This document shows positions 1-64,000 of a DNA stretch of 64,000 bases, piece after piece. The translations under genes were made by a program, and so were the position numbers. Under the pieces are notes generated by a model. That model did no database searches. It saw only the letters and a program-made list of their open reading frames with translations, and had not been told where the DNA came from. The stretch spans positions 1,240,001-1,304,000 of the forward strand of contig NZ_CP045417.1 in assembly GCF_009363755.1 (NCBI RefSeq), given 5' to 3'. The DNA is from Halomonas sp. THAF5a (lineage in GTDB: Bacteria; Pseudomonadota; Gammaproteobacteria; Pseudomonadales; Halomonadaceae). The stretch's first letter is position 1. Every line of letters begins with the position of its first letter.

Positions 1-7
1 AGGGACA

Positions 8-1189
8 TCAGGCCGCGACGGTCTCGGCCTGGCCACGACGGTCGAGGCTGCCGGAGAGCCGGGTCAGGACCAGGGCCAGCACCACGATGCCGGCGCCGAT
101 CCAGGCGGTATCGGTCAGGGCCATGCCGTCGACTATGTAGCCGCCGACCACCGAGCCCAGGGCGATGCCGATATTGAAGGCGGCGATGTTGAGGCCGGAG
201 GCCACGTCGACGGCCTCGGGGACGAAGCGCTCGGCCTGCTGCACCACGTAGACCTGCAGGCCCGGCACGTTACCGAAGGCGAAGGCGCCCCAGATCAACA
301 CGGTCAGCACCGCGGCTACCGGATGGGTGGCCGAGATCGTCAGCACCAGCAGGATGGCGATCAGGCCCGTGAAGATCAGGGTCAGGGCACGGATGGGTCC
401 CATGCGGTCGGCCATCTTGCCGCCGTAGATGTTGCCGAAGGCCACCGAGACGCCATAGACCAGCAGGATCAGGCTGACGGCGTTATCGCCGAAGCCGCTG
501 ACCTCCTGAAGAATGGGCGCCAGGTAGGTGAAGGCGGTGAAGGTGCCGCCGTAGCCCAGGATGGTGATCAGGTAGACGAGCAGCAGGCGCGGATGGGTCA
601 GGACCTTGAGCTGCTGGCCGATCGAGGCCGGCGCGGCCTTCTTCAGGTTGCTGGGCACCAGCAGGGCGCTGCCGATCAGGGCCAGGGCGCCGAGCGCCGA
701 GACCACCAGGAAGGTGGCGCGCCAGCCGAAGTTCTGGCCGATCCAGGTGCCCAGGGGCACGCCGGTGACCAGGGCCACGGTCAGGCCGGTGAACATGATG
801 GCGATGGCGCTGGCTTCCTTGTCCTTGCTGACCAGGCTGGTGGCGATGGTCGAGCCGATGGAGAAGAAGACACCGTGGGCCAGGCCGGTCAGGATGCGCG
901 CCGTGATCAACGAGCCGTAGCCCGGCGCCTGCCAGGCCAGCAGGTTGCCGATGATGAACAGGGCCATCAGCCCCAGCAGCACCAGCTTGCGGTTCAGGCG
1001 CCCGGTCAGGGCGGTCAGTACGGGCGCACCGACGGCGACGCCGGCGGCATAGAGGCTGACCAGCAGGCCGGCCGAGGGTAATGACACGCCCAGGTCCTGG
1101 GCGATGGTGGGCACCAAGCCGACAATCACGAATTCGGTGGTGCCGATGGCAAAGGCACTGAGCGTCAGTGCAAACAATGCAATGGGCAT
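8..1189 (-). CDS. MFS transporter, DHA1 / AraJ-YdhP type
   Basis: A 393-residue inner-membrane carrier with about twelve hydrophobic segments. The N-terminus FVIVGLVPTIAQDLGVS and the GRLNRKLVLL loop after helix 2 are typical of the DHA1 drug/sugar efflux branch (AraJ, YdhP, NepI). Members usually export drugs, sugars or purines by proton antiport; the substrate cannot be read from the sequence. The ATG is preceded by AAGGAG six bases upstream. It is divergent from the LysR gene at 1320, which probably controls it. Family is firm, substrate unknown. Confidence 0.9.
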   Translation of the reverse strand: MPIALFALTLSAFAIGTTEFVIVGLVPTIAQDLGVSLPSAGLLVSLYAAGVAVGAPVLTALTGRLNRKLVLLGLMALFIIGNLLAWQAPGYGSLITARILTGLAHGVFFSIGSTIATSLVSKDKEASAIAIMFTGLTVALVTGVPLGTWIGQNFGWRATFLVVSALGALALIGSALLVPSNLKKAAPASIGQQLKVLTHPRLLLVYLITILGYGGTFTAFTYLAPILQEVSGFGDNAVSLILLVYGVSVAFGNIYGGKMADRMGPIRALTLIFTGLIAILLVLTISATHPVAAVLTVLIWGAFAFGNVPGLQVYVVQQAERFVPEAVDVASGLNIAAFNIGIALGSVVGGYIVDGMALTDTAWIGAGIVVLALVLTRLSGSLDRRGQAETVAA

Positions 1190-1248
1190 GGCAGATCTCC
1201 TTGGGAAGCGAGGGAAGGTTTCACGCTGCGGAGTCTGCGCCGGCTGTC

Positions 1249-1259
1249 TTATGCGATAA
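1249..1259. promoter_or_regulatory. possible LysR operator dyad
   Basis: TTAT-GCG-ATAA is a short inverted repeat in the AT-richer part of the 130-base gap between the divergent MFS and LysR genes. A LysR protein often binds such a site in its own divergent promoter. The dyad is short and may be chance. Confidence 0.3.
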
Positions 1260-1319
1260 ACCGGGGTAAAATCAAAACACCTTTACGTTTTTGATAACAG
1301 TGCCGCGGCCAGGGGGAGT

Positions 1320-2213
1320 ATGCAGAGTCGGACCGAGGATCTTCAGCTCTTGGTAGCCGTGGTCGACAGCGGCGGCTTCAGCGCGGCGGCGAGGCTGATG
1401 GAGGTGCCGGTGGCACGGGTGTCGCGTGCCGTGCAGCGCCTGGAACAGCAGCTCGATACCCCCCTGCTCAACCGCACCACGCGCAGCGTGACCCTGACCA
1501 GCGAGGGGCGCCTCTTCATCGACCGGGTCAGGGAGGGGCTCAACACCCTGGAAGAGGCCGAGGAGGCGATGCGGCTGAGTCGCGAGCGCCCCGGGGGGCG
1601 TCTTCGAGTGGATGCCGCCACGCCCTTCGTGCTGCATCAGCTGGTGCCCCTGATCGGGCCATTCCGCGAACACTACCCCGGGATCGAGCTCGAGCTTTCC
1701 GCCTCGGATGACATCATCAACCTGCTCGAGCAGCGAACGGACGTCGCGATTCGCATCGGTGGCCTCGCGGATTCCACCCTGCATGCCCGCCCGCTGGGGC
1801 GCTCGCCGCTGCAGCTGGTCGCCAGCCCGCAGTACCTGGAGCGCCATGGCGTGCCGGTCAGCCCCGCGGCGTTGCGTGATCACCAGTTGCTGGGATTCCT
1901 GAATGCCGACAATCTCAATCGCTGGCCCGTCGAGGGGCTGACGCAAGAGGGCCCCAACATCCGCTCGCAGCTGAGCACCACCAGCGGGGAGGTCATGCGC
2001 CAGCTGTGCCTGGCCGGCGAGGGGATCGCCTGCCTGTCGCGCTTCATGATTCAGGAGGATCTCGTCCAGGGGCGGCTGGTGACCCTGCTGGCGGATCGTA
2101 TGATCAGCCCCAATCCGAGGGAATCGGTCCAGGCCGTCTACTACCGCAACACGGCCCTGTCGGGGCGCATCGGCGCCTTCCTCGATTTTATGGCGCCGCG
2201 CCTGAGGCTGTGA
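1320..2213 (+). CDS. LysR-family transcriptional regulator
   Basis: A 297-residue LysR protein. The N-terminal winged helix-turn-helix covers about residues 5-65 (SGGFSAAARLMEVPVARVSR, then LLNRTTRSVTLTSEG), followed by a periplasmic-binding-like effector domain. The ATG follows a purine-rich AGGGGGAG. It is divergent from the MFS carrier at 8-1189, the usual layout of a LysR regulator and its target. A second MFS gene lies 121 bases downstream on the same strand and could also be a target. Effector unknown. Confidence 0.92.
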   Translation: MQSRTEDLQLLVAVVDSGGFSAAARLMEVPVARVSRAVQRLEQQLDTPLLNRTTRSVTLTSEGRLFIDRVREGLNTLEEAEEAMRLSRERPGGRLRVDAATPFVLHQLVPLIGPFREHYPGIELELSASDDIINLLEQRTDVAIRIGGLADSTLHARPLGRSPLQLVASPQYLERHGVPVSPAALRDHQLLGFLNADNLNRWPVEGLTQEGPNIRSQLSTTSGEVMRQLCLAGEGIACLSRFMIQEDLVQGRLVTLLADRMISPNPRESVQAVYYRNTALSGRIGAFLDFMAPRLRL

Positions 2214-2334
2214 TGGCATCGGCCGTGATGGGCCAGGGGAGGCGAGGATTAGCGCATTTCGCGGCCGGCTTGACCTAACAAGGTGTAGCCGATGGAATTG
2301 TTCGTCCCGCCGTCACCCGCCAGGAGGCACTGCC

Positions 2335-3723
2335 ATGAGCGCGACCCCGGACCGCGCGACCGTCACCGAGTCCTTCTCCACGTCGGTGATGGCGTCCGCC
2401 CCCCTGTTCGTTGGCCTGGCCCTGCTGATGCTGGGCAATGGGCTGCAGGGCAGCCTGCTGGGGGTGCGGGCCTCCCAGGAAGCGTTCGGCAGCGGCGTGA
2501 TCGGCCTGATCATGGCGGCCTTCTTCGCGGGCTTTCTGCTCGGCTCGGTATGGTCCGCCCGTGCCCTGCGACGGGTGGGCTATATTCGCGTGTTTGCTGC
2601 CCTGGCGGCCATGGCATCGGTGGCCATTCTCGTGCAGGAGCTGTTCGTTATGCCCGTGGCCTGGGGGCTGATGCGTTTCCTCACCGGCCTGTGCTTCGCC
2701 GGCATCTATGTCGTCTCGGAGAGCTGGCTGAATAATCGGGCGACCAACCTCACGCGCGGGCGCCTGCTGGCGGTCTACATGGTCGTCATGTACCTGGGGC
2801 AGGGTGGTGGGCAGCTGCTGCTGAACGTGGCCGATCCCTCGAAGGCCGATCTCTTCATCCTGTCGTCGATCTTGATTTCCGTCGCGGTGGTACCGCTGTT
2901 GCTCAGCGCCACGCCGGCCCCGGACGTCACCCTCGCGTCGCGCATGTCCGTGAGCCGGCTGTGTCGTATCTCGCCGTTCGGTGCCGGAGGCGTCTTCGTG
3001 GCGGGACTGATCAACGGCACGATCATGGGGATGGGCGCGGTCTATGCCCACGATGCCGGCCTGTCCGTCGCCCGCATCGCCCTGTTCATGGGGGCCGTGA
3101 TCTGCGGCGGCGCCCTGCTGCAGTGGCCCCTGGGGCGTCTCTCCGACCGCATGGATCGACGCTGGGTCATTCTCGGAGTGACCTTTGCGGCCGCCGGCGC
3201 CTCGATGCTGGCGTACCGGGCCACCGGCTGGGCAACGCCGGGGATGCTGGCGAGTGTGGGACTCTTCGGTGGTCTCTCCTTTGCGCTGCACTCCTTGAAC
3301 CTGGCGCATACCAACGACTGCCTGGAGCCCTCGGAGATGCTCGGCGCCAGCAGCTCCCTGGTGCTGTTGCTCGGCGTGGGCTCGGTGATCGGCCCGCTGG
3401 CCGTGGGGGCCGTGATGAGCCAGGTCGGCGCCGCGGGCTTCTTCTGGTGGCTGGCGGCCGTGCAGCTGATCTTTGGTCTCTTCGGCCTGGGCTGCGTGCG
3501 GTATTTTGCCAAGCGTGGCTCGGTCGCGCCTTCCCACTATGTCGTGGTTCCGTCCCAGACCTCCTCGGTGGGGGTAGCGGCCATCGAGGACGTTTACGCC
3601 ACCCAGGACGAGGAGCCCGACGACGAGCCGGCTCACGAGCGCCCTGGGGAGGCACCGGACCAGCGTGGGGAGGGCGCAGAGAGGGAAGAACCGCGGCCGG
3701 CCCGGTCCTCCGAGATGTCCTGA
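2335..3723 (+). CDS. MFS transporter, YcaD-like, with hydrophilic C-terminal tail
   Basis: A 462-residue MFS protein. The core of about 400 residues has twelve hydrophobic segments and motifs such as FAGFLLGSVWSARALRRVGY and GRLSDRMDRRWVILG. It resembles the YcaD-like branch, whose substrates are poorly known. After the last helix (about residue 395) comes a charged tail of about 65 residues rich in Glu, Asp, Pro and Arg, longer than I expect for this family. The ATG has AGGAGG seven bases upstream. The next gene converges on it. Confidence 0.85.
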   Translation: MSATPDRATVTESFSTSVMASAPLFVGLALLMLGNGLQGSLLGVRASQEAFGSGVIGLIMAAFFAGFLLGSVWSARALRRVGYIRVFAALAAMASVAILVQELFVMPVAWGLMRFLTGLCFAGIYVVSESWLNNRATNLTRGRLLAVYMVVMYLGQGGGQLLLNVADPSKADLFILSSILISVAVVPLLLSATPAPDVTLASRMSVSRLCRISPFGAGGVFVAGLINGTIMGMGAVYAHDAGLSVARIALFMGAVICGGALLQWPLGRLSDRMDRRWVILGVTFAAAGASMLAYRATGWATPGMLASVGLFGGLSFALHSLNLAHTNDCLEPSEMLGASSSLVLLLGVGSVIGPLAVGAVMSQVGAAGFFWWLAAVQLIFGLFGLGCVRYFAKRGSVAPSHYVVVPSQTSSVGVAAIEDVYATQDEEPDDEPAHERPGEAPDQRGEGAEREEPRPARSSEMS

Positions 3724-3784
3724 TCGCTCCTCTCGGAGAGGGCGGCTGCTCGTACCGTCGAGGGGAGCGACACGAAGGCCAGGT

Positions 3785-4711
3785 TCAGGCCATGGGGCCC
3801 ACCGGCAGACCTTGTACCAGGGCCTTTTCATAAGCACCGGCAAAGTGCGTCTTGAGCCAGTCCATCAGCCCCCGGACACGCTGCAGCTGGAAGCGGTGAG
3901 GGGGGCAAACCATCGACAAGGGCGTGGGTTCGGCCCAGTCCGGAAGCACCTCGACGAGCGTCCCGCGGGCAATGTCTGCCTGGACATAGGCGTCGACCAA
4001 TCGAGTGACCCCCAGGCCGGATAGCGCCGCCTGGCGCATGGCCCTTCCGCTGATGATCCTGTAGCCGCGACTGGCCTGGATGAGCCGCTGCTCGCTGCCT
4101 CGCGCCAAGAGCCAGTGATCCACGCTGCCGTAGATCAGTGGCAGGGCGCGCAGGTCGTCGGGGACCTGGATGGGGGCGTGCCGGGCCAGGAACGCGGGGC
4201 TTGCGACATAGCGGGTCGTGACGCGATGCAGCCGGCGGGCCACGAGGCTGGAGTCGGCCAGCTCTCCCATCCTCACCACCAGGTCGTAGGGGCTGTCCAT
4301 GAGATCCTCACGCAGGCTGGAGAAGTCCAGCTCGATCTCCACCCCCGGGTGGCGCTGCTGGAAGCGGAACACCAGTGGGGCCACCAGCTCTTCACCGATG
4401 AGTCCTCCGACGGAGTTCATGCGAATCCGTCCGCTCAGCTCACGGGTCGATTGCATGGCCCACTCGCTCGCCGATTCCAGTTGGCGAAACGCCAGCTGAC
4501 ACCGCTCGGCATATCCCTCGCCGATGCGCGTAAGGCGAAGGCTTCGGGTGGTGCGGTGCAGCAGCTGTACGGCCAGCGCCTGCTCAAGTGCCGTGACCTG
4601 CTGGCTCAGGTTGGCCTTGGAGTGGCCGGAGGCCTGCGCCGCCGCGGTGAAGCTGCCGTGCTCCGCGACCAGCAGGAAGGCACGTACCCAGCGAAGCGAT
4701 ATGTCGTTCAT
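3785..4711 (-). CDS. LysR-family transcriptional regulator
   Basis: A 308-residue LysR protein starting MNDISLRWVRAFLLVAEHGS, with the helix-turn-helix around residues 18-65 (LLHRTTRSLRLTRIGEGY) and a substrate-binding-like C-terminal domain. It resembles the broad group of LysR proteins that sit beside short-chain dehydrogenases. It is divergent from the SDR gene at 4834 across a 122-base gap and is the likely regulator of that gene and itself. Confidence 0.92.
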   Translation of the reverse strand: MNDISLRWVRAFLLVAEHGSFTAAAQASGHSKANLSQQVTALEQALAVQLLHRTTRSLRLTRIGEGYAERCQLAFRQLESASEWAMQSTRELSGRIRMNSVGGLIGEELVAPLVFRFQQRHPGVEIELDFSSLREDLMDSPYDLVVRMGELADSSLVARRLHRVTTRYVASPAFLARHAPIQVPDDLRALPLIYGSVDHWLLARGSEQRLIQASRGYRIISGRAMRQAALSGLGVTRLVDAYVQADIARGTLVEVLPDWAEPTPLSMVCPPHRFQLQRVRGLMDWLKTHFAGAYEKALVQGLPVGPMA

Positions 4712-4717
4712 AAAAAG

Positions 4718-4732
4718 TGAACAGTCTTTTCA
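4718..4732. promoter_or_regulatory. possible LysR operator dyad
   Basis: TGAA-N7-TTCA is an inverted repeat 7 bases upstream of the LysR start codon and about 100 bases upstream of the divergent SDR. Its place suits an autoregulatory LysR site. Sequence support is weak. Confidence 0.3.
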
Positions 4733-4833
4733 GAATGGGGGTGTTTTTCATCATAACGGCATTGCTCATCATGCGCCCCTGTTGATGATTCACGCCTGCC
4801 ATCGCGGCAGGCCAGCTTCATGGGAGACGTATC

Positions 4834-5556
4834 ATGACCAAACCGCTCGTCGTGGTGACAGGTGCCTCATCGGGCATTGGCGCCGCCATCGCCCAACAGC
4901 TTTCAGCGCTTGGCCATCCACTGCTGCTGCTGGCTCGCCGCCTCGAGCGGATCGAAGCCCTGGCGTTGCCCAACGCGCTGTGCCGCCAGGTCGACGTCAC
5001 CGATGCGGAAGCGTTTCGGGGTGCCATCCGGGAAGCCGAGGCGCTCTATGGTCCGGTGGATATGCTGGTGAACAACGCGGGTGTCATGTTGCTCGGTCAG
5101 TTGGACACGCAGGACCCCGCCGAGTGGCAGCGCATGTTCGATGTCAATGTGATGGGGCTGTTGAACGGCATTCACGCGGTTCTGGCCGATATGACATCCC
5201 GCGGCCAGGGCACGATTCTGAACATCAGCTCCATTGCAGGAAAGAAGAGCTTCCCGAATCACGCTGCCTACGTGGGCAGCAAGTTTGCGGTCAGCTCCAT
5301 TACCGAGAACCTGCGGGAGGAAGTGGCCGACAGCAGCGTACGCGTGATGGCCATTCATCCCGGTGCGGTGGACACCGAGCTGGTGAGCCACACCACCAGC
5401 GAAGAGATCAAGGCCGGCTACGAAGCGTGGAAACACGCCATGGGAGGCGTGCTGGCCGCCGAGGATGTCGCCGCAGCGGCCGTCTACATGTATCAGCAGC
5501 CACAGCACGTCAATATCCGCGATATCACCATTGCGGCCACGCGCCAGCCGGCGTGA
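4834..5556 (+). CDS. short-chain dehydrogenase/reductase (classical SDR)
   Basis: A 240-residue classical SDR. The Rossmann motif VVTGASSGIGAAIA is near residue 8, the structural NNAG near residue 80, a catalytic serine in ISSIAG, and YVGSK supplies the Tyr-Lys pair. The C-terminal LVSHTTSEEIKAGYE resembles YdfG-like serine/3-hydroxy acid dehydrogenases and oxidoreductases of unknown substrate. NAD(P)-dependent alcohol/ketone chemistry is expected. GGAG lies eight bases before the ATG. Divergent from the LysR at 4711. Confidence 0.88.
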   Translation: MTKPLVVVTGASSGIGAAIAQQLSALGHPLLLLARRLERIEALALPNALCRQVDVTDAEAFRGAIREAEALYGPVDMLVNNAGVMLLGQLDTQDPAEWQRMFDVNVMGLLNGIHAVLADMTSRGQGTILNISSIAGKKSFPNHAAYVGSKFAVSSITENLREEVADSSVRVMAIHPGAVDTELVSHTTSEEIKAGYEAWKHAMGGVLAAEDVAAAAVYMYQQPQHVNIRDITIAATRQPA

Positions 5557-5617
5557 GCCGGTCGCCTCGTGCGTGAGGCTCGACCTGCTTCCCTCCAGGC
5601 AGGGCAGGTGAGGGGGC

Positions 5618-5658
5618 ATCGGCGTCGGCTCCATCGGGAGTCGGCGCCGATTTCCTTA
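5618..5658 (+). terminator. rho-independent terminator after SDR gene
   Basis: A 15-base-pair stem with two G-U pairs (5618-5632 with 5637-5651) closes on an ATCG loop and is followed by TTTCCTT. It lies 62 bases after the SDR stop codon. Confidence 0.6.
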
Positions 5659-5744
5659 ACAGGGGGCTTTATATTATAAATCAATTATTTAGATAATTCC
5701 GTGTCGCTGCCGGTGCCCCAACAAGGCGTCGAGGAAATGTCCCC

Positions 5745-5780
5745 TATTTGTCGAACAAATATATTGTTTTGTTAGACAAA
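5745..5780. promoter_or_regulatory. paired GT-N3-AC operators upstream of the sugar symporter
   Basis: The 309-base gap before the symporter becomes AT-rich after 5660. It holds two inverted repeats: TATTTGT-CGA-ACAAATA (5745-5761) and TTTGT-TAG-ACAAA (5768-5780), with centres 21 bases apart. The GT-N3-AC core is the classic site of FadR/FCD-type GntR repressors. The core GTTAGAC also occurs in the dgoR promoter at 18894, and the spacing matches the pair there. I infer binding by the DgoR-like repressor. Confidence 0.6.
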
Positions 5781-5865
5781 TGGTTAATGGTGTCTGCTAT
5801 TTGGCTCGATAGACTGACGCGATGTTTATCGAGACCACGCCCGCGTCCACTGACAAGGACACCCC

Positions 5866-7458
5866 ATGAATGCGCTGACACTGATCTCCTTCGTCTTCTT
5901 CACCGGGCTGGTGGCCTTCATCACCTGGCGAATGACTCGCCACGACGACCACCAGCACTCCGCCGGCTTCTTCCTGGCGGGGCGCAGCCTGACCTTTCCG
6001 GTCATCGCCGGCTCGCTGCTGATGACCAACCTCTCCACCGAGCAGATGGTGGGGCTCAACGGCGCCGCCTTCACCGACGGGCTCTCGGTGATGGCCTGGG
6101 AGGTCATCGCCGTGGTGGCGCTGGTCGCGGCGGCGCTGTTCTTCCTGCCACGCTTCCTGAAGAGCGGCATCACCACCATCCCGGAGCTGCTGGCGCTGCG
6201 CTTCGATCGCACCACCCAGCTGATCGCCAACATCATCTTCATGCTGGCCTATGCGGTGATCCTGCTGCCGAGCATCCTCTACTCCGGCGGCCTGGGCCTG
6301 ATGGGCCTGCTGGATCTCAAGACCCTCACCGGCATCGAGTCCACCCAGGTGCTGCTGGTCGGTACCGTCGTCGCGGTGGGGCTGGGGGGCTCCATCTATG
6401 CGCTGTTCGGCGGCCTGCGCTCGATCGCGATTTCCGACACCCTGAACGGCGTCGGACTGCTGGTCGGCGGGCTGCTGATCGTCTACTTCGGCCTGGATGC
6501 GGTAAGCGGTGGCCAGGGGGTGCTGGCCGGCTGGCAGGAACTGCAGGCGGCGCATCCGGAGAAGCTGCGCTCGCTGGGTGACGAGGACCAGTCGGTGCCC
6601 TTCTCGACCCTGTTCACCGGGGTGCTGGTGCTCAACATGTTCTACTGGTGCACCAACCAGCAGATCATCCAGCGCACCTTCGCCGCCAAGACCCTGGCCG
6701 AGGGCCAGAAGGGCGTGATGCTGACCGGCTTCTTGAAGCTGCTCGGCCCCCTGTACCTGGTGGTCCCCGGCATCATCGCCTTCTACCTGTATGCCGACGA
6801 GGGCATCAAGGCCGATGCCGCCTACGGTCGCCTGGTGTTCGACGTGCTGCCGGCACCGCTGACCGGCTTCTTCGCCGCGGCCATGGTCGGGGCCATCCTG
6901 TCGTCCTTCAACTCGGCGCTGAATTCCACCACCACCCTGTTCAGCCTCGATATCTACAAGGCGCGCCTCAACCCCGATGCCAGCGACGAGCAGGTGGTCC
7001 GGGTCTCCAAGTGGGCCGGCTGGATCATGGCCGCCGCCGCCATGATCATCGCCCCGCTGCTCAGCGGCCAGGAGAGCCTGTTCGTCTACCTGCAGAAGGT
7101 CAGCTCGATCTACTACATCCCGCTGTTCGCGGTGGTGCTGGTCGGCCTGCTGAGCCGCCACGTGCCCGCCAAGGCGGCCAGCCTGGCGCTGGTGCTCGGC
7201 TGCGCGGTGATCGGCGTGTTCTCCTTCGTGCCGTTCTTCAACGGCCTGCTGAATGGCCTGCACGAGTTCCACTTCATCACCATCGTGCTGGTGGCACTGA
7301 TCGCGATGATGCTGGCCTTCGGCAAGTATGCCCCGCGCAGCGAGCCCTGGGTGCAGGAAGACGTCAAGGCCATCGACATGACCCCCTGGGCAGGCGCCAG
7401 GTACGCCGGCGCGTTCCTGATCGTGCTGGTGCTGACGATCTACATCGCCTTCATCTGA
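5866..7458 (+). CDS. sodium:solute symporter (SSS), probable galactose/sugar carrier
   Basis: A 530-residue member of the solute:sodium symporter family with about fourteen hydrophobic segments. The family signature region is clear (FFLAGRSL, IIQRTFAAK). Compared from memory with the Vibrio galactose carrier vSGLT, the sugar-contacting residues Gln69, Glu88, Asn260, Lys294 and Gln428 match Gln60, Glu79, Asn257, Lys291 and Gln410 here, and the gating Tyr263 matches Tyr260. A sugar substrate is therefore likely, and galactose fits the catabolic operon at 10.9-18.9 kb. Its promoter carries the same operator type as that operon. A strong terminator follows. Confidence 0.85.
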   Translation: MNALTLISFVFFTGLVAFITWRMTRHDDHQHSAGFFLAGRSLTFPVIAGSLLMTNLSTEQMVGLNGAAFTDGLSVMAWEVIAVVALVAAALFFLPRFLKSGITTIPELLALRFDRTTQLIANIIFMLAYAVILLPSILYSGGLGLMGLLDLKTLTGIESTQVLLVGTVVAVGLGGSIYALFGGLRSIAISDTLNGVGLLVGGLLIVYFGLDAVSGGQGVLAGWQELQAAHPEKLRSLGDEDQSVPFSTLFTGVLVLNMFYWCTNQQIIQRTFAAKTLAEGQKGVMLTGFLKLLGPLYLVVPGIIAFYLYADEGIKADAAYGRLVFDVLPAPLTGFFAAAMVGAILSSFNSALNSTTTLFSLDIYKARLNPDASDEQVVRVSKWAGWIMAAAAMIIAPLLSGQESLFVYLQKVSSIYYIPLFAVVLVGLLSRHVPAKAASLALVLGCAVIGVFSFVPFFNGLLNGLHEFHFITIVLVALIAMMLAFGKYAPRSEPWVQEDVKAIDMTPWAGARYAGAFLIVLVLTIYIAFI

Positions 7459-7485
7459 GGCGCGGCGGGGAGACCCGGTCACGAC

Positions 7486-7517
7486 AAACGCCCGAGCCCT
7501 TGGCTCGGGCGTTTTTT
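7486..7517 (+). terminator. rho-independent terminator after symporter
   Basis: A perfect 13-base-pair GC-rich stem (7486-7498 with 7502-7514), a CTT loop and a T run. It ends the symporter transcript ahead of the convergent LysR gene. Confidence 0.9.
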
Positions 7518-7562
7518 CTGTGGGGCGCTATGCCCTGTCTCATCCGACGATGTCTGGGGCGA

Positions 7563-8465
7563 TCAAGATGCAAAGCTCAGCGCCTGATCACAGAAGGCCT
7601 TGGCCGAGGCCTCAAGGGGGCGATGCTGTGCCCAGGCGAGGCCGACGTCCATGGTGGGGATGGGGTCAGCAAGATCGATATGCTCGATGCGCCGGCCCTC
7701 CAGCGACCAGGGGCGATAGACCATGTCCGAGAGAATGCTGATGCCGGTGCCGTTGGCCACCAGGCTGCGCACCGCCTCCACCGACGAGGTCTGAAAGAGG
7801 GTGTTAGGCTCGAGCCCGGCCTGCTGCCAGTAGCCGATGGCGGTCTGATCGGCCTCGTCTACCGTCAGCATGATGTAGGGATGGTGGGCCAGATCGCGCA
7901 GGCTGACGGTGTCCCGTGACAGCAGCGGGTGGTGGCTACAGACCCACAGCCGGCGCGGCGAATGCGTCAGCGACTGGCGCTCGATCGGGGCGGCCCCGTC
8001 AAGGTTCGAGATCAGCGCGATGGCCAGGTCGAAGCGGCCAGAGAGCAGTCCCTGCTCGATCTCGGGGCGAGATGCCTCGAACAGGCGCAGCTGCACCCAG
8101 GGATAGCGGCGCTGGAATCTGGCCACCAGCGAGGGCAGGAAATAGCCGGCCACGGTATAGCTGACCGCCAGATTCAGGTCGCCCTCCAGTTGGGGCTGAT
8201 GATCCTGCAGGTTGTCGAAGGCCTCGTCGACCGCCTGAAAGATGTGGATCACCTGCTGCTGGAAGCGAACGCCCTCCTGCGTCAGCCGCATGCCCTGTGC
8301 CGTGCGCTGAAACAGCGACACCCCCAGCTGTTCCTCCAGCTCCCTGACCCCGGTGGTGATCGAGGACTGGGAGACGTTCAGGTCCACTGCGGCCTGGGTG
8401 ACCCGGCCGCTGTCGGCCACGGCGAGGAAGTAGCGCAGCTTGCGCAGGGAAGGATCTCGGGACAT
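7563..8465 (-). CDS. LysR-family transcriptional regulator
   Basis: A 300-residue LysR protein starting MSRDPSLRKLRYFLAVADSG. The helix-turn-helix (VTQAAVDLNVSQSSITTGV) and the family motif LFQRTAQGMRLTQEG are clear; the effector domain follows. I start it at the ATG at 8465 because a longer frame to 8588 needs a TTG and an N-terminus unlike the family. It is divergent from the PxpA-like gene at 8579 and probably regulates that gene and the amidase. Confidence 0.9.
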   Translation of the reverse strand: MSRDPSLRKLRYFLAVADSGRVTQAAVDLNVSQSSITTGVRELEEQLGVSLFQRTAQGMRLTQEGVRFQQQVIHIFQAVDEAFDNLQDHQPQLEGDLNLAVSYTVAGYFLPSLVARFQRRYPWVQLRLFEASRPEIEQGLLSGRFDLAIALISNLDGAAPIERQSLTHSPRRLWVCSHHPLLSRDTVSLRDLAHHPYIMLTVDEADQTAIGYWQQAGLEPNTLFQTSSVEAVRSLVANGTGISILSDMVYRPWSLEGRRIEHIDLADPIPTMDVGLAWAQHRPLEASAKAFCDQALSFAS

Positions 8466-8578
8466 GAGTGACGCGTCTTGTGTTCGGATTTTTTGAAACT
8501 GTAGAGCAAAAATTAATATTTCCAAAAGCGCTCCGTGGCGACCAATACTGGGCGGCACGAATTGCCTGGAGCGTGATG

Positions 8579-9343
8579 ATGACCTCAACGATCGATCTCA
8601 ATGCGGACATGGGCGAAGGCGTGGGCGCCTGGACCATCGGGGACGGGGTCGATGCCTCGCTGCTCCCGCTGATCAGTACCGCCAACATCGCCGCCGGCTT
8701 TCATGCCGGCGATCCCACCACCATGGTGACCACCCTGCGGGACGCGGCCCGTCATGGCATCGCGGTGGGCGTGCACCCTGGCTTCAACGATCTCATTGGC
8801 TTCGGACGTCGCCATATCGATGCCTCGCCGGACGAGCTCGTCAACGACGTGCTGTATCAACTGGGTGCCCTGCGCGAGCTGGCGACCCGCGAAGGCCTCG
8901 CCCTGCACCACCTCAAGCTGCATGGGGCGCTGTTCATGCATGGCGCGCGCGACGAGGCTTTTGCTCAGGCGCTCTGTGCCGCCCTTGCGCGCGTCGCGCC
9001 GGGCCTGCCGATCTACTGCCTGGCCGGCACGGCCCTGGATCGGGCCGCCGCCGAGCGGGGCCTGACTCGAGTGCACGAGTTCTATGCCGACCGGGAGTAT
9101 GACGACCAGGGGGGCATCGTCTTCGTGCGCCGGGTGGCTCGGCTCGACCCGGCACAGGTGGCACGCAAGGTCCTGCGTGCCTGCCGGGAGGGGGTGGTGG
9201 ACACCACCACCGGCCGGCAAGTGAACGTCAGCTTCCAGTCGGTCTGCATTCACAGCGATACGCCGGGCGCGCTGGACCTGGCGAAGGCCGTGCGCGCTGC
9301 CCTGGATGAGGCCGGCATCGACGTGAAGGCCTATGAGGCCTGA
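8579..9343 (+). CDS. pxpA: LamB/YcsF family protein, PxpA-like (5-oxoprolinase subunit A)
   Basis: A 254-residue LamB/YcsF protein beginning MTSTIDLNADMGEG, with SLISTANIAAGFHAGDP-type motifs and HLKLHGALF as in PxpA. In other bacteria PxpA works with PxpB and PxpC in ATP-dependent opening of 5-oxoproline to glutamate. No pxpB or pxpC is in this window; an amidase follows instead, so the role may differ or the partners may lie elsewhere. Two ATGs stand in tandem at 8576 and 8579; GGAG is seven bases before the second, which I use. Divergent from LysR. Confidence 0.85.
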   Translation: MTSTIDLNADMGEGVGAWTIGDGVDASLLPLISTANIAAGFHAGDPTTMVTTLRDAARHGIAVGVHPGFNDLIGFGRRHIDASPDELVNDVLYQLGALRELATREGLALHHLKLHGALFMHGARDEAFAQALCAALARVAPGLPIYCLAGTALDRAAAERGLTRVHEFYADREYDDQGGIVFVRRVARLDPAQVARKVLRACREGVVDTTTGRQVNVSFQSVCIHSDTPGALDLAKAVRAALDEAGIDVKAYEA

Positions 9344-9373
9344 GCGTGGTGCTCGCTTCTCGTTAGAAAGAAC

Positions 9374-9409
9374 TCACCAACAATCACCAACAAGACGATG
9401 TCACCAACA
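9374..9409. repeat. three copies of TCACCAACAA before the amidase
   Basis: The decamer TCACCAACAA occurs three times in about 36 bases of the 81-base gap between the pxpA-like gene and the amidase, just upstream of the amidase Shine-Dalgarno site. It may be a slippage repeat or a leader element. No function is evident. Confidence 0.6.
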
Positions 9410-9424
9410 AGACGGAGCAAATCC

Positions 9425-10921
9425 ATGATCCCTCAGGACTTCGCCATCGAGGAATTGACGATCGACGACATGCAGGCGCTGTTGCGGTCGGGAAAGCTGA
9501 GCGTACGCGGTCTCACCGAGGCCTACCTGGCGCGGGTCGAGGCCATCGACAAGGCGGGCCCCGGCCTCAACGCGATCATCACCGTCAACCCGCGTGCGCT
9601 GGAGGAGGCCGATCGGCTGGATGCGGAATTCGCCGCCAGCGGCGCGCTGAGCGGTCCGCTGCACGGTGTACCGGTGGTGGTCAAGGATCAGGCGGAAACC
9701 AAGGACATGATGACGACCTTCGGCTCGATCGCCCAGGACGGCTACCAGCCCCGGGACGATGCCACCGTCATCAAGAAGCTCAAGGCCGCCGGCGCCATCA
9801 TCCTGGCCAAGACGGCGCTGCCGGATTTTGCCACCTCCTGGTTCGGCTTCTGCTCCAGGCTCGGGGAAACCAGGAATCCCTATGTGCTGGCCCATGATCC
9901 CGGCGGCTCGAGCAGCGGCACCGCCGCCGCGGTGGCCGCAAATCTGGCACTGGTCGGCGTGGGCGAGGATACCGGCGGCTCCATCCGCCTGCCGGCCAGC
10001 TTCTGCAACCTGGTGGGGGTGCGGGTCACCCCGGGCCTGATCAGCCGTGACGGCATGTCGCCGCTGGTGGTGTTCCAGGACACGGCCGGACCGATGGCGC
10101 GCACGGTGACGGATGCCGCGCTGCTGCTGGACGCCATGGTGGGGTATGACCCCAAGGACGAATACACCACGGCCGCCCTTATTGCCGGACACAAGGGCAG
10201 CTACGTCGAGGCCACCGAGGGTGCCACCCTTCGGGGAACCCGTCTGGGCGTCGTCCGTAACGCCTTTGGCGCCGATGACGACCCCGCCGCGGCCCCGGTC
10301 AATCGGGTCATGACAGAGGCCCTGAACGCCGCCCGGGAGGCCGGCGCCGAGCTCGTCGATGTCGAGATCCCCGACCTGATGGAGCACATCCTCGAGACCT
10401 CCCTGTACCTGTCGCACTCCCGGTACGATATCAACCGCTTCCTGGCCTCGCGGGACAACATGCCGATCAAGAGCCTGGAAGAGATCAGGGAGAAGAAGCT
10501 CTACGATCCCTGCCTCGACCTCCTGGAGGCGATCTTCGAGGGCCCCGAACATCCCGAGGACGACCCGGAGTACTTCAAGAAGCTGGCCGCCCGGGACGCG
10601 TTCCAGCGACTGGTCGTCGGCCTTGTCGCCCAGCATCGGCTCGATGGACTGGTATTCCCCTGTACCCAGGTCCTTCCCCCGAGCAAGCAGGCGATCCGGG
10701 AAGGCCAGCATGAGGTGCTCAGTTTCCCGACCAACACGCTTATCGCCTCGCAGACCTGGATGCCGTCGATCTGCCTACCGGCGGGCTTCAGCGAGGAAGG
10801 GCTGCCGGTCGGCATGGAGCTGGTGGTGCTGCCCTACCATGAACCGGAGCTGTTCCGGCTGGGATATGCCTTCGAGCAGGCCACGCACTACCGCAGGGTA
10901 CCGAGCTACAAGGAGGCCTGA
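9425..10921 (+). CDS. amidase signature (AS) family hydrolase
   Basis: A 498-residue amidase-signature enzyme. The Ser-cisSer-Lys machinery is visible: the lysine in VVVKDQAE near residue 80, and the Gly/Ser-rich block GGSSSGTAAAVAANLA with DTGGSIRLPA near residues 160-190. Such enzymes hydrolyse amides; the substrate is not readable. The ATG at 9425 has GGAG seven bases upstream; an upstream in-frame ATG lacks this. It follows the PxpA-like gene by 81 bases on the same strand and may share its promoter, suggesting amide or lactam breakdown. Confidence 0.88.
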   Translation: MIPQDFAIEELTIDDMQALLRSGKLSVRGLTEAYLARVEAIDKAGPGLNAIITVNPRALEEADRLDAEFAASGALSGPLHGVPVVVKDQAETKDMMTTFGSIAQDGYQPRDDATVIKKLKAAGAIILAKTALPDFATSWFGFCSRLGETRNPYVLAHDPGGSSSGTAAAVAANLALVGVGEDTGGSIRLPASFCNLVGVRVTPGLISRDGMSPLVVFQDTAGPMARTVTDAALLLDAMVGYDPKDEYTTAALIAGHKGSYVEATEGATLRGTRLGVVRNAFGADDDPAAAPVNRVMTEALNAAREAGAELVDVEIPDLMEHILETSLYLSHSRYDINRFLASRDNMPIKSLEEIREKKLYDPCLDLLEAIFEGPEHPEDDPEYFKKLAARDAFQRLVVGLVAQHRLDGLVFPCTQVLPPSKQAIREGQHEVLSFPTNTLIASQTWMPSICLPAGFSEEGLPVGMELVVLPYHEPELFRLGYAFEQATHYRRVPSYKEA

Positions 10922-10953
10922 GCGGGCGCGTCTGAAACTTGGCCGCCTGACAT

Positions 10954-10994
10954 GATGGCGCCCCGGCCCTCGGGCCGGGGCGCCATCGCGTTTT
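10954..10994 (+). terminator. terminator between convergent amidase and alpha-galactosidase
   Basis: A perfect 16-base-pair GC-rich stem (10954-10969 with 10972-10987) with a tight loop, followed on the plus strand by GCGTTTT. It serves the amidase. The opposite strand lacks a T run but the hairpin could still insulate. Confidence 0.75.
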
Positions 10995-13201
10995 CAGTCG
11001 CAGGCGCGCAGGTGCAGCAGCAGGGCCTGGTCGGGGTCGAGCACCGGCAGTGCCAGGCCCAGCGTCATCAGCTGCTCTCCACTGGCTTCCAGCACTTCAC
11101 CCCGGTCGAACTGGGCCTCGACCCACGCCGGCAGCGCCTTCATGCGCCGCTCCGGGTGCTCGGGCAGCTCGAGCAGCTCGACCCGGTAGCGCCGAACGGG
11201 GTCGAGGCCTGCCAGCGGCTGCGGCGCCGGCAGGGCGTGGCGCGGCATGGAAAGCTGGCTGACGTTGAAGAGCGCCTCGCCGCCGTCGGGGGCGACCACG
11301 CCATGGGCGTGCTGGTGTGGGTCGAGGCAATCCAGCCGCCAGCCGATGCCGCCGTGCAGGAGGCCGCGCAGCGCCTTGTAGCGCTCGATCCAGCCCCGGA
11401 GCTCGGCGCGCTCGGTGGCGTCGAGCCGGCTGACGTCCAGCTCCAGGCCCAGGTGGCCGAACAGGGCGGTGCTGGCGCGGAAGGCCAGGCTGGTGCGCCG
11501 CGAGGTCGTATGGGCGTGTTCGGGGCCGATGTGGGCGCCGAGCAGCTCCGGCGGCAGGAAGCGCCCGGCGCCGCGCTGGATATGCACGCGCTCATGGGGG
11601 TCGTTGCAGTCCGAGGTCCAGACCCGGTGGGTATGGCGCAGGATGCCGTGGTCGGTGCGGGCCCCGCCCGAGGCGCAGCTCTCGATCTCCACCGCCGGGT
11701 GGGCGGCGCGCAGCCGTGCCAGCAGGGCATAGAGCGCCTCGACCTGGGCGTGGGGCGCCGGGCGACCGGCGTGCTCGCCGGCCAGGCTGGCGGCATGGGT
11801 CAGGTCGCGGTTCATGTCCCACTTGAGGTAGCGGATCGGGTACTCGGTGAGCAGCGCATCGAGGCGCTCGAACAGGTAGTCGCCGACCTCGGGGCGGGTC
11901 AGGTCCAGCACGCACTGGTAGCGCCCCAGCGGCTGCTCGCGCTCGGGCAGGCCGAGGATCCACTCCGGATGGCGGCGATAGAGCTCGCTGTCGGGGTTGA
12001 CCATCTCGGGTTCGACCCACAGGCCGAACTCCATGCCCCGGGCGTGCACCGACTCGATCAGCGGGCCGAGCCCCTGGGGGTACTTGCCCGGATCGAGGTA
12101 CCAGTCGCCGAGGGCGGCGCGCTCGCCGTCGCGGCCGACGAACCAGCCGTCATCCAACACGAAGCGTTCGGCGCCGACCTCGCCGGCGGCCTGTACCAGC
12201 TCCTCGAGCCGGGCGGCGTCGTGGTCGAAGTAGAGCGCCTCCCAGGTGTTGACGTGCACCGGGCGCGGCTTGTCGGCCTGGGGCCAGTCGAGGCGGGCGC
12301 GCAGGGCGGCATGCTGGCGCTGGCTGGCGCCGTTGAGGCCGCTGTCGGACCAGGCCAGCACCACCTCGGGCGTGGTGATCGACTCGCCCGCGGCCAGGGT
12401 GCGCTCGCCGGGCAGCAGCAGGGCCCCCAACTGCAGCTGAGTGCTGCCGTCGAACTGGCGCTCGACCAGCACCCGATGGTTGCCGCTCCAGGCCAGGTGC
12501 GCGCTGATCACCTCGCCGCGCTGCTCGCTGAAGCCGGGCGTGCCGACGACGATGGACGGCACGCGCTGGTGCGAGCCGCGACCGCGGCGGTTCTCCAGGG
12601 CCAGGGTGCCCTCGCCGATCACGTGGCGGGCCTCGGTGAATTCCTGCACCCAGCGCCCACCGAAGGTCAGGCACTCCTCGAAGCGCACCGGCAGCGGCAG
12701 GCAGGCGGCGGCCAGCCAGTCGAGCCGGTAGGGTGTCTTCGCCGGGTTGTGGAGGGTGGTCTGCAGGCGCAGCACGCCCTCGGCGCCGAGCTCCACCGAG
12801 AGGTCGACCGCCAGCTGGCTCGGCGCGTCTCGCAGGGTCAGCCGGGCATGGGCGCCGCCGTCGTCCTCGTGGCAGGCGACATCGACGACGCGCAGGTCGG
12901 TGAGCCAGTCCTGGCCGTCGCGGTCGCCGCTGAGGGCCGGCTGGCCCGGGAAGCCGCGCCCGGCATCGTTGAACAGGGTGTTGGGCGCCAGCCGGTCGAG
13001 GCTCGCCTGGGGGGTGGCGCCAGCGCCGAGGCGACGCTGGGTGGCGGGATCCACCGCCAGCGGGCGGCCGAGGTGCGCCAGGCGCGGCAGGCCCTGGTCG
13101 AGGTCCAGCTGCAGCTGGAGGCCGGCGGCGGTCAGGGTCAGCCAGCGTTCATCCGGCAGGTATTGGCTGTGCGGGGCTTGGGGCGAAGCGGTGCGAGTCA
13201 T
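10994..13201 (-). CDS. alpha-galactosidase, GH36 family
   Basis: A 735-residue GH36-type enzyme: N-terminal beta-sandwich, then the TIM barrel with FVLDDGWFVGR, and KWDMNRD containing the likely nucleophile Asp462. The acid/base region lies in SCASGGARTDHGI. It hydrolyses terminal alpha-galactosides such as melibiose or raffinose to galactose. No signal peptide is seen, so it is probably cytoplasmic. I start it at the ATG at 13201; the longer frame needs a TTG. It is the last gene of the galactose operon, 42 bases after the lactonase gene, and feeds galactose into that route. Confidence 0.92.
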   Translation of the reverse strand: MTRTASPQAPHSQYLPDERWLTLTAAGLQLQLDLDQGLPRLAHLGRPLAVDPATQRRLGAGATPQASLDRLAPNTLFNDAGRGFPGQPALSGDRDGQDWLTDLRVVDVACHEDDGGAHARLTLRDAPSQLAVDLSVELGAEGVLRLQTTLHNPAKTPYRLDWLAAACLPLPVRFEECLTFGGRWVQEFTEARHVIGEGTLALENRRGRGSHQRVPSIVVGTPGFSEQRGEVISAHLAWSGNHRVLVERQFDGSTQLQLGALLLPGERTLAAGESITTPEVVLAWSDSGLNGASQRQHAALRARLDWPQADKPRPVHVNTWEALYFDHDAARLEELVQAAGEVGAERFVLDDGWFVGRDGERAALGDWYLDPGKYPQGLGPLIESVHARGMEFGLWVEPEMVNPDSELYRRHPEWILGLPEREQPLGRYQCVLDLTRPEVGDYLFERLDALLTEYPIRYLKWDMNRDLTHAASLAGEHAGRPAPHAQVEALYALLARLRAAHPAVEIESCASGGARTDHGILRHTHRVWTSDCNDPHERVHIQRGAGRFLPPELLGAHIGPEHAHTTSRRTSLAFRASTALFGHLGLELDVSRLDATERAELRGWIERYKALRGLLHGGIGWRLDCLDPHQHAHGVVAPDGGEALFNVSQLSMPRHALPAPQPLAGLDPVRRYRVELLELPEHPERRMKALPAWVEAQFDRGEVLEASGEQLMTLGLALPVLDPDQALLLHLRACD

Positions 13202-13243
13202 GCGGTGGTCTCTGTCGGACAAGGGAGCACGGTCGTGCCGGGG

Positions 13244-14173
13244 TCAGGCAAGGCGCAGCGCGGGTTCCCCGGCGCCGCGGCCACCGGGCAAGACCTCGGC
13301 AAGCTCGAGGGCGAACAGGGCGCCGTCGTGGGACTTCGGGTCGGCCATGCCCTCCCGGGCGGTGGTGATGTAGAGGGTCGTGAGGTCGGGGCCGCCGAAG
13401 ACCGGGCAGGAGGGCTGGCGCGCGGCCAGCGCCACATGGGCGATCTCGCGCCCGTCCGGGGCGAGCCTGGCCACCCGGCCGGCGCCCCACAGGGCGATCC
13501 ACATGCAGCCCTCGGCATCCATCACGGCGCCGTCTGGTCCGCCGCCGGACTGGCGCAGGTCGGCCCAGGGCTCGGGCTCGTTGAACGCGCCATCTTCGCC
13601 GCGCGCGGGGAAGCCCTGGTCGTCCAGCGCCCAGCGCATCACCCGGCCGGTGGCGGTGTCGCTGAAGTAGGCGTATCGACCGTCCGGCGAGAAGCACAGC
13701 GCATTGGGGATGGTGACTCCCCGGCGCAGGCAGGTGAGCTCGCCGCGATGGAGGCGATAGAGGCTGCCGGCGCCGGCCTCGGCCCGACGGCCCATGCTGG
13801 AGAGCCACAGGCTGCCGTGGGTATCGACCCGGGCGTCGTTGCTGCGGGTGACGGGGTTGTCGGCCTCGAAGGGCAGGAAGGCGCGGTGCTCGCCGCTCTG
13901 CGGGTCGAGGCGCGACAGCTGGCCCTCGGCGACCAGCAGGTAGTCGCCGTCCGTGGTCACGGCCGCGTAGGAGGTGCGCCGGCCGAGCGGCATGCCCCGG
14001 TGGTGGCCGCCATCGGGGGCGGCGCGGTGCAGCTCGCCGGCCAGGATGTCGAGCCAGCGCAGTTCGCCGCGTTCGGCGTCCCAGCCCGGTCCCTCTCCCA
14101 GCTCACAGCGGGTGGGGACTCGCACCTCGGCCTGGCCGAGGCAGGGGGAGGGCGCTTGAGAGACCTCGCTCAT
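13244..14173 (-). CDS. SMP-30/gluconolactonase family lactonase (probable galactonolactonase)
   Basis: A 309-residue six-bladed beta-propeller of the SMP-30/gluconolactonase/LRE family. CELGEGPGWDAERGELRWLDI holds the conserved metal-ligand glutamate; RSNDARVDTHGSLW and FSPDGRYAYFSDT supply the conserved Asn and Asp. In this operon it most likely opens galactono-lactone to galactonate, the step after galactose dehydrogenase. GGAG lies six bases before the ATG at 14173. It sits between dgoA and the alpha-galactosidase gene. Confidence 0.88.
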   Translation of the reverse strand: MSEVSQAPSPCLGQAEVRVPTRCELGEGPGWDAERGELRWLDILAGELHRAAPDGGHHRGMPLGRRTSYAAVTTDGDYLLVAEGQLSRLDPQSGEHRAFLPFEADNPVTRSNDARVDTHGSLWLSSMGRRAEAGAGSLYRLHRGELTCLRRGVTIPNALCFSPDGRYAYFSDTATGRVMRWALDDQGFPARGEDGAFNEPEPWADLRQSGGGPDGAVMDAEGCMWIALWGAGRVARLAPDGREIAHVALAARQPSCPVFGGPDLTTLYITTAREGMADPKSHDGALFALELAEVLPGGRGAGEPALRLA

Positions 14174-14222
14174 CGGATGCTCCTTGTTCGTGACGCTCAT
14201 GTTCGAGCCCCGAGCGGGCCCT

Positions 14223-14837
14223 TCAATCCGCGGCCTGCCAGGCGGCGACCAGGGCCCGAGCCCGCTCGCCGACCTCGGCGGCACTCAGCCCCGGGGTGTA
14301 GAGGGCGGTGCCGAGCCCCGCCCCATGCACGCCGGCGCCTCGCCACTCGGCGAAGTTGTCGACGCCGATGCCGCCGACGGCATAGAGCTCGGTGCCCCGG
14401 GGCAGCACGGCCATCATCGCCTTCATGTTGGCGATGCCGACCTGGGAGGCCGGGAACAGCTTGAGGCCGGAGGCGCCGGCCTCGAGCGCCGCGAAGGCCT
14501 CGGTGGGCGTGACGATCGCCGGCATCGAGATCATGTCCAGGCGACGGGTCTCGCGGATGACGGCCGCGTTGGTGTTGGGGGAGACGATCAGGCGGCCGCC
14601 TGCGGCATGCACGTCGCGCACCTGCTCGGGCGTCAGCACGGTGCCGGCCCCGACCAGGATCCGGTCGCCGTGGTGCTCGGCGCAGTGCCGTGCCAGCGCC
14701 GCGATGCTCGCCAGCGGGTCCGGCGAATTGAGGGGCACCTCGATGCGGGTGATGCCGGCGGCGATGATCTCCTCGGCGATGGCCAGGATCTCGGCGGGCG
14801 TGACGCCGCGCAGGATGGCAACCAGGGGCAGACTCAT
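14223..14837 (-). CDS. dgoA: 2-dehydro-3-deoxy-6-phosphogalactonate aldolase
   Basis: A 204-residue class I aldolase of the KDPG/KDPGal family. Glu33 in RIEVPLNSP and the Schiff-base Lys126 in GLKLFPAS are present, with the phosphate-binding VGGIGVDN loop. It cleaves 6-phospho-2-dehydro-3-deoxygalactonate to pyruvate and glyceraldehyde 3-phosphate, the last step of the De Ley-Doudoroff route. The PLNSP signature and the operon context favour DgoA over the Entner-Doudoroff enzyme Eda. Lies 51 bases after dgoK. Confidence 0.92.
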
Positions 14838-14888
14838 GATGGCTCCTTGCAGGTTCGGGGGCGGCCGCCACCTGACGGCGGCCGCGTC

Positions 14889-15905
14889 TCAGGGGGTGGG
14901 GGAGGGCGAGCGGGAGGCGTGATGGATGCGCCCCAGCCCGGCCAGGATCATGTCCGCATTGGCCTGCGTGCCGACCGCGAAGCCGAGATGCTCGAGGGCG
15001 AGGCGATAGCGTTGGCACAGCGCCTCGGCGCCGATCAGCACCACCCGGCCGCCGGCAGGCAGCCGCGAGGTGGCGCCGGCAAGCTCCAGGCCGAGCACCA
15101 GGCCCGATAGCCGCGCGCCGAGCACGGCGCCGCGCGCCTCGCCCGCGGGCAGCGAGGCATCCAGCAGGTCGCGGGCGCGGATGCCGAACAGCTCGGCGCT
15201 CAGCCGCGCGGGGGCGGCCACGGCGGTGTCGATGCCCGCGAGGAAGGCCGCCTGTTGGGCCTCATCGGCCAGGTCTTCGGCAGACTCGGCGGCGGCAAGC
15301 GAGTGGCGCAGCACCGAGTCCTGGCGCAGCAGCTTGTAGAGCTCGCCGCTCATGTAGGTGCCGAAGTCGAGCAGGCGGCCCGCCTCGAGGCGCGCCCACT
15401 TGGCGTGGGTGCCGGGCAGGCAGACGGCGCCCTCGAAGCCCGGCTGCCGGGCCAACAGGCCGGCCAGCTGCGTCTCCTCGCCGCGCATCACGTCGAAGCC
15501 GGCCGTCGCCGAGCCGCTGCCCGGACGCTGGCAGAGCCCCGGCAGGATCTGCACGTCGAGGCGCGCATCGCGGGTGGGCACCGGCGTCAGGCGGGTGGCG
15601 AGGCGCGACAGTACCTCGCTAGGCGGCGTCTCCAGCGGCAGGTAGGCGGCCTCCACCCAGCCCTGGCGGGCGCCGGCCATGCCGCAGATCAGCACCTCGG
15701 TGGCCGGTTCGGCCGCCGGCAGCCAGTCGCCGATCGCCTCGAGCAGGGCGCCCTCGAACGCGTCCGGGGTCAGATCCAGCATGCCGCGAGCGCTGTTGGC
15801 CTCGCCGATCACGCGGTCAGCGCCGTCGAGCGCCCAGGCGCGCAGGTTGCTGGAGCCCCAGTCCACCGCGATCCAGGCGGGGCGGGAGGCGACGGAGCTC
15901 CCCAT
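14889..15905 (-). CDS. dgoK: 2-dehydro-3-deoxygalactonokinase
   Basis: A 338-residue sugar-acid kinase of the DgoK family. It begins with the ATP-binding fold motif WIAVDWGSSNLRAWAL and carries CLPGTHAKWARLE with the family GTHSKW-type motif and FGTYMSGELY. It phosphorylates 2-dehydro-3-deoxygalactonate at C6, between DgoD and DgoA. Its ATG shares one base with the TGA of the preceding galactose dehydrogenase gene (TGATG at 15903-15907), so the two are probably translationally coupled. Confidence 0.93.
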   Translation of the reverse strand: MGSSVASRPAWIAVDWGSSNLRAWALDGADRVIGEANSARGMLDLTPDAFEGALLEAIGDWLPAAEPATEVLICGMAGARQGWVEAAYLPLETPPSEVLSRLATRLTPVPTRDARLDVQILPGLCQRPGSGSATAGFDVMRGEETQLAGLLARQPGFEGAVCLPGTHAKWARLEAGRLLDFGTYMSGELYKLLRQDSVLRHSLAAAESAEDLADEAQQAAFLAGIDTAVAAPARLSAELFGIRARDLLDASLPAGEARGAVLGARLSGLVLGLELAGATSRLPAGGRVVLIGAEALCQRYRLALEHLGFAVGTQANADMILAGLGRIHHASRSPSPTP

Positions 15906-16699
15906 CAGACCCGGCCTCCATCGACCACCATCGGCTGGCCAGTCATCATCCGCGAGGCGGTGGAGGCCAGGAACAGGCAGGGATTGATCATGTCCTCGGC
16001 CGGGATCGCCTCCTTGAGGCACTGCTGGTCGAGGCACTCCTTGAGGTCTCGGTCGTTGACCCACAGCTCGCGCTGGCGCTCGGTCATCACCCAGCCCGGA
16101 ATCAGGCAGTTGACGCGGATGGCGTCCGGTCCCAGCTCGCGGGCCAGCGCCTTGGTCAGGCCCATGATGCCGGCCTTGGCGGTGACATACGTCGGGTAGC
16201 CGTCGAGGCCGAGCAGGTAGCTGTTGGAGGAGAGGTTGATGATGGCGCCTCCGCCGAGGCGGCGCATGTCGGCGGCCACCGCCTGGGCGGTGAAGAACTG
16301 CGGGCGCAGGTTGGTGGCGATCGACTCGTCCCACTGCTCCACCGTCCACTCCTCGAGCGTGTGGCGGGTGTCGCGGGCGGCGTTGTTGACCAGCACGCCG
16401 ATCGGGCCGTGGGCCTCGCGAGCCTGGGCGATGGCGGCCTGAAGGGCCGGCACGTCCTGAATATCGCAGGGGATGAACAGCGGACGGTTGGCGTACTTCG
16501 CCTCCATCGCGTCGCAGAAGGTGGTGGCGTCGGACAGGCCGACGAAGGCCACCCTGGCGCCCTGGGCCAGGAAGCCCTCGGTCAGGGCGGCGCCGATGCC
16601 GGAGCCGCCGCCGGTGATGAAGACGCTGGCGCCGTCGAGGTCCGGGTAGCGGAAGTCGGCGAAGGCTGGCGTGACGGAAGAAGGGCTGGGAGCGGACAT
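15905..16699 (-). CDS. galD: D-galactose 1-dehydrogenase, SDR family
   Basis: A 264-residue SDR: Rossmann motif FITGGGSGIGAALT near residue 28, LVNNAARDTRHT near residue 105, a catalytic Ser in NLSSNSYLLG, YVTAK for Tyr/Lys, and IPGWVMTERQ. This pattern closely recalls the galactose dehydrogenase of Sinorhizobium meliloti (from memory). It would oxidise galactose to galactono-lactone, the entry step of the pathway encoded here. The ATG at 16699 has GGAG five bases upstream. It lies between dgoD and dgoK; a related aldose dehydrogenase is possible. Confidence 0.85.
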   Translation of the reverse strand: MSAPSPSSVTPAFADFRYPDLDGASVFITGGGSGIGAALTEGFLAQGARVAFVGLSDATTFCDAMEAKYANRPLFIPCDIQDVPALQAAIAQAREAHGPIGVLVNNAARDTRHTLEEWTVEQWDESIATNLRPQFFTAQAVAADMRRLGGGAIINLSSNSYLLGLDGYPTYVTAKAGIMGLTKALARELGPDAIRVNCLIPGWVMTERQRELWVNDRDLKECLDQQCLKEAIPAEDMINPCLFLASTASRMMTGQPMVVDGGRV

Positions 16700-16785
16700 G
16701 GTGACTCCAACGTGAAGGGGGAGACGCCGCCGGGACGGCGCCTTGATGCATGAATGGGGGCGTCGGCGCTTGGCTTCGCGACCGG

Positions 16786-17934
16786 TTACCACTCGGCGAC
16801 CGAGCCGTCCTCGTGCTGCCACACCGGGTTGCGCCAGCGGTGGCCGACCTTGGCGCGCTCCTCGACGAAGGCCTCATCGATCTCGACGCCGAGCCCTGGG
16901 CCCTGCGGGATGGCGCAGAAGCCGTCCTTGATCGCGAGCGCCGACTTGTCGGTGAGGTAGTCGAGTACGTCGTTGTCCTTGTTGTAGTGGATGCCCATGC
17001 TCTGTTCCTGGATGAAGGCGTTGTGGCAGACGGCGTCCAGCTGCAGCGAGGCGGCGAGCGTCAGCGGTCCCAGCGGGCAGTGCGGGGCCAGCGCCACGTC
17101 GTGGGCGGAGGCCAGGGTCGCGATCTTCCAGCCCTCGCTGATGCCGCCACAGTGGGAGAGGTCCGGCTGGATGACGTCGACCATGCCGTCGGCCAGGAGG
17201 TCGCGGAACTGGAAGCGGGTGTGCAGGCGCTCGCCGGTGGCGATCGGCGTGGCGATGCCCTCGGCGATGTGCTTGAGGGCCGGCAGGTGCTCGGGCGCCA
17301 CCGGTTCCTCGATGAACATCGGGTGGAGGGGCTCGAGCTCGCGCATCAGCGCCTTGGCCATCGGGCGGTGCACCCGGCCGTGGAAGTCGATGCCGATGCC
17401 CACGTCCGGCCCCACCGCCTCGCGGGCCTCGGCGACCCGGGCCACGGCGTCGTCGATCTTCTTGTGGGAGTCGACGATCTGCATCTCCGGGGTGCCGTTC
17501 ATCTTGAAGGCGGTGAAGCCCTGCTCGACCAGGGCGCGGGCGCCGGCGCCGACATCGGCGGGACGATCGCCGCCGGTCCAGGCGTACATGCGCATCCTGT
17601 CGCGCACCGGGCCGCCCAGCAGCTGATGCACGGGCACGCCGAGGTCGCGGCCCTTGAGGTCCCACAGCGCCTGGTCGATGCCGGCGATGGCCGACATCAG
17701 GATCGGCCCGCCGCGGTAGAAGCCGGCGCGGTACATGACGTTCCACAGGTGCTCGATGTTTCGCGGGTCCTGGCCCACCAGGTAGTCGGAGAGCTCATGG
17801 ACGGCGGCCTCGACGGTGGCGGCCCGCCCCTCGACCACCGGCTCGCCCCAGCCGTAGCAGCCCTCGTCGGTCTCGATCTTCAGGAACAGCCAGCGCGGCG
17901 GGACCTGCCAGGTCTTGAGTCGGGTGATTTTCAT
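16786..17934 (-). CDS. dgoD: D-galactonate dehydratase
   Basis: A 382-residue enolase-superfamily enzyme, the same length as E. coli DgoD. The metal ligands Asp183, Glu209 and Glu235 and the catalytic His185 and His285 fall at exactly the E. coli numbers when started at MKITRLKTW. It dehydrates galactonate to 2-dehydro-3-deoxygalactonate. AGGA is eight bases before the ATG at 17934. Second gene of the operon, after the repressor gene and a 101-base gap. Confidence 0.95.
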
Positions 17935-18000
17935 GCGATGCATCCTGTGTGGAGAAGAAACAATCAATGCGCAGGGCCGCCGGGGTGGCTCAGCCGGCCG

Positions 18001-18046
18001 GGGGCTCAGGCGATCGGGGCTCAGTCGTCCAGGGCTCAGTCGTCCG
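18001..18046. repeat. three tandem 15-16 bp repeats spanning the dgoR stop codon
   Basis: Units at 18001-18015, 18016-18031 and 18032-18046 share GGGCTCAG; the last two share GGGCTCAGTCGTCC. On the coding strand they repeat the last codons and the TGA of dgoR, giving in effect three copies of the gene end. This looks like a recent slippage duplication. Confidence 0.7.
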
Positions 18047-18830
18047 GGGCGAGGGCGTCGTTCGATACCGCCGGGCGCCTGGGCTGGCGGCCGCCGTTGT
18101 CGACCCCGAGGTCGGCGGCGGTGCGCGCCAGCACCTGCTCGGTGGCTTCGCGGGCGGCTTCCGGCTGGCGCAGGCGAATGGCCTCGAGCACCCGGCGGTG
18201 GCGCGCCAGGCTGTCGTCCAGCGAGTCGGCCTGATGATGGGAGTGCTGGATCAGGGCCACGATCGAGGGGCGCAGCAGCAGACCCATCTGGCGCCAGACC
18301 AGGTTGTGGCTGGCGCGATAGATGGCGTCATGGAAGGCGACGTCGTGCTCGGCGTGCTCCTCGCGGCGCGCCGGGTCGGCGGCGCTTGCGCACATGCCGT
18401 CGAATGCGGCCTCGATGCGGGCCAGGTCCCGGGCGGTGGCCGACAGCGCGGCCAGCTCGCTGACGAAGGGTTCGGCGGACAGGCGAAAGGCGAAGACCTC
18501 GCGCACCAGCTGCGGATGGGGCGAGGCGAGGCCCGCCATCCACTCGCTCATCTGCGGGTCGAGCAGGTGCCAGTCGACGATGTCGCGCACCACGGTGCCG
18601 CGGCCGGCGGTCCGCTCGATCAGCCCACAGCCGCTCAGCGCGGCCAGGGCGTTGCGCACCCGGTTGCGGCTGGCCGAGAAGTGCGTGCAGAGGTCCAGCT
18701 CGCGGGGAAAGGTCTCGCCGCTGGCCCACTGCCCGGACAGGATGGCGTGGGCCAGTACGTTGGCCAGGGCGCTGGCGCCCCCGTCACTGGAGGGTTGCGG
18801 AAGCAGAGAGAGCTGAGGCGATTCAGGCAC
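18036..18830 (-). CDS. dgoR: GntR-family (FadR/FCD) repressor, DgoR-like
   Basis: A 264-residue GntR protein of the FCD subfamily. The winged helix covers about residues 20-85 ([20 protein letters not shown] then [13 protein letters not shown]), and the helical FCD domain has metal-binding histidines ([11 protein letters not shown]). DgoR of E. coli represses the galactonate genes and is relieved by galactonate. I start it at the GTG at 18830, which has GGAG six bases upstream; a TTG at 18842 has no such site. First gene of the galactose operon, directly behind three GT-N3-AC sites. Confidence 0.88.
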
Positions 18831-18844
18831 GAGGGTCTCCAAAA

Positions 18845-18900
18845 GTCTGACGTTAATGTACTAAATGTCTGACATTATGAGCAACGTCCGCTGGTTAGAC
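18845..18900. promoter_or_regulatory. cluster of three GT-N3-AC operators at the dgo promoter
   Basis: Three cores fit the FCD-GntR site: GTCTGAC at 18845-18851, GTCTGAC at 18867-18873 and GTTAGAC at 18894-18900. The middle one lies in a perfect 13-base palindrome AATGTC-T-GACATT (18864-18876). The first two are 22 bases apart. They lie immediately upstream of dgoR, so autoregulation of the operon is likely. The same core and spacing recur before the symporter at 5745-5780. Confidence 0.7.
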
Positions 18901-18972
18901 ATTAGTCGTGTCTTCGAGGGGGAGAGGAGGGGGCGACGCCGGCCCGGGTGGTTCATTCGACCAGAACGGCGC

Positions 18973-19878
18973 TCAGGGCGACCAGATATCGGCCATCACG
19001 TGTCGCACGGCGGCGATGACCGGCTCGTCGCGTCGCTCCTCGAGCCAGACGAAGCTCAGCGCACAGGGCAGGCGGATGCCCTCGGCGATCACCAGGCCGC
19101 GCTCCTGGCGCTCCTGCAAGGCCGTGGCATCTCGGGCCAGGGCCAGGCCGACGCCGGCCCGCACCAGGTCGATCATGCACGGCTCCTGATCGACCTGGGC
19201 CACGCGATACGGCGTGAGGCCGTGGGGCGCGAGCTGCTCGCTCAGCAGGCGGTGGTGGACCGAGCGCGGCGGGGTGACGACCCAGGGCAGGGTCGCGAGG
19301 TGGGGCCAGTCGGTTCGCGCCAGGCGCGAGGACCAGCCGGCCGGGGCGATGACGTGGTAGGCGAACCGCGTCAGTTCCATCATCTCCACCGCCGGTGCCC
19401 CTTCACCGGTCGCCGGCATCTGGCCGGGGGATTCGAGATAGAACCCGACATCCAGCTCGCGGCGCAGCAGCGACTCGAGCACATAGCCGCTGGTGCCGTG
19501 ATGCAGCTCGGTCTCCACCTGAGACATCCGCTGCACCAGCTGGTGCAGCAGGGCGCCCAGGCGAATGAACTCCGGGTCGACGATGGTGCCGATGCGCAGG
19601 CGTCCGCGCAGGGTGTCATGCATCGACGCCGCACTGACGTCGAAGGCCTGCAAGGCGGCGAGGGCCGTCTCGGCGGACGGCAGCAGGGCGTGACCGTCGG
19701 CGGTCAGTGCGAGGCCCTGGGCGTGGCGCTGGAAGAGCGTGAGGCCAAGGGTCTCCTGCAGCTGCTTGAGCTTGAGGCTGACGGCGGGCTGGGTCAGGTG
19801 CAGCGCCTCGGCGGCGCGGGACACGCTGCCCTCGTGGGCCACGGCCACGAAGGCGCGCAGGGCCTTCAGGTCATGCAT
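18973..19878 (-). CDS. LysR-family regulator of the DMSP/acrylate cluster
   Basis: A 301-residue LysR protein: helix-turn-helix in SVSRAAEALHLTQPAVSLKL, LFQRHAQGLALTADG, then the effector domain. The ATG has GGGAG seven bases upstream. It is divergent from dddC across a 174-base gap holding a perfect GATAT-N11-ATATC dyad, so it is the likely regulator of the whole dddC-to-dddD run. LysR regulators accompany ddd clusters elsewhere; the effector (DMSP, acrylate or 3-hydroxypropionate) is not readable here. Confidence 0.88.
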   Translation of the reverse strand: MHDLKALRAFVAVAHEGSVSRAAEALHLTQPAVSLKLKQLQETLGLTLFQRHAQGLALTADGHALLPSAETALAALQAFDVSAASMHDTLRGRLRIGTIVDPEFIRLGALLHQLVQRMSQVETELHHGTSGYVLESLLRRELDVGFYLESPGQMPATGEGAPAVEMMELTRFAYHVIAPAGWSSRLARTDWPHLATLPWVVTPPRSVHHRLLSEQLAPHGLTPYRVAQVDQEPCMIDLVRAGVGLALARDATALQERQERGLVIAEGIRLPCALSFVWLEERRDEPVIAAVRHVMADIWSP

Positions 19879-19917
19879 GGACTTGCTCCCGGGTAACAGT
19901 CGCGGTGATGCGCAGAA

Positions 19918-19938
19918 GATATTTGTAAAGCTTATATC
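19918..19938. promoter_or_regulatory. LysR box GATAT-N11-ATATC
   Basis: A perfect 5-base inverted repeat with the T-N11-A spacing of LysR-family recognition sites. It is 40 bases upstream of the LysR start codon and 115 bases upstream of the divergent dddC start. Confidence 0.6.
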
Positions 19939-20052
19939 CCGCTTTTGGCTTTCTCAATTGATTCCCTGCCGCCTTTCGCTAGTTTGGGGGGCTACCAGGC
20001 CCCGCAGAATGGGCAATCCAGTGTGCAGTGCAACATAAGAAGAGAGGCAGAC

Positions 20053-21561
<1,509 letters not shown>

Positions 21562-21622
21562 TAACGCCTTCCTACACTGACCGACCCGTATGCCGGCCGA
21601 TCGGGGGACTCCCTAGATCGAC

Positions 21623-21644
21623 GCCCGCCACCTTCCTGGCGGGC
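21623..21644. other. hairpin between dddC and dddA
   Basis: GCCCGCCA pairs with TGGCGGGC around a CCTTCC loop in the gap of about 110 bases between dddC and dddA. No T run follows, so it may be an attenuator or an mRNA-stability element rather than a terminator. Confidence 0.4.
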
Positions 21645-21672
21645 TGGCCGGCATGCCCAGCGAGAGCACGCC

Positions 21673-23337
21673 ATGGCTGATCATTCCAACAACACCCATG
21701 CCTTCGACTACATCGTGGTGGGCGCCGGCACTGCCGGTTGCCTGCTTGCCAACCGTCTCAGTGCTGACCCAACTAACCGGGTGCTGCTGATCGAGGCCGG
21801 TGGTCGCGATAACTATCACTGGATCCACATTCCGGTGGGTTATCTGTACTGCATCAACAACCCCCGGACCGACTGGCGTTTCCGCACCGAGCCCGATCCC
21901 GGCTTGAACGGTCGCTCGCTGATCTATCCGCGGGGCAAGACCCTCGGCGGCTGTTCCAGCATCAACGGCATGCTCTATCTGCGCGGCCAGGCCCGCGACT
22001 ATGACGGCTGGGCCGAGCTGACCGGTGATGACGCCTGGCGCTGGGAGAACTGCCTGCCCGACTTCATGAAGCATGAGGATCATCACCGCCTGGATGAAGG
22101 GGGCGATGCCGACGCCGCCCACCGTGACTTCCATGGCCATGGCGGCGAGTGGCGCATCGAGAAGCAGCGCCTGAAATGGCAGGTGCTGGATGATTTCGCC
22201 ACCGCGGCCGTGGAGGCTGGCATCCCGCGCACTCGTGACTTCAATCGCGGCGATAACGAGGGCGTGGACTATTTCGAGGTCAACCAGCGCTCGGGCTGGC
22301 GCTGGAACACCTCCAAGGCCTTCCTGCGGGGCGTCGAGCAGCGCGGCAACCTGACCGTCTGGCACTCCACCCAGGTGATGGGGCTCGACTTTGCATCAGA
22401 CGAGGGCGGCAAGCCCCGCTGTTGTGGGGTCACGGCCGAGCGTGCGGGGGAGAAGGTCGTTGCGACGGCGAGTCGCGAGGTGGTGCTATCCGCCGGTGCC
22501 ATCGGCTCGCCGCAGCTGCTGCAGCTCTCGGGCGTCGGTCCGCAGGCGCTGCTTGCCGAGCACGAGATCCCCGTGGTGGCCGACCTGCCCGGCGTGGGCG
22601 AGAACCTGCAGGACCACCTGCAGATCCGCTCGGTCTACAAGGTCAAGGGCGCCAAGACCCTCAATACCATGGCCAACACGCTGTTCGGCAAGGCGAAGAT
22701 CGGCCTCGAGTACGCCCTGAAGCGCTCCGGGCCGATGAGCATGGCGCCGTCCCAGCTGTGTGTCTTCACTCGCAGCTCCGAGGCGTACACGCACCCCAAC
22801 CTCGAGTATCACGTCCAGCCGCTGAGCCTCGAGGCCTTCGGCCAGCCGCTGCATGACTTCCCGGCCATCACCGCGAGTGTCTGCAACCTCAACCCCACCA
22901 GCCGGGGCACGGTGCGCATCAAGAGCCGCGACCCTCGCCAGGCGCCGGCGATCTCCCCCAATTACCTGAGCACGCCGGAGGATCGCCAGGTCGCCGCCGA
23001 CTCGCTGCGGGTCACGCGCCACATCGCCGCCCAGCCGGCCTTCGCCAAGTACGAGCCCGAGGAGGTCAAGCCGGGGGTGCAGTACCAGAGCGATGACGAC
23101 CTGGCACGGCTGGCCGGCGATATCGGCACCACCATCTTCCATCCGGTCGGCACCGCCAAGATGGGACGCGACGACGATCCCATGGCGGTGGTGGATTCCC
23201 ATCTTCGCGTCAGGGGGGTGACGGGCCTGCGCGTGGTGGATGCCAGCATCATGCCGACCATCACCAGCGGCAATACCAACTCGCCGACCCTGATGATCGC
23301 CGAGAAAGCCGCGGGCTGGATCCTGACATCACAATAA
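21673..23337 (+). CDS. dddA: GMC oxidoreductase, 3-hydroxypropionate dehydrogenase (DddA-like)
   Basis: A 554-residue flavoprotein of the glucose-methanol-choline family, close to choline dehydrogenase. The FAD motif VVGAGTAGCLLANRLS starts near residue 16, the GMC signature GKTLGGCSSINGMLY near residue 90, and the C-terminal FHPVGTAKMG and GNTNSPT carry the active-site His and Asn. In the DMSP/acrylate pathway DddA oxidises 3-hydroxypropionate to malonate semialdehyde. The BetA (choline) alternative is not excluded, but no betB partner or betI regulator is adjacent. Confidence 0.85.
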   Translation: MADHSNNTHAFDYIVVGAGTAGCLLANRLSADPTNRVLLIEAGGRDNYHWIHIPVGYLYCINNPRTDWRFRTEPDPGLNGRSLIYPRGKTLGGCSSINGMLYLRGQARDYDGWAELTGDDAWRWENCLPDFMKHEDHHRLDEGGDADAAHRDFHGHGGEWRIEKQRLKWQVLDDFATAAVEAGIPRTRDFNRGDNEGVDYFEVNQRSGWRWNTSKAFLRGVEQRGNLTVWHSTQVMGLDFASDEGGKPRCCGVTAERAGEKVVATASREVVLSAGAIGSPQLLQLSGVGPQALLAEHEIPVVADLPGVGENLQDHLQIRSVYKVKGAKTLNTMANTLFGKAKIGLEYALKRSGPMSMAPSQLCVFTRSSEAYTHPNLEYHVQPLSLEAFGQPLHDFPAITASVCNLNPTSRGTVRIKSRDPRQAPAISPNYLSTPEDRQVAADSLRVTRHIAAQPAFAKYEPEEVKPGVQYQSDDDLARLAGDIGTTIFHPVGTAKMGRDDDPMAVVDSHLRVRGVTGLRVVDASIMPTITSGNTNSPTLMIAEKAAGWILTSQ

Positions 23338-23364
23338 ATTCTGCAGGAACTTGGGAGAACACCG

Positions 23365-24765
23365 ATGGCCACCTTTACGCAACCGGAGCTCAAGAAGGGC
23401 CCTCTCGATGGGGTGACCGTGCTCGATTTTTCTCGGGTGCTCGCCGGGCCCTATTGCACCATGGTGCTGGCCGATCTGGGGGCCCGCGTCATCAAGGTCG
23501 AGAAGATCGGCACCGGCGACGATACCCGCGAGTTCGGTCCGTTCGTCGAGGGCGAGAGCGCGTACTTCAGCTGCTTCAACCGCAACAAGGAAAGCATCGT
23601 CCTGGATATCAAGTCACCCCGCGACCGCGAGCTGCTGGAACGGTTGCTGGATGAGTCCGATGTGCTGGTCGAAAACTTCCGCCCCGGCGTGATGGATCGC
23701 CTGGGCTACGGCCCGGAGCGCCTGGCCAGGACGCACCCTCACCTGATCTATTCCTCGATCTCGGGGTTCGGTCATACCGGTCCCTTCAGCGAGTTGCCCG
23801 GCTACGACATGGTGGTACAGGCCATGGGCGGGATCATGAGTCTGACGGGATGGCCCGACGGCGAGCCGGCACGGGTGGGAACCAGCTTCGGCGATCTAAG
23901 TGCGGCGCTCTTCGCGGCGGTGGGCATCATCGCGTCGCTCTACAGCCGGACCAAGGATGCGCAGGGCACCCGCGTCGATATCGGCATGCTCGATTGCCAG
24001 GCGGCGCTGATGGAAACCGCCCTGGCGCGCTATGACATCGAGGGCAAGGTGCCCAACCGAACCGGCGATTGCCACCCCTCACTGGCGCCCTTCGAGAGCT
24101 TCAATGCCAAGGACGGCAAGCTTGTCATCGCCGCCGGCAACGATACTCTCTTCCTCCTGATGGCCGATGCCATCGGTGCCGCGAGGCTCGCCTTCGATCC
24201 CCGCTTCATCAGTAACGACCTGCGCTGCCAGAACCGCCCCGAGCTGGTCGCCGAGATGGAAAAGATCCTGACACAGCAGCCCGTCCAGCACTGGGTGGAT
24301 CTGCTGAACGAGGAAGGGGTGCCCTGTTCGCCGATCAACACCATCGACAAGCTGTTCGATCACCCGCAGTTGAAGGCTCGCAACATGATCGTTCAGGTCC
24401 AGGGCAAGGCCGGCAAGCCCTTCCGGACGGCAGGCAACCCGATCAAGCTGACCGGGCGCGAGGACTTCGATAGCGAGGTCCCCTCGAGTGCACCGGGGCT
24501 TGGGCAACATCGCGAAGCCATCCTGGCCGAACTGATGGCGCGCCACGGTTCCTACCACCTGCCAACACCGCCGGATGGGCAGGACGCGGCCTCCGGAACA
24601 TCCGACACGGAGATGTCGCTTCAGGACTTTCGTCCCGCCGCCTCCCATGGCTCAGGCTCCGTTCGATCGGGCCCCGAACCAGCCCACGAGAGTGGGCGGG
24701 AGCGGCCAAGGAAGGCGCAGGTGAAAGCCAGCCGTAAAACGCGACAAGCCGATCCGACCGAGTAG
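23365..24765 (+). CDS. acuN: class III CoA-transferase (CaiB/BaiF), acrylate-activating AcuN-like
   Basis: A 466-residue CaiB/BaiF CoA-transferase: VLDFSRVLAGPYCTMVLADLGA at the N-terminus and catalytic Asp148 in LPGYDMVVQAMGG. In Halomonas sp. HTNK1, AcuN works with AcuK to convert acrylate to 3-hydroxypropionate through CoA esters. The core ends near residue 400; about 65 further residues are low-complexity, rich in Ser, Pro, Gly and Arg, and unlike the family. They suggest an original stop codon was lost. A carnitine-type CaiB is the alternative, made less likely by the neighbours. Confidence 0.85.
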   Translation: MATFTQPELKKGPLDGVTVLDFSRVLAGPYCTMVLADLGARVIKVEKIGTGDDTREFGPFVEGESAYFSCFNRNKESIVLDIKSPRDRELLERLLDESDVLVENFRPGVMDRLGYGPERLARTHPHLIYSSISGFGHTGPFSELPGYDMVVQAMGGIMSLTGWPDGEPARVGTSFGDLSAALFAAVGIIASLYSRTKDAQGTRVDIGMLDCQAALMETALARYDIEGKVPNRTGDCHPSLAPFESFNAKDGKLVIAAGNDTLFLLMADAIGAARLAFDPRFISNDLRCQNRPELVAEMEKILTQQPVQHWVDLLNEEGVPCSPINTIDKLFDHPQLKARNMIVQVQGKAGKPFRTAGNPIKLTGREDFDSEVPSSAPGLGQHREAILAELMARHGSYHLPTPPDGQDAASGTSDTEMSLQDFRPAASHGSGSVRSGPEPAHESGRERPRKAQVKASRKTRQADPTE

Positions 24766-24974
24766 CGAGTGAGGCCATGAGGCGCTCAAGGTTCGCCTCG
24801 GTCGTCTCCCCGGAAGATGACAGAGGATGTCATGCCTGCAGTGGCGGGACGCCCGGGGCAGGGGCCGTCATCTTGAGATGAATACAATCATGTCGGCTCT
24901 TCCAACGAGCTGACACGGCAAGGTTTTTTGCCTGAAACGTTTGTAGACCACCCACAATAAATGGGAGTTGGAAG

Positions 24975-25820
24975 ATGAACAAGACAGTGGACACGCAGCC
25001 GCAATCGAAACACGCCGAGACCTCGGCGTCTGATGCGCCGAACGACACCGGCCCCGAGATGATCGTCGTGGAGCGGCGAGAGCGGGTCGGGCTCATCATC
25101 CTGAACCGCCCAAAGAGCCTGAATGCGCTCAATCGGCAATTGGCCGAAGAGACACTCGCGGTACTTCGCGAGCTGGACGCCGACCCGGGCATCGGCGCGA
25201 TCGTCATCACCGGCAACCCCAGGGCCTTCGCGGCCGGTGCCGATATCGAGGAGATGGCCGAGAAGTCCTTCACCGACTTCTACATGGATGACTTCCTGTC
25301 TCCCTGGGACCAGGTGCGCCAGATCTCCAAACCGATCATCGCCGCGGTCGGTGGCTTTGCACTCGGCGGTGGCTGTGAACTGGCCCTGCTCTGCGACTTT
25401 ATCATCGCCTCGGACGACGCCCAGTTCGGCCAGCCGGAGATCAAGTTGGGCATCCTGCCCGGTATCGGGGGGTCCCAGCGCCTGGCCCGCTCGGTCGGCA
25501 AGGCGATGGCCATGGACCTGGTGCTGACCGGTCGCAACATCGGGGCCCAGGAAGCCAAGGAGATCGGCCTGGTGGCTCGGGTGGTGCCCAAGGACGAGCT
25601 GATGCAGAACGCGCTCGAGGCGGCCCATACCATCGCCGGCTACAACGCGCCGGCCGTCAAGATGGCCAAGTCCGCCGTCAATGCCGCCTTCGAGACTCCG
25701 CTCGCCGAGGGCCTGCGCCAGGAGCGCCTGCTCTTCCAGGCGGCCTTCGCGACCGAAGGACAGAAGGAGGGCATGAACGCCTTCGTCAAGAAACGCGCCC
25801 CGGTCTTTCGTCATCGGTAG
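24975..25820 (+). CDS. acuK: enoyl-CoA hydratase/isomerase family (AcuK-like)
   Basis: A 281-residue crotonase-fold protein. The oxyanion-hole motifs AFAAGADI and GGFALGGGCELALL, and the catalytic glutamates in GGGCE and QPEIKLG, are all present, as in true hydratases. About 30 disordered residues precede the fold. With AcuN it should hydrate acryloyl-CoA toward 3-hydroxypropionyl-CoA. It lies 209 bases after acuN, a wide gap that may contain its own promoter; GGAG is seven bases before the ATG. Confidence 0.85.
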   Translation: MNKTVDTQPQSKHAETSASDAPNDTGPEMIVVERRERVGLIILNRPKSLNALNRQLAEETLAVLRELDADPGIGAIVITGNPRAFAAGADIEEMAEKSFTDFYMDDFLSPWDQVRQISKPIIAAVGGFALGGGCELALLCDFIIASDDAQFGQPEIKLGILPGIGGSQRLARSVGKAMAMDLVLTGRNIGAQEAKEIGLVARVVPKDELMQNALEAAHTIAGYNAPAVKMAKSAVNAAFETPLAEGLRQERLLFQAAFATEGQKEGMNAFVKKRAPVFRHR

Positions 25821-25888
25821 GTGTAGGGGCTAAAGATGCCTTTAAAAGCACCTTGAAGAACAATTTTAACAATCAAGAGGTAAATCAC

Positions 25889-27451
25889 ATGAGCACGCCA
25901 AGCAAGTCAGGCGATAGCCTGGACTTCAGGGTCTTTTTGCCCTCAGTCTTCGTTATCATTGGGCTGGTGGTCCCGCTGATCATCTTCCCGGAGTCTGGGG
26001 CTGCCCTGGTCAACGCCGCTTTCGCTTTTGCGACAGGGAAGTTTGGATGGCTATATATGATCGCCGGACTGAGTGTCGTCCTGTTTCTGATAGGGCTGGC
26101 GCTGAGTCGGTATGGAAATGTGCGTTTGGGTGGGCCTGACGACAAGCCAGAGTTTTCGTATTTCAGCTGGGTGGCGATGATCTTCGCCGGCGGGATCGGT
26201 ATCGCTATCGTCAACTGGGCATGGGTGGAGCCCATTTACTATTTCACGAGCCCTCCCTTCGGTGTCGAGCCCGCGAGTGATGCCGCAGCAGAGTGGGCGC
26301 TTACCTACGGTCAGTTCCATTGGGGCTTCACGCCCTGGGCGTTCTATTGCCTGCCCGCGATTCCCATCGCCTATTCGATGTATGTCCACAACCGCCCCGG
26401 TGTCAGGCTCTCTGTCGCCTCGCGTGGTGTGCTGGGTCATCATGCCGATGGGTGGATAGGATCCATCCTCGATGCGGTCGTCGTCTTTGGCATCGTGGGT
26501 GGCGTGGGCACCTCGCTGGGTCTGGCGGTTCCGCTGGTCTCACAGCTTGCCAGTGGGCTGCTCGGCATCGAACCATCTTTCATGCTCGACGTCGGCGTCT
26601 TGCTGATCTGGACCGCGATCTTCTCTGCCAGCGTATGGTTCGGTCTGGCCAAGGGGATCCGTATCCTGTCCGATATCAATGTCTGGCTGGCCATCTTCCT
26701 GCTCGCGTTCACCTTCCTGGTGGGGGACTCGCTGTTCATGGTCGAGGGATGGGTGAACAGTCTCGGCAACATGACGTCTCATTTCGTGGAAATGAGCCTC
26801 TGGACCGATCCGGTCGGCGATTCGAGCTTCTGGCAGGACTGGACGGTATTCTATTGGGCATGGTGGATCGCCTACGCGCCCATGATGGGGTTGTTCGTGG
26901 CGCGCATCTCTCGTGGTCGAACCATTCGTGAACTCATCATCGCGGAGATGGTGTTTGGTGCACTGGGGTGCTGGGTGTTCTTTGCCATCTGGGGCGGCTA
27001 TGCGCTCGATCTTCAGATCAGTGGTGCACTGGATGTGGCAGGTATCCTCGATGAGGGCGGCATTCCGGCAGCCGTAGAGGCCATTCTCAACACGCTGCCT
27101 CTGTCAGAGGTGGTCACGGGCGTGTTCATCCTGCTCTGCTTCATCTTCCTGGCCACTACCCTGGACAGTTCTGCCTATGTCCTGGCCTCGGTGACATCCA
27201 GAAAACTCTCCGGTTATCAAGAGCCTAAGCGCTCCATCCGCTTGACCTGGGCCTTTCTGATCGCGGGGGTAGGGGTTGCCCTGATTCAGCTCGGCGGGCT
27301 CAAGGCCGTCCAGACGTCGACCATCGTGGTGGCCCTCCCCATGATACCGGTGCTAGGAATTCTGGTCTGGTCGTTGATCCGCTGGCTGCGGCAGGACTTC
27401 GCCAAGAAGGTTCTGGAGCCGCATCTCGTCATCGAAGACCATCGAAATTAA
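25889..27451 (+). CDS. dddT: BCCT-family betaine/carnitine/choline carrier, probable DMSP importer
   Basis: A 520-residue BCCT transporter with about twelve hydrophobic segments. The family signature around DWTVFYWAWWIAYAP and GLFVARISRGRTIRE is clear, as is the Trp-rich segment FAGGIGIAIVNWAW. BCCT carriers take up betaine, carnitine, choline or DMSP. Between acuK and dddD it matches DddT. The start at 25889 has AAGAGG eight bases upstream. G+C content falls here compared with dddC and dddA, so this half of the cluster may have a separate origin. Confidence 0.88.
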   Translation: MSTPSKSGDSLDFRVFLPSVFVIIGLVVPLIIFPESGAALVNAAFAFATGKFGWLYMIAGLSVVLFLIGLALSRYGNVRLGGPDDKPEFSYFSWVAMIFAGGIGIAIVNWAWVEPIYYFTSPPFGVEPASDAAAEWALTYGQFHWGFTPWAFYCLPAIPIAYSMYVHNRPGVRLSVASRGVLGHHADGWIGSILDAVVVFGIVGGVGTSLGLAVPLVSQLASGLLGIEPSFMLDVGVLLIWTAIFSASVWFGLAKGIRILSDINVWLAIFLLAFTFLVGDSLFMVEGWVNSLGNMTSHFVEMSLWTDPVGDSSFWQDWTVFYWAWWIAYAPMMGLFVARISRGRTIRELIIAEMVFGALGCWVFFAIWGGYALDLQISGALDVAGILDEGGIPAAVEAILNTLPLSEVVTGVFILLCFIFLATTLDSSAYVLASVTSRKLSGYQEPKRSIRLTWAFLIAGVGVALIQLGGLKAVQTSTIVVALPMIPVLGILVWSLIRWLRQDFAKKVLEPHLVIEDHRN

Positions 27452-27525
27452 TTGATCATGTCAGGAGGCTGAAAAGCCTCCTTTAGATCCAATAAAGCAA
27501 TATCGGCGTGATAAGGAACCCCAAG

Positions 27526-30036
27526 ATGGCGTTAAATCCCAATTCCAATCTGCCTTTGAAAGACGTCAAGGTCATCGACTTTGGACAGTTTATTGCCGGT
27601 CCGGCGGTGGCCATGATCTTGGCGGATCTGGGCGCCACCGTCGTCCATGTCGATCCTCCAGGCGGGCCTATCTGGAAATCTCCCGCCAACGCGACCCTCA
27701 ATCGTAATAAACTGAGCGTATCTATCGACCTCAAACAGGAGGAGGGGCTGGAGCAGGCACTGGCGTTGATCGAAGAAGCCGATATCGTCATCGAGAGTTT
27801 CCGTCCCGGTGTGATGGCGCGCCTCGGTATCGACTTCACGGTCTTGCGGCAGGATCGTCCCGAATTGATCACGCTGTCGATTCCTGGCTTCGCCTCCAAC
27901 GACCAGCTGAGGCGTGACTGGCACGCCTTCGAAAGCGTTATCGCGGCCAACTCCGGCGTCTTCACGGATATGGGGCTCAACCGGGTATTGATGGGGGTCA
28001 ATCCGTCATTCTCGCCACTGCCACTGGGTTCTGCCTACGGCACCATGTTGGCAGCATCTTCGGTCGTGCTGGCGTTGCAGGGGCGTGAGCGCACGGGGCT
28101 GGGTGATGAAATCGAAGTCCCCCTGGTCTGTGCGTTGATGGAAGGGCTGACGTATAACTCGATCAAGATCGATGACCTGCCGGAGCGCTACAAGACCCAG
28201 CGTGAGAAGGAGATCGAGCGGCGGCGTATCGAAGGCCTGCCCATGAACCTCAGCTACGATGAACTCCAGGAACTGCTGGATCCCTTTTATCGTAGCTACA
28301 AGTGCAAGGATGGCCGCATGTTCTATGTGGTCTGTCCGAGCCACAATCAGCACGCCAAGCGTTGCCTGAAGGTGCTGGGCATCTACGATGAACTGGTCGC
28401 CGAGGGCATGAACGAGGAACCGGATACCTATCGGCCGACCAGCGAGTGGGCCTCCGACATGTCGCTGGGCGTCTATCCCCTGCCCAAGCACTGGGCCGAT
28501 CACATCGCCGCCCGCATGAAAGAGGTCTTCATGACACGTACCTCCAAGGAGTGGGAGAAGATCTTCGGTCGCGGCAAGTTCCCCGGTGCCCCCCAGCGCT
28601 GGCTGCAGGAATGGATTCACGATGACCATGCCGAGACGGCCGGGTTGATGGTCGAAGTGGACGACCCGGAGTTTGGCGTCATGACACAACCCGGCCCGAT
28701 GGTATGGCTGCAGAGTAGCGGCACGGAGATGCTGTCGCCTACGCCTCGTCGTTGGGTCGGCTTTCAGGATGCGCTGAACGCACTACTCAGCATCGAGACC
28801 AAGCTGCCGAGGGTGCGGGCCAAGAATGCCCGTGATGGCTGGCTGGAAGGGGTGCGTGTTCTCGACCTGTGCAACGTGATTGCTGGGCCGCACTCCGTGG
28901 CTTACCTGGCACGATTCGGGGCAGAAGTCATCAAGATCGATCCGGCCAAACCCTTCTATGACTGCTGGAATACCGTCATCTTCGGTATGTCGCACATGCG
29001 TTCCAAGCGATCCGTGCTGACCGATATCACCCAGCCGCGAGGGCGGGAGATTCTTGAGGAACTCATCCGTCAGAGTGATGTGGTGGTATGGAACGCCACC
29101 GACAAGCAGGTGGCACGCATGGGGCTGACCGAAGAGGGCATGAAGCGCCTCAATCCTCAGGCCATCTTCTGTCAGCTGGACTGTTTCAGCGGTGTACTGC
29201 CGGGGCCACGGACCAATTACCTCGGTTACGACGATCTGGTGCAGGCAACAACCGGCATCATGCTGCGCTTCGGTGGCAGCATGGACACGCCGGAAGAACA
29301 TGCCCACGTCGGCACCATCGATGTCATGTGTGGCTTCGGGGCCTCGCTCGGTATTGCAACGGCACTGTATCAAAAGCTCAAGACAGGCAAGGTCGATCGC
29401 GTGAAGACCTCGCTGTCTGCCCTGAGCGGTCTGGCACAGCTGCCGTTCTGCTACGATTATGAGCGCCGCGGGCTGTTCGATGAACCGGCGGGTCGTGAGG
29501 TCAATGGTTACGATGACCTGTCGCGTTTCTACTCTGCTTCTGACGGCATCCTGCTGATCAGTGCCTATGAGTATGACCTGCCCAAATTCTCGCAGGTCGA
29601 GGGCCTGGAAGGCCTTGAGGAGGTGCCTCATGGCGAACGCGCCGCCTTTCTGGCGCCACGCTTCCTGACCATGCGCGCCCTCGACTGGGTAGAGCGCTTG
29701 CAGGCGGCCGACATCGCTGCCGCCGTCTGTGAAAACCTCGAGACGCTCCGCTCCTACAATGCGCATCCGGCAGACGACAGTACGGGGATTGACCGGGGAA
29801 GCTATTCCTTCTCTGTCTATGAGGATCACCCCAGCGGGCATGTGATCACCCAGCTTGACCCCTATGCAATCCGACCCAAGCGGGGCAGGATCTACCCGCT
29901 GGCGCCTTCCGAAAAGTATGGAGCCTCTACCCGGAGCGTGCTCGAGGAGCTAGGACACTCGACCGAAGAGATCGATCGCTTGATCGAGGAGGGTGTCGTG
30001 TCTGAGAGCTGGAGCCGTGAGTACCTGCCGACCTGA
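27526..30036 (+). CDS. dddD: DMSP CoA-transferase/lyase DddD (fused double CaiB protein)
   Basis: An 836-residue protein of two tandem class III CoA-transferase domains, the layout and length of DddD. Domain 1 (VKVIDFGQFIAGPAVAMILA) has FES where the catalytic Asp should be; domain 2 (VLDLCNVIAGPHSVAYLA) keeps it at about Asp569 in YLGYDDLVQATTG. One active domain is the known DddD pattern. DddD forms a CoA adduct of DMSP and releases dimethyl sulfide and 3-hydroxypropionyl-CoA. The ATG at 27526 has AAGGA eight bases upstream; an upstream GTG does not. Strongest marker for the cluster. Confidence 0.92.
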   Translation: MALNPNSNLPLKDVKVIDFGQFIAGPAVAMILADLGATVVHVDPPGGPIWKSPANATLNRNKLSVSIDLKQEEGLEQALALIEEADIVIESFRPGVMARLGIDFTVLRQDRPELITLSIPGFASNDQLRRDWHAFESVIAANSGVFTDMGLNRVLMGVNPSFSPLPLGSAYGTMLAASSVVLALQGRERTGLGDEIEVPLVCALMEGLTYNSIKIDDLPERYKTQREKEIERRRIEGLPMNLSYDELQELLDPFYRSYKCKDGRMFYVVCPSHNQHAKRCLKVLGIYDELVAEGMNEEPDTYRPTSEWASDMSLGVYPLPKHWADHIAARMKEVFMTRTSKEWEKIFGRGKFPGAPQRWLQEWIHDDHAETAGLMVEVDDPEFGVMTQPGPMVWLQSSGTEMLSPTPRRWVGFQDALNALLSIETKLPRVRAKNARDGWLEGVRVLDLCNVIAGPHSVAYLARFGAEVIKIDPAKPFYDCWNTVIFGMSHMRSKRSVLTDITQPRGREILEELIRQSDVVVWNATDKQVARMGLTEEGMKRLNPQAIFCQLDCFSGVLPGPRTNYLGYDDLVQATTGIMLRFGGSMDTPEEHAHVGTIDVMCGFGASLGIATALYQKLKTGKVDRVKTSLSALSGLAQLPFCYDYERRGLFDEPAGREVNGYDDLSRFYSASDGILLISAYEYDLPKFSQVEGLEGLEEVPHGERAAFLAPRFLTMRALDWVERLQAADIAAAVCENLETLRSYNAHPADDSTGIDRGSYSFSVYEDHPSGHVITQLDPYAIRPKRGRIYPLAPSEKYGASTRSVLEELGHSTEEIDRLIEEGVVSESWSREYLPT

Positions 30037-30066
30037 CGGTTACGAGGTCTTTCTTCTGGATGATCG

Positions 30067-30099
30067 GTGCCGCACCTGAAGGCTTTTAGGGTGTGGCAC
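30067..30099. other. hairpin after dddD
   Basis: GTGCC...GGCAC arms (30067-30071 with 30095-30099), extended inward by further pairs, form a hairpin in the 172-base gap between dddD and the tautomerase gene. There is no clear T run, so partial read-through into the last gene is plausible. Confidence 0.4.
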
Positions 30100-30208
30100 T
30101 GGCTCACTATTTCTTGCGTCGAGGCTCACACAGTGCTCGGCATACGGAACCCGTATTTTTCATTTTCATACATGGCAGCCAGACTCCTGGCTGCAACTGG
30201 AGGGCATG

Positions 30209-30577
30209 ATGCCATTTGTCACTATCAATGTGCTTAAGGGGAAATCCAGAGATTACATCAAGGCAATTTCCGATGAGGTCAATGCGGCGGTGATCGATAC
30301 CATGGGGTTTCCCGAGGATGATCGATATCAAGTGGTTAATGAGTGTGATCCTGAATGCCTTCAGCTTCAGAAGCGCGATACAGATCGTGTGATGATGCAT
30401 CTGGTGATGCGAGGCGGCCAGCCCGATCATGCCAAGAAGGCGTTCTATGCCAGAGTGGTCAAATCGCTGGCTCGCAATCCCGGCATCGATCCCGGAAACG
30501 TGATGATTACCATCACCGAGAACCGGGATATCGATTGGTCGTTCCAGGATGGGGTGGCGCAGTTCTGTCCGGAGTGA
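30209..30577 (+). CDS. tautomerase-superfamily protein, malonate semialdehyde decarboxylase-like
   Basis: A 122-residue single-domain protein of the 4-oxalocrotonate tautomerase superfamily. Two ATGs stand in tandem; the second (30209) is better placed behind GGAGG and gives Met-Pro, so Met removal would leave the catalytic Pro1. With Pro1 numbering, Asp37 in EDDRYQVVNE and the C-terminal ITENRDIDWSF match malonate semialdehyde decarboxylase (MSAD). The MSAD Arg73 has a likely match at Arg67, but Arg75 is replaced by Gly69, so decarboxylase activity is uncertain. MSAD turns malonate semialdehyde, the DddA product, into acetaldehyde and CO2. A plain tautomerase is the alternative. Confidence 0.8.
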   Translation: MPFVTINVLKGKSRDYIKAISDEVNAAVIDTMGFPEDDRYQVVNECDPECLQLQKRDTDRVMMHLVMRGGQPDHAKKAFYARVVKSLARNPGIDPGNVMITITENRDIDWSFQDGVAQFCPE

Positions 30578-30598
30578 GGAGACTGGATTTGCGCATCG

Positions 30599-30621
30599 GG
30601 CCCGCTTAATGCGGGCCTTTT
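30599..30621 (+). terminator. terminator of the DMSP cluster
   Basis: GGCCCGC pairs with GCGGGCC around TTAAT, followed by TTTT. It lies 22 bases after the tautomerase stop codon. Confidence 0.8.
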
Positions 30622-30714
30622 GCTTTCTTGGCAGCCGAGTGCTCAGGATGAGGTGTGAGAAGAAATGCTCTTTGGGGCACATCAGTGGTAGGTGGTATAG
30701 GCCAGCACAATGAA

Positions 30715-30738
30715 CTATCCGCCCATAAGGGCGGATAG
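30715..30738 (-). terminator. terminator of the minus-strand BCCT operon
   Basis: A perfect 10-base-pair stem, CTATCCGCCC with GGGCGGATAG around ATAA, lies 9 bases beyond the BCCT stop codon. The minus-strand tail is TTCATTG, a weak T run. Confidence 0.6.
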
Positions 30739-30746
30739 GTAAGCCA

Positions 30747-32372
30747 TCATGTCTGTTCCGACTCTGCCAAGCGCCGCCGCTGCTGCCAGCGGGCATGGGC
30801 CTCTTCGGAGTAGGTGCGCGACGGCGTTCGCTCCATGCCGGCCCCCGCCGTGCCCAGGCTCACCAGGCGCAGCAGAGAGGCCGTCGCCAGGATGACGATC
30901 AGCAGCGCCGGAAAGCCCCCCAGGTTCGATAGCATCTTGATGCCCTCCACCCCGACGAAACTGGTCATGATCCAGGCCACGGTGCCGATCGTGATGCCCC
31001 ACAGCACCTTGAGCGGGAGTCGACGCGCGGCATCATCATCGTCGCCGTCGCCGGCCAGCGCCGCCTGACTGCCGTTGCTGCAGAGCTGACTGATCGCTTC
31101 GGTGTTGGAGTCGGCGGCCGTCACGTAGGACAGGAAGGCAATCGCCAGGAAGGCTGCGGCGCTGAGGCCGCCCAGGGGGAGTTCGTCGAGGAGTGCGTAG
31201 ACCATGGCGCCCGGGCCATTTTCCTGGAGTAGCGCTTGCATGGTCCCGCCCGCGGCCAGGTCCAGGTGCAACATGCTGCCGCTGGTGACCGAGACATAGG
31301 CAATGGCGAACAGTGCGGGGGCCACCAGGTTGATCAGCATGAACTGGCGTACCGTATAGCCTCGCGAGATTCGGCCGAGGAAGAGCGCCGTGATCGGGGC
31401 CCACGCCATCCAGTTGGCCCAGTAGAAGACGCTCCAGCTCTTCGGCCAGGGATCGTCGGCCAGGGCGCCGGTGAACAGGCTCTTTTCCAGGAACTGTCCG
31501 ACATAGGCACCGCTGGCCTCCACGCCGTAGCCAAGGATGTCACGCGTCGGGCCAAACAGGAAGATGAAGGCCATGAAGACAAAGAAGGCGCGCGTATTGA
31601 GGGCCGAGAGTGCGGCGATGCCGCGCTGCAGGCCGCTGGCGGCCGAGGCGGTGAACATCGCCACGATCGCCAGGGTCACGATGCCCAGCGCCAGCGGCCC
31701 GGTGCCGGTGCCGAGGAAACGGTCGACGCCGCCGGCCAGGGTCATGACGCCGGTGCCCAGCGACGAAGCCATGCCGCAGACCAGCGCAAACAGGGCTAGG
31801 GCATCCAGCAACCGTCCCGGGCGGCCGATGAGGCGGTCACCCAGGATGGGTGTGAACAACGAACCCAGCGAGAAGGGCTTGCCCATGTTGTAGTGGGCGA
31901 TGGCGAACATCACGGCGGGCACGGTGTAGATGGCATAGGGAGTGAAGGACCAGTGCAGGAACATGGTCGACAGGGAGAAGCGTGCCGCATCCAGGCTGTT
32001 GGCCGCGATATCGAGTGACGCCGGGGGGGAATGCAGATGATAGAGCGGCTCGGCGGTCGACCAGAACATGATGCCCACCGCCACGGTGGTGCACAGGGTG
32101 ATCGAAAACCAGCGCCATGCCGAGAGCATCGGTCGGGCGTTTTCACCGCCGATGCGGGTGCGGCCCAAGGGTGACAGGAAGACGATCAGGCAGGTCAGGA
32201 CCATGGCCAGTGAGGTCAGGGAAAACAGCCAGCCGACATTCTCGAGAATGGCGGTATTGAGCCCTCCCGTCACGTCGAGGAAGCTTTCCAGATCGATCAT
32301 GCTGGCGCCCACCGCCAGCATCAGCAGGATAAAGGGGGGCCAGAAGACCAGTGGTCGCATCTGATGGAACAT
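30747..32372 (-). CDS. BCCT-family carrier (second)
   Basis: A 541-residue BCCT transporter. SWSVFYWANWMAWAPITALFL and GRISRGYTVRQF form the family signature, and FWSTAEPLYHLHSPP resembles Na+- or H+-coupled members. It differs clearly from the DddT-like carrier at 25889. It is the last gene of the ALDH/iron-ADH/enolase operon and presumably imports its substrate, likely a quaternary amine or a sulfonium or carboxylate osmolyte. AAGGAG lies five bases before the ATG at 32372; a longer frame extends to 32459. Confidence 0.88.
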   Translation of the reverse strand: MFHQMRPLVFWPPFILLMLAVGASMIDLESFLDVTGGLNTAILENVGWLFSLTSLAMVLTCLIVFLSPLGRTRIGGENARPMLSAWRWFSITLCTTVAVGIMFWSTAEPLYHLHSPPASLDIAANSLDAARFSLSTMFLHWSFTPYAIYTVPAVMFAIAHYNMGKPFSLGSLFTPILGDRLIGRPGRLLDALALFALVCGMASSLGTGVMTLAGGVDRFLGTGTGPLALGIVTLAIVAMFTASAASGLQRGIAALSALNTRAFFVFMAFIFLFGPTRDILGYGVEASGAYVGQFLEKSLFTGALADDPWPKSWSVFYWANWMAWAPITALFLGRISRGYTVRQFMLINLVAPALFAIAYVSVTSGSMLHLDLAAGGTMQALLQENGPGAMVYALLDELPLGGLSAAAFLAIAFLSYVTAADSNTEAISQLCSNGSQAALAGDGDDDDAARRLPLKVLWGITIGTVAWIMTSFVGVEGIKMLSNLGGFPALLIVILATASLLRLVSLGTAGAGMERTPSRTYSEEAHARWQQRRRLAESEQT

Positions 32373-32427
32373 AGCGACTCCTTTTTTGTAGGTGGACGTG
32401 GTGGCGGGGCAAGAGGCCCCTAGCAGG

Positions 32428-32443
32428 CTGCCCTCCAGGGCAG
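32428..32443. other. hairpin upstream of the second BCCT gene
   Basis: CTGCCCT-CC-AGGGCAG is a perfect inverted repeat in the 158-base gap between the enolase-superfamily gene and the BCCT gene. CTCCAGGGCAGTCGC here and CTGGAGGGCAGTCGC at about 32466 are near copies. It may modulate expression of the carrier relative to the enzymes. Confidence 0.35.
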
Positions 32444-32530
32444 TCGCCGCGTGGGCCAATGCTGCACTGGAGGGCAGTCGCTTCCGTCGGAAAACACAGG
32501 CAAAGGGGCCGTGCCGACTACTTTGATGGG

Positions 32531-33721
32531 TTATTGATAGGTGGCCTGGTCGGCACGTGTGGCGGCCAGGCGCTCCTCATCCAGCTCAAGGCCGAGACCC
32601 GGCGCCTCCGACAGGGTCAGCCAGCCCTCGCCATCCGCCAGAAGGGGCTTAGACAGCGGGAAGTCACGCTTCTCGGGCGTCCATTCGGGCGGGTCGAGCG
32701 GGTACTCCAGGTAGGGCGCGCCCTCGCTCCCGACGGCACCGGCGGTCAGGTGCAGGTTGGCGATCACCCCGATGCCATTGCCCCAGGTATGCGGCGTGAA
32801 GAGCTTGCCGGCGTCGACGATCTCGCGGGCCAGACGTGCCAGTCCCAGCATGCCTACCGAACAGACGGCGTCGGGCTGATAGACGTCCAGGCAGCCCTGG
32901 CGCAGCATTTCCTGGAACTCGTAGGGCTCTCGCGTCATCTCGCCGCCGGCGATCCTCAGGGATGTCGCCTCGGCGAGCCTTGCCATGCCGGCATAGTCGC
33001 CCCGATACAGCGGCTCCTCCATCCAGTAGACCCGCTGGCGCTCCAGCTCGCGAGCCACCTCCAGCGCCTGGTCGAACTGCCAGGGCGTCTTGACGTCCCA
33101 GGGCATCCGCCAGCCCTGGTTGCAGTCCACCATCAGTTCCAGGTCGTCGCCGACGGCGCGGCGCACGGCGCCGAGCACGGCCAGGTCATCCTCCAGGCGA
33201 GGGCGACCGAAGCGCAGCTTCAAGGCCGGGATGCCGGCCTCACGGACTTGCTCGGCCAGGGCCACTACTTCCTCTAGGGGGCGATGGGTGCCACTGGAGG
33301 CATAGGCGCGCAGGCGGTTCGAGACGCCGCCCATCAGGCGCCAGACCGGGGTCTCGAGGATCTTGCCGGCGAGATCCCACAGGGCGACCTCGAGCGGCCA
33401 GCAGCGCCCGGCATGAAAGCCGATGTTGTCGATCACGCCGGCATGGCGCTCCAGATCCAGTGGATCCTCGCCGATGAACAGGTGACGAAAGTCATCGAAG
33501 CCGTACATGACATCGCCAGATCCGATCCCTTCGCGTCCTTCGCTGTCGATCACCCGAACCAGGGTCGCCGGGAAGCGGCGGCGCGGCTGGCTGTCCCAAG
33601 CGGCAGGGAAGGGCGGGTCGAGCTCGAACTGGTGGTGGCTGATCTCGATACGGGCGATGCGGCTCGACTGGCCCGGGGCCGTGAAGAGGGGGACACGGGC
33701 GTCGTTCAATGCGGCTGTCAT
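32531..33721 (-). CDS. enolase-superfamily enzyme, mandelate racemase/muconate cycloisomerase type
   Basis: A 396-residue MR/MLE-type protein. The barrel shows LKLRFG (a KxR base motif), metal ligands in [14 protein letters not shown] and AGGEM, an Asp in YQPDAV and the catalytic His in [10 protein letters not shown] KxR plus His-Asp arrangement fits mandelate-racemase-like acid dehydratases or epimerases. The substrate is not assignable. Its ATG overlaps the TGA of the iron-ADH gene (ATGA, 33718-33721), so the two are translationally coupled. The BCCT neighbour suggests a betaine-type or hydroxy-acid substrate. Confidence 0.85.
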
Positions 33722-34920
33722 GCGACGGCCCCCTCTGTCGTCGTCCGGGTGTCCAGCAGGCGCTGCCGGCGGCGCTGAAAGGTAGCCACGGTGAGCTCGG
33801 CCAGCGGCTGCCAGTCATCCTCCTCGGGGATGCGCGCGGCATTGTTGGCCATGGGAGCGTTTTCCTCGGCCTGCATCACCTCGGCCAGCGTCGCGGCGTC
33901 CATCTCCAGGTCCAAGAAGGGAACGAGGGCCTGGTCGAAGGCGCTGGCATCGGCCAGCTCGGTGAACAGCCCGGGCAGGGCATCCGCGCTGCTGCCCGGC
34001 ATCAAGGCATGGGCGCTCGGGTCGAAGATGGCCTCATGGCCCTCGATCGACCAGGCAAGCGAGGCCTCGACGGCGAGCGCCACGGCCACGCCATGAGGCA
34101 GGTGGTAGAGGCTGCCGAGGGCATGGCCGATGTTGTGCGCGATCCCGGTACCGCCATTGTCGATGGCCATGCCGGCGAGGCAGGCGGCTTCCTGCATCTG
34201 CTGGCGAGCCTCGAGGTTTGCGGGGGCATGCACCGCCTCTGACAGGGAGGCCCCGATCAGGCGAATCGCGGCCAGCGCCTGACTCTCGATCAGGTGATTG
34301 CGGTTGCGGCCGGTGGTGGCTTCCAGGGCATGCACGAAGGCATCCAGCCCCGTGGCCGCGGTCAAGGCAGCCGGAAGCGAGCGCGTGAGTTCGGGGTCGA
34401 GCAGCACGGCCTCGGGGAGTAGCTCGTCGCCCCAGGCCCAGAGCTTGCGCCCGGTGCCGTCGGCCAGGATGGAGGTCCGAGTGACCTCGCTGCCGGTGCC
34501 CGATGTGGTCGGGATCATCACCGCTGGCGCCTTGCCGACCCAGGGGCTGCGGCCCAGCAGATAGGTCTCCATCTTTCCGGGGCTGGCGGCCAGCGCTGCC
34601 ACCAGCTTGGCGATGTCCAGGGCGGTACCGCCGCCGATGCCGAGTACCAGGGGGGCATCGAGCTCGCGCACCATCTGCGCCGCCTGGTCGACGGTGGCCA
34701 CGCTGGGCTCTCCGGCGGGGGCGATGAAGCGGATGACCTCGGCATCCTGCTCGAGCTCGGCCAGGTAGGGGGCCAGCATGCCGCTGGCCTCGAGTCCGGC
34801 ATCGGTGATCAGCAGATAGCGCTCGGCACCCTGTTGCCGACGCAGTTCCGGCAGTCGTGCCATACAACCCGGACCCGCGATGACGTGGGCCTGGCGACCG
34901 TTCTCGTAATCTTGCTGCAT
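33718..34920 (-). CDS. iron-containing alcohol dehydrogenase
   Basis: A 400-residue group III alcohol dehydrogenase. NAD binding is indicated by [14 protein letters not shown] and [11 protein letters not shown]; the metal ligands lie in [10 protein letters not shown] (Asp, His), [16 protein letters not shown] (His) and further. Members oxidise or reduce small alcohols, hydroxy acids and maleylacetate. It likely makes an aldehyde or ketone for the ALDH encoded just upstream. GAGGAG is six bases before the ATG at 34920, only 10 bases after the ALDH gene. Confidence 0.88.
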
Positions 34921-34930
34921 GCGGGGCTCC

Positions 34931-36424
34931 TCAGATCTCGATCCAGGTGGTCTTGAGCTCGGTGTACTTGTCGAAGGCATGCAGGGACTTGTCGCGACCC
35001 TGTCCCGACTGCTTGAAGCCCCCGAAGGGCGCATTGATGGAGGTGTGGTCGTAGCAGTTGACCCAGACGGTGCCGGCCCTCAGTGACCGGGCGGCACGAT
35101 GACCATTGCTCAGGTTGTCGGTCCAGATGGCAGCACCGAGGCCGTAGTCGGTGTCATTGGCGATGGCGATAGCCTCGTCCAGCTCATCGACGGTGAGTAC
35201 CACCAGCACCGGGCCGAAGATCTCCTCGCGGGCGATGCGCATGTCGTTACTGACCTCGTCAAGCACCGCCGGCGTGAGGTAGTAGCCGCCGCTATCACGG
35301 CGCACCCTTTCGCCACCGAAGCGCAGCTTGGCACCCTCGCGCTGGCCTTCGGCCAGGTAGTGCTGGACCTTCTCCAGCTGGGGCTCCTCGATCATGGCGC
35401 CGATCTGGTTGTCGGGGTCGAGGGGGTCGCCTGGCTCAAGCTTCCTGGCCCAGCTTTCCAGTCGCTCCAGCAGGGCGTCCTTGATCTGGCGATCGACGAT
35501 CAGCCGGGTACCGGCATGGCAGGTCTGACCCTGGTTGTACCAGACGCCATAGGCCACATACATGGCGATCTTGTCCAGGTCCTCGACGTCTCGGGTGACG
35601 ATGTGCGGGCTCTTGCCGCCACACTCGAGGCCGATCCGCTTCATGTTGGATTCCGCCGAATACGCCAGGAAGCGCTTGCCGATCTCGGTGGACCCGGTGA
35701 AGCCCACCGCATCGATGTCCATGTGTCGCCCCAGGGCTTCACCGGCCTCATGGCCCAGGCCGGTGATCACCTGAAAGGCGCCGGCGGGAATGCCCGCCTC
35801 ACTGGCCAGCGCGGCGACCCGCAGGGTGGCGAGGTTGGATTGTTCGGCGGGCTTGAGGATCAGCGAGTTGCCGGCGCCCAGGGCGGGACCGATCTTCCAG
35901 CCGGCGATGATCAGCGGGTAGTTCCAGGGCACCACGGCGGCGACCACGCCCACCGGCTCACGATCGATCATGCAGACGCTGGAAGGCCCGTTGGGGGCGG
36001 TCTCGCCGTAGAGCTTGTCGAGGGCTTCGGCATAGTAGCGCAGGCCACCGACCAGCCCCGGCACATCGACGCTGGTGGTCTGGGAGATCGGCTTGCCCGT
36101 TTCCAGGGTCTCGAGCAGGGCGATCTCGTCCGCGTGGCGCTCGATCAACTGCGCCCAGGCGAGCATCCTGGCCTTGCGCTCGGCCGGCGGCAGGTCACGC
36201 CAGGTACCGGCGTTGAACGTCTTGCGGGCGTTGGCGACGGCGCGGTCGACGTCCTGGGCCTGGCAGGCGGCTACGCGGGTGAGAGGCTCGCCGGTGGCCG
36301 GGTTCTCGGCCGTGAAGGTGGCACCATCGGCGGCATCGCAGAACTCACCGCCCAGATAGGCCTGGTGGGGCAGGGGCAGGGTGCGGGCGAGGTGTTGCCA
36401 ATCGGTCAAGGAGCGCTCGCTCAT
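34931..36424 (-). CDS. aldehyde dehydrogenase, PuuC/betaine-aldehyde type
   Basis: A 497-residue NAD(P)+-dependent aldehyde dehydrogenase. The active-site glutamate lies in LECGGKSP and the catalytic cysteine in NQGQTCHAGTRL; VVPWNYPLIIAGWKIGPAL is the cofactor region. It resembles PuuC/DhaS enzymes, which oxidise omega-amino or short aldehydes. First gene of a four-gene minus-strand operon (ALDH, iron-ADH, enolase-type enzyme, BCCT carrier), divergent from the LysR at 36596. The start at 36424 follows AGGGAG. Confidence 0.88.
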   Translation of the reverse strand: MSERSLTDWQHLARTLPLPHQAYLGGEFCDAADGATFTAENPATGEPLTRVAACQAQDVDRAVANARKTFNAGTWRDLPPAERKARMLAWAQLIERHADEIALLETLETGKPISQTTSVDVPGLVGGLRYYAEALDKLYGETAPNGPSSVCMIDREPVGVVAAVVPWNYPLIIAGWKIGPALGAGNSLILKPAEQSNLATLRVAALASEAGIPAGAFQVITGLGHEAGEALGRHMDIDAVGFTGSTEIGKRFLAYSAESNMKRIGLECGGKSPHIVTRDVEDLDKIAMYVAYGVWYNQGQTCHAGTRLIVDRQIKDALLERLESWARKLEPGDPLDPDNQIGAMIEEPQLEKVQHYLAEGQREGAKLRFGGERVRRDSGGYYLTPAVLDEVSNDMRIAREEIFGPVLVVLTVDELDEAIAIANDTDYGLGAAIWTDNLSNGHRAARSLRAGTVWVNCYDHTSINAPFGGFKQSGQGRDKSLHAFDKYTELKTTWIEI

Positions 36425-36528
36425 CGTGTCGTTCTCCCTAGGGTATGGACAGCCGCCGCATCCTAGGGGGGCTGCGGTAGCGAAACAAACGACCATTATG
36501 CAGAGATGGTATTCATAAAAGTCATCCA

Positions 36529-36541
36529 GGATGCGGTATCC
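36529..36541. promoter_or_regulatory. possible regulator dyad
   Basis: GGAT-GCGGT-ATCC lies in the 171-base divergent promoter between the ALDH and LysR genes, 55 bases before the LysR start. Plausible LysR site, weak support. Confidence 0.3.
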
Positions 36542-36595
36542 TCCCGAAAATCACGTTATATTTTCATTTGGCACGAGTTTTTTGAGGGGGGAGAC

Positions 36596-37513
36596 ATGCA
36601 GCGATCGCTGCCACCATTGAATGCGCTCAAGGCCTTCGAGGCCGCCGCCCAGTGTTTGAGCTTCACCCAGGCAGCGACGCGCCTCTGCGTCACGCAGAGC
36701 GCCGTGAGCCGCCAGGTCAAGTTGCTGGAGGAACAGCTGGGGGTGGCACTGTTCGATCGCAGCGGTGGCCAATTGAGGCTCACCGCCGCGGGCCAGCGTC
36801 TGTTGCCGGTATTGCGCCAATCCTTTGATCGGATTGCCTGGACGGTGGGCGGCTTGGGCGATCAGCAGGCGCTGTCACGGCTGAAAATCAACGTGCCGCC
36901 GACCTTCGCCAGCCGCTGGCTGGTGCCCCGGCTGGGCCGTCTCAATGCACTGCATCCCTCACTCGAGCTGTCGATTACCACCCGCTTCGAGGATGACCTG
37001 CTGGATCGCAACGAACTGGATGGGGCGATCCGTTTCGGTGCGGGCGAGTGGCCGGACATCGATGCCGAGCTGCTGCTGCAGGAAACGCATGTCGCGGTCT
37101 GCGCTCCCCATCTGCTCGAGGGGCGGCGCGGCCGTGAAGTGGATCTGACCCGACACACCCTGTTGCATGTGCTGCGCGACGATGACCGGTTCCATACCTG
37201 GGAGCACTGGCTGCAAGCGGCGGGCATCGACGGCGTGGAGACAGGTCGAGGCCTGGCCTTCGATGTGCTCGAGCTCGCCATTCAGGCAGCCATCAATGGG
37301 GTCGGGGTGACGGTGGCCGATCGGCACATGATTGGCCGTGAGCTGATGCGGGGCGACCTGGTCCAGTTGCTGGATGTGGAGGTCACCGGCCATCAATCTT
37401 ATTGGCTGGTGACGCGCCATGAGCAGCAGGAGTCCACCAACATGGCGCTGTTTCGTCGCTGGCTGCGGCAGGAGGTCAGTGACCCGCCGTCCGATTTCTC
37501 CGAACAGGCCTGA
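36596..37513 (+). CDS. LysR-family regulator, GcvA-like
   Basis: A 305-residue LysR protein starting MQRSLPPLNALKAFEAAAQ, the GcvA-type N-terminus, with SFTQAATRLCVTQSAVSRQV as recognition helix. A G-rich site (GAGGGGGGAG) stands before the ATG at 36596. Divergent from the ALDH operon, which it probably controls. The convergent LysR at 37529 belongs to the next module. Confidence 0.9.
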   Translation: MQRSLPPLNALKAFEAAAQCLSFTQAATRLCVTQSAVSRQVKLLEEQLGVALFDRSGGQLRLTAAGQRLLPVLRQSFDRIAWTVGGLGDQQALSRLKINVPPTFASRWLVPRLGRLNALHPSLELSITTRFEDDLLDRNELDGAIRFGAGEWPDIDAELLLQETHVAVCAPHLLEGRRGREVDLTRHTLLHVLRDDDRFHTWEHWLQAAGIDGVETGRGLAFDVLELAIQAAINGVGVTVADRHMIGRELMRGDLVQLLDVEVTGHQSYWLVTRHEQQESTNMALFRRWLRQEVSDPPSDFSEQA

Positions 37514-37528
37514 GGCGAAAGCCGACGA

Positions 37529-38443
37529 TCAGGGATCGCCGGCATTGGCGCACGAGTCATCCATGGTGAGCAGTTCCCTGATCAGCGCAATCAGGTCGTC
37601 CCCGGCAGGGTGCTGGAAGCTCGGCGAGCGGTGCAGTTCCAGCTGCGCCGGCGGCAAGGGAGGCAGGCCCAGTGGCTCATCGAGGACCTGCCAGTCGACC
37701 GGCAGGGTGCGGCGGTCGGCCACGGTCACGGCGTTGCGCTGGTTGACGGCCATGCGCAGCCCGGTCGGACTCTGGCTGGTGTATTGCAGCGACCACTGCC
37801 GCCCCTGGCGAGTCAGGCTATCCAGGGCGCGCTGACGGTAGGGGCAGTGATCCGGAAACAGCGCCAGGGGAAGCGGTGACCCTGCGTCGTGCTGGAAGTC
37901 ACGATGCGCGGTCCAGACCAGGGACTCGGTGCCCAGGACGTCCCCGTTGCCATGGTTGGCATGACGCACCGTCAGTGCCAGGTCGAGCTCTCCGCTTTCC
38001 AGGGCCTCGATCAGTTCGCTGGACATGCGGCAGTGGATATGGGGCCGGATGCGCGGGTGGCGCTGAGCGAAGCGGTCCAATAGCCGTGGGAGCCAGGCCT
38101 CGGCGTAATTCTCGGGCAGCCCGAACCGAATCACTCCCTCCCGATCACCATGGCCAAGCGCACTGATGGCCTCTCGCTGCAGCTGCAGCAACCGACGCGC
38201 ATAGACCAGGAAGGTCTCGCCGTCCGAGGTCAGGTGCAACTGCCGACTGGTGCGATGCAGCAGTGGAACGCCCACTCGCTCCTCGAGGGTACGAATGCGC
38301 TGGCTGATGGTCGACTGCGTCTTGTGCAGCTGGCGAGCCGCCGCCGTGAATCCCTCGTTCTCGATCACCGCCACGAAGGCGCTGAGCAACTCGGTGTCGA
38401 GGATCGGCAGGTTCTGGCCATCGTCTTTGTCGATGGAATGCAT
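37529..38443 (-). CDS. LysR-family transcriptional regulator
   Basis: A 304-residue LysR protein starting MHSIDKDDGQNLPILDTELL; helix-turn-helix in GFTAAARQLHKTQSTISQRI with LLHRTSRQLHLTSDG. I use the ATG at 38443; a GTG at 38482 has no Shine-Dalgarno site. It is divergent from the oxygenase gene at 38554 and probably regulates the oxygenase, M24 and binding-protein genes. Confidence 0.88.
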   Translation of the reverse strand: MHSIDKDDGQNLPILDTELLSAFVAVIENEGFTAAARQLHKTQSTISQRIRTLEERVGVPLLHRTSRQLHLTSDGETFLVYARRLLQLQREAISALGHGDREGVIRFGLPENYAEAWLPRLLDRFAQRHPRIRPHIHCRMSSELIEALESGELDLALTVRHANHGNGDVLGTESLVWTAHRDFQHDAGSPLPLALFPDHCPYRQRALDSLTRQGRQWSLQYTSQSPTGLRMAVNQRNAVTVADRRTLPVDWQVLDEPLGLPPLPPAQLELHRSPSFQHPAGDDLIALIRELLTMDDSCANAGDP

Positions 38444-38553
38444 CGGAACGAATCGTTTCCTCGATGATTGAAGTTTCCCCACTATGCCGCTGAATCCAAG
38501 ACGAGACCAGCGTCGACTGGTCGACCCTTTCCCCGTGACCGTGGAGGACCCCG

Positions 38554-39444
38554 ATGCTCACCGCACAGCAATTGGCCGATGCCGAGCGCCATGATCTGAC
38601 CGACCTGGTCGATAGCGAACGCTATCCCCTCGACCGTCCCGACGATCCCGCCCTGCTATCGGTCATCGCCAAGGCGCGCGCCGACCTGGATCGAGAGGGC
38701 TGTGCGGTGCTGCGTGGCTTCATGCGTGAGGATCGCCTGGCTCAGATGCGCGGGGAGTGTCAGGAGCTGGCCGAGAAGAGTTTCTACAATACCCGGGAAG
38801 TCAACGCCTACTTCACCGCGGATGATCCGACGCTTCCCGAGCAGGATCCCCGCCGCCTGTTCATGACCCGGACCAGCGGTTTCGTGACCCGCGACATGAT
38901 CACGGCCGATCGCATCATGCAACGGCTGTATGTCTCGCCGGGCATGAAGTCCCTGGTGGCGCGCTGCCTCGGCGAGGAGCAGGTCTACGAATATGCCGAC
39001 CCCTATGCCGGGCTGGTACTCAACGTGCTGCCCGAGGGTACGGAACAGCCGTGGCATTACGACACCAATGAATTCATCGTCACCATGATGACCCAGGCAC
39101 CGGAGGCCGGCGGCAGCTTCGAGTACTGCCCGGACATTCGGACGCCGCAGGATGAAAACTATGCCGGCGTGGGGGCGGTGATTCGCGATGAGGACCGCGA
39201 GGGCGTGCGTCGGCTGGACCTGCAGCCCGGGGATCTTCAGCTGTTCAAGGGGCGCTTCAGCCTGCATCGGGTGACTCGCGTCGAGGGGGCCACCCCGAGA
39301 TTGACGGCGATCTTCGCCTACTCCCAGTCACCGGGTGTGGTCGGTCGGCTCGAGCGCACGCGCCAGCTGTATGGCCGGGTCTCGGAGCTCCACATCCAGG
39401 CCGAGCAGGATCGCGCCGAACGCGTCGATGGCCTGCTTGACTGA
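38554..39444 (+). CDS. Fe(II)/2-oxoglutarate oxygenase, HalD/BesD-like family with HxD site
   Basis: A 296-residue double-stranded beta-helix oxygenase. The iron ligands appear to be His168, Asp170 (WHYDTNEF) and His238 (FSLHRVTRV), with Arg249 as a likely 2-oxoglutarate contact. The block around FIVTMMTQAPEAGGSFEYCP and DENYAG recalls the HalD/BesD amino-acid halogenase family. Those halogenases have Gly in place of the Asp (HxG); HxD here predicts a hydroxylase. The substrate may be an amino-acid or betaine-like compound. GGAGG lies six bases before the ATG. First gene of a module with the M24 protein and a betaine-binding protein. Confidence 0.82.
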   Translation: MLTAQQLADAERHDLTDLVDSERYPLDRPDDPALLSVIAKARADLDREGCAVLRGFMREDRLAQMRGECQELAEKSFYNTREVNAYFTADDPTLPEQDPRRLFMTRTSGFVTRDMITADRIMQRLYVSPGMKSLVARCLGEEQVYEYADPYAGLVLNVLPEGTEQPWHYDTNEFIVTMMTQAPEAGGSFEYCPDIRTPQDENYAGVGAVIRDEDREGVRRLDLQPGDLQLFKGRFSLHRVTRVEGATPRLTAIFAYSQSPGVVGRLERTRQLYGRVSELHIQAEQDRAERVDGLLD

Positions 39445-39479
39445 CCCTTTTCCCAACGTATCGCTTTGGAGCACCGCTG

Positions 39480-40730
39480 ATGAACATGGATCTAGCCGCA
39501 CTGGGCATCCTGGCCCCCACCCATCGCCCCGAGGACTGCGAGCCAACGCGGGAGGAGATCCCGCAGATCCTGTGCGATCGACTCGGGCGCGTGAGGGCAC
39601 AGCTCAAGGCGCGCGATATCTCTGCCGCCGTGCTGTTCGACCCGGCGCACGTGCGCTATGCCACCGGCTCGCGCAACATGCAGGTCTACAGCTCCCGCAA
39701 CCCGGCGCGCTATGCCTTCGTGCCGGCCGAAGGGCCGGTGGTGCTGTTCGAGTTTTCCGGGTGTGAACACCTGGCCTCTCATCTTCCCACCATCGACGAG
39801 ATCCGGCCGGCCAAGGCCATCTCGTACTACTTCAACGAACGAAACACCCATGCCGTGACGGAGGCCTGGGCCGACGAAATCGACGATTTGATCCAGCGCC
39901 AGTGCGGTGGTGGCGGCAAGGTAGCCCTGGAGAGCGCCACCTCCCAGGCGGCCTTCGCCCTCAAGGAGCGCGGCTACCGAGTGCTGGATGCCCAGGAACC
40001 CCTCGAACAGGCGCGTGCCTACAAGGTGCCCAACGAGATCAAGATGATTCGTTCCTCACTGCGCGCGGTCGAGGATGGGGTGCGGCAACTGGAGGCGGCT
40101 ATCCGCCCCGGTGTGACCGAGAACGAAGCCTGGTCAAAGCTTCATCAGCACATCATCGCCACCGACGCGGACTTCGTCGAGACACGTTTGATGAACTCGG
40201 GGCCCAGGACCAACCCCTGGTTCCAGGAGTGTTCCGACCGTCGCATTCAAGCCGGGGAGCTGGTGGCGCTGGATACCGATGTGGTCGGACGCTATGGCTA
40301 CTATGCCGACTTCTCGCGCACCTTCCTCTGTGGTCGTGATCAACCGACCCAGGCGCAGAAGGGTCTGTATCGAATGGCCTATGACCAGATTCGGACCAAC
40401 ATGGCCAACCTGAAGCCGGGGGTCAGCTTCAAGGAGTACGCCGAGCGCGCCTGGCAGATTCCCCCCGCCTACAAGTCACGCCGCTACTTCGCCCTGGCAC
40501 ATGGCGTCGGCATGAACGGGGAATATCCCTATATCGTGCATCGTGAAGATATCGACGATAAGGGGTACGACGGCATCATCGAGCCGGGCATGACCCTCTG
40601 TGTCGAGAGCTTCATCGGCCATGAAGATGGCGGGGAAGGGGTAAAGCTCGAGGAGCAGCTCTATATCCGGGAAGACGGCCAGGTAGAGCTGTTGTCGGAT
40701 TATCCTTTCGATGCTCGACTGCTGGGATAA
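39480..40730 (+). CDS. M24-family metallohydrolase-fold protein, DddP-like but lacking the DddP catalytic Asp
   Basis: A 416-residue pita-bread-fold protein. It closely recalls the DMSP lyase DddP: VRYATGSRNMQ, ETRLMNSGPRTNPWFQEC and IRTNMANLKPGV all have counterparts there. The six DddP metal ligands are matched by Asp265, Asp267, Asp277, His341, Glu376 and Glu391. The DddP catalytic Asp377 is Gly347 here (HGVGMNGEYP). DMSP cleavage is therefore unlikely by that mechanism; another C-N, C-S or amide substrate is more likely. GGAG is eight bases before the ATG. Follows the oxygenase gene by 35 bases. Confidence 0.82.
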   Translation: MNMDLAALGILAPTHRPEDCEPTREEIPQILCDRLGRVRAQLKARDISAAVLFDPAHVRYATGSRNMQVYSSRNPARYAFVPAEGPVVLFEFSGCEHLASHLPTIDEIRPAKAISYYFNERNTHAVTEAWADEIDDLIQRQCGGGGKVALESATSQAAFALKERGYRVLDAQEPLEQARAYKVPNEIKMIRSSLRAVEDGVRQLEAAIRPGVTENEAWSKLHQHIIATDADFVETRLMNSGPRTNPWFQECSDRRIQAGELVALDTDVVGRYGYYADFSRTFLCGRDQPTQAQKGLYRMAYDQIRTNMANLKPGVSFKEYAERAWQIPPAYKSRRYFALAHGVGMNGEYPYIVHREDIDDKGYDGIIEPGMTLCVESFIGHEDGGEGVKLEEQLYIREDGQVELLSDYPFDARLLG

Positions 40731-40873
40731 TCGCCCCAAGATTGCGCCATAGCTCATGAGATGCTGCATTCCTTTAACTCATGCAGGTTATGAGAAATGC
40801 GCCGCTTTGATGGAAGTGATCTCATGCTAGTCTTGGCTCATCGCTATTCCAATAATCAGATGAAGGAGATTCC

Positions 40874-41737
40874 ATGAAGAAGTTATCCGCGACTCTCTTG
40901 GCGCTCGGTGTCATGTCTGCCGGCACGGTGTCCGCAGCCAGTGACAAGTCACTGACGATTGGTACCAATAACTGGGCCGAGAATATCGCCGTGGCCAACA
41001 TGTGGAAGATCCTCCTCGAGGAGGAACATGGCTATGACGTCGAGTTGTCGGATGTTGGCAAGAGCGTGCTCTATAGTGGCCTCGCCAGCGGAGACTTCGA
41101 TCTTTCTCTTGAAATCTGGCTGCCGACCACGGATGCGCCGTTCCTGGAGCCTTATCGTGATAGGATCGATGTCCACGATATCTGGTATCGGGGAACCGGC
41201 CTGGGCTTGGTCGTACCCAGCTTCGCCGATATCGACAGCATTCCCGAGCTTCAGCAGCAGGCGGAAAGCTATCAGTATCAGGGGCGCCCCGCCATTCTTG
41301 GCATCGATCCAGGATCGGCGATTGCCGGACTGACGGAAGATGCCATCGATGCGTACGAGCTGCCCATGAATCAGGTCAACAGTTCCGGGCCGGCGATGAT
41401 GGCGGCTTTAGATAGTGCTTATGAGCGTAATGAACCTGTCGTTGTCACGCTGTGGAGCCCGCATTGGGCTTTTGCCGAGTACGATCTCAAGTACCTCGAG
41501 GATCCGCAGGGCATCTATGGCGAGAACGAGGATATCTATTGGATGGCTCGTCCTGGGCTGGATGAGGAAGATCCTTGGCTGACGTCACTGCTCAACGCCT
41601 GGAATATGGACGATGATAGCCTTGGTTCCCTGATGGCGCGTATCGAGGAAGTGGGTGATCCTGAAGAGGGTGCCAAGGAGTGGATCGACGAAAATCGTGA
41701 GATAATCGATGGCTGGTTTGCCGAGGCGTCGAGCTAG
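40874..41737 (+). CDS. glycine betaine/proline-type ABC substrate-binding protein (OpuAC/ProX family)
   Basis: A 287-residue periplasmic protein with a signal peptide (MKKLSATLLALGVMSAGTVSA, cleaved near residue 22). The mature part has the OpuAC fold: TIGTNNWAENIAVANMW, VGKSVLYSGLASGDFDLSLE and VVTLWSPHWAFAEYDLKYLE supply aromatic residues of a quaternary-amine cage. No permease or ATPase gene is adjacent, so it must share a transporter encoded elsewhere or act as an orphan. AAGGAG is five bases before the ATG. It lies 143 bases after the M24 gene, so it may have its own promoter. Confidence 0.88.
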   Translation: MKKLSATLLALGVMSAGTVSAASDKSLTIGTNNWAENIAVANMWKILLEEEHGYDVELSDVGKSVLYSGLASGDFDLSLEIWLPTTDAPFLEPYRDRIDVHDIWYRGTGLGLVVPSFADIDSIPELQQQAESYQYQGRPAILGIDPGSAIAGLTEDAIDAYELPMNQVNSSGPAMMAALDSAYERNEPVVVTLWSPHWAFAEYDLKYLEDPQGIYGENEDIYWMARPGLDEEDPWLTSLLNAWNMDDDSLGSLMARIEEVGDPEEGAKEWIDENREIIDGWFAEASS

Positions 41738-41770
41738 CCCTCCAACGTATTGATCAAGACTCTTGAGATA

Positions 41771-41810
41771 TCGAGCCGGATGAATTTTTTCATCCGGCTC
41801 GAATTATCTT
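41771..41810 (+). terminator. terminator after the betaine-binding protein gene
   Basis: A perfect 14-base-pair stem (41771-41784 with 41789-41802) closed by TTTT, followed by ATTATCTT. It can also serve the convergent TetR gene. Confidence 0.85.
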
Positions 41811-41939
41811 GTGCGTTAGATCGTGGGGACGTCGCATTCTATTGAGACGTGCTTCACCAAATTCGGGCATCGATCCCCTTTCTGCCGTCAGAGATGTGGC
41901 TCCGCCACTGAATGGCCTCACCGCGGCTTACTGGCGGCT

Positions 41940-42584
41940 TTACCCAGAGTGTTCTGCTGCCCGTTCAGCGGTGGGGGAGTCGCGATGGCCAGAGGTGCCG
42001 AGGGACTCGAGGGCGCGGGCCATGTCCTCCGCGAGCTCTTCGACGGCCTGCCTGTCGACATCGCGCTGGGCGAAGGCCCGCAGCCCCATGACGTCGGCCT
42101 GAAGGCGGCGGGCGAGGCGCCGGGTATCGAGGTCATCGGGCAACTCGCCTTGCCGGCGGGCCGTTTCCAGGGCCTGGTGGAAGCGCGCCTCCATGCCGGC
42201 CAGCAGGGTATTGACGTGCTCGCGCGCCGCCGCCTCGCGCTCATCGAGTTCCAGCAGGCTCTTCACCAGCATGCAGGCTCGGCTGGGCAAGGCCTGGTCG
42301 TAGAGCGTGCCGAGGCCACGCAGGTAGTCGGCCAGGGCTCGCAGCGGCGTGGGGCCCTCGGCCAATGCCCGCTCCAGCTCGGCAAGCCCCAACCGCGTAT
42401 AGCGCTCCAGCGATTCGCGAAACAGCTTCTCCTTGCTGCCGAAGTGGCTATAGATGCTGCCCGGGCGCATGTCGAGGGCGCGCTCTATGTCCTTGAGCGA
42501 GGTGGCATGGAATCCCTGGCGCCAGAACAGCTGCATGGCCTGGTCCAGCGCGGTGTGACGGTCGTACTGGCTGGGGCGAGACAT
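41940..42584 (-). CDS. TetR-family transcriptional repressor
   Basis: A 214-residue TetR protein. The helix-turn-helix is at about residues 10-50 (FHATSLKDIERALDMRPGSIYSHFGSKE region), followed by a helical ligand domain with a cysteine in SRACMLV. It resembles repressors of thiol/oxidant-responsive genes. GGAG lies six bases before the ATG at 42584. Divergent from the AhpD-like gene at 42789, with three palindromes of one consensus between them, so it likely represses both. Confidence 0.9.
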   Translation of the reverse strand: MSRPSQYDRHTALDQAMQLFWRQGFHATSLKDIERALDMRPGSIYSHFGSKEKLFRESLERYTRLGLAELERALAEGPTPLRALADYLRGLGTLYDQALPSRACMLVKSLLELDEREAAAREHVNTLLAGMEARFHQALETARRQGELPDDLDTRRLARRLQADVMGLRAFAQRDVDRQAVEELAEDMARALESLGTSGHRDSPTAERAAEHSG

Positions 42585-42626
42585 GGCGCTCTCCGGATTC
42601 GCGAGTGGATGGCTCGCGCATGAATA

Positions 42627-42740
42627 TTGAGTGATCACTCAAATTGTAGCTTGAGTGATCACTCAAAAACAGCTAGCCTCCTGAATCGTGGTGGGGACGC
42701 CCCCTCCTGTGCCCCATTTTGAGCGATCGCTCAAAATGGG
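42627..42740. promoter_or_regulatory. three TetR-type palindromic operators
   Basis: Two identical 16-base palindromes TTGAGTGATCACTCAA lie at 42627-42642 and 42651-42666, centres 24 bases apart. A third with core TTGAGCGATCGCTCAA lies in a perfect 28-base palindrome at 42713-42740. They occupy the divergent promoter region between the TetR gene and the AhpD-like gene. Consensus TTGAGYGATCRCTCAA. Confidence 0.85.
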
Positions 42741-42788
42741 TGGGTGCAGGGCTTTCCCCTGGTAACACTCTTCCCGAAGGAGCACGAC

Positions 42789-43346
42789 ATGAGCGATTTT
42801 TCCCTGCATACCCCTGAGACGGCCCCGGCCGAGAGCCAACCGCTGCTGGAGAACTCCCAGAAGAGCTTCGGCATGATCCCCGGGCTGCACGCCGTGATGG
42901 CCGAGGCGCCGACGCTGCTGGAGGGCTATCAGGTTCTCCACGATCTCTTCCAGCGCACCAGCTTTGATGCCGACGAGATCACGGTGGTTTGGCAGACGAT
43001 CAACGTCGAGCATGCCTGCCATTACTGCGTGCCGGCCCATACCGCCATCGCCAAGTCGATGAAGGTCGATGACGCGATCACCGAGGCCCTGCGCAACGAG
43101 ACGCCGCTGCCCAGCGATCGTCTCGAGGCGCTGCGGACCTTTACCCTGGCGATGGTTCGAGAGCGCGGCGAGGTGGATCAGGCCACCGTGCAGCGTTTCC
43201 TCGACGCCGGCTTCACCCGCCAGCAGGTGCTGGAGATCGTCCTGGGGCTCGCCCAGAAGGTGATGAGCAACTACACCAACCATCTGGCCGAGACGCCGGT
43301 CGATGCGCCCTTCCAACCCTTCGCCTGGGAAAAGGCCAAGGGGTAA
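42789..43346 (+). CDS. carboxymuconolactone decarboxylase/AhpD-like peroxidase
   Basis: A 185-residue AhpD-like protein. The redox motif E-x-ACHYCVPAH gives the CxxC and following His of alkylhydroperoxidases. A role in peroxide or electrophile reduction is likely. AAGGAG stands six bases before the ATG at 42789. It is controlled by the divergent TetR through the palindromes upstream and is followed by a convergent quinone-oxidoreductase-like gene. Confidence 0.88.
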   Translation: MSDFSLHTPETAPAESQPLLENSQKSFGMIPGLHAVMAEAPTLLEGYQVLHDLFQRTSFDADEITVVWQTINVEHACHYCVPAHTAIAKSMKVDDAITEALRNETPLPSDRLEALRTFTLAMVRERGEVDQATVQRFLDAGFTRQQVLEIVLGLAQKVMSNYTNHLAETPVDAPFQPFAWEKAKG

Positions 43347-43419
43347 CGGGGCATCGGTGGCGAGGCCACCGCCGCCCGAGCGAGCGGTCCCGCCGCCGCG
43401 AGGTCCGCTCGCCAGTATC

Positions 43420-43465
43420 GAGAAAACGCCACGAGACGGCCGAGGGATCGGCCGCCTCGTGGCGT
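43420..43465 (-). terminator. terminator of the minus-strand alcohol dehydrogenase-like gene
   Basis: A long stem (43426-43443 with 43448-43465, one A-C mismatch, GGGA loop on the plus strand) is followed on the minus strand by TTTTC. It lies 21 bases after the stop codon of the gene at 43487. Confidence 0.75.
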
Positions 43466-43486
43466 GTGGGGCGGGTGCGTCAGGCG

Positions 43487-44503
43487 TCAGGCGAATCCTT
43501 CGAGCACGATCTTGCCCCTGGCCTTGCCGCTCTCCAGCAGCGCATGGGCTCGCTTGAGGTTCGCCGCATTGATGGTGCCGAAGGCCTCGGTGGCGGTGGA
43601 CTGGATCATGGCGGTGTCCAGCAGGCCGGCTACCCTGTCCAGAATTTTCCCCTGCCGGTCGAGGTCGGCGGTGGTGAAGAGGGCGCGGGTGAACATCAGC
43701 TCCCAGTGGATGGAGGCCGCCTTGGTCTTGAACGGCAGCACGTTCAGCGTCTCGGGATCATCGATCAGGCCGAAGCGCCCCTGAGGGGCCACCAGCTCCG
43801 CCACCTGTTCGGCGTATTGCCCGGAATGGGTGGTCGAGAACACGAAGCCGGGCTGGCCGATGCCCAGCGCCTCGATCTGTGCCGGCAGCGGCCGGCGGTG
43901 ATCGACGACGTGATGGGCGCCCAGCGCCTCGACCCATGCCCGGGTTTCCGGGCGCGACGCCGTGGCTATCACGGTCAGGTCGGTCAGGGCGCGCAGTAGC
44001 TGGATGGCGATCGAGCCCACGCCGCCGGCACCACCGATGATCAGCACCGCCGGCGCCGCGCCGGGCACCGGCTCGGTGACCCGCAGGCGGTCGAACAGCA
44101 TCTCGAAGGCGGTCAGGGTGGTCAGCGGCAGGGCGGCGGCCTGGGCGGCCGGCACGGACTTCGGCGCGTGACCGACGATGCGCTCATCGACCAGGTGGTA
44201 TTCGCTGTTGGTGCCGGCCCGGCTGATGTCGCCGGCGTACCAGACCTTGTCGCCCGGTGAGAAGCGTGAGGCGCTGTCGCCCACGGCGACGACTTCGCCG
44301 ACCGCGTCCCAGCCCAGCACGGCGGCCTGGCCCTCGGCCGGGGCCCGGTTCTGGCGAATCTTGTAGTCCACCGGGTTGACCGAGACGGCCTCGACCTTGA
44401 CCAGCAGGTCATGGCCGGTGGCGGTCGGGGTAGCGAGTTCGAGATCGACCAGGGCGTCATCGCGGTCGATGGAACCGGGTTCAAAGTAGCCAATGGCTTT
44501 CAT
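43487..44503 (-). CDS. zinc-type alcohol dehydrogenase-like / quinone oxidoreductase (MDR superfamily)
   Basis: A 338-residue medium-chain dehydrogenase/reductase. The N-terminal GroES-like part ends near residue 130, and the NADPH fold has LIIGGAGGVGSIAIQLLRAL. The zinc-binding cysteines of classical alcohol dehydrogenases are absent, so it is of the zinc-independent quinone-reductase type (ZADH1-like). Probable reduction of quinones or activated alkenes. AAGGAG is nine bases before the ATG. Its neighbours point to electrophile or oxidant defence. Confidence 0.87.
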   Translation of the reverse strand: MKAIGYFEPGSIDRDDALVDLELATPTATGHDLLVKVEAVSVNPVDYKIRQNRAPAEGQAAVLGWDAVGEVVAVGDSASRFSPGDKVWYAGDISRAGTNSEYHLVDERIVGHAPKSVPAAQAAALPLTTLTAFEMLFDRLRVTEPVPGAAPAVLIIGGAGGVGSIAIQLLRALTDLTVIATASRPETRAWVEALGAHHVVDHRRPLPAQIEALGIGQPGFVFSTTHSGQYAEQVAELVAPQGRFGLIDDPETLNVLPFKTKAASIHWELMFTRALFTTADLDRQGKILDRVAGLLDTAMIQSTATEAFGTINAANLKRAHALLESGKARGKIVLEGFA

Positions 44504-44906
44504 GGGGACTTACTCCTTGCATCAGGGATCATTTACCGCAGGGGCGCGGCGGATGCATGGCCCAACGGTCAGGCGGGCCAGCGTTCGTTGCGCCGGGTGA
44601 GGGCATCATAGGGTCGTCGAGATGCCGTAAAAACCGGCCGAGAGCGAAGACATAATCCGGTTGGGCCGGATAATCACGAGGCGGCACTCCACCGCCTCTC
44701 CGGGGCTTCGGAATCAGGGCTTCGGAATCAGGGCGACAGCGTCAGGATGTAAGGCTGGCCGCCGTACGCTTCGTTGACATGGCGTCGTGCCCGGGAAGCG
44801 GAAGGCCCGCCCGTGCCGCGACGTCCTGCCACTTGCGGTATCCTCGTTATCTCGCACAGGCGGAAAACGGCCTGTGATCGCCAACACCTTCCGGTGAGTC
44901 CGTAGA
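44504..44906. other. 403-base intergenic region between divergent MDR and LysR genes
   Basis: No credible gene is seen. It holds an inverted repeat ATCCGG-TTGGG-CCGGAT near 44660 and a perfect 14-base tandem repeat, GGGCTTCGGAATCA at 44703-44716 and 44717-44730. The last 90 bases, with the AT-richer CGGTATCCTCGTTATCTCG, probably contain the LysR promoter. Confidence 0.5.
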
Positions 44907-45815
44907 ATGCTGCTCGACAACATTGCGCTGTTCCTGACCATCGTGGAGAAGGGCAGCCTGACGGCGGCGGGGCGCGAGGTCGGCCTGTCGCCGACCTCGG
45001 TCTCGGAGCGTCTGGCCGCGCTGGAGGCGCACTACGGGGTGGTGTTGCTCAACCGGACCACCCGCGCCCTCAGCCTCACCGAGGAGGGGCGCACCCTGGT
45101 CGACGGTGCCCGGGAGCTGTTGAACGGCGTGGCCGACCTGGATACCCGCATCCGCCACGGTGCCGAGACCCTGACGGGGCCGATCCGCTTGAGTGCGCCG
45201 AGCGACACGGGGCGTCATCTGCTCTCTCATGCCTTGAGCACGTTTCAGGACCGGCATCCGGGCATCCGGATCGAGCTGCTGCTGTCGGACGGCTATGTCG
45301 ACATCGTGGGGGAGGGCGTCGATCTGGCCCTGCGTCTCGGGGCCATCATGGACAGCAGCCTGAGGGTGCGCGCCCTGGGCGATGCCCGGCGGCTGGTCTG
45401 TGCGTCACCGGCCTATCTCGCGACCCACGGGGTGCCTCGCGAGCCCGCCGATCTCCGATCACGCAACTGCCTGGTGATGCGCTTCGGACAGAACCTCGAC
45501 AACCAGTGGCGCTTCGAGACCCCGGCGGGGCCTCAGATCGTGACGGTGCAGGGCGATCGCGTTGCCAATGACGGGGCGATGGTTCGGCAATGGGGGCTGG
45601 AGGGCCGGGGGATCGTGCTCAAGTCGGAGCTGGACGCGGCGGACGACATTCGCCGCGGCCGGCTGATCGAGTTGCTGCCCGACTACGCGGCGGCTCCCGT
45701 CCCGGTGCAGCTGCTGTTCCCCCCGGCGCGCACCCAGCCGCACCGGGTCAAGGCGCTGGCCGATCATCTGATCGACACCTTTGCCATGCGGGAGGCCCTA
45801 CCCCGCCAGCGCTGA
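44907..45815 (+). CDS. LysR-family transcriptional regulator
   Basis: A 302-residue LysR protein: SLTAAGREVGLSPTSVSERL recognition region and LLNRTTRALSLTEEG, then the effector domain. It resembles the large group regulating quinone/alcohol dehydrogenase genes. It is divergent from the MDR gene at 44503 across 403 bases and is the likely regulator. A hairpin at 45802-45825 (CCCGCCAG with CTGGCGGG) spans its stop codon. Confidence 0.9.
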   Translation: MLLDNIALFLTIVEKGSLTAAGREVGLSPTSVSERLAALEAHYGVVLLNRTTRALSLTEEGRTLVDGARELLNGVADLDTRIRHGAETLTGPIRLSAPSDTGRHLLSHALSTFQDRHPGIRIELLLSDGYVDIVGEGVDLALRLGAIMDSSLRVRALGDARRLVCASPAYLATHGVPREPADLRSRNCLVMRFGQNLDNQWRFETPAGPQIVTVQGDRVANDGAMVRQWGLEGRGIVLKSELDAADDIRRGRLIELLPDYAAAPVPVQLLFPPARTQPHRVKALADHLIDTFAMREALPRQR

Positions 45816-46114
45816 ATCTGGCGGGACAGGCCAGGGCTCGCCTCACCACCTCGTCGATGGCCTGAGGCGGCGGGAAGAGCATCCGGCACCTGTCCGGCGT
45901 CGACGCATGCTCCCCCTTCAGGAGGCAAGCGGGTGGCCGAAAGAGCGGATGAACGCCAGGAACGTCTGGAAAGTTCCCGCAAGACTTTCAAGCTTTGGCT
46001 GAAACAGATTCCCGGTATCGTGCATAAAACATTGCCCCGTGGCCGGGTAGGGTGGCCGGAGTCGGCCAGAGGTCGATGATTTCGTCATTCCCTCCGTCAC
46101 CCGAAGGAGCCTTT

Positions 46115-46945
46115 ATGCCATCCCTTGCCCCGAAGCGCCTCGCGGCACTGCTACTGTCCCTGTCCTGTTCCGCCGCCATGGCCGGCCCGGAGATCACGCC
46201 GCACGACGAGGTCCCGTGGAGCCCGCTGAATCCGGCGCGAGGCGACCAGAGCCCCCAGGCTGGTGCCCTGTGGGGCGATCGCACCACGGCATCCGGACCC
46301 GCCGGCTTCCTGGTCGAGTTCAAGGACGGTTTCGCTTCGCCGGAACACATCCACAACATCACCTACCGCGGCGTGGTCATCAGTGGCGAGATCCACAATG
46401 ACGATCCGGCGGCGGCCAACCAGTGGCTGCCCAGCGGCTCCTTCTGGATCCAGCCGGCAGGCGAATCCCATATCACCGCCGCGGCGGGGGATCGTAACCT
46501 GGCCTATATCGAGATCGACAACGGCCCCTACCTGGTCCAGCCCTCGAGCGAGGCCTTCGACAACGGCGAGCGGCCGGTCAACGTGGACGAATCCAACCTG
46601 GTCTGGCTCGATGCCAGCGACATCAACTGGCTGCCGCAGGCGGGCGTGTCAGGAGAGGGGCCGGCCCCCCGGGTCGCCTACCTGTGGGGCGAGACCGACC
46701 CGGGACAGGACAACGGCCGACTGATCGAGATGCCGGCCGGCTTCTCCGGCGCGCTCGAGAGCGAGGGCGATTACCTGCACGCCGTGGTGGTCAAGGGTAG
46801 TCCCCGGGTGGACGGTGACGACGAGGCCCTGGCGCCGGGCAGCTACGTCGGCACAGAGAGTGACGAGCGCATCTCGCTCTCAGCCGACGGCGAGTCGCCT
46901 GCCGTGCTCTACGTGCGGACCAATGGGGCGCTGGAGATTCGCTAG
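46115..46945 (+). CDS. DUF4437 bicupin protein, exported
   Basis: A 276-residue protein with a signal peptide ([19 protein letters not shown], cleavage near residue 23), then two cupin-like halves. The first has [20 protein letters not shown], with histidines that could bind a metal; the second ends [16 protein letters not shown]. This matches DUF4437, related to ChrR-type cupins, whose members are of unknown function. AAGGAG is six bases before the ATG at 46115. Monocistronic; the 299 bases upstream show no other gene. Confidence 0.8.
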
Positions 46946-47125
46946 GGGAGATCCGTCAGCCCGCCCGTGAGTGTTCGGCACGCCGGTGGCGACGCCCCGG
47001 GGCGGGCTGATGCCCTGCATGGCGAGCGATACTCGCTGGACATGACGCCTTTCCACGCCCGCCGCATCGCGCCGTGGCGTCCGGTCGCCCGTCCAGCCTG
47101 GTGATCTCGGCACGCCACGGAGGCA

Positions 47126-48184
47126 CTATGCGTCGGCGACGTCGACCTCGAGCACGATCTTGCCGACATGACGCTTTTCCTGGAACAGCGCCTGCGCCTC
47201 GCCGATCTTCTCGAGGGGCAGGGACGTCGCCACCAGGGGGGCAATGCGGCCCTGCTCGATATGGGCGATCAGGTTGGCGAAGACCACGGGCTCCAGCACC
47301 GTGCAGCCCAGCAGGCGCAGGTCCTTGAGGTAGAGCGTGCGGACATCCAGCTCGACGATCGGGCCGGCGATGGCGCCCGAGACGGCGTAGCGGCCGTGGC
47401 GGCGTAGCACCTCCAGGTACTGCGGCCACTGCTCGCCGGCGACGAGGTCCACCACCACATCGATGCTGTTGGCGTCGATGACCTCGTTGAGGACGTCCTC
47501 GCGGCGCACGATCTCGTCGGCGCCCCGTTCACGCAGCATCTCGGCCTTGTCGGCGCCGGTGATGGCGATGACATGCGCCCCGCGGGCCTTGGCCAGCTGG
47601 ACGGCGGCCGAGCCGACCCCGCCGGAGGCGCCCGTGACCAGCACCCGTTCCCCCGCGGCCACCTCGGCGCGAGTCAGCAGGTTCTCGGCGGTGGAGTAGG
47701 AGCAGGGGAAGGAGGCGAGCTCGACGTCGCTCAGCGCACTGTCGATGCGGCAGGCGTGCCGTGCGGCCACGGTGGTGTATTGTGCGAACCCGCCGTCGCA
47801 CTCGGAGCCGAAGTACCAGGGCGGGTCCAGCGGCTCGCCGCGATGCTCCCGGAGGCAGGGCTCGATCAGTACCCGCTCGCCGATCCGCTCCGGGCTGACG
47901 CCATCCCCGACCGCGGCGATCCGGCCGCAGACGTCGGCCCCTTGAATGCGCGGGAACTGGAGGGGCTTGCCGGACCAGCTGGCATCCTCGCCGTCGGCGT
48001 CGCCTTTCGAGTACCAGGCGAGCCGGGTGTTGATGTCGGTGTTGTTGACGCCGGCGGCGGCGACGCGAATCAACACCTCGCCCGGCCCGGGCTTGGGCAC
48101 GGGAATATCGTGACGGGCGTGCAGCACCTCGGGGCCACCATGGCCGGTGAGCTGGATGCCGAACATCGTGTCAGGCAGCGTCAT
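47126..48184 (-). CDS. zinc-type alcohol dehydrogenase-like protein (MDR superfamily)
   Basis: A 352-residue MDR oxidoreductase. GroES-like N-terminal half, then the cofactor motif LVTGASGGVGSAAVQLAKARG. It is related to quinone oxidoreductases and lacks the full structural-zinc cysteine set. Substrate unknown. Its ATG lies inside the last codons of the TetR gene (14-base overlap), so the two form an operon under TetR control. Confidence 0.87.
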   Translation of the reverse strand: MTLPDTMFGIQLTGHGGPEVLHARHDIPVPKPGPGEVLIRVAAAGVNNTDINTRLAWYSKGDADGEDASWSGKPLQFPRIQGADVCGRIAAVGDGVSPERIGERVLIEPCLREHRGEPLDPPWYFGSECDGGFAQYTTVAARHACRIDSALSDVELASFPCSYSTAENLLTRAEVAAGERVLVTGASGGVGSAAVQLAKARGAHVIAITGADKAEMLRERGADEIVRREDVLNEVIDANSIDVVVDLVAGEQWPQYLEVLRRHGRYAVSGAIAGPIVELDVRTLYLKDLRLLGCTVLEPVVFANLIAHIEQGRIAPLVATSLPLEKIGEAQALFQEKRHVGKIVLEVDVADA

Positions 48185-48701
48185 TGTCGGTTCTCCTCAT
48201 CAGTTGGTAGGCAGCCGTCTGGGCCGATCGGATGGCCTCCTCGCCCAGGGTGGGCCAGGCGGCCGAGGCTCCTTCGTGAAGCAGGAAGAGTTCGCCCGCC
48301 AGTGCCTCGCGTCCGCTCAGGGTCGCCAGCAGCCGGCGTATCTCGTGCTTGTGCCGTTTCACCGAATCATTGACCCGCGCGTTGTGGGGAAAGGCCGCGA
48401 AGGCGCTCATCGACAGGCAGCCATGGGGCGCTTCGTGCTCCATCCACTGGGCCAGGCGCTGGAACAGCTCGGTGATGGCCTCGGCCCCCGGGCACGAGAC
48501 ATCCCTCGTCAGGAAGGCGAGATAGCGGGCATGGCGATGATCCAGGGCGCCGATCACCATGGCCTCCTTGGAGGGAAAGTGGCGATACAGGGTCCGCATG
48601 CTCACCCCGGCGGCCTCTTTGATCTCGGGCACGCTGGGCGTGGCGAAGCCCTGCTGGCTGAAGAGCGCCTCCAGCCGTGCCGCGATCTGATCCTTGTCCA
48701 T
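48171..48701 (-). CDS. TetR-family transcriptional repressor
   Basis: A 176-residue TetR protein with the helix-turn-helix in VPEIKEAAGVSMRTLYRHF (residues 22-45). I start it at the ATG at 48701, which has GAGG six bases upstream; an ATG 12 bases earlier has no such site. First gene of an operon with the MDR oxidoreductase. Two palindromes sit directly upstream, so it likely represses its own operon. Confidence 0.88.
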   Translation of the reverse strand: MDKDQIAARLEALFSQQGFATPSVPEIKEAAGVSMRTLYRHFPSKEAMVIGALDHRHARYLAFLTRDVSCPGAEAITELFQRLAQWMEHEAPHGCLSMSAFAAFPHNARVNDSVKRHKHEIRRLLATLSGREALAGELFLLHEGASAAWPTLGEEAIRSAQTAAYQLMRRTDNDAA

Positions 48702-48714
48702 GTCATGCCTCATC

Positions 48715-48758
48715 GGTAGAAAGGTCTTTCTACCTCTAGGGTAGAATGATCTTTCTAC
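48715..48758. promoter_or_regulatory. two TetR operators GTAGAA...TTCTAC
   Basis: GGTAGAAAG-GT-CTTTCTACC (48715-48734) and GTAGAA-N6-TTCTAC (48741-48758) are inverted repeats with a shared half-site, placed 14 bases upstream of the TetR start. Their centres are about 25 bases apart. Confidence 0.8.
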
Positions 48759-48909
48759 ATTCGTCAACGCTGGGGGCGGATATCGGGTACAGGGATCTCG
48801 GCCGACATCGATGACGCGCTCGGCGGGGGGGCAGGGCGTCCCGAGCTTGCCCCGCCGGCGCCCTGGCGTACACAATTAGCCGTTTAACTAATTGCTCAGG
48901 AGGCGCGTC

Positions 48910-49233
48910 ATGGAACGCCTGTTTATCTACGGCACACTGGGACCGGGCGGGCCCAATGAACACGTGATGCAGGCCATCGGCGGCCACTGGCAGCCGGGTC
49001 GCATCAAGGGTCGCCTGCGGGAGGCGGGGTGGGGCGCCGAGATGGGCTACCCCGGCCTGGTGCTGGATGAGGCCGGCGACGACATCCCGGGCCACGTCTT
49101 CGTCTCCGAGGCTCTGCCCGATCACTGGGCGGCGCTGGACGACTTCGAGGGCGCCGAGTACCAGCGCACCCCGGTCACCGTCCGCCTCGCCGAGGGAGGC
49201 TCGGTCGAGGCCTACGTCTACGCCCTGCGTTGA
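48910..49233 (+). CDS. gamma-glutamylcyclotransferase-like (AIG2/GGCT) protein
   Basis: A 107-residue GGCT-fold protein starting MERLFIYGTLGPGGPN, the YGTL signature, with an acidic residue in LDDFEGAEYQRTPV as the candidate catalytic Glu. Small members act on gamma-glutamyl-amine compounds or are uncharacterised. AGGAGG lies six bases before the ATG. Monocistronic. Confidence 0.85.
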   Translation: MERLFIYGTLGPGGPNEHVMQAIGGHWQPGRIKGRLREAGWGAEMGYPGLVLDEAGDDIPGHVFVSEALPDHWAALDDFEGAEYQRTPVTVRLAEGGSVEAYVYALR

Positions 49234-49428
49234 GCGTCGAGGGCCGCGCATCGCGTGACCAAGGGCCAGGTGATCCTGACGCGCCACCTGGTCTTCTCGC
49301 GTTAAGCGCGTACCATGATGTCTTCGTGTCAATGATGAATCGTGTCAGGTGACTGGATACGATCGTCTTGCCCTGGGCGCTTTCGAGGGCGTCGTTACTG
49401 CCCCTTTTCACGACTGGATGCGATCGAC

Positions 49429-50157
49429 ATGTCCTACTCCTCCTCGGCCAGCGTGCGGCTCGATCGAGCCGGGATCCTTGCCGGCTTGCGGCGCATGGCC
49501 CCGATATCGCTCTTCACCATGGCCTTCGGGCTCGCCTTCGGGGTTGCCGCGTTACATCGCGGCATGTCCGATATCGAGGCGGTGCTGATGAGCGGCCTGG
49601 TCTTCGCAGGGCCCGCCCAATTTGCGGTGCTCGAGATGTGGGGGCCCGGCATACCGGTCGTGGCGCTCATCGCCACGACCTTCGCCATCAACGCTCGCCA
49701 CTTGCTGATGGGGGCGTCCATCTATCCCTGGGTCTGCCATCTGCCTCCCCAGCAACGCTATCTCGGCCTGAGCCTGCTCAGTGACTCGAACTGGGCCATG
49801 GCCGCCTCGGATTACCAGCGCGGCGAACGCAACGTGGGCGTCCTGGTCGGCGCCGGGCTGGCGCTGTGGCTCGCCTGGCTGCTGGGCACCCTGATGGGGG
49901 TCGTGTTCAGCAGCGGTATCACCGAGCCCGAGCGCTTTGGTCTGGACGTGATCATGAGCTGCTTTCTGCTCGCCATGCTGTTGGTCGGCAAGCGGGATCT
50001 CTGGGTGCTGCTCCCCTGGGGCGCGTCGGCCCTCGCGGCCCTCGCGGCCCTCGAGTGGCTGCCCGCCAATGCTCACGTGGTGGTCGGCGCCCTGGCGGGC
50101 GGCATCATCGGCCTCTGGATGCCGCCACGCTCCGCCACGCGGAGGGCCGCTTCATGA
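49429..50157 (+). CDS. azlC: AzlC-family branched-chain amino acid exporter, large subunit
   Basis: A 242-residue membrane protein with about six hydrophobic segments and the AzlC motifs FGLAFGVAALHRGMS, FAGPAQFAVLE and TFAINARHLLMGAS. Together with AzlD it exports branched-chain amino acids or analogues. I start it at the ATG at 49429. Its TGA overlaps the azlD ATG (ATGA at 50154-50157). Confidence 0.92.
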   Translation: MSYSSSASVRLDRAGILAGLRRMAPISLFTMAFGLAFGVAALHRGMSDIEAVLMSGLVFAGPAQFAVLEMWGPGIPVVALIATTFAINARHLLMGASIYPWVCHLPPQQRYLGLSLLSDSNWAMAASDYQRGERNVGVLVGAGLALWLAWLLGTLMGVVFSSGITEPERFGLDVIMSCFLLAMLLVGKRDLWVLLPWGASALAALAALEWLPANAHVVVGALAGGIIGLWMPPRSATRRAAS

Positions 50158-50462
50158 CGCTGCCTGTCACCCCGGCGGGGGCCTTCACGGCCATCGTCCT
50201 CATGGCCCTCGTCACCTACCTCACCCGCGTGGGGGGCGTGCTGGTGATGTCGTGGGTGCCGATCGGCCCCCGTGTCGAGCGGTTCATCAACGCCATGGGA
50301 GGCGCCGTGCTGGTCGCCGTGATCACGCCCATGGCGGTCAACGGAGACCCTGGCGCTCGCCTGGCCCTGGTCGCCACCCTGGTCGTGATGCTGGCGACGC
50401 AGAAACCGCTGTTCGCCATCGCGGCCGGCGTCGCGTCCGCTGCTCTGTGGCGTCTCCTGTGA
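50154..50462 (+). CDS. azlD: AzlD-family exporter, small subunit
   Basis: A 102-residue protein with about four hydrophobic segments (AIVLMALVTYLTRVGGVLVM and VITPMAV), the size and pattern of AzlD. It is coupled to azlC by a 4-base overlap. The divergent or convergent LysR genes nearby could regulate it. Confidence 0.9.
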   Translation: MTLPVTPAGAFTAIVLMALVTYLTRVGGVLVMSWVPIGPRVERFINAMGGAVLVAVITPMAVNGDPGARLALVATLVVMLATQKPLFAIAAGVASAALWRLL

Positions 50463-50558
50463 GACGCGCGCTGTCTTGCTGATCCTGTGCGGTCGCCATC
50501 GGACGCTCGATCCGCCGACGACGCCCTCGTTTTTCGCCGTAACGCGCCGGCGAGGCGA

Positions 50559-51485
50559 TCAGGCACGGTTCCGAGTCGCGTGGCCTCCTGCCGGGGTATC
50601 CCAGTAGGGCGGGTCGCCATAGTACGCGGCGAAGTAGTCGAGGAAGGCCCTCACCTTCGGCGCCAGCTGGCGCGTACTGGGATAGACGGCCCAGATGTTC
50701 GTCTCGCTGCTCAAGGGGGTGTCCTGGAGGATGGGGACCAGCTCGCCCCGTGCCAGGTGACGATAGACGCTCCAGGTGGAGTTGATCGTCACGCCGAGCC
50801 CATCGACGCAGGCATCCCGGACGGCTTCGCCGTTGTCGGTGCGAAGTCGCCCCCGGGTCTTGATGGTCACGGGGCCGCGATCGGTCTCGAAGCTCCACTG
50901 CTCGAGCCCCATCAGGTGAATGCAGTCGTGATCCTTTAAGGCGTGCGGGCTATCGGGCTCGCCGCAGCGGGCCAGGTAGTCCGGCGAGGCGCAGAGGATG
51001 CGTCGGTCCGGCGCCAGCCGACGCGCGATCAGGCTGGAATCCTCCAGCGCCGAGTTGCGAATGGCGATATCGAAGCCGCCCTCGACCAGGTCCACGATGG
51101 TATCGGTCAACCGCAGGTCGATGGTCAGCTCGGGATAGCGAGCGAGCAGGCCCTTCAGGCCGGGCACCAGGTGCATGCGTCCGAAGGAGGCGGGCGCCGT
51201 GACCCTGAGCGTGCCGCTGGGCGTGGTGCTGCCCACGCCGACCGACGCGCGCGCCGCCTCGGCACTGGCCAGCACCTCTTCCGCGTGGGGAAGAAACGCC
51301 TCGCCATCTTCCGTCAGTGACACCTGACGCGTGGTGCGATGCACCAGACGCACCCCCAGGGTGCTCTCCAGCTTGCGGATGTGGGCGCTGGCCACGGCGG
51401 GGGAGATGCTCAGCTCCTGGCCCGCGCGCGAGATGTTGTGGGTCGCCGCCAGGCGGACAAAGAGCCGAAGATGGTCGAGGTTCAC
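50559..51485 (-). CDS. LysR-family transcriptional regulator
   Basis: A 308-residue LysR protein starting at a GTG (NLDHLRLFVRLAATHNISRA follows), with RLVHRTTRQVSLTEDGEAFL and an effector domain. No upstream ATG is in frame. It is convergent with azlD and tandem with the next LysR at 51576; its target is unclear. Confidence 0.88.
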   Translation of the reverse strand: MNLDHLRLFVRLAATHNISRAGQELSISPAVASAHIRKLESTLGVRLVHRTTRQVSLTEDGEAFLPHAEEVLASAEAARASVGVGSTTPSGTLRVTAPASFGRMHLVPGLKGLLARYPELTIDLRLTDTIVDLVEGGFDIAIRNSALEDSSLIARRLAPDRRILCASPDYLARCGEPDSPHALKDHDCIHLMGLEQWSFETDRGPVTIKTRGRLRTDNGEAVRDACVDGLGVTINSTWSVYRHLARGELVPILQDTPLSSETNIWAVYPSTRQLAPKVRAFLDYFAAYYGDPPYWDTPAGGHATRNRA

Positions 51486-51575
51486 GGTAGGCTTTCAACC
51501 CAATCAATAAATTCATCGGTGATGATACTGGCTTATCAACGAAGCGGCCGCCACGTGTTCTCTCGTGTCATTGCC

Positions 51576-52460
51576 TCACGCTTCGGGTGTGTCGAGGGCC
51601 TCACGCACCACCTCCAGGAAGGCCGCCACCAGGCGCCGCTCGCTCTGCTGGCGCAGGCAGACCAGGGTCTCGGTCATGCAGTGGCCGCTGTCCTCGATGG
51701 CGAGCCGGTGCATGTCGGGATGGTGGCCGGCCTCGGCCGCCGAGACGATCCCCACCCCGAGCCCCGCCGCCACCAGCTCGAAGACGGCCTCGCGCCCCTC
51801 GGCTTCGATGGCCGGCGTCAGCGCCATGCCCGCCGCGCGCAGCTCCGCCTCCAGGCCCTGGCGAGTCATCGAGCCGCGCTCGCGCAGCACCAGCGGGGCC
51901 CGAGCGAGGTCGGCCAGGCGGATCGAGCGCCAGCGGGCCCAGGGGTGGTCCGTGGGCACGAAGGCGATCAGCGGGGCGCGGCTCAGCTCCACGCTCAGCA
52001 GGCGGGGATCCTCCACCGTGCGGCCCAGCACGGCGAAGTCGGCGCGGTGCTCGAACAGCCGGGAGAGGGCCGCATCGGTGTTGCCGGTCATCAGCTGGAA
52101 GCGCACCCCGGGATGGCGCGCCTGGAAGCGGGCGATGAAGCGCCGCACGTGCATCGACGAGTCCACCGCCAGGGTGAGCTTGCCCGACTGAAGGTCCCGG
52201 GCGCCGGCCAGCAGCGATTCGGCCTCGTCGGCGGCGGCGAACAGCCGCTGGGTGATGCCGAGCAGCCGCTCGCCGAGGTCGGTGAGTGCCACCGTGCGCC
52301 GGCTGCGGCGCAGCAGGCTGACCCCGAAGCGCTCCTCGAGCTTGCGCACCTGGTCGGAGACCGCCGGCTGGCTGAGGCAGAGGCGCTCGGCGGCGCGGGT
52401 GAAGCTGCCGTGGACGGCCACCGCATGGAAGGCGCGCAGCTGCGCGTGGGAGAGCGACAT
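51576..52460 (-). CDS. LysR-family regulator of 2-aminoethylphosphonate genes
   Basis: A 294-residue LysR protein: SFTRAAERLCLSQPAVSDQV recognition region and LLRRSRRTVALTDLGER. It is divergent from phnW across a 128-base gap with two dyads. LysR regulators commonly control phnWX-type operons, so phnW and phnX are the expected targets; 2-AEP or a product is the expected effector. Confidence 0.9.
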   Translation of the reverse strand: MSLSHAQLRAFHAVAVHGSFTRAAERLCLSQPAVSDQVRKLEERFGVSLLRRSRRTVALTDLGERLLGITQRLFAAADEAESLLAGARDLQSGKLTLAVDSSMHVRRFIARFQARHPGVRFQLMTGNTDAALSRLFEHRADFAVLGRTVEDPRLLSVELSRAPLIAFVPTDHPWARWRSIRLADLARAPLVLRERGSMTRQGLEAELRAAGMALTPAIEAEGREAVFELVAAGLGVGIVSAAEAGHHPDMHRLAIEDSGHCMTETLVCLRQQSERRLVAAFLEVVREALDTPEA

Positions 52461-52482
52461 GGTTTCACTATAAGTTCAGCTT

Positions 52483-52512
52483 GTATCAAAGATACGATAA
52501 ATCGATTTTATC
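52483..52512. promoter_or_regulatory. dyads in the LysR-phnW divergent promoter
   Basis: GTATC-AAA-GATAC (52483-52495) is directly followed by GATAAATCGATTTTATC (52496-52512), which contains the palindrome AAATCGATTT. They lie 23 bases from the LysR start and about 77 bases from phnW, a typical position for a LysR site. Confidence 0.5.
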
Positions 52513-52556
52513 TATGGTCAAGCGACTGGTCTGATGGGCGCCACTTCCCTTTGATC

Positions 52557-53766
52557 CATTTCCCTTTGAGAGATAGCCGGAGCCGCCCATGTCCCTTGCC
52601 GCCGCCATGCCCCCCGTCGACGAGCCCGGCCAGGACGCTCCCTACCTGCTGACCCCCGGTCCCCTGACCACCAGCGATACCATCAAGGCCGCGATGCTCC
52701 ACGACTGGGGCTCCTGGGACGATGACTTCAACCGCCTGACCGCCGAGGTCCGCGCCCAGCTCCTCGAGATGGCCGGCGCCTCGGAGGACGCCTACGCCTG
52801 CGTGCCCCTGCAGGGCAGCGGCACCTTCGCCGTGGAGGCGGCGCTGGCCACCGCCGTCGATCGCCACGGCAAGGCCCTGGTGCTGGCCAACGGCGCCTAC
52901 GGCCAGCGCGCCGCCAAGATCCTCGGCTACCTGGGCCGCGAGCACGTGGTGCTCGACAAGGGCGACTACCTGCCGCCCCGGGGCGAGGAGGTGGCCGCAC
53001 GCCTCGACGCCGACCCCGAGATCACCGACGTCTTCCTGGTCCACTGCGAGACGAGCTCCGGCATCCTCAACCCGCTGGCCGAGATCGCCGAGGTGGTCAA
53101 GGCCCGGGGCAAGGGGCTGATCGTCGATGCCATGAGCTCCTTCGGCGCGGTGCCGCTGAGCGTCGAGGCGGTGCCCTTCGACGTCCTGGTCTCCTCGGCC
53201 AACAAGTGCCTCGAGGGTGTGCCGGGCTTCGGCTTCGTGATCCTGCGCCGCGACCTGCTCGAGGCCAGCACCGGCCGCGCCCACTCGCTGAGCCTCGATC
53301 TCCTCGAGCAGTGGCGCTACATGGAGCGTACCGGCCAGTGGCGCTTCACCCCGCCGACCCACGTGGTCGCCGCCTTCCACACGGCGCTGGCCGAGCACCG
53401 CGACGAGGGCGGGGTGGCGGGGCGTCTGGCCCGCTACACCCGCAGCCGCGAGCGGCTGGTGGCCGGCATGCGCGAGCTGGGCTTCGCGACCCTGCTCGAG
53501 GATCGCTGGCTGTCGCCGATCATCACCACCTTCGTAAGCCCCGGCCATCCCGCCTTCGACTTCGGCCGCTTCTACGCCGAGCTCAAGGCGCGGGGCTTCG
53601 TCATCTATCCGGGCAAGCTGACCGAGGCCGAGAGCTTTCGCATCGGCTGCATCGGCCGCCTGGATGCCGCGGTGGTCGAGCGCCTGCTCGTCGCCGTGCG
53701 CGAGGCGCTCGACGCCATGGGCGTCGACGACTGCCGTCCGACGGCCTGAGCCGCCATTTCCCTTTG
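52557..53766. repeat. CATTTCCCTTTG repeat before phnW and before phnX
   Basis: CATTTCCCTTTG is at 52557-52568 just upstream of the phnW ribosome site and again at 53755-53766 just after phnW, upstream of phnX; a third near copy, CTTCCCTTTG, is at about 52544. The coordinates span the first to the last full copy, with phnW between. It may reflect a duplicated leader element. Confidence 0.5.
52589..53749 (+). CDS. phnW: 2-aminoethylphosphonate-pyruvate transaminase
   Basis: A 386-residue class V PLP aminotransferase. [25 protein letters not shown] is the PhnW N-terminal signature; the PLP lysine is Lys206 in [15 protein letters not shown]. It moves the amino group of 2-AEP to pyruvate, giving phosphonoacetaldehyde and alanine. 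First gene of the phnW-phnX pair, divergent from a LysR gene. The start is fixed by the family N-terminus. Confidence 0.95.
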
Positions 53767-53839
53767 CGACAACCCACTGAAAGCACGTCGCTCTTCAGTG
53801 AATACACGCCACTCCCCCGGCAACAACGAGGAATGCTCC

Positions 53840-54667
53840 ATGATCTACAACGCCCCCGACCGCCTGCAGGCCGCGATTCACGACTGGGCCGGCACCGTGG
53901 TGGACTTCGGCTCCTTCGCGCCGACCCAGATCTTCGTCGACGCCTTCGCCGAGTTCGGCGTCGCGCTCAGCCTGGAGGAGGCCCGCGGCCCCATGGGCAT
54001 GGGCAAGTGGGATCACATCCGCGCCCTGTGTGATATCCCCGAGATCGCCGCGCGCTGCGCCGAGGTGTTCGGCCATGCGCCCACCGATGCCGACGTGACC
54101 GCCATCTACGAGCGCTTCATGCCGCTGCAGGTCGAGAAGATCCCCGAGCACTCGGCGCTGATTCCCGGCGCCATCCAGGCGATCGCCGCCATGCGCGACC
54201 AGGGCATGAAGATCGGCTCCTGCTCCGGCTATCCGGCCGTGGTCATGGAGCGCGTCGTGGAGATGGCGGCGCAGCACGGCTACGAGGCCGACCACGTGGT
54301 GGCCTCCGACGAGGTGCCCAACGGCCGCCCGCACCCGTCCCAGGCGCTGGCCAGCGTCGTCGCGCTCGGCATCGAGGACGTCGCCGCCTGCGTGAAGATC
54401 GACGACACCACCCCGGGCATCCTCGAGGGGCGCCGCGCCGGCATGTGGACGGTGGGCCTGACCTGCTCCGGCAACGCCCTGGGCCTGACCCTCGGGGAGT
54501 TCCAGGCGCTGACGCCCGAGGCCCTGGCGGAAGGGCGCGCCCGGGTCGCCCGGGAGTTCGAGGCCTCGCGTCCCCACTACCTGATCGACACCATCGCCGA
54601 CCTGCCGGGGGTGATCGACGACATCAACGCCCGGCTGGCCCGCGGCGAGATGCCCCAGGCCTGCTGA
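53840..54667 (+). CDS. phnX: phosphonoacetaldehyde hydrolase
   Basis: A 275-residue HAD-superfamily enzyme. The nucleophile Asp15 is in [12 protein letters not shown] and the Schiff-base lysine is Lys56 in [20 protein letters not shown] is the HAD motif III region. It splits phosphonoacetaldehyde into acetaldehyde and phosphate, completing 2-AEP use with PhnW. GAGGA lies seven bases before the ATG at 53840. It is 90 bases after phnW. Confidence 0.95.
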
Positions 54668-54690
54668 GCGGGAAGGCGCCTCGAGAAGCG

Positions 54691-54718
54691 CAACGACCGG
54701 GCCCAGGCCCGGTCGTTG
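54691..54718 (+). terminator. hairpin terminator after phnX
   Basis: A GC-rich stem of about 13 base pairs (54691-54703 with 54706-54718) and a short loop, followed by GGCGTTTGG. The T run is poor, so termination may be partial. It lies 23 bases after phnX. Confidence 0.55.
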
Positions 54719-54908
54719 GCGTTTGGGGAGTCTGGCAAGCAGCGCGTCGGCAAGCCGCGTGAAGGCAGGGCAGGGCGTTGGGGCAGCGTCGGGGCCTGGC
54801 ATGGGCGGGCGGTGACGCCTGGCGGGGCGAATGTGCCAGAATCGGGTCTCGCCCCGGCCAAGGCTTGAAGCCTCGGCCACTGCTTCCCAGCCCAGCAGGA
54901 CTCCCCGC

Positions 54909-55619
54909 ATGAGCGACGCCTACTACCTCCATCTCACCGACCGCCTGCGCGAGCTCCTCCAGGCCCCCGCGGCCTTCGGCGGCGATCGACTGCCGGCCGA
55001 GCGGGTGCTGGCCGAGCGCTTTCGCACCACGCGGGTCACCCTGCGCCAGGCCCTGGCGCAGCTCGAGGGCGAGGGGCGCATCCATCGCAGCAACCGCCGC
55101 GGCTGGTTCGTCTCGCCGCCGCCCCTCGACTACGACCCGACGCGGGACGCCGGCTTCAACGACTACGTGAAGGCCCAGGGGCGCCAACCGCGCACCGAGG
55201 TGCTGCTCACCGATACCCGTCCCCATCGTCCGGCCGCCGAGGCGCTGGGCCTGCCCGTCGACCAGCCCTTCCACCACATTCGCCGGCGTCGTTTCGTGGA
55301 CGACCGCGCGGTGCTCTCGGAGTCGCTCTGGGTCGTGCCGGAGCGCGCCCCGCAGCTGCTCGAGGGGGATTTCACCGGCTCGCTGTGGGGGCAGCTGCGA
55401 GGGCGCTGGGGGCTGACGCTGGCCCACCGCTCCCTGCGCCTCTACTCCGAGGCGCTGCGCGCCCAGGAAGCGGAGGAGCTGGGCGTGGCCGCCGGCACGG
55501 CCGGCCTGAGCGTGCGCCGCACCATTTTCGACGCCCAGCGCCGCCCGGTGGAGTACGACGAGGAGCACTGGCTGCACAATGCGCTGTGCATCACGGTGGA
55601 CCTGGAAAATACCGCGTAA
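54909..55619 (+). CDS. GntR/UTRA (HutC-type) regulator, PhnR-like
   Basis: A 236-residue GntR protein with the winged helix at about residues 10-70 (GDRLPAERVLAERFRTTRVT, HRSNRRGWFV) and a UTRA effector domain (FHHIRRRRFVDDRAVLSESL). It sits just upstream of the 2-AEP importer genes and matches the PhnR regulators of phnSTUV loci. A perfect TGGTATATACCA palindrome between it and phnS fits HutC-type binding. A weak AGGA precedes the ATG at 54909. Confidence 0.85.
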   Translation: MSDAYYLHLTDRLRELLQAPAAFGGDRLPAERVLAERFRTTRVTLRQALAQLEGEGRIHRSNRRGWFVSPPPLDYDPTRDAGFNDYVKAQGRQPRTEVLLTDTRPHRPAAEALGLPVDQPFHHIRRRRFVDDRAVLSESLWVVPERAPQLLEGDFTGSLWGQLRGRWGLTLAHRSLRLYSEALRAQEAEELGVAAGTAGLSVRRTIFDAQRRPVEYDEEHWLHNALCITVDLENTA

Positions 55620-55655
55620 TCAATCGGCTACATTTTTCATGTGACGTTCAATGAA

Positions 55656-55673
55656 CTGTCATTGAAGCGTCAT
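55656..55673 (+). promoter_or_regulatory. Pho-box-like element upstream of phnS
   Basis: CTGTCAT-TGAA-GCGTCAT has the two 7-base repeats four bases apart of a PhoB box; the first repeat is the consensus CTGTCAT and the second has two mismatches. It overlaps an inverted repeat TTCAATG-N6-CATTGAA (55647-55666). It lies 78 bases before the phnS start, so phosphate limitation may induce the importer. Confidence 0.5.
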
Positions 55674-55691
55674 CCGGCATCGCCAGAATCT

Positions 55692-55703
55692 TGGTATATA
55701 CCA
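55692..55703. promoter_or_regulatory. GntR (HutC-type) operator TGGTATATACCA
   Basis: A perfect 12-base palindrome with the GT-N-TA-N-AC core of HutC/PhnR-type GntR sites. It lies between the PhnR-like gene and phnS, 48 bases before the phnS ATG. Confidence 0.65.
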
Positions 55704-55750
55704 GATGGGCACTGCCCCATCTGACCTACACCAAGCACTGGAGCCCTTCG

Positions 55751-56782
55751 ATGTCCCTCTTTCCCCGTTCCCTGCTGGCCGCCGCGGTGGGCCTGGCCAT
55801 GACCGCCGGCGCCCAGGCGGCCACCGAGCTGACCGTCTACACCGCCGTCGAGGCGGACGACCTGCAGAAGTACGCCGCGCGCTTCGAGCTCGCGCATCCG
55901 GAGATCGAGATCAAGTGGGTGCGGGACTCCACCGGCGTCATCACCGCGCGCCTGCTCGCCGAGAAGGAGAATCCCCAGGCCGACGTGGTCTGGGGCCTGG
56001 CCGCCACCAGCCTGCTGGTCCTGGAAGAGGAGGGCATGCTGGCCCGCTACGCCCCCGAGGGCGTGGAGGCCCTGGACCCCAAGTTCGTCGATCCGGCCAT
56101 CCGCGACGGCGAGGACCCGGCCTGGGTCGGCATGGACGCCTGGGTGGCGTCGATCTGCTACAACACCATCGAAGGCGAGCGCCTCGGGGTGCCCAAGCCC
56201 AGCTCCTGGGAAGACCTCACCCGCCCCGAGTATGAGAGGCACGTCATCATGCCCAACCCCAGCTCCTCCGGGACCGGCTACCTGGACGTGGCCAGCTGGA
56301 TGCAGCTGTGGGACGAGCAGGGCGGCTGGGACTACATGGACCGCCTGCACGAGAACATCGCGCGCTATACCCACTCCGGCTCGGCGCCCTGCAACCTCGC
56401 CGCCTCCGGCGAGGCCGTGGTGGGCGTCTCCTTCGCCTTCCGCGGCGCGCGCCTCAAGTCGCAGGGGGCGCCCCTCGAGCTGGTCTTCCCCGAGGAGGGC
56501 GTGGGCTGGGACATGGAGGCGGCGGCCATCATCGAGGGCACCGACAATCGCGAGGCCGCCGAGACCCTGCTCGACTGGGCCGTGACCGAGGAGGCCAACG
56601 CGCTCTACAACGAGGGCTATGCGGTAGTGGCCTACCCCGGCGTGGCCGCGCCCATCGAGCACTATCCCGAGAATATCACCGAGCTGATGATCGACGCCGA
56701 CTTCAACTGGGCGGCCAACCACCGCGAGCGCCTGCTCGAGGAGTGGCAGCGCCGCTACGACGGCAAGTCCGACAGCCAGTAA
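55751..56782 (+). CDS. phnS: 2-aminoethylphosphonate ABC transporter substrate-binding protein
   Basis: A 343-residue periplasmic binding protein with a signal peptide (SLLAAAVGLAMTAGAQAATE, cleavage near residue 24). The mature part is of the extracellular solute-binding family 1/6 type with ELTVYTAVEADDLQKYAARF, as in PhnS-like 2-AEP binders. GGAG stands eight bases before the ATG at 55751. First gene of an ABC importer operon followed by the ATPase and permease genes. Confidence 0.9.
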   Translation: MSLFPRSLLAAAVGLAMTAGAQAATELTVYTAVEADDLQKYAARFELAHPEIEIKWVRDSTGVITARLLAEKENPQADVVWGLAATSLLVLEEEGMLARYAPEGVEALDPKFVDPAIRDGEDPAWVGMDAWVASICYNTIEGERLGVPKPSSWEDLTRPEYERHVIMPNPSSSGTGYLDVASWMQLWDEQGGWDYMDRLHENIARYTHSGSAPCNLAASGEAVVGVSFAFRGARLKSQGAPLELVFPEEGVGWDMEAAAIIEGTDNREAAETLLDWAVTEEANALYNEGYAVVAYPGVAAPIEHYPENITELMIDADFNWAANHRERLLEEWQRRYDGKSDSQ

Positions 56783-56843
56783 TCCCTCTCGCTATCCTCG
56801 TCATCGCCCCGGCGTCTCGCGCCGGGGCTTGGAGTCTTTCAGC

Positions 56844-57965
56844 ATGACCACCCTGACCGTTCCCCAGACCGATTCGGTGCACGCCGCCGTCGCCGATGCC
56901 GGCATCCATCTCGAGATCGCCGGCCTGACCAAGCGCTACGGGCAGTTCACGGCCCTGCGCGACATCGACCTCGCCATCCGCGAGGGCGAGTTCGTCTGCT
57001 TCCTGGGGCCCTCGGGCTGCGGCAAGACCACCCTGTTGCGCGCCATCGCCGGCCTGGCGCCCCAGAGCGAGGGTCGCATCGTCCAGTGCGGTCGCGACAT
57101 CTCCCGGCTGCCGCCCCAGGCCCGGGACTTCGGCATCGTTTTCCAGTCCTACGCGCTCTTTCCCAACCTCACCGTGTTCGACAACGTGGCCTACGGGCTG
57201 CGCAACCGCCGCGACGAGCGCCACCTGATGCGCCAACGCGTCGCCGAGCTGCTGGCCCTGGTGGACCTGAGCGGCAGCGAGGGCAAGTACCCGGCGGCGC
57301 TCTCCGGCGGCCAGCAGCAGCGGGTCGCGCTGGCGCGGGCGCTGGCCACCGAGCCGGGCCTGCTGCTGCTCGACGAGCCGCTGTCGGCCCTGGACGCTCG
57401 GGTGCGCGTGCACCTGCGCAGTCAGATCAAGGCGCTGCAGGCGCGCCTGGGGGTGACCACCATCATGGTGACCCACGACCAGGAGGAGGCCCTGGCCATG
57501 GCGGATCGCATCGTGGTGATGAACCACGGCGTGATCGAGCAGGTGGGCACCCCCGCCGAGATCTACCGGCATCCCGCCAGCGCCTTCGTGGCCGAGTTCA
57601 TCGGCAGCATGAACTTCCTCGACTGCCGGCCCGAGGGCGGCCACGGCCTGCGCCTCGGCGAGCATCGCCTGGACTGCGCGGCCCACCACTGCGCCGACGA
57701 GGAGCAGGTGCGACTGGCCATCCGCCCCGAGGCGGTGCAGCTCTGCGCCCGGGACGAGGGGCTCTCGGCCCGGGTCGATCACGTCGAGTTCCTGGGCGCC
57801 TTCCTCAGGGTCAGCTTGACGCTCGAGGCGTGCCGCCAGACGGTGACCGCGGACGTCGCCGTGCGCGACGGCGAGCGCCTTGGCCTGGCTCCGGGCGTGA
57901 CGCTCGGCGTGCGCCTGCCGGCCGAGGCGATGCGCCTCTTCCCCGGCCGGGAGGCCCGAGCATGA
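56844..57965 (+). CDS. phnT: 2-aminoethylphosphonate ABC transporter ATP-binding protein
   Basis: A 373-residue ABC ATPase: Walker A GPSGCGKTTLLR, signature LSGGQQQRVALARAL, Walker B LLLLDEPLSALD, switch His in MVTHDQEEA, and a TOBE-type C-terminal domain. It is of the spermidine/iron/AEP importer class. GGAG is nine bases before the ATG at 56844. Its TGA overlaps the permease ATG (ATGA at 57962-57965). Confidence 0.93.
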   Translation: MTTLTVPQTDSVHAAVADAGIHLEIAGLTKRYGQFTALRDIDLAIREGEFVCFLGPSGCGKTTLLRAIAGLAPQSEGRIVQCGRDISRLPPQARDFGIVFQSYALFPNLTVFDNVAYGLRNRRDERHLMRQRVAELLALVDLSGSEGKYPAALSGGQQQRVALARALATEPGLLLLDEPLSALDARVRVHLRSQIKALQARLGVTTIMVTHDQEEALAMADRIVVMNHGVIEQVGTPAEIYRHPASAFVAEFIGSMNFLDCRPEGGHGLRLGEHRLDCAAHHCADEEQVRLAIRPEAVQLCARDEGLSARVDHVEFLGAFLRVSLTLEACRQTVTADVAVRDGERLGLAPGVTLGVRLPAEAMRLFPGREARA

Positions 57966-59653
57966 TCGCAGGCGCTTCTTCCTGGCCCGCGCGAGTCTCC
58001 GGTGAATCCCTGATCCGTCTGTTGGCGCTGCTGTTGGCGCTGGGCCTGCTGGTGGTGGGGCTGCTCTTTCCGCTGGCCGCGATGCTGGTCAAGAGCGTGC
58101 AGGACCGCGCCGGCGACTTCGTGGGCCTGGCCAACTTCGCCCGCTACGTGCAGACCCCGGCCCTGGCCGGCTCTATCGCCAACTCCCTGACGGTGGCCCT
58201 GACCAGCACCCTGATCGTGGTGGGCCTGGCCTTCCTCTGCGCCTACGGCATCACCCGCACCTGCATGCCGGGCAAGCGGCTGTTCCGCATGCTGGCCACC
58301 CTGCCGATCCTCGCCCCCTCGCTGCTGCCGGCCATCAGCCTCGTCTACCTGTTCGGCAACCAGGGCTGGTTCCGGGAGGCGCTGATGGGGGAGAGCATCT
58401 ACGGCCCCATCGGCATCGTGCTCGGCATGTGCTTCTGGATCTTCCCCCATGCGCTGATGATCCTGGTGACGGCGCTCTCCAACAGCGACGCGCGCCTCTA
58501 CGAGGCCGCGGAAGCGCTCGGCACGCCGAAATGGCGCAGCTTTCTCACCATCACCCTGCCGGGCGCCCGCTACGGGCTGATCTCCTGCGCCTTCGTGGTC
58601 TTCACCATGGCGATCACCGACTTCGGGGTGCCCAAGATCATCGGCGGGCAGTTCAGCGTGCTGGCCACCGACGTCTACCGCCAGGTGGTGGGGCAGCAGA
58701 ACTTCCAGATGGGCGCGGTAGTGAGCGTGATCCTGCTGGCGCCGGCGCTGGTCTCCTTCGTGGTGGACCGCTGGATCCAGCGTCGTCAGGTGGCGCAGCT
58801 CTCGGCCCGGGCGGTGCCCTGGCAGCCGAGCCCCAGCCCGCTTCGCGACTGGACCTTCGCCGCCATCTGCTACGGCGTGGGGGCGATCATCCTGACGGTG
58901 ATTGGCACCGCGATCTACGCCTCCCTGGTGCAGTTCTGGCCCTACGACCTGACGCTGACCCTGGACCACTACGCCTTCAAGGCGCTGGCCGGCGGCGGCT
59001 GGACGGCCTGGTTCAACTCCCTGACGCTCGCCTTCTCGGTGGCGACGATCGGCACCCTGGTGATCTTCTTCAACGCCTGGCTGATCGAGAAGAGCGACGG
59101 CTACCGCGCGCTGCGCCAGGGACTGCACTTCATGGCCATGCTGCCCATGGCGGTGCCGGGCATGGTGCTGGGCCTGGCCTACATCTTCTTCTTCAACCAG
59201 GCCGACAACCCGCTGAACTGGATCTACGGCACCCTGATCATCCTGGTGCTCAACACCCTGGTGCACTTCTATACCGTCTGCCACCTCACCTCGGTGACCG
59301 CGCTCAAGCAGCTTGACCCCGAGTTCGAGGCGGTGGGGGCGTCGCTCAAGGTGCCGTTCTGGACCACCTTCCGTCGCGTGACCCTGCCGGTCTCGCTGCC
59401 GGCGGTGCTGGATATCTCGGTCTACCTGTTCGTCAATGCCATGACCACGGTCTCGGCGGTGGTCTTCCTCTACACCAGCGACACGCGCCTGGCCTCCGTG
59501 GCGGTGATGCACCTCGACGAGGCCGGCTACTTCGCCAGCGCCGCGGCGATGGCGGTGCTGATCTTCTTCACCTCGCTGACGGTCAAGCTGGCCCATGCGG
59601 CGATCGGCCACCTGCTGCTGACCCGCGCCCAGCGCTGGCGCCAGGCGAGCTAG
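57962..59653 (+). CDS. 2-aminoethylphosphonate ABC transporter permease (fused two-domain)
   Basis: A 563-residue permease with two binding-protein-dependent transport domains in tandem. EAA loops appear twice, around EAAEALGTPKWRSFLTITLPG and FEAVGASLKVPFWTTFRRVT. Salmonella encodes the two halves as PhnU and PhnV; a single fused protein is common in AEP importers. Its ATG overlaps the end of phnT. A strong terminator follows, so it is the last gene of the operon. Confidence 0.92.
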   Translation: MIAGASSWPARVSGESLIRLLALLLALGLLVVGLLFPLAAMLVKSVQDRAGDFVGLANFARYVQTPALAGSIANSLTVALTSTLIVVGLAFLCAYGITRTCMPGKRLFRMLATLPILAPSLLPAISLVYLFGNQGWFREALMGESIYGPIGIVLGMCFWIFPHALMILVTALSNSDARLYEAAEALGTPKWRSFLTITLPGARYGLISCAFVVFTMAITDFGVPKIIGGQFSVLATDVYRQVVGQQNFQMGAVVSVILLAPALVSFVVDRWIQRRQVAQLSARAVPWQPSPSPLRDWTFAAICYGVGAIILTVIGTAIYASLVQFWPYDLTLTLDHYAFKALAGGGWTAWFNSLTLAFSVATIGTLVIFFNAWLIEKSDGYRALRQGLHFMAMLPMAVPGMVLGLAYIFFFNQADNPLNWIYGTLIILVLNTLVHFYTVCHLTSVTALKQLDPEFEAVGASLKVPFWTTFRRVTLPVSLPAVLDISVYLFVNAMTTVSAVVFLYTSDTRLASVAVMHLDEAGYFASAAAMAVLIFFTSLTVKLAHAAIGHLLLTRAQRWRQAS

Positions 59654-59690
59654 GCTCGCCGCCCCCTCGGCGGTCATTTCCGTCTGTGAT

Positions 59691-59725
59691 GCTGCCCCGG
59701 CCCTTGGCCGGGGCAGCCCTTTTTT
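59691..59725 (+). terminator. terminator after the AEP importer operon
   Basis: A perfect 12-base-pair stem (59691-59702 with 59706-59717) around CTT, followed by CCTTTTTT. It separates the importer from the DMT gene. Confidence 0.9.
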
Positions 59726-59795
59726 GCAAGGAGTGTGTCATGCGACCCTGTTGGTGGCCGTGGGGCCGGGTGGTTCCGTTCGGCTGGTGCGCGTC

Positions 59796-60692
59796 ATGAG
59801 TCCCGCGGCGCTGGGCCTCGTGCTGTTGTCGGTGTGCCTGCACGCCGGCTGGAACCTGATGGGCAAGGGGCGCGCGCCGTCGCTGGCCTTCTTCGTGCTG
59901 GCGATGGGCGGCGGGGCGCTGGCGCTGGCGCCGCTGCTGTGGCTGGGGCCGTCGCCGGCCGCACTGCCGCCGGCGTTCTGGGGCTGGCTCGTCGCCTCCG
60001 GGCTCTGCCAGATGCTCTACCTGGGCGGCCTGGCCTGGGCCTATGCCCGGGGCGAGATCAGCGTGCTCTATCCCGTCGCCCGCGCCCTGCCGGTGGTGCT
60101 GGTGCCGCTGGTCTCGATGGCCATGCTGGGCAGCCGCGCCCTGACGCCCCTGGACCTGGCCGGCATGGGGCTGATCGTGATCGGCGCGCTGTGCCTGCCC
60201 CTCACGAGTCCCCGGGCGCTGCGGCCCTCGACCTACCTGACCCCGGCGTTCGGCTTCGCCCTGCTGGCGGCGGTGGCCACCGCCGGCTATTCCCTGATCG
60301 ACAACCGGGCCCTCGCGCTGATGATGGCGAGCGGCCACTCGAGCCTCACCGCCGGCAGCCACTTCATGGTGCTCCAGGCGCTGATGACCCTGGCCTGGGG
60401 GCTGCCCGCGGTGCTGCTGTTGCCCGCCGAGCGGCGACGCCTCGCCGCGCTCCGGCAGGGCGAGCGCTCCACAATCGTGCTGACCGGGATCATGATGCTC
60501 GCCACCTACGGCCTGGTGCTGGTGGCCATGGCCCTCACCGAGGAGGTGAGCCTGATCGTCGCCATGCGCCAGCTCTCGATCCCGCTCGGCGTGCTGCTCG
60601 GTGTCTGGTGGCTGCGCGAGCGCGCGGCGCCGGCCAAGTGGCTCGGTACCGCGCTGATGCTCGCTGGGCTGTGGGTGGTGGCGTTGCCCTGA
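59796..60692 (+). CDS. DMT/EamA-family transporter
   Basis: A 298-residue membrane protein with ten hydrophobic segments in two EamA repeats. The motif ARGEISVLYPVARALPVVLVPL is that of EamA proteins often found beside phosphonate genes. Substrate unknown. I start it at the ATG at 59796; no strong Shine-Dalgarno site is seen there. It follows a terminator and so has its own promoter, and it converges on the TmpB-like gene. Confidence 0.82.
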   Translation: MSPAALGLVLLSVCLHAGWNLMGKGRAPSLAFFVLAMGGGALALAPLLWLGPSPAALPPAFWGWLVASGLCQMLYLGGLAWAYARGEISVLYPVARALPVVLVPLVSMAMLGSRALTPLDLAGMGLIVIGALCLPLTSPRALRPSTYLTPAFGFALLAAVATAGYSLIDNRALALMMASGHSSLTAGSHFMVLQALMTLAWGLPAVLLLPAERRRLAALRQGERSTIVLTGIMMLATYGLVLVAMALTEEVSLIVAMRQLSIPLGVLLGVWWLRERAAPAKWLGTALMLAGLWVVALP

Positions 60693-60761
60693 GGCGGTGA
60701 GGAGGGCGGCGGCGTCTCGGGGGACGCCGCCGAAGGCCCCGCCCGGGCGGGCGGAGCGCGG

Positions 60762-63477
<2,716 letters not shown>

Positions 63478-63481
<4 letters not shown>

Positions 63482-64000
63482 AGTTCCAGCGGATATTCCG
63501 TGCCGATCACCGCCGGGTCGAAGGGCTGGCGCGAGAAGACGCGGCGCAGCATCGGCTCGAAGTGCTCGAGGGGCGGGGTCGGGTAGTCCGGGTCGAAGGC
63601 GGCCTGGTCGTAGCGCTCGCAGAATTCGACGCAGCTCTGGTAGCAGGGGTGGTCCCGGTAGCGGTCGCGCGCGTTCGGGTCCATGCCGAAGTGGTGGGCG
63701 AAGTAGTAGGTCTGGAAGAGGCCGTGGTGGTGGACCACCCAAGTCACCTCGCCGCGCACGTAGGGGCGGATGATCGAGGCGGCGAGCTGGGAGTGGTTGT
63801 AGGGCGCCAGGTCGTCGCCCAGGTCGTGGAGCAGGGCGCCGACGATGATGTCCTCGTCGGCGCCGTCGGCCTCGGCCCGGGCGGCCGACTGCAGCGAGTG
63901 CTCCAGCCGGGTCACCTGGTAGCCGCTCAGGCTGTGCTCCAGCCCGCGCAGCGCGTCCAGCAGGCGATCCACCAGCCCCTCGTTGAACTGCGCTTCCAGC
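63478..64000 (-). CDS. HD-domain protein, partial at the window edge
   Basis: The last 174 or so codons of an HD-domain protein whose start lies beyond 64000; the frame is open to the edge (LEAQFNEGL just inside it). YQVTRLEHSLQSA, ALLHDLGDD and HHHGLFQTYYFAHHFG give the HD-fold histidines. It is a distant relative of PhnZ and inositol oxygenase, but the PhnZ Glu27 is not matched, so the same chemistry cannot be assumed. It may be a second C-P or C-C bond oxygenase of the phosphonate region. Confidence 0.78.

What the first reader, a model, noticed from the sequence alone, without database searches (positions are those of the whole stretch)
38554..41737. Undescribed osmolyte module: BesD-like oxygenase, DddP-like M24 protein, orphan betaine-binding protein
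A LysR divergent from three co-directional genes joins an Fe/2OG oxygenase, an M24-fold protein related to a DMSP lyase but without its catalytic Asp, and a quaternary-amine binding protein. I know no pathway with this set. Hydroxylation followed by metal-dependent cleavage of a betaine-like compound imported by the binding protein is a reasonable model. It sits 8 kb from the DMSP cluster.
Basis: inference. Interest (0 to 1): 0.75.

Follow-up and report, generated by a model that had tools for sequence, protein, structure and literature searches.

The report
Oxygenase–metalloenzyme pair for betaine breakdown
A small, widely shared bacterial gene set joins an iron oxygenase to a relative of a marine DMSP-splitting enzyme, often with a betaine-binding protein; it probably breaks down a still unknown quaternary-amine nutrient, and gives a testable clue to where that DMSP enzyme came from.

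Summary
M24 directly follows OXY in 80 of 80 fetched relatives and behind 93 of 99 OXY matches in 121 same-family genomes. A relative of the window's binding protein is present in 36 of 80.

OXY carries the hydroxylase triad HxD…H in 30 of 30 aligned rows, so it is probably no halogenase despite database names. Other M24s of the family sit beside MttB-type methyltransferases with DMGDH-like flavoproteins, or a stachydrine-demethylase-like Rieske enzyme. On the M24 tree an MttB clade and an OXY clade are sisters.

Substrate and M24 reaction are unknown. 53 of 80 sampled M24 loci lack these partners, and two loci hold OXY and MttB together. My literature searches listed no description.

The parts
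37529..38482 (-). LysR-type regulator, divergent from the operon; an in-frame ATG at 38443 is a likelier start (read by eye)
   Evidence: LysR_substrate 87.7 bits, HTH_1 76.6 bits. A relative (39-91% identity) lies upstream of OXY on the opposite strand in 77 of 80 loci; L082 and L087 have none, L088 only a weak partial match
38554..39444 (+). HalD/BesD-fold Fe(II)/2-oxoglutarate oxygenase (OXY), hydroxylase triad H168-x-D170...H238
   Evidence: triad invariant in 15 of 15; 30 of 30
39480..40730 (+). DddP-family M24 metal enzyme; DddP ligands kept as D265, D267, D277, H341, E376, E391; Y336 (DddP Tyr366) kept; G347 in place of DddP Asp377; R65 and Y70 where DddP has Ser/Thr and Trp95
40874..41737 (+). 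OpuAC-type periplasmic binding protein with signal-peptide-like N-terminus (by eye) and Trp residues W34, W82, W194, W198 plus H197 of the betaine cage; no permease or ATPase gene beside it
   Evidence: (alignment to OpuA/OpuAC)
41771..41802 (+). terminator-like hairpin after the binding-protein gene
   Evidence: 1 found, 1.8 expected by shuffles; weak
30747..36496 (-). possible second operon of the same pathway: BCCT transporter, MR/MLE enolase-superfamily enzyme, Fe-alcohol dehydrogenase, aldehyde dehydrogenase
   Evidence: MR/MLE and Fe-ADH both lie near OXY-M24 in 18 of 80 loci, all Halomonas and near kin; aldehyde dehydrogenase, Fe-ADH and MR/MLE with OXY-M24 in another gene order in G888/L208
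36506..37513 (+). GcvA-type LysR regulator of that second operon (inferred)
   Evidence: NF008352 GcvA, 292.6 bits, over its cut-off of 288

Best explanation
The operon is a catabolic module for an imported quaternary-ammonium betaine. SHOWN: OXY and M24 form a conserved pair; OXY has the HalD/BesD fold with a hydroxylase-type triad; M24 belongs to the DddP family with its six-ligand metal site but an altered catalytic pocket; the binding protein has the OpuAC aromatic cage. INFERRED, moderate: OXY does the job that MttB+DMGDH or a Stc2-type Rieske enzyme does beside other members of the same M24 family, that is, removal of an N-methyl group (here oxidatively, with loss of formaldehyde from N-CH2OH); it would be another chemical class of betaine N-demethylase. 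INFERRED, weaker: M24 acts on the betaine itself, not on a hydroxylated product. As in DddP, the carboxylate would bind the metal pair and Tyr336 would take the alpha proton in place of Asp377, leading to C-N cleavage. The binding protein (orphan here, next to ABC permease and ATPase genes in Paraburkholderia) would bring in the betaine through a shared permease, and LysR would induce the operon.
For: Pairing: 80 of 80 loci; 93 of 99 OXY matches, and OXY in 59 of 60 M24-bearing genomes, of 121 family genomes. Second pair in the window's own genome, LysR | OXY2 - M24-2 - ALDH. Partner exchange: M24-2 is 64-66% identical to the M24 of S. meliloti pSymA, whose neighbours are an MttB-family methyltransferase, a DMGDH-like flavoprotein, an OpuA-type ABC transporter, MR/MLE and Ldh; transporter genes near the OXY2 pair match the S. 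meliloti ones at 39-70%. On a 115-row M24 tree the MttB clade (4 rows, one without MttB in view) and the OXY clade (7 rows) are sisters, each at SH-aLRT 99; the OXY label needs 6 changes, 24.6 on average when shuffled. Rhizobium M24s sit with a Rieske enzyme, which in one record scores 342 bits to 4qup and 3vca (stachydrine demethylase Stc2 by recall). Among 80 sampled M24 loci the commonest neighbour clusters are MttB (13) and DMGDH-like (11), with OXY (8) fourth after a LysR group (9); 27 of 80 have OXY, MttB, Rieske or DMGDH within 7 kb against 5 of 40 control stretches, Fisher p 0.016. Active site: R65 in 27 of 27 rows with G347 but 1 of 14 with Asp there.
Against: 53 of 80 sampled M24 loci show none of the four demethylase-type partners within 7 kb (42 of the 64 loci of 14 kb or more), so the family is broader than this pathway. 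In L208 and L173 an MttB gene and an OXY-M24 pair stand in one stretch, so the two may be successive or parallel steps, not substitutes. The oxygenase-free M24-3 operon occurs in family genomes that also hold OXY elsewhere, so it does not prove that M24 works without OXY. Amide-type genes also recur in other lineages: isochorismatase, a carbon-nitrogen hydrolase, hydantoinase A/B; these suit hydrolysis as well as lyase chemistry. No substrate, product or activity was seen. In 25 of 26 Pseudomonas loci no relative of the window's binding protein was found; MFS or SBP_bac_5 transporter genes stand near. OXY could hydroxylate carbon rather than N-methyl.
Confidence: 0.47

Rival explanations
1. 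One reading: OXY hydroxylates a carbon of the betaine skeleton and M24 then cleaves the hydroxylated product by elimination or hydrolysis.
For: M24 directly follows OXY in 80 of 80 loci and 93 of 99 matches; a DddP-like metal site suits elimination from a carboxylate; 59 of 60 M24 genomes in the family have OXY.
Against: M24-3 forms an operon with a binding protein about 70-73% identical to the window's and no hydroxylase; MttB+DMGDH clusters install no hydroxyl.
Confidence: 0.23
2. M24 is a hydrolase (creatinase-, ectoine-hydrolase- or prolidase-like) that splits an amide, amidine or peptide-like conjugate and frees a methylated amine, which OXY, MttB or Rieske enzymes then demethylate.
For: M24 fold; amide-type neighbours isochorismatase, carbon-nitrogen hydrolase and hydantoinase A/B; the Foldseek list includes prolidase, creatinase and DoeA further down.
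Against: The nearest relatives by sequence and fold are DddP, far ahead of hydrolases; the residue after a conserved Pro is Trp in 44 of 44 rows, where M24 peptidases carry a catalytic His (recall).
Confidence: 0.22
3. OXY is a halogenase or free-lysine hydroxylase, and M24 an unrelated neighbour.
For: NCBI and UniRef name many relatives 'HalD/BesD family halogenase'; best fold hits are HalD, HalB, BesD and a BesD-like lysine hydroxylase.
Against: HxD...H triad in 30 of 30; only 13-17% identity to these structures and a weak profile match, E 3.8e-4; constant pairing with M24.
Confidence: 0.05

Closest known systems
DddP DMSP lyase (RdDddP 4b28, RlDddP 4rzy)
   Same: Best sequence and fold match; all six metal ligands and Tyr366 kept
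   Different: Asp377 is Gly, Trp95 is Tyr, a Ser/Thr position is Arg; 325.6 bits against a family cut-off of 600; different operon
HalD/HalB/BesD amino-acid halogenases and their hydroxylase homologue (7u6h, 7u6i, 6nie, 7jsd)
   Same: Fold and Pfam HalD family
   Different: Asp present in the triad, so hydroxylase type; the residue after the triad Asp is Thr in the window (mostly Thr, else Ser, Asn, Gly or Arg in 30 rows), where HalB has Asp after the triad Gly
Rhizobial stachydrine / hydroxyproline-betaine-like clusters (Rieske enzyme, 4-hydroxyproline epimerase or proline racemase, OpuA)
   Same: Contain a homologous M24 gene beside a betaine-demethylase-like enzyme and OpuA transporter
   Different: Rieske enzyme in place of OXY; that M24 keeps the Asp
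S. meliloti pSymA MttB-DMGDH-M24-isochorismatase-OpuA-MR/MLE-Ldh cluster
   Same: M24 64-66% identical to the second M24 of the window's genome; related transporter genes
   Different: Corrinoid-type methyltransferase and flavoprotein in place of the Fe/2OG enzyme
Cbc/OpuA systems with orphan binding proteins
   Same: Orphan OpuAC protein; the genome holds 10 OpuAC matches, and one place has two binding proteins, a permease and an ATPase gene. The title of a paper on a transporter that recruits several binding proteins for quaternary ammonium compounds was seen in part in a reference list
   Different: Ligand unknown; gene sits in a catabolic operon

Membership tests
DddP DMSP lyase | passes the curated NCBIfam NF043017 cut-off (600 bits) | tested here: not met
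   325.6 bits
DddP DMSP lyase | six metal-binding residues | tested here: met
   D265, D267, D277, H341, E376, E391; 43 of 44 family rows
DddP DMSP lyase | catalytic Asp377 (favoured base in RdDddP, Discussion section read) | tested here: not met
   G347 in the window
DddP DMSP lyase | cleaves DMSP to DMS and acrylate | not testable with these tools
   needs enzyme
HalD/BesD radical halogenase | HalD fold | tested here: met
   Pfam 50.9 bits, cut-off 26; Foldseek E 1.8e-14 to HalD
HalD/BesD radical halogenase | facial triad lacks the carboxylate (halide site) | tested here: not met
   H-D-H in 30 of 30 rows
M24 peptidase (aminopeptidase P, prolidase) | catalytic His of the peptidase active site (recalled) | tested here: inconclusive
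   Trp at the position read as equivalent in 44 of 44 rows; no alignment with peptidases was made for this point
Betaine-binding OpuAC protein | OpuAC domain over cut-off, aromatic cage | tested here: met
   218.1 bits, cut-off 21.2; Trp residues shared with OpuA in the alignment
Betaine N-demethylase (functional class) | removes N-methyl from a quaternary amine | not testable with these tools
   inferred from partner exchange only

The most novel reading that the evidence does not exclude
HalD-fold Fe/2OG enzymes are an unrecognised class of betaine N-demethylases, alongside the Rieske and corrinoid (MttB) classes, built into interchangeable modules around a large M24 family of betaine-acting metal enzymes. 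DddP, the DMSP lyase, would be one twig of that family, re-tuned between nitrogen and sulfur betaines by a few active-site changes (positions 65, 70 and 347 here).
Probability: 0.33. Interest if true: 0.78.

Novelty: new variant of a known kind. Interest (0 to 1): 0.58.

Why it matters
Betaines are major nitrogen and carbon currencies in the sea, in saline soils and around plant roots (general knowledge), and the genes for many are unknown. This pair is found in Halomonas, Chromohalobacter, Pseudomonas, Burkholderia, Paraburkholderia, Marinomonas and others, and 562 relatives of OXY were confirmed in one capped scan, so one assay would inform many genomes where the genes are now called 'halogenase' and 'Xaa-Pro peptidase'. 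It also gives a concrete route to the origin of DddP: several of its relatives sit in nitrogen-betaine gene clusters.

Tried and rejected
Considered and rejected or left open. (1) Halogenase: triad has Asp. (2) Free lysine as OXY substrate: BesD contacts were read in passages of PMC13244439. Only the residue after the triad was compared, and the weak profile match does not allow residue-level transfer; not decided. (3) Link to the DMSP cluster: not conserved within the stretches read. (4) Stachydrine or hydroxyproline betaine as the substrate: suggested by Rhizobium, but the M24 there is a different subclade with Asp kept; no proline-pathway gene was noticed among the annotated neighbours of the window operon, but none was searched for. 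(5) Creatine/N-methylhydantoin chemistry: isochorismatase and hydantoinase neighbours in some lineages; not noticed among the neighbour clusters that I annotated in the 80 window-type loci, not searched for there. (6) A LysR box: regions upstream of OXY of 20 loci were aligned; a GGAA...TTTCC pattern recurs in Halomonas but was not tested. (7) MttB alone or OXY alone against control stretches is not significant (p 0.086 and 0.097); the pooled test is. One control stretch, L227, itself holds an M24 and a distant OXY; dropping it gives p 0.007. (8) Two of the six OXY changes on the M24 tree rest on distant OXY relatives (L193, L211, 31-33%); 15 OXY-labelled rows came from an OXY search, so their label is by selection; the tree is a quick one without bootstrap. 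(9) Papers: the ten searches listed no paper whose title or abstract opening describes this pair. Passages were seen in PMC4108388 (plus its Discussion section), PMC13244439, PMC10187165, PMC5591287, PMC4113996, PMC12478193 and PMC8079746; no whole paper was read.

The 80 M24 loci were picked by hand from 43+79+25 listed places (overlapping), mostly from the top of the lists; those searches scored only 6-7 candidates per genome, so M24 numbers per genome are lower bounds. Sixteen of the 80 are shorter than 14 kb. ORFs in the scripts were called by a simple GC-frame rule, so some genes were missed or too long; counts of OXY, M24, LysR and SBP rest on tblastn.

Full report
What is there. Pfam, NCBIfam, the PDB sequences and two structure predictions agree on their families. 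OXY is a HalD/BesD-fold Fe(II)/2OG enzyme: mean pLDDT 90, best fold hits HalD, HalB and BesD at 13-17% identity. M24 is a DddP relative (260.8 bits to 4b28; TM 0.85 to DddP; model pLDDT 83, with residues 240-249 and 69-73 under 50). The last gene is an OpuAC-type binding protein with the tryptophans of the betaine cage. There is no permease or ATPase beside it. The same genome holds ten OpuAC matches, and one of the places read, around 757-762 kb, has two binding proteins with a permease and an ATPase gene.

Conserved pairing. M24 follows OXY directly on the same strand in 80 of 80. A LysR relative lies upstream on the other strand in 77 of 80. A relative of the window's binding protein (41-91% identity) is found in 36 of 80, not always downstream. 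Another OpuAC-type group stands in 12 further Paraburkholderia-type loci, with permease and ATPase genes near (one representative of each checked). Because those 80 are the nearest relatives, I also searched 121 genomes of the window's own family with both genes. Of 99 OXY matches at E 1e-40 or better, 93 have M24 57-311 bases downstream. Five of the six exceptions are the weakest matches, around 1e-63 to 1e-67. Of 60 genomes with M24, 59 also have OXY.

OXY is of the hydroxylase type. The triad His-x-Asp...His is complete in 30 of 30 rows and 15 of 15 in the first alignment. Halogenases of this fold lack the Asp (recalled; consistent with HalB's His-Trp-Gly-Asp). The name 'HalD/BesD family halogenase' carried by many relatives is therefore misleading.

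M24 is a re-tuned DddP relative. In 44 family rows the six metal ligands are kept in 43, the Pro-Trp pair in 44 and DddP Tyr366 (Y336) in 40. DddP Asp377 is Gly in 27 rows including the window, Asp in 14 and Asn in 3. Position 65 is Arg in 27 of 27 Gly rows, 1 of 14 Asp rows and 0 of 3 Asn rows. Position 70 (DddP Trp95 by the alignment) is Trp in 13 of 14 Asp rows and 1 of 27 Gly rows. The pocket thus changed at three positions together. In the RdDddP paper the authors favour Asp377 as base with Tyr366 as alternative (Discussion section read, PMC4108388). That Trp95 matters is recall.

Other M24s in the same genome. A second pair, LysR | OXY2 - M24-2 - aldehyde dehydrogenase, lies at 2.03 Mb (OXY2 48% to OXY). 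A third, M24-3, lies at 621.6 kb; beside it are a binding protein 71-73% identical to the window's and a divergent LysR, and no oxygenase. The same M24-plus-binding-protein pair stands in L019, on the other strand and 0.7 kb from an OXY-M24-SBP operon. So an M24 of this kind can form its own operon with a binding protein. It does not show that M24 works without OXY, since these genomes hold OXY elsewhere.

Exchange of the partner. In annotated plasmids an M24 of the family stands beside an MttB-type methyltransferase, DMGDH-like flavoprotein, OpuA transporter, MR/MLE and Ldh in S. meliloti and Shinella. Sinorhizobium K101 shows the same order, with the MttB and flavoprotein genes unannotated but found by tblastn in two pieces each. 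It stands beside a Rieske oxygenase, OpuA transporter and 4-hydroxyproline epimerase or proline racemase in three Rhizobium records. The Rieske enzyme of one of them scores 342 bits to 4qup and 3vca (Stc2 by recall), and the S. meliloti MttB protein 340 bits to 4yyc and 328 to a glycine betaine methyltransferase, 9yce. The S. meliloti M24 is 64-66% identical to M24-2 of the window's genome. The tree of 115 M24 rows puts the rhizobial MttB clade and the OXY2 clade as sisters, both SH-aLRT 99, within an 11-row clade at 100; the window's own clade is 14 rows, all with OXY (mostly brought in by the OXY search), at 100 (quick search, no bootstrap). Against simple exchange: in G888 (L208) one 20-kb stretch holds an M24 plus binding protein, aldehyde dehydrogenase, Fe-ADH, MR/MLE, MttB, DMGDH and LysR | OXY-M24, the last two 75% and 79% identical to the window's, and L173 also holds MttB and OXY-M24. 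There the two systems may be successive or parallel steps.

How general. In 80 sampled M24 loci, 27 have OXY, MttB, Rieske or DMGDH within 7 kb, against 5 of 40 control stretches from some of the same genomes (p 0.016). Seventeen have one on the same strand within 400 bases. Fifty-three have none within 7 kb. The family as a whole is thus wider than betaine demethylation, and the association, though the commonest seen, is partial.

How it probably works. Since members of the same M24 family pair with three unrelated demethylase-type chemistries, and N-demethylation is what those chemistries share, OXY most likely removes an N-methyl group (moderate). Since M24 also forms an operon with a binding protein alone, it more likely acts on the betaine itself. 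A DddP-like site suggests carboxylate binding to the metals and alpha-proton removal by Tyr336, then C-N cleavage (weak). Hydrolysis is the main rival, favoured by amide-type neighbours in other lineages. The MR/MLE and Fe-ADH genes next door (operon 30747-36496) recur with OXY-M24 in 18 of 80 loci and in L208, and an MR/MLE 55% identical to the window's lies just upstream of an M24 on the same strand in L177. That operon may carry later or earlier steps.

Verdict. A real, widespread gene pair, not described in any paper that my searches listed, with a good case for betaine catabolism, an open substrate and an open M24 reaction.

Noticed in passing
own genome, L123/L124 (G000:C1:2027181-2032194): Second paralogous module LysR | OXY2 - M24-2 - aldehyde dehydrogenase, with an OpuA-type ABC transporter (39-70% to the S. 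meliloti one) about 11 kb from the dehydrogenase gene and a BCCT transporter near by.
   Followed up: partly
own genome, L125:8677-11940; L019:12878-16105: M24-3 plus OpuAC binding protein in one operon, divergent LysR, no oxygenase in it.
   Followed up: partly
window 30747-37513: BCCT, MR/MLE, Fe-ADH and aldehyde dehydrogenase with a GcvA-type LysR; the MR/MLE is only 22-28% identical to the MR/MLE proteins near M24s in S. meliloti, MPC6, Pseudomonas and P. yeei, but 55-64% to those in L177 and L208.
   Followed up: partly
L257:4664-13182 (Paracoccus yeei plasmid): A gene annotated dddP lies between an alcohol dehydrogenase and an MR/MLE gene, with hydantoinase A/B genes downstream; it may not be a DMSP lyase in this setting.
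   Followed up: no
L171, L200 (genome G490): At least seven family M24 genes in one 2.7-Mb genome (only 7 candidates scored; a control stretch, L227, holds another), four of them in tandem beside an MttB gene.
   Followed up: no
L082, L083, L087: OXY 55-58% identical to the window's but paired with a quite different M24 (45-47%, Asn at position 347). In L087 a fatty-acid-desaturase-like gene and a PhnD-like binding protein lie upstream; matching genes recur near M24 in L134, L181 and L196.
   Followed up: partly
L027-L031, L033-L035, L085, L086 (Chromohalobacter, Salinicola): An extra DIOX_N-type 2OG oxygenase gene after M24 (10 loci; one representative checked); relatives (47-50%) stand near M24, DMGDH and MttB in L177 and L179.
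   Followed up: partly
database names of OXY relatives: Relatives of a hydroxylase-triad protein are named 'HalD/BesD family halogenase' in public records.
   Followed up: partly
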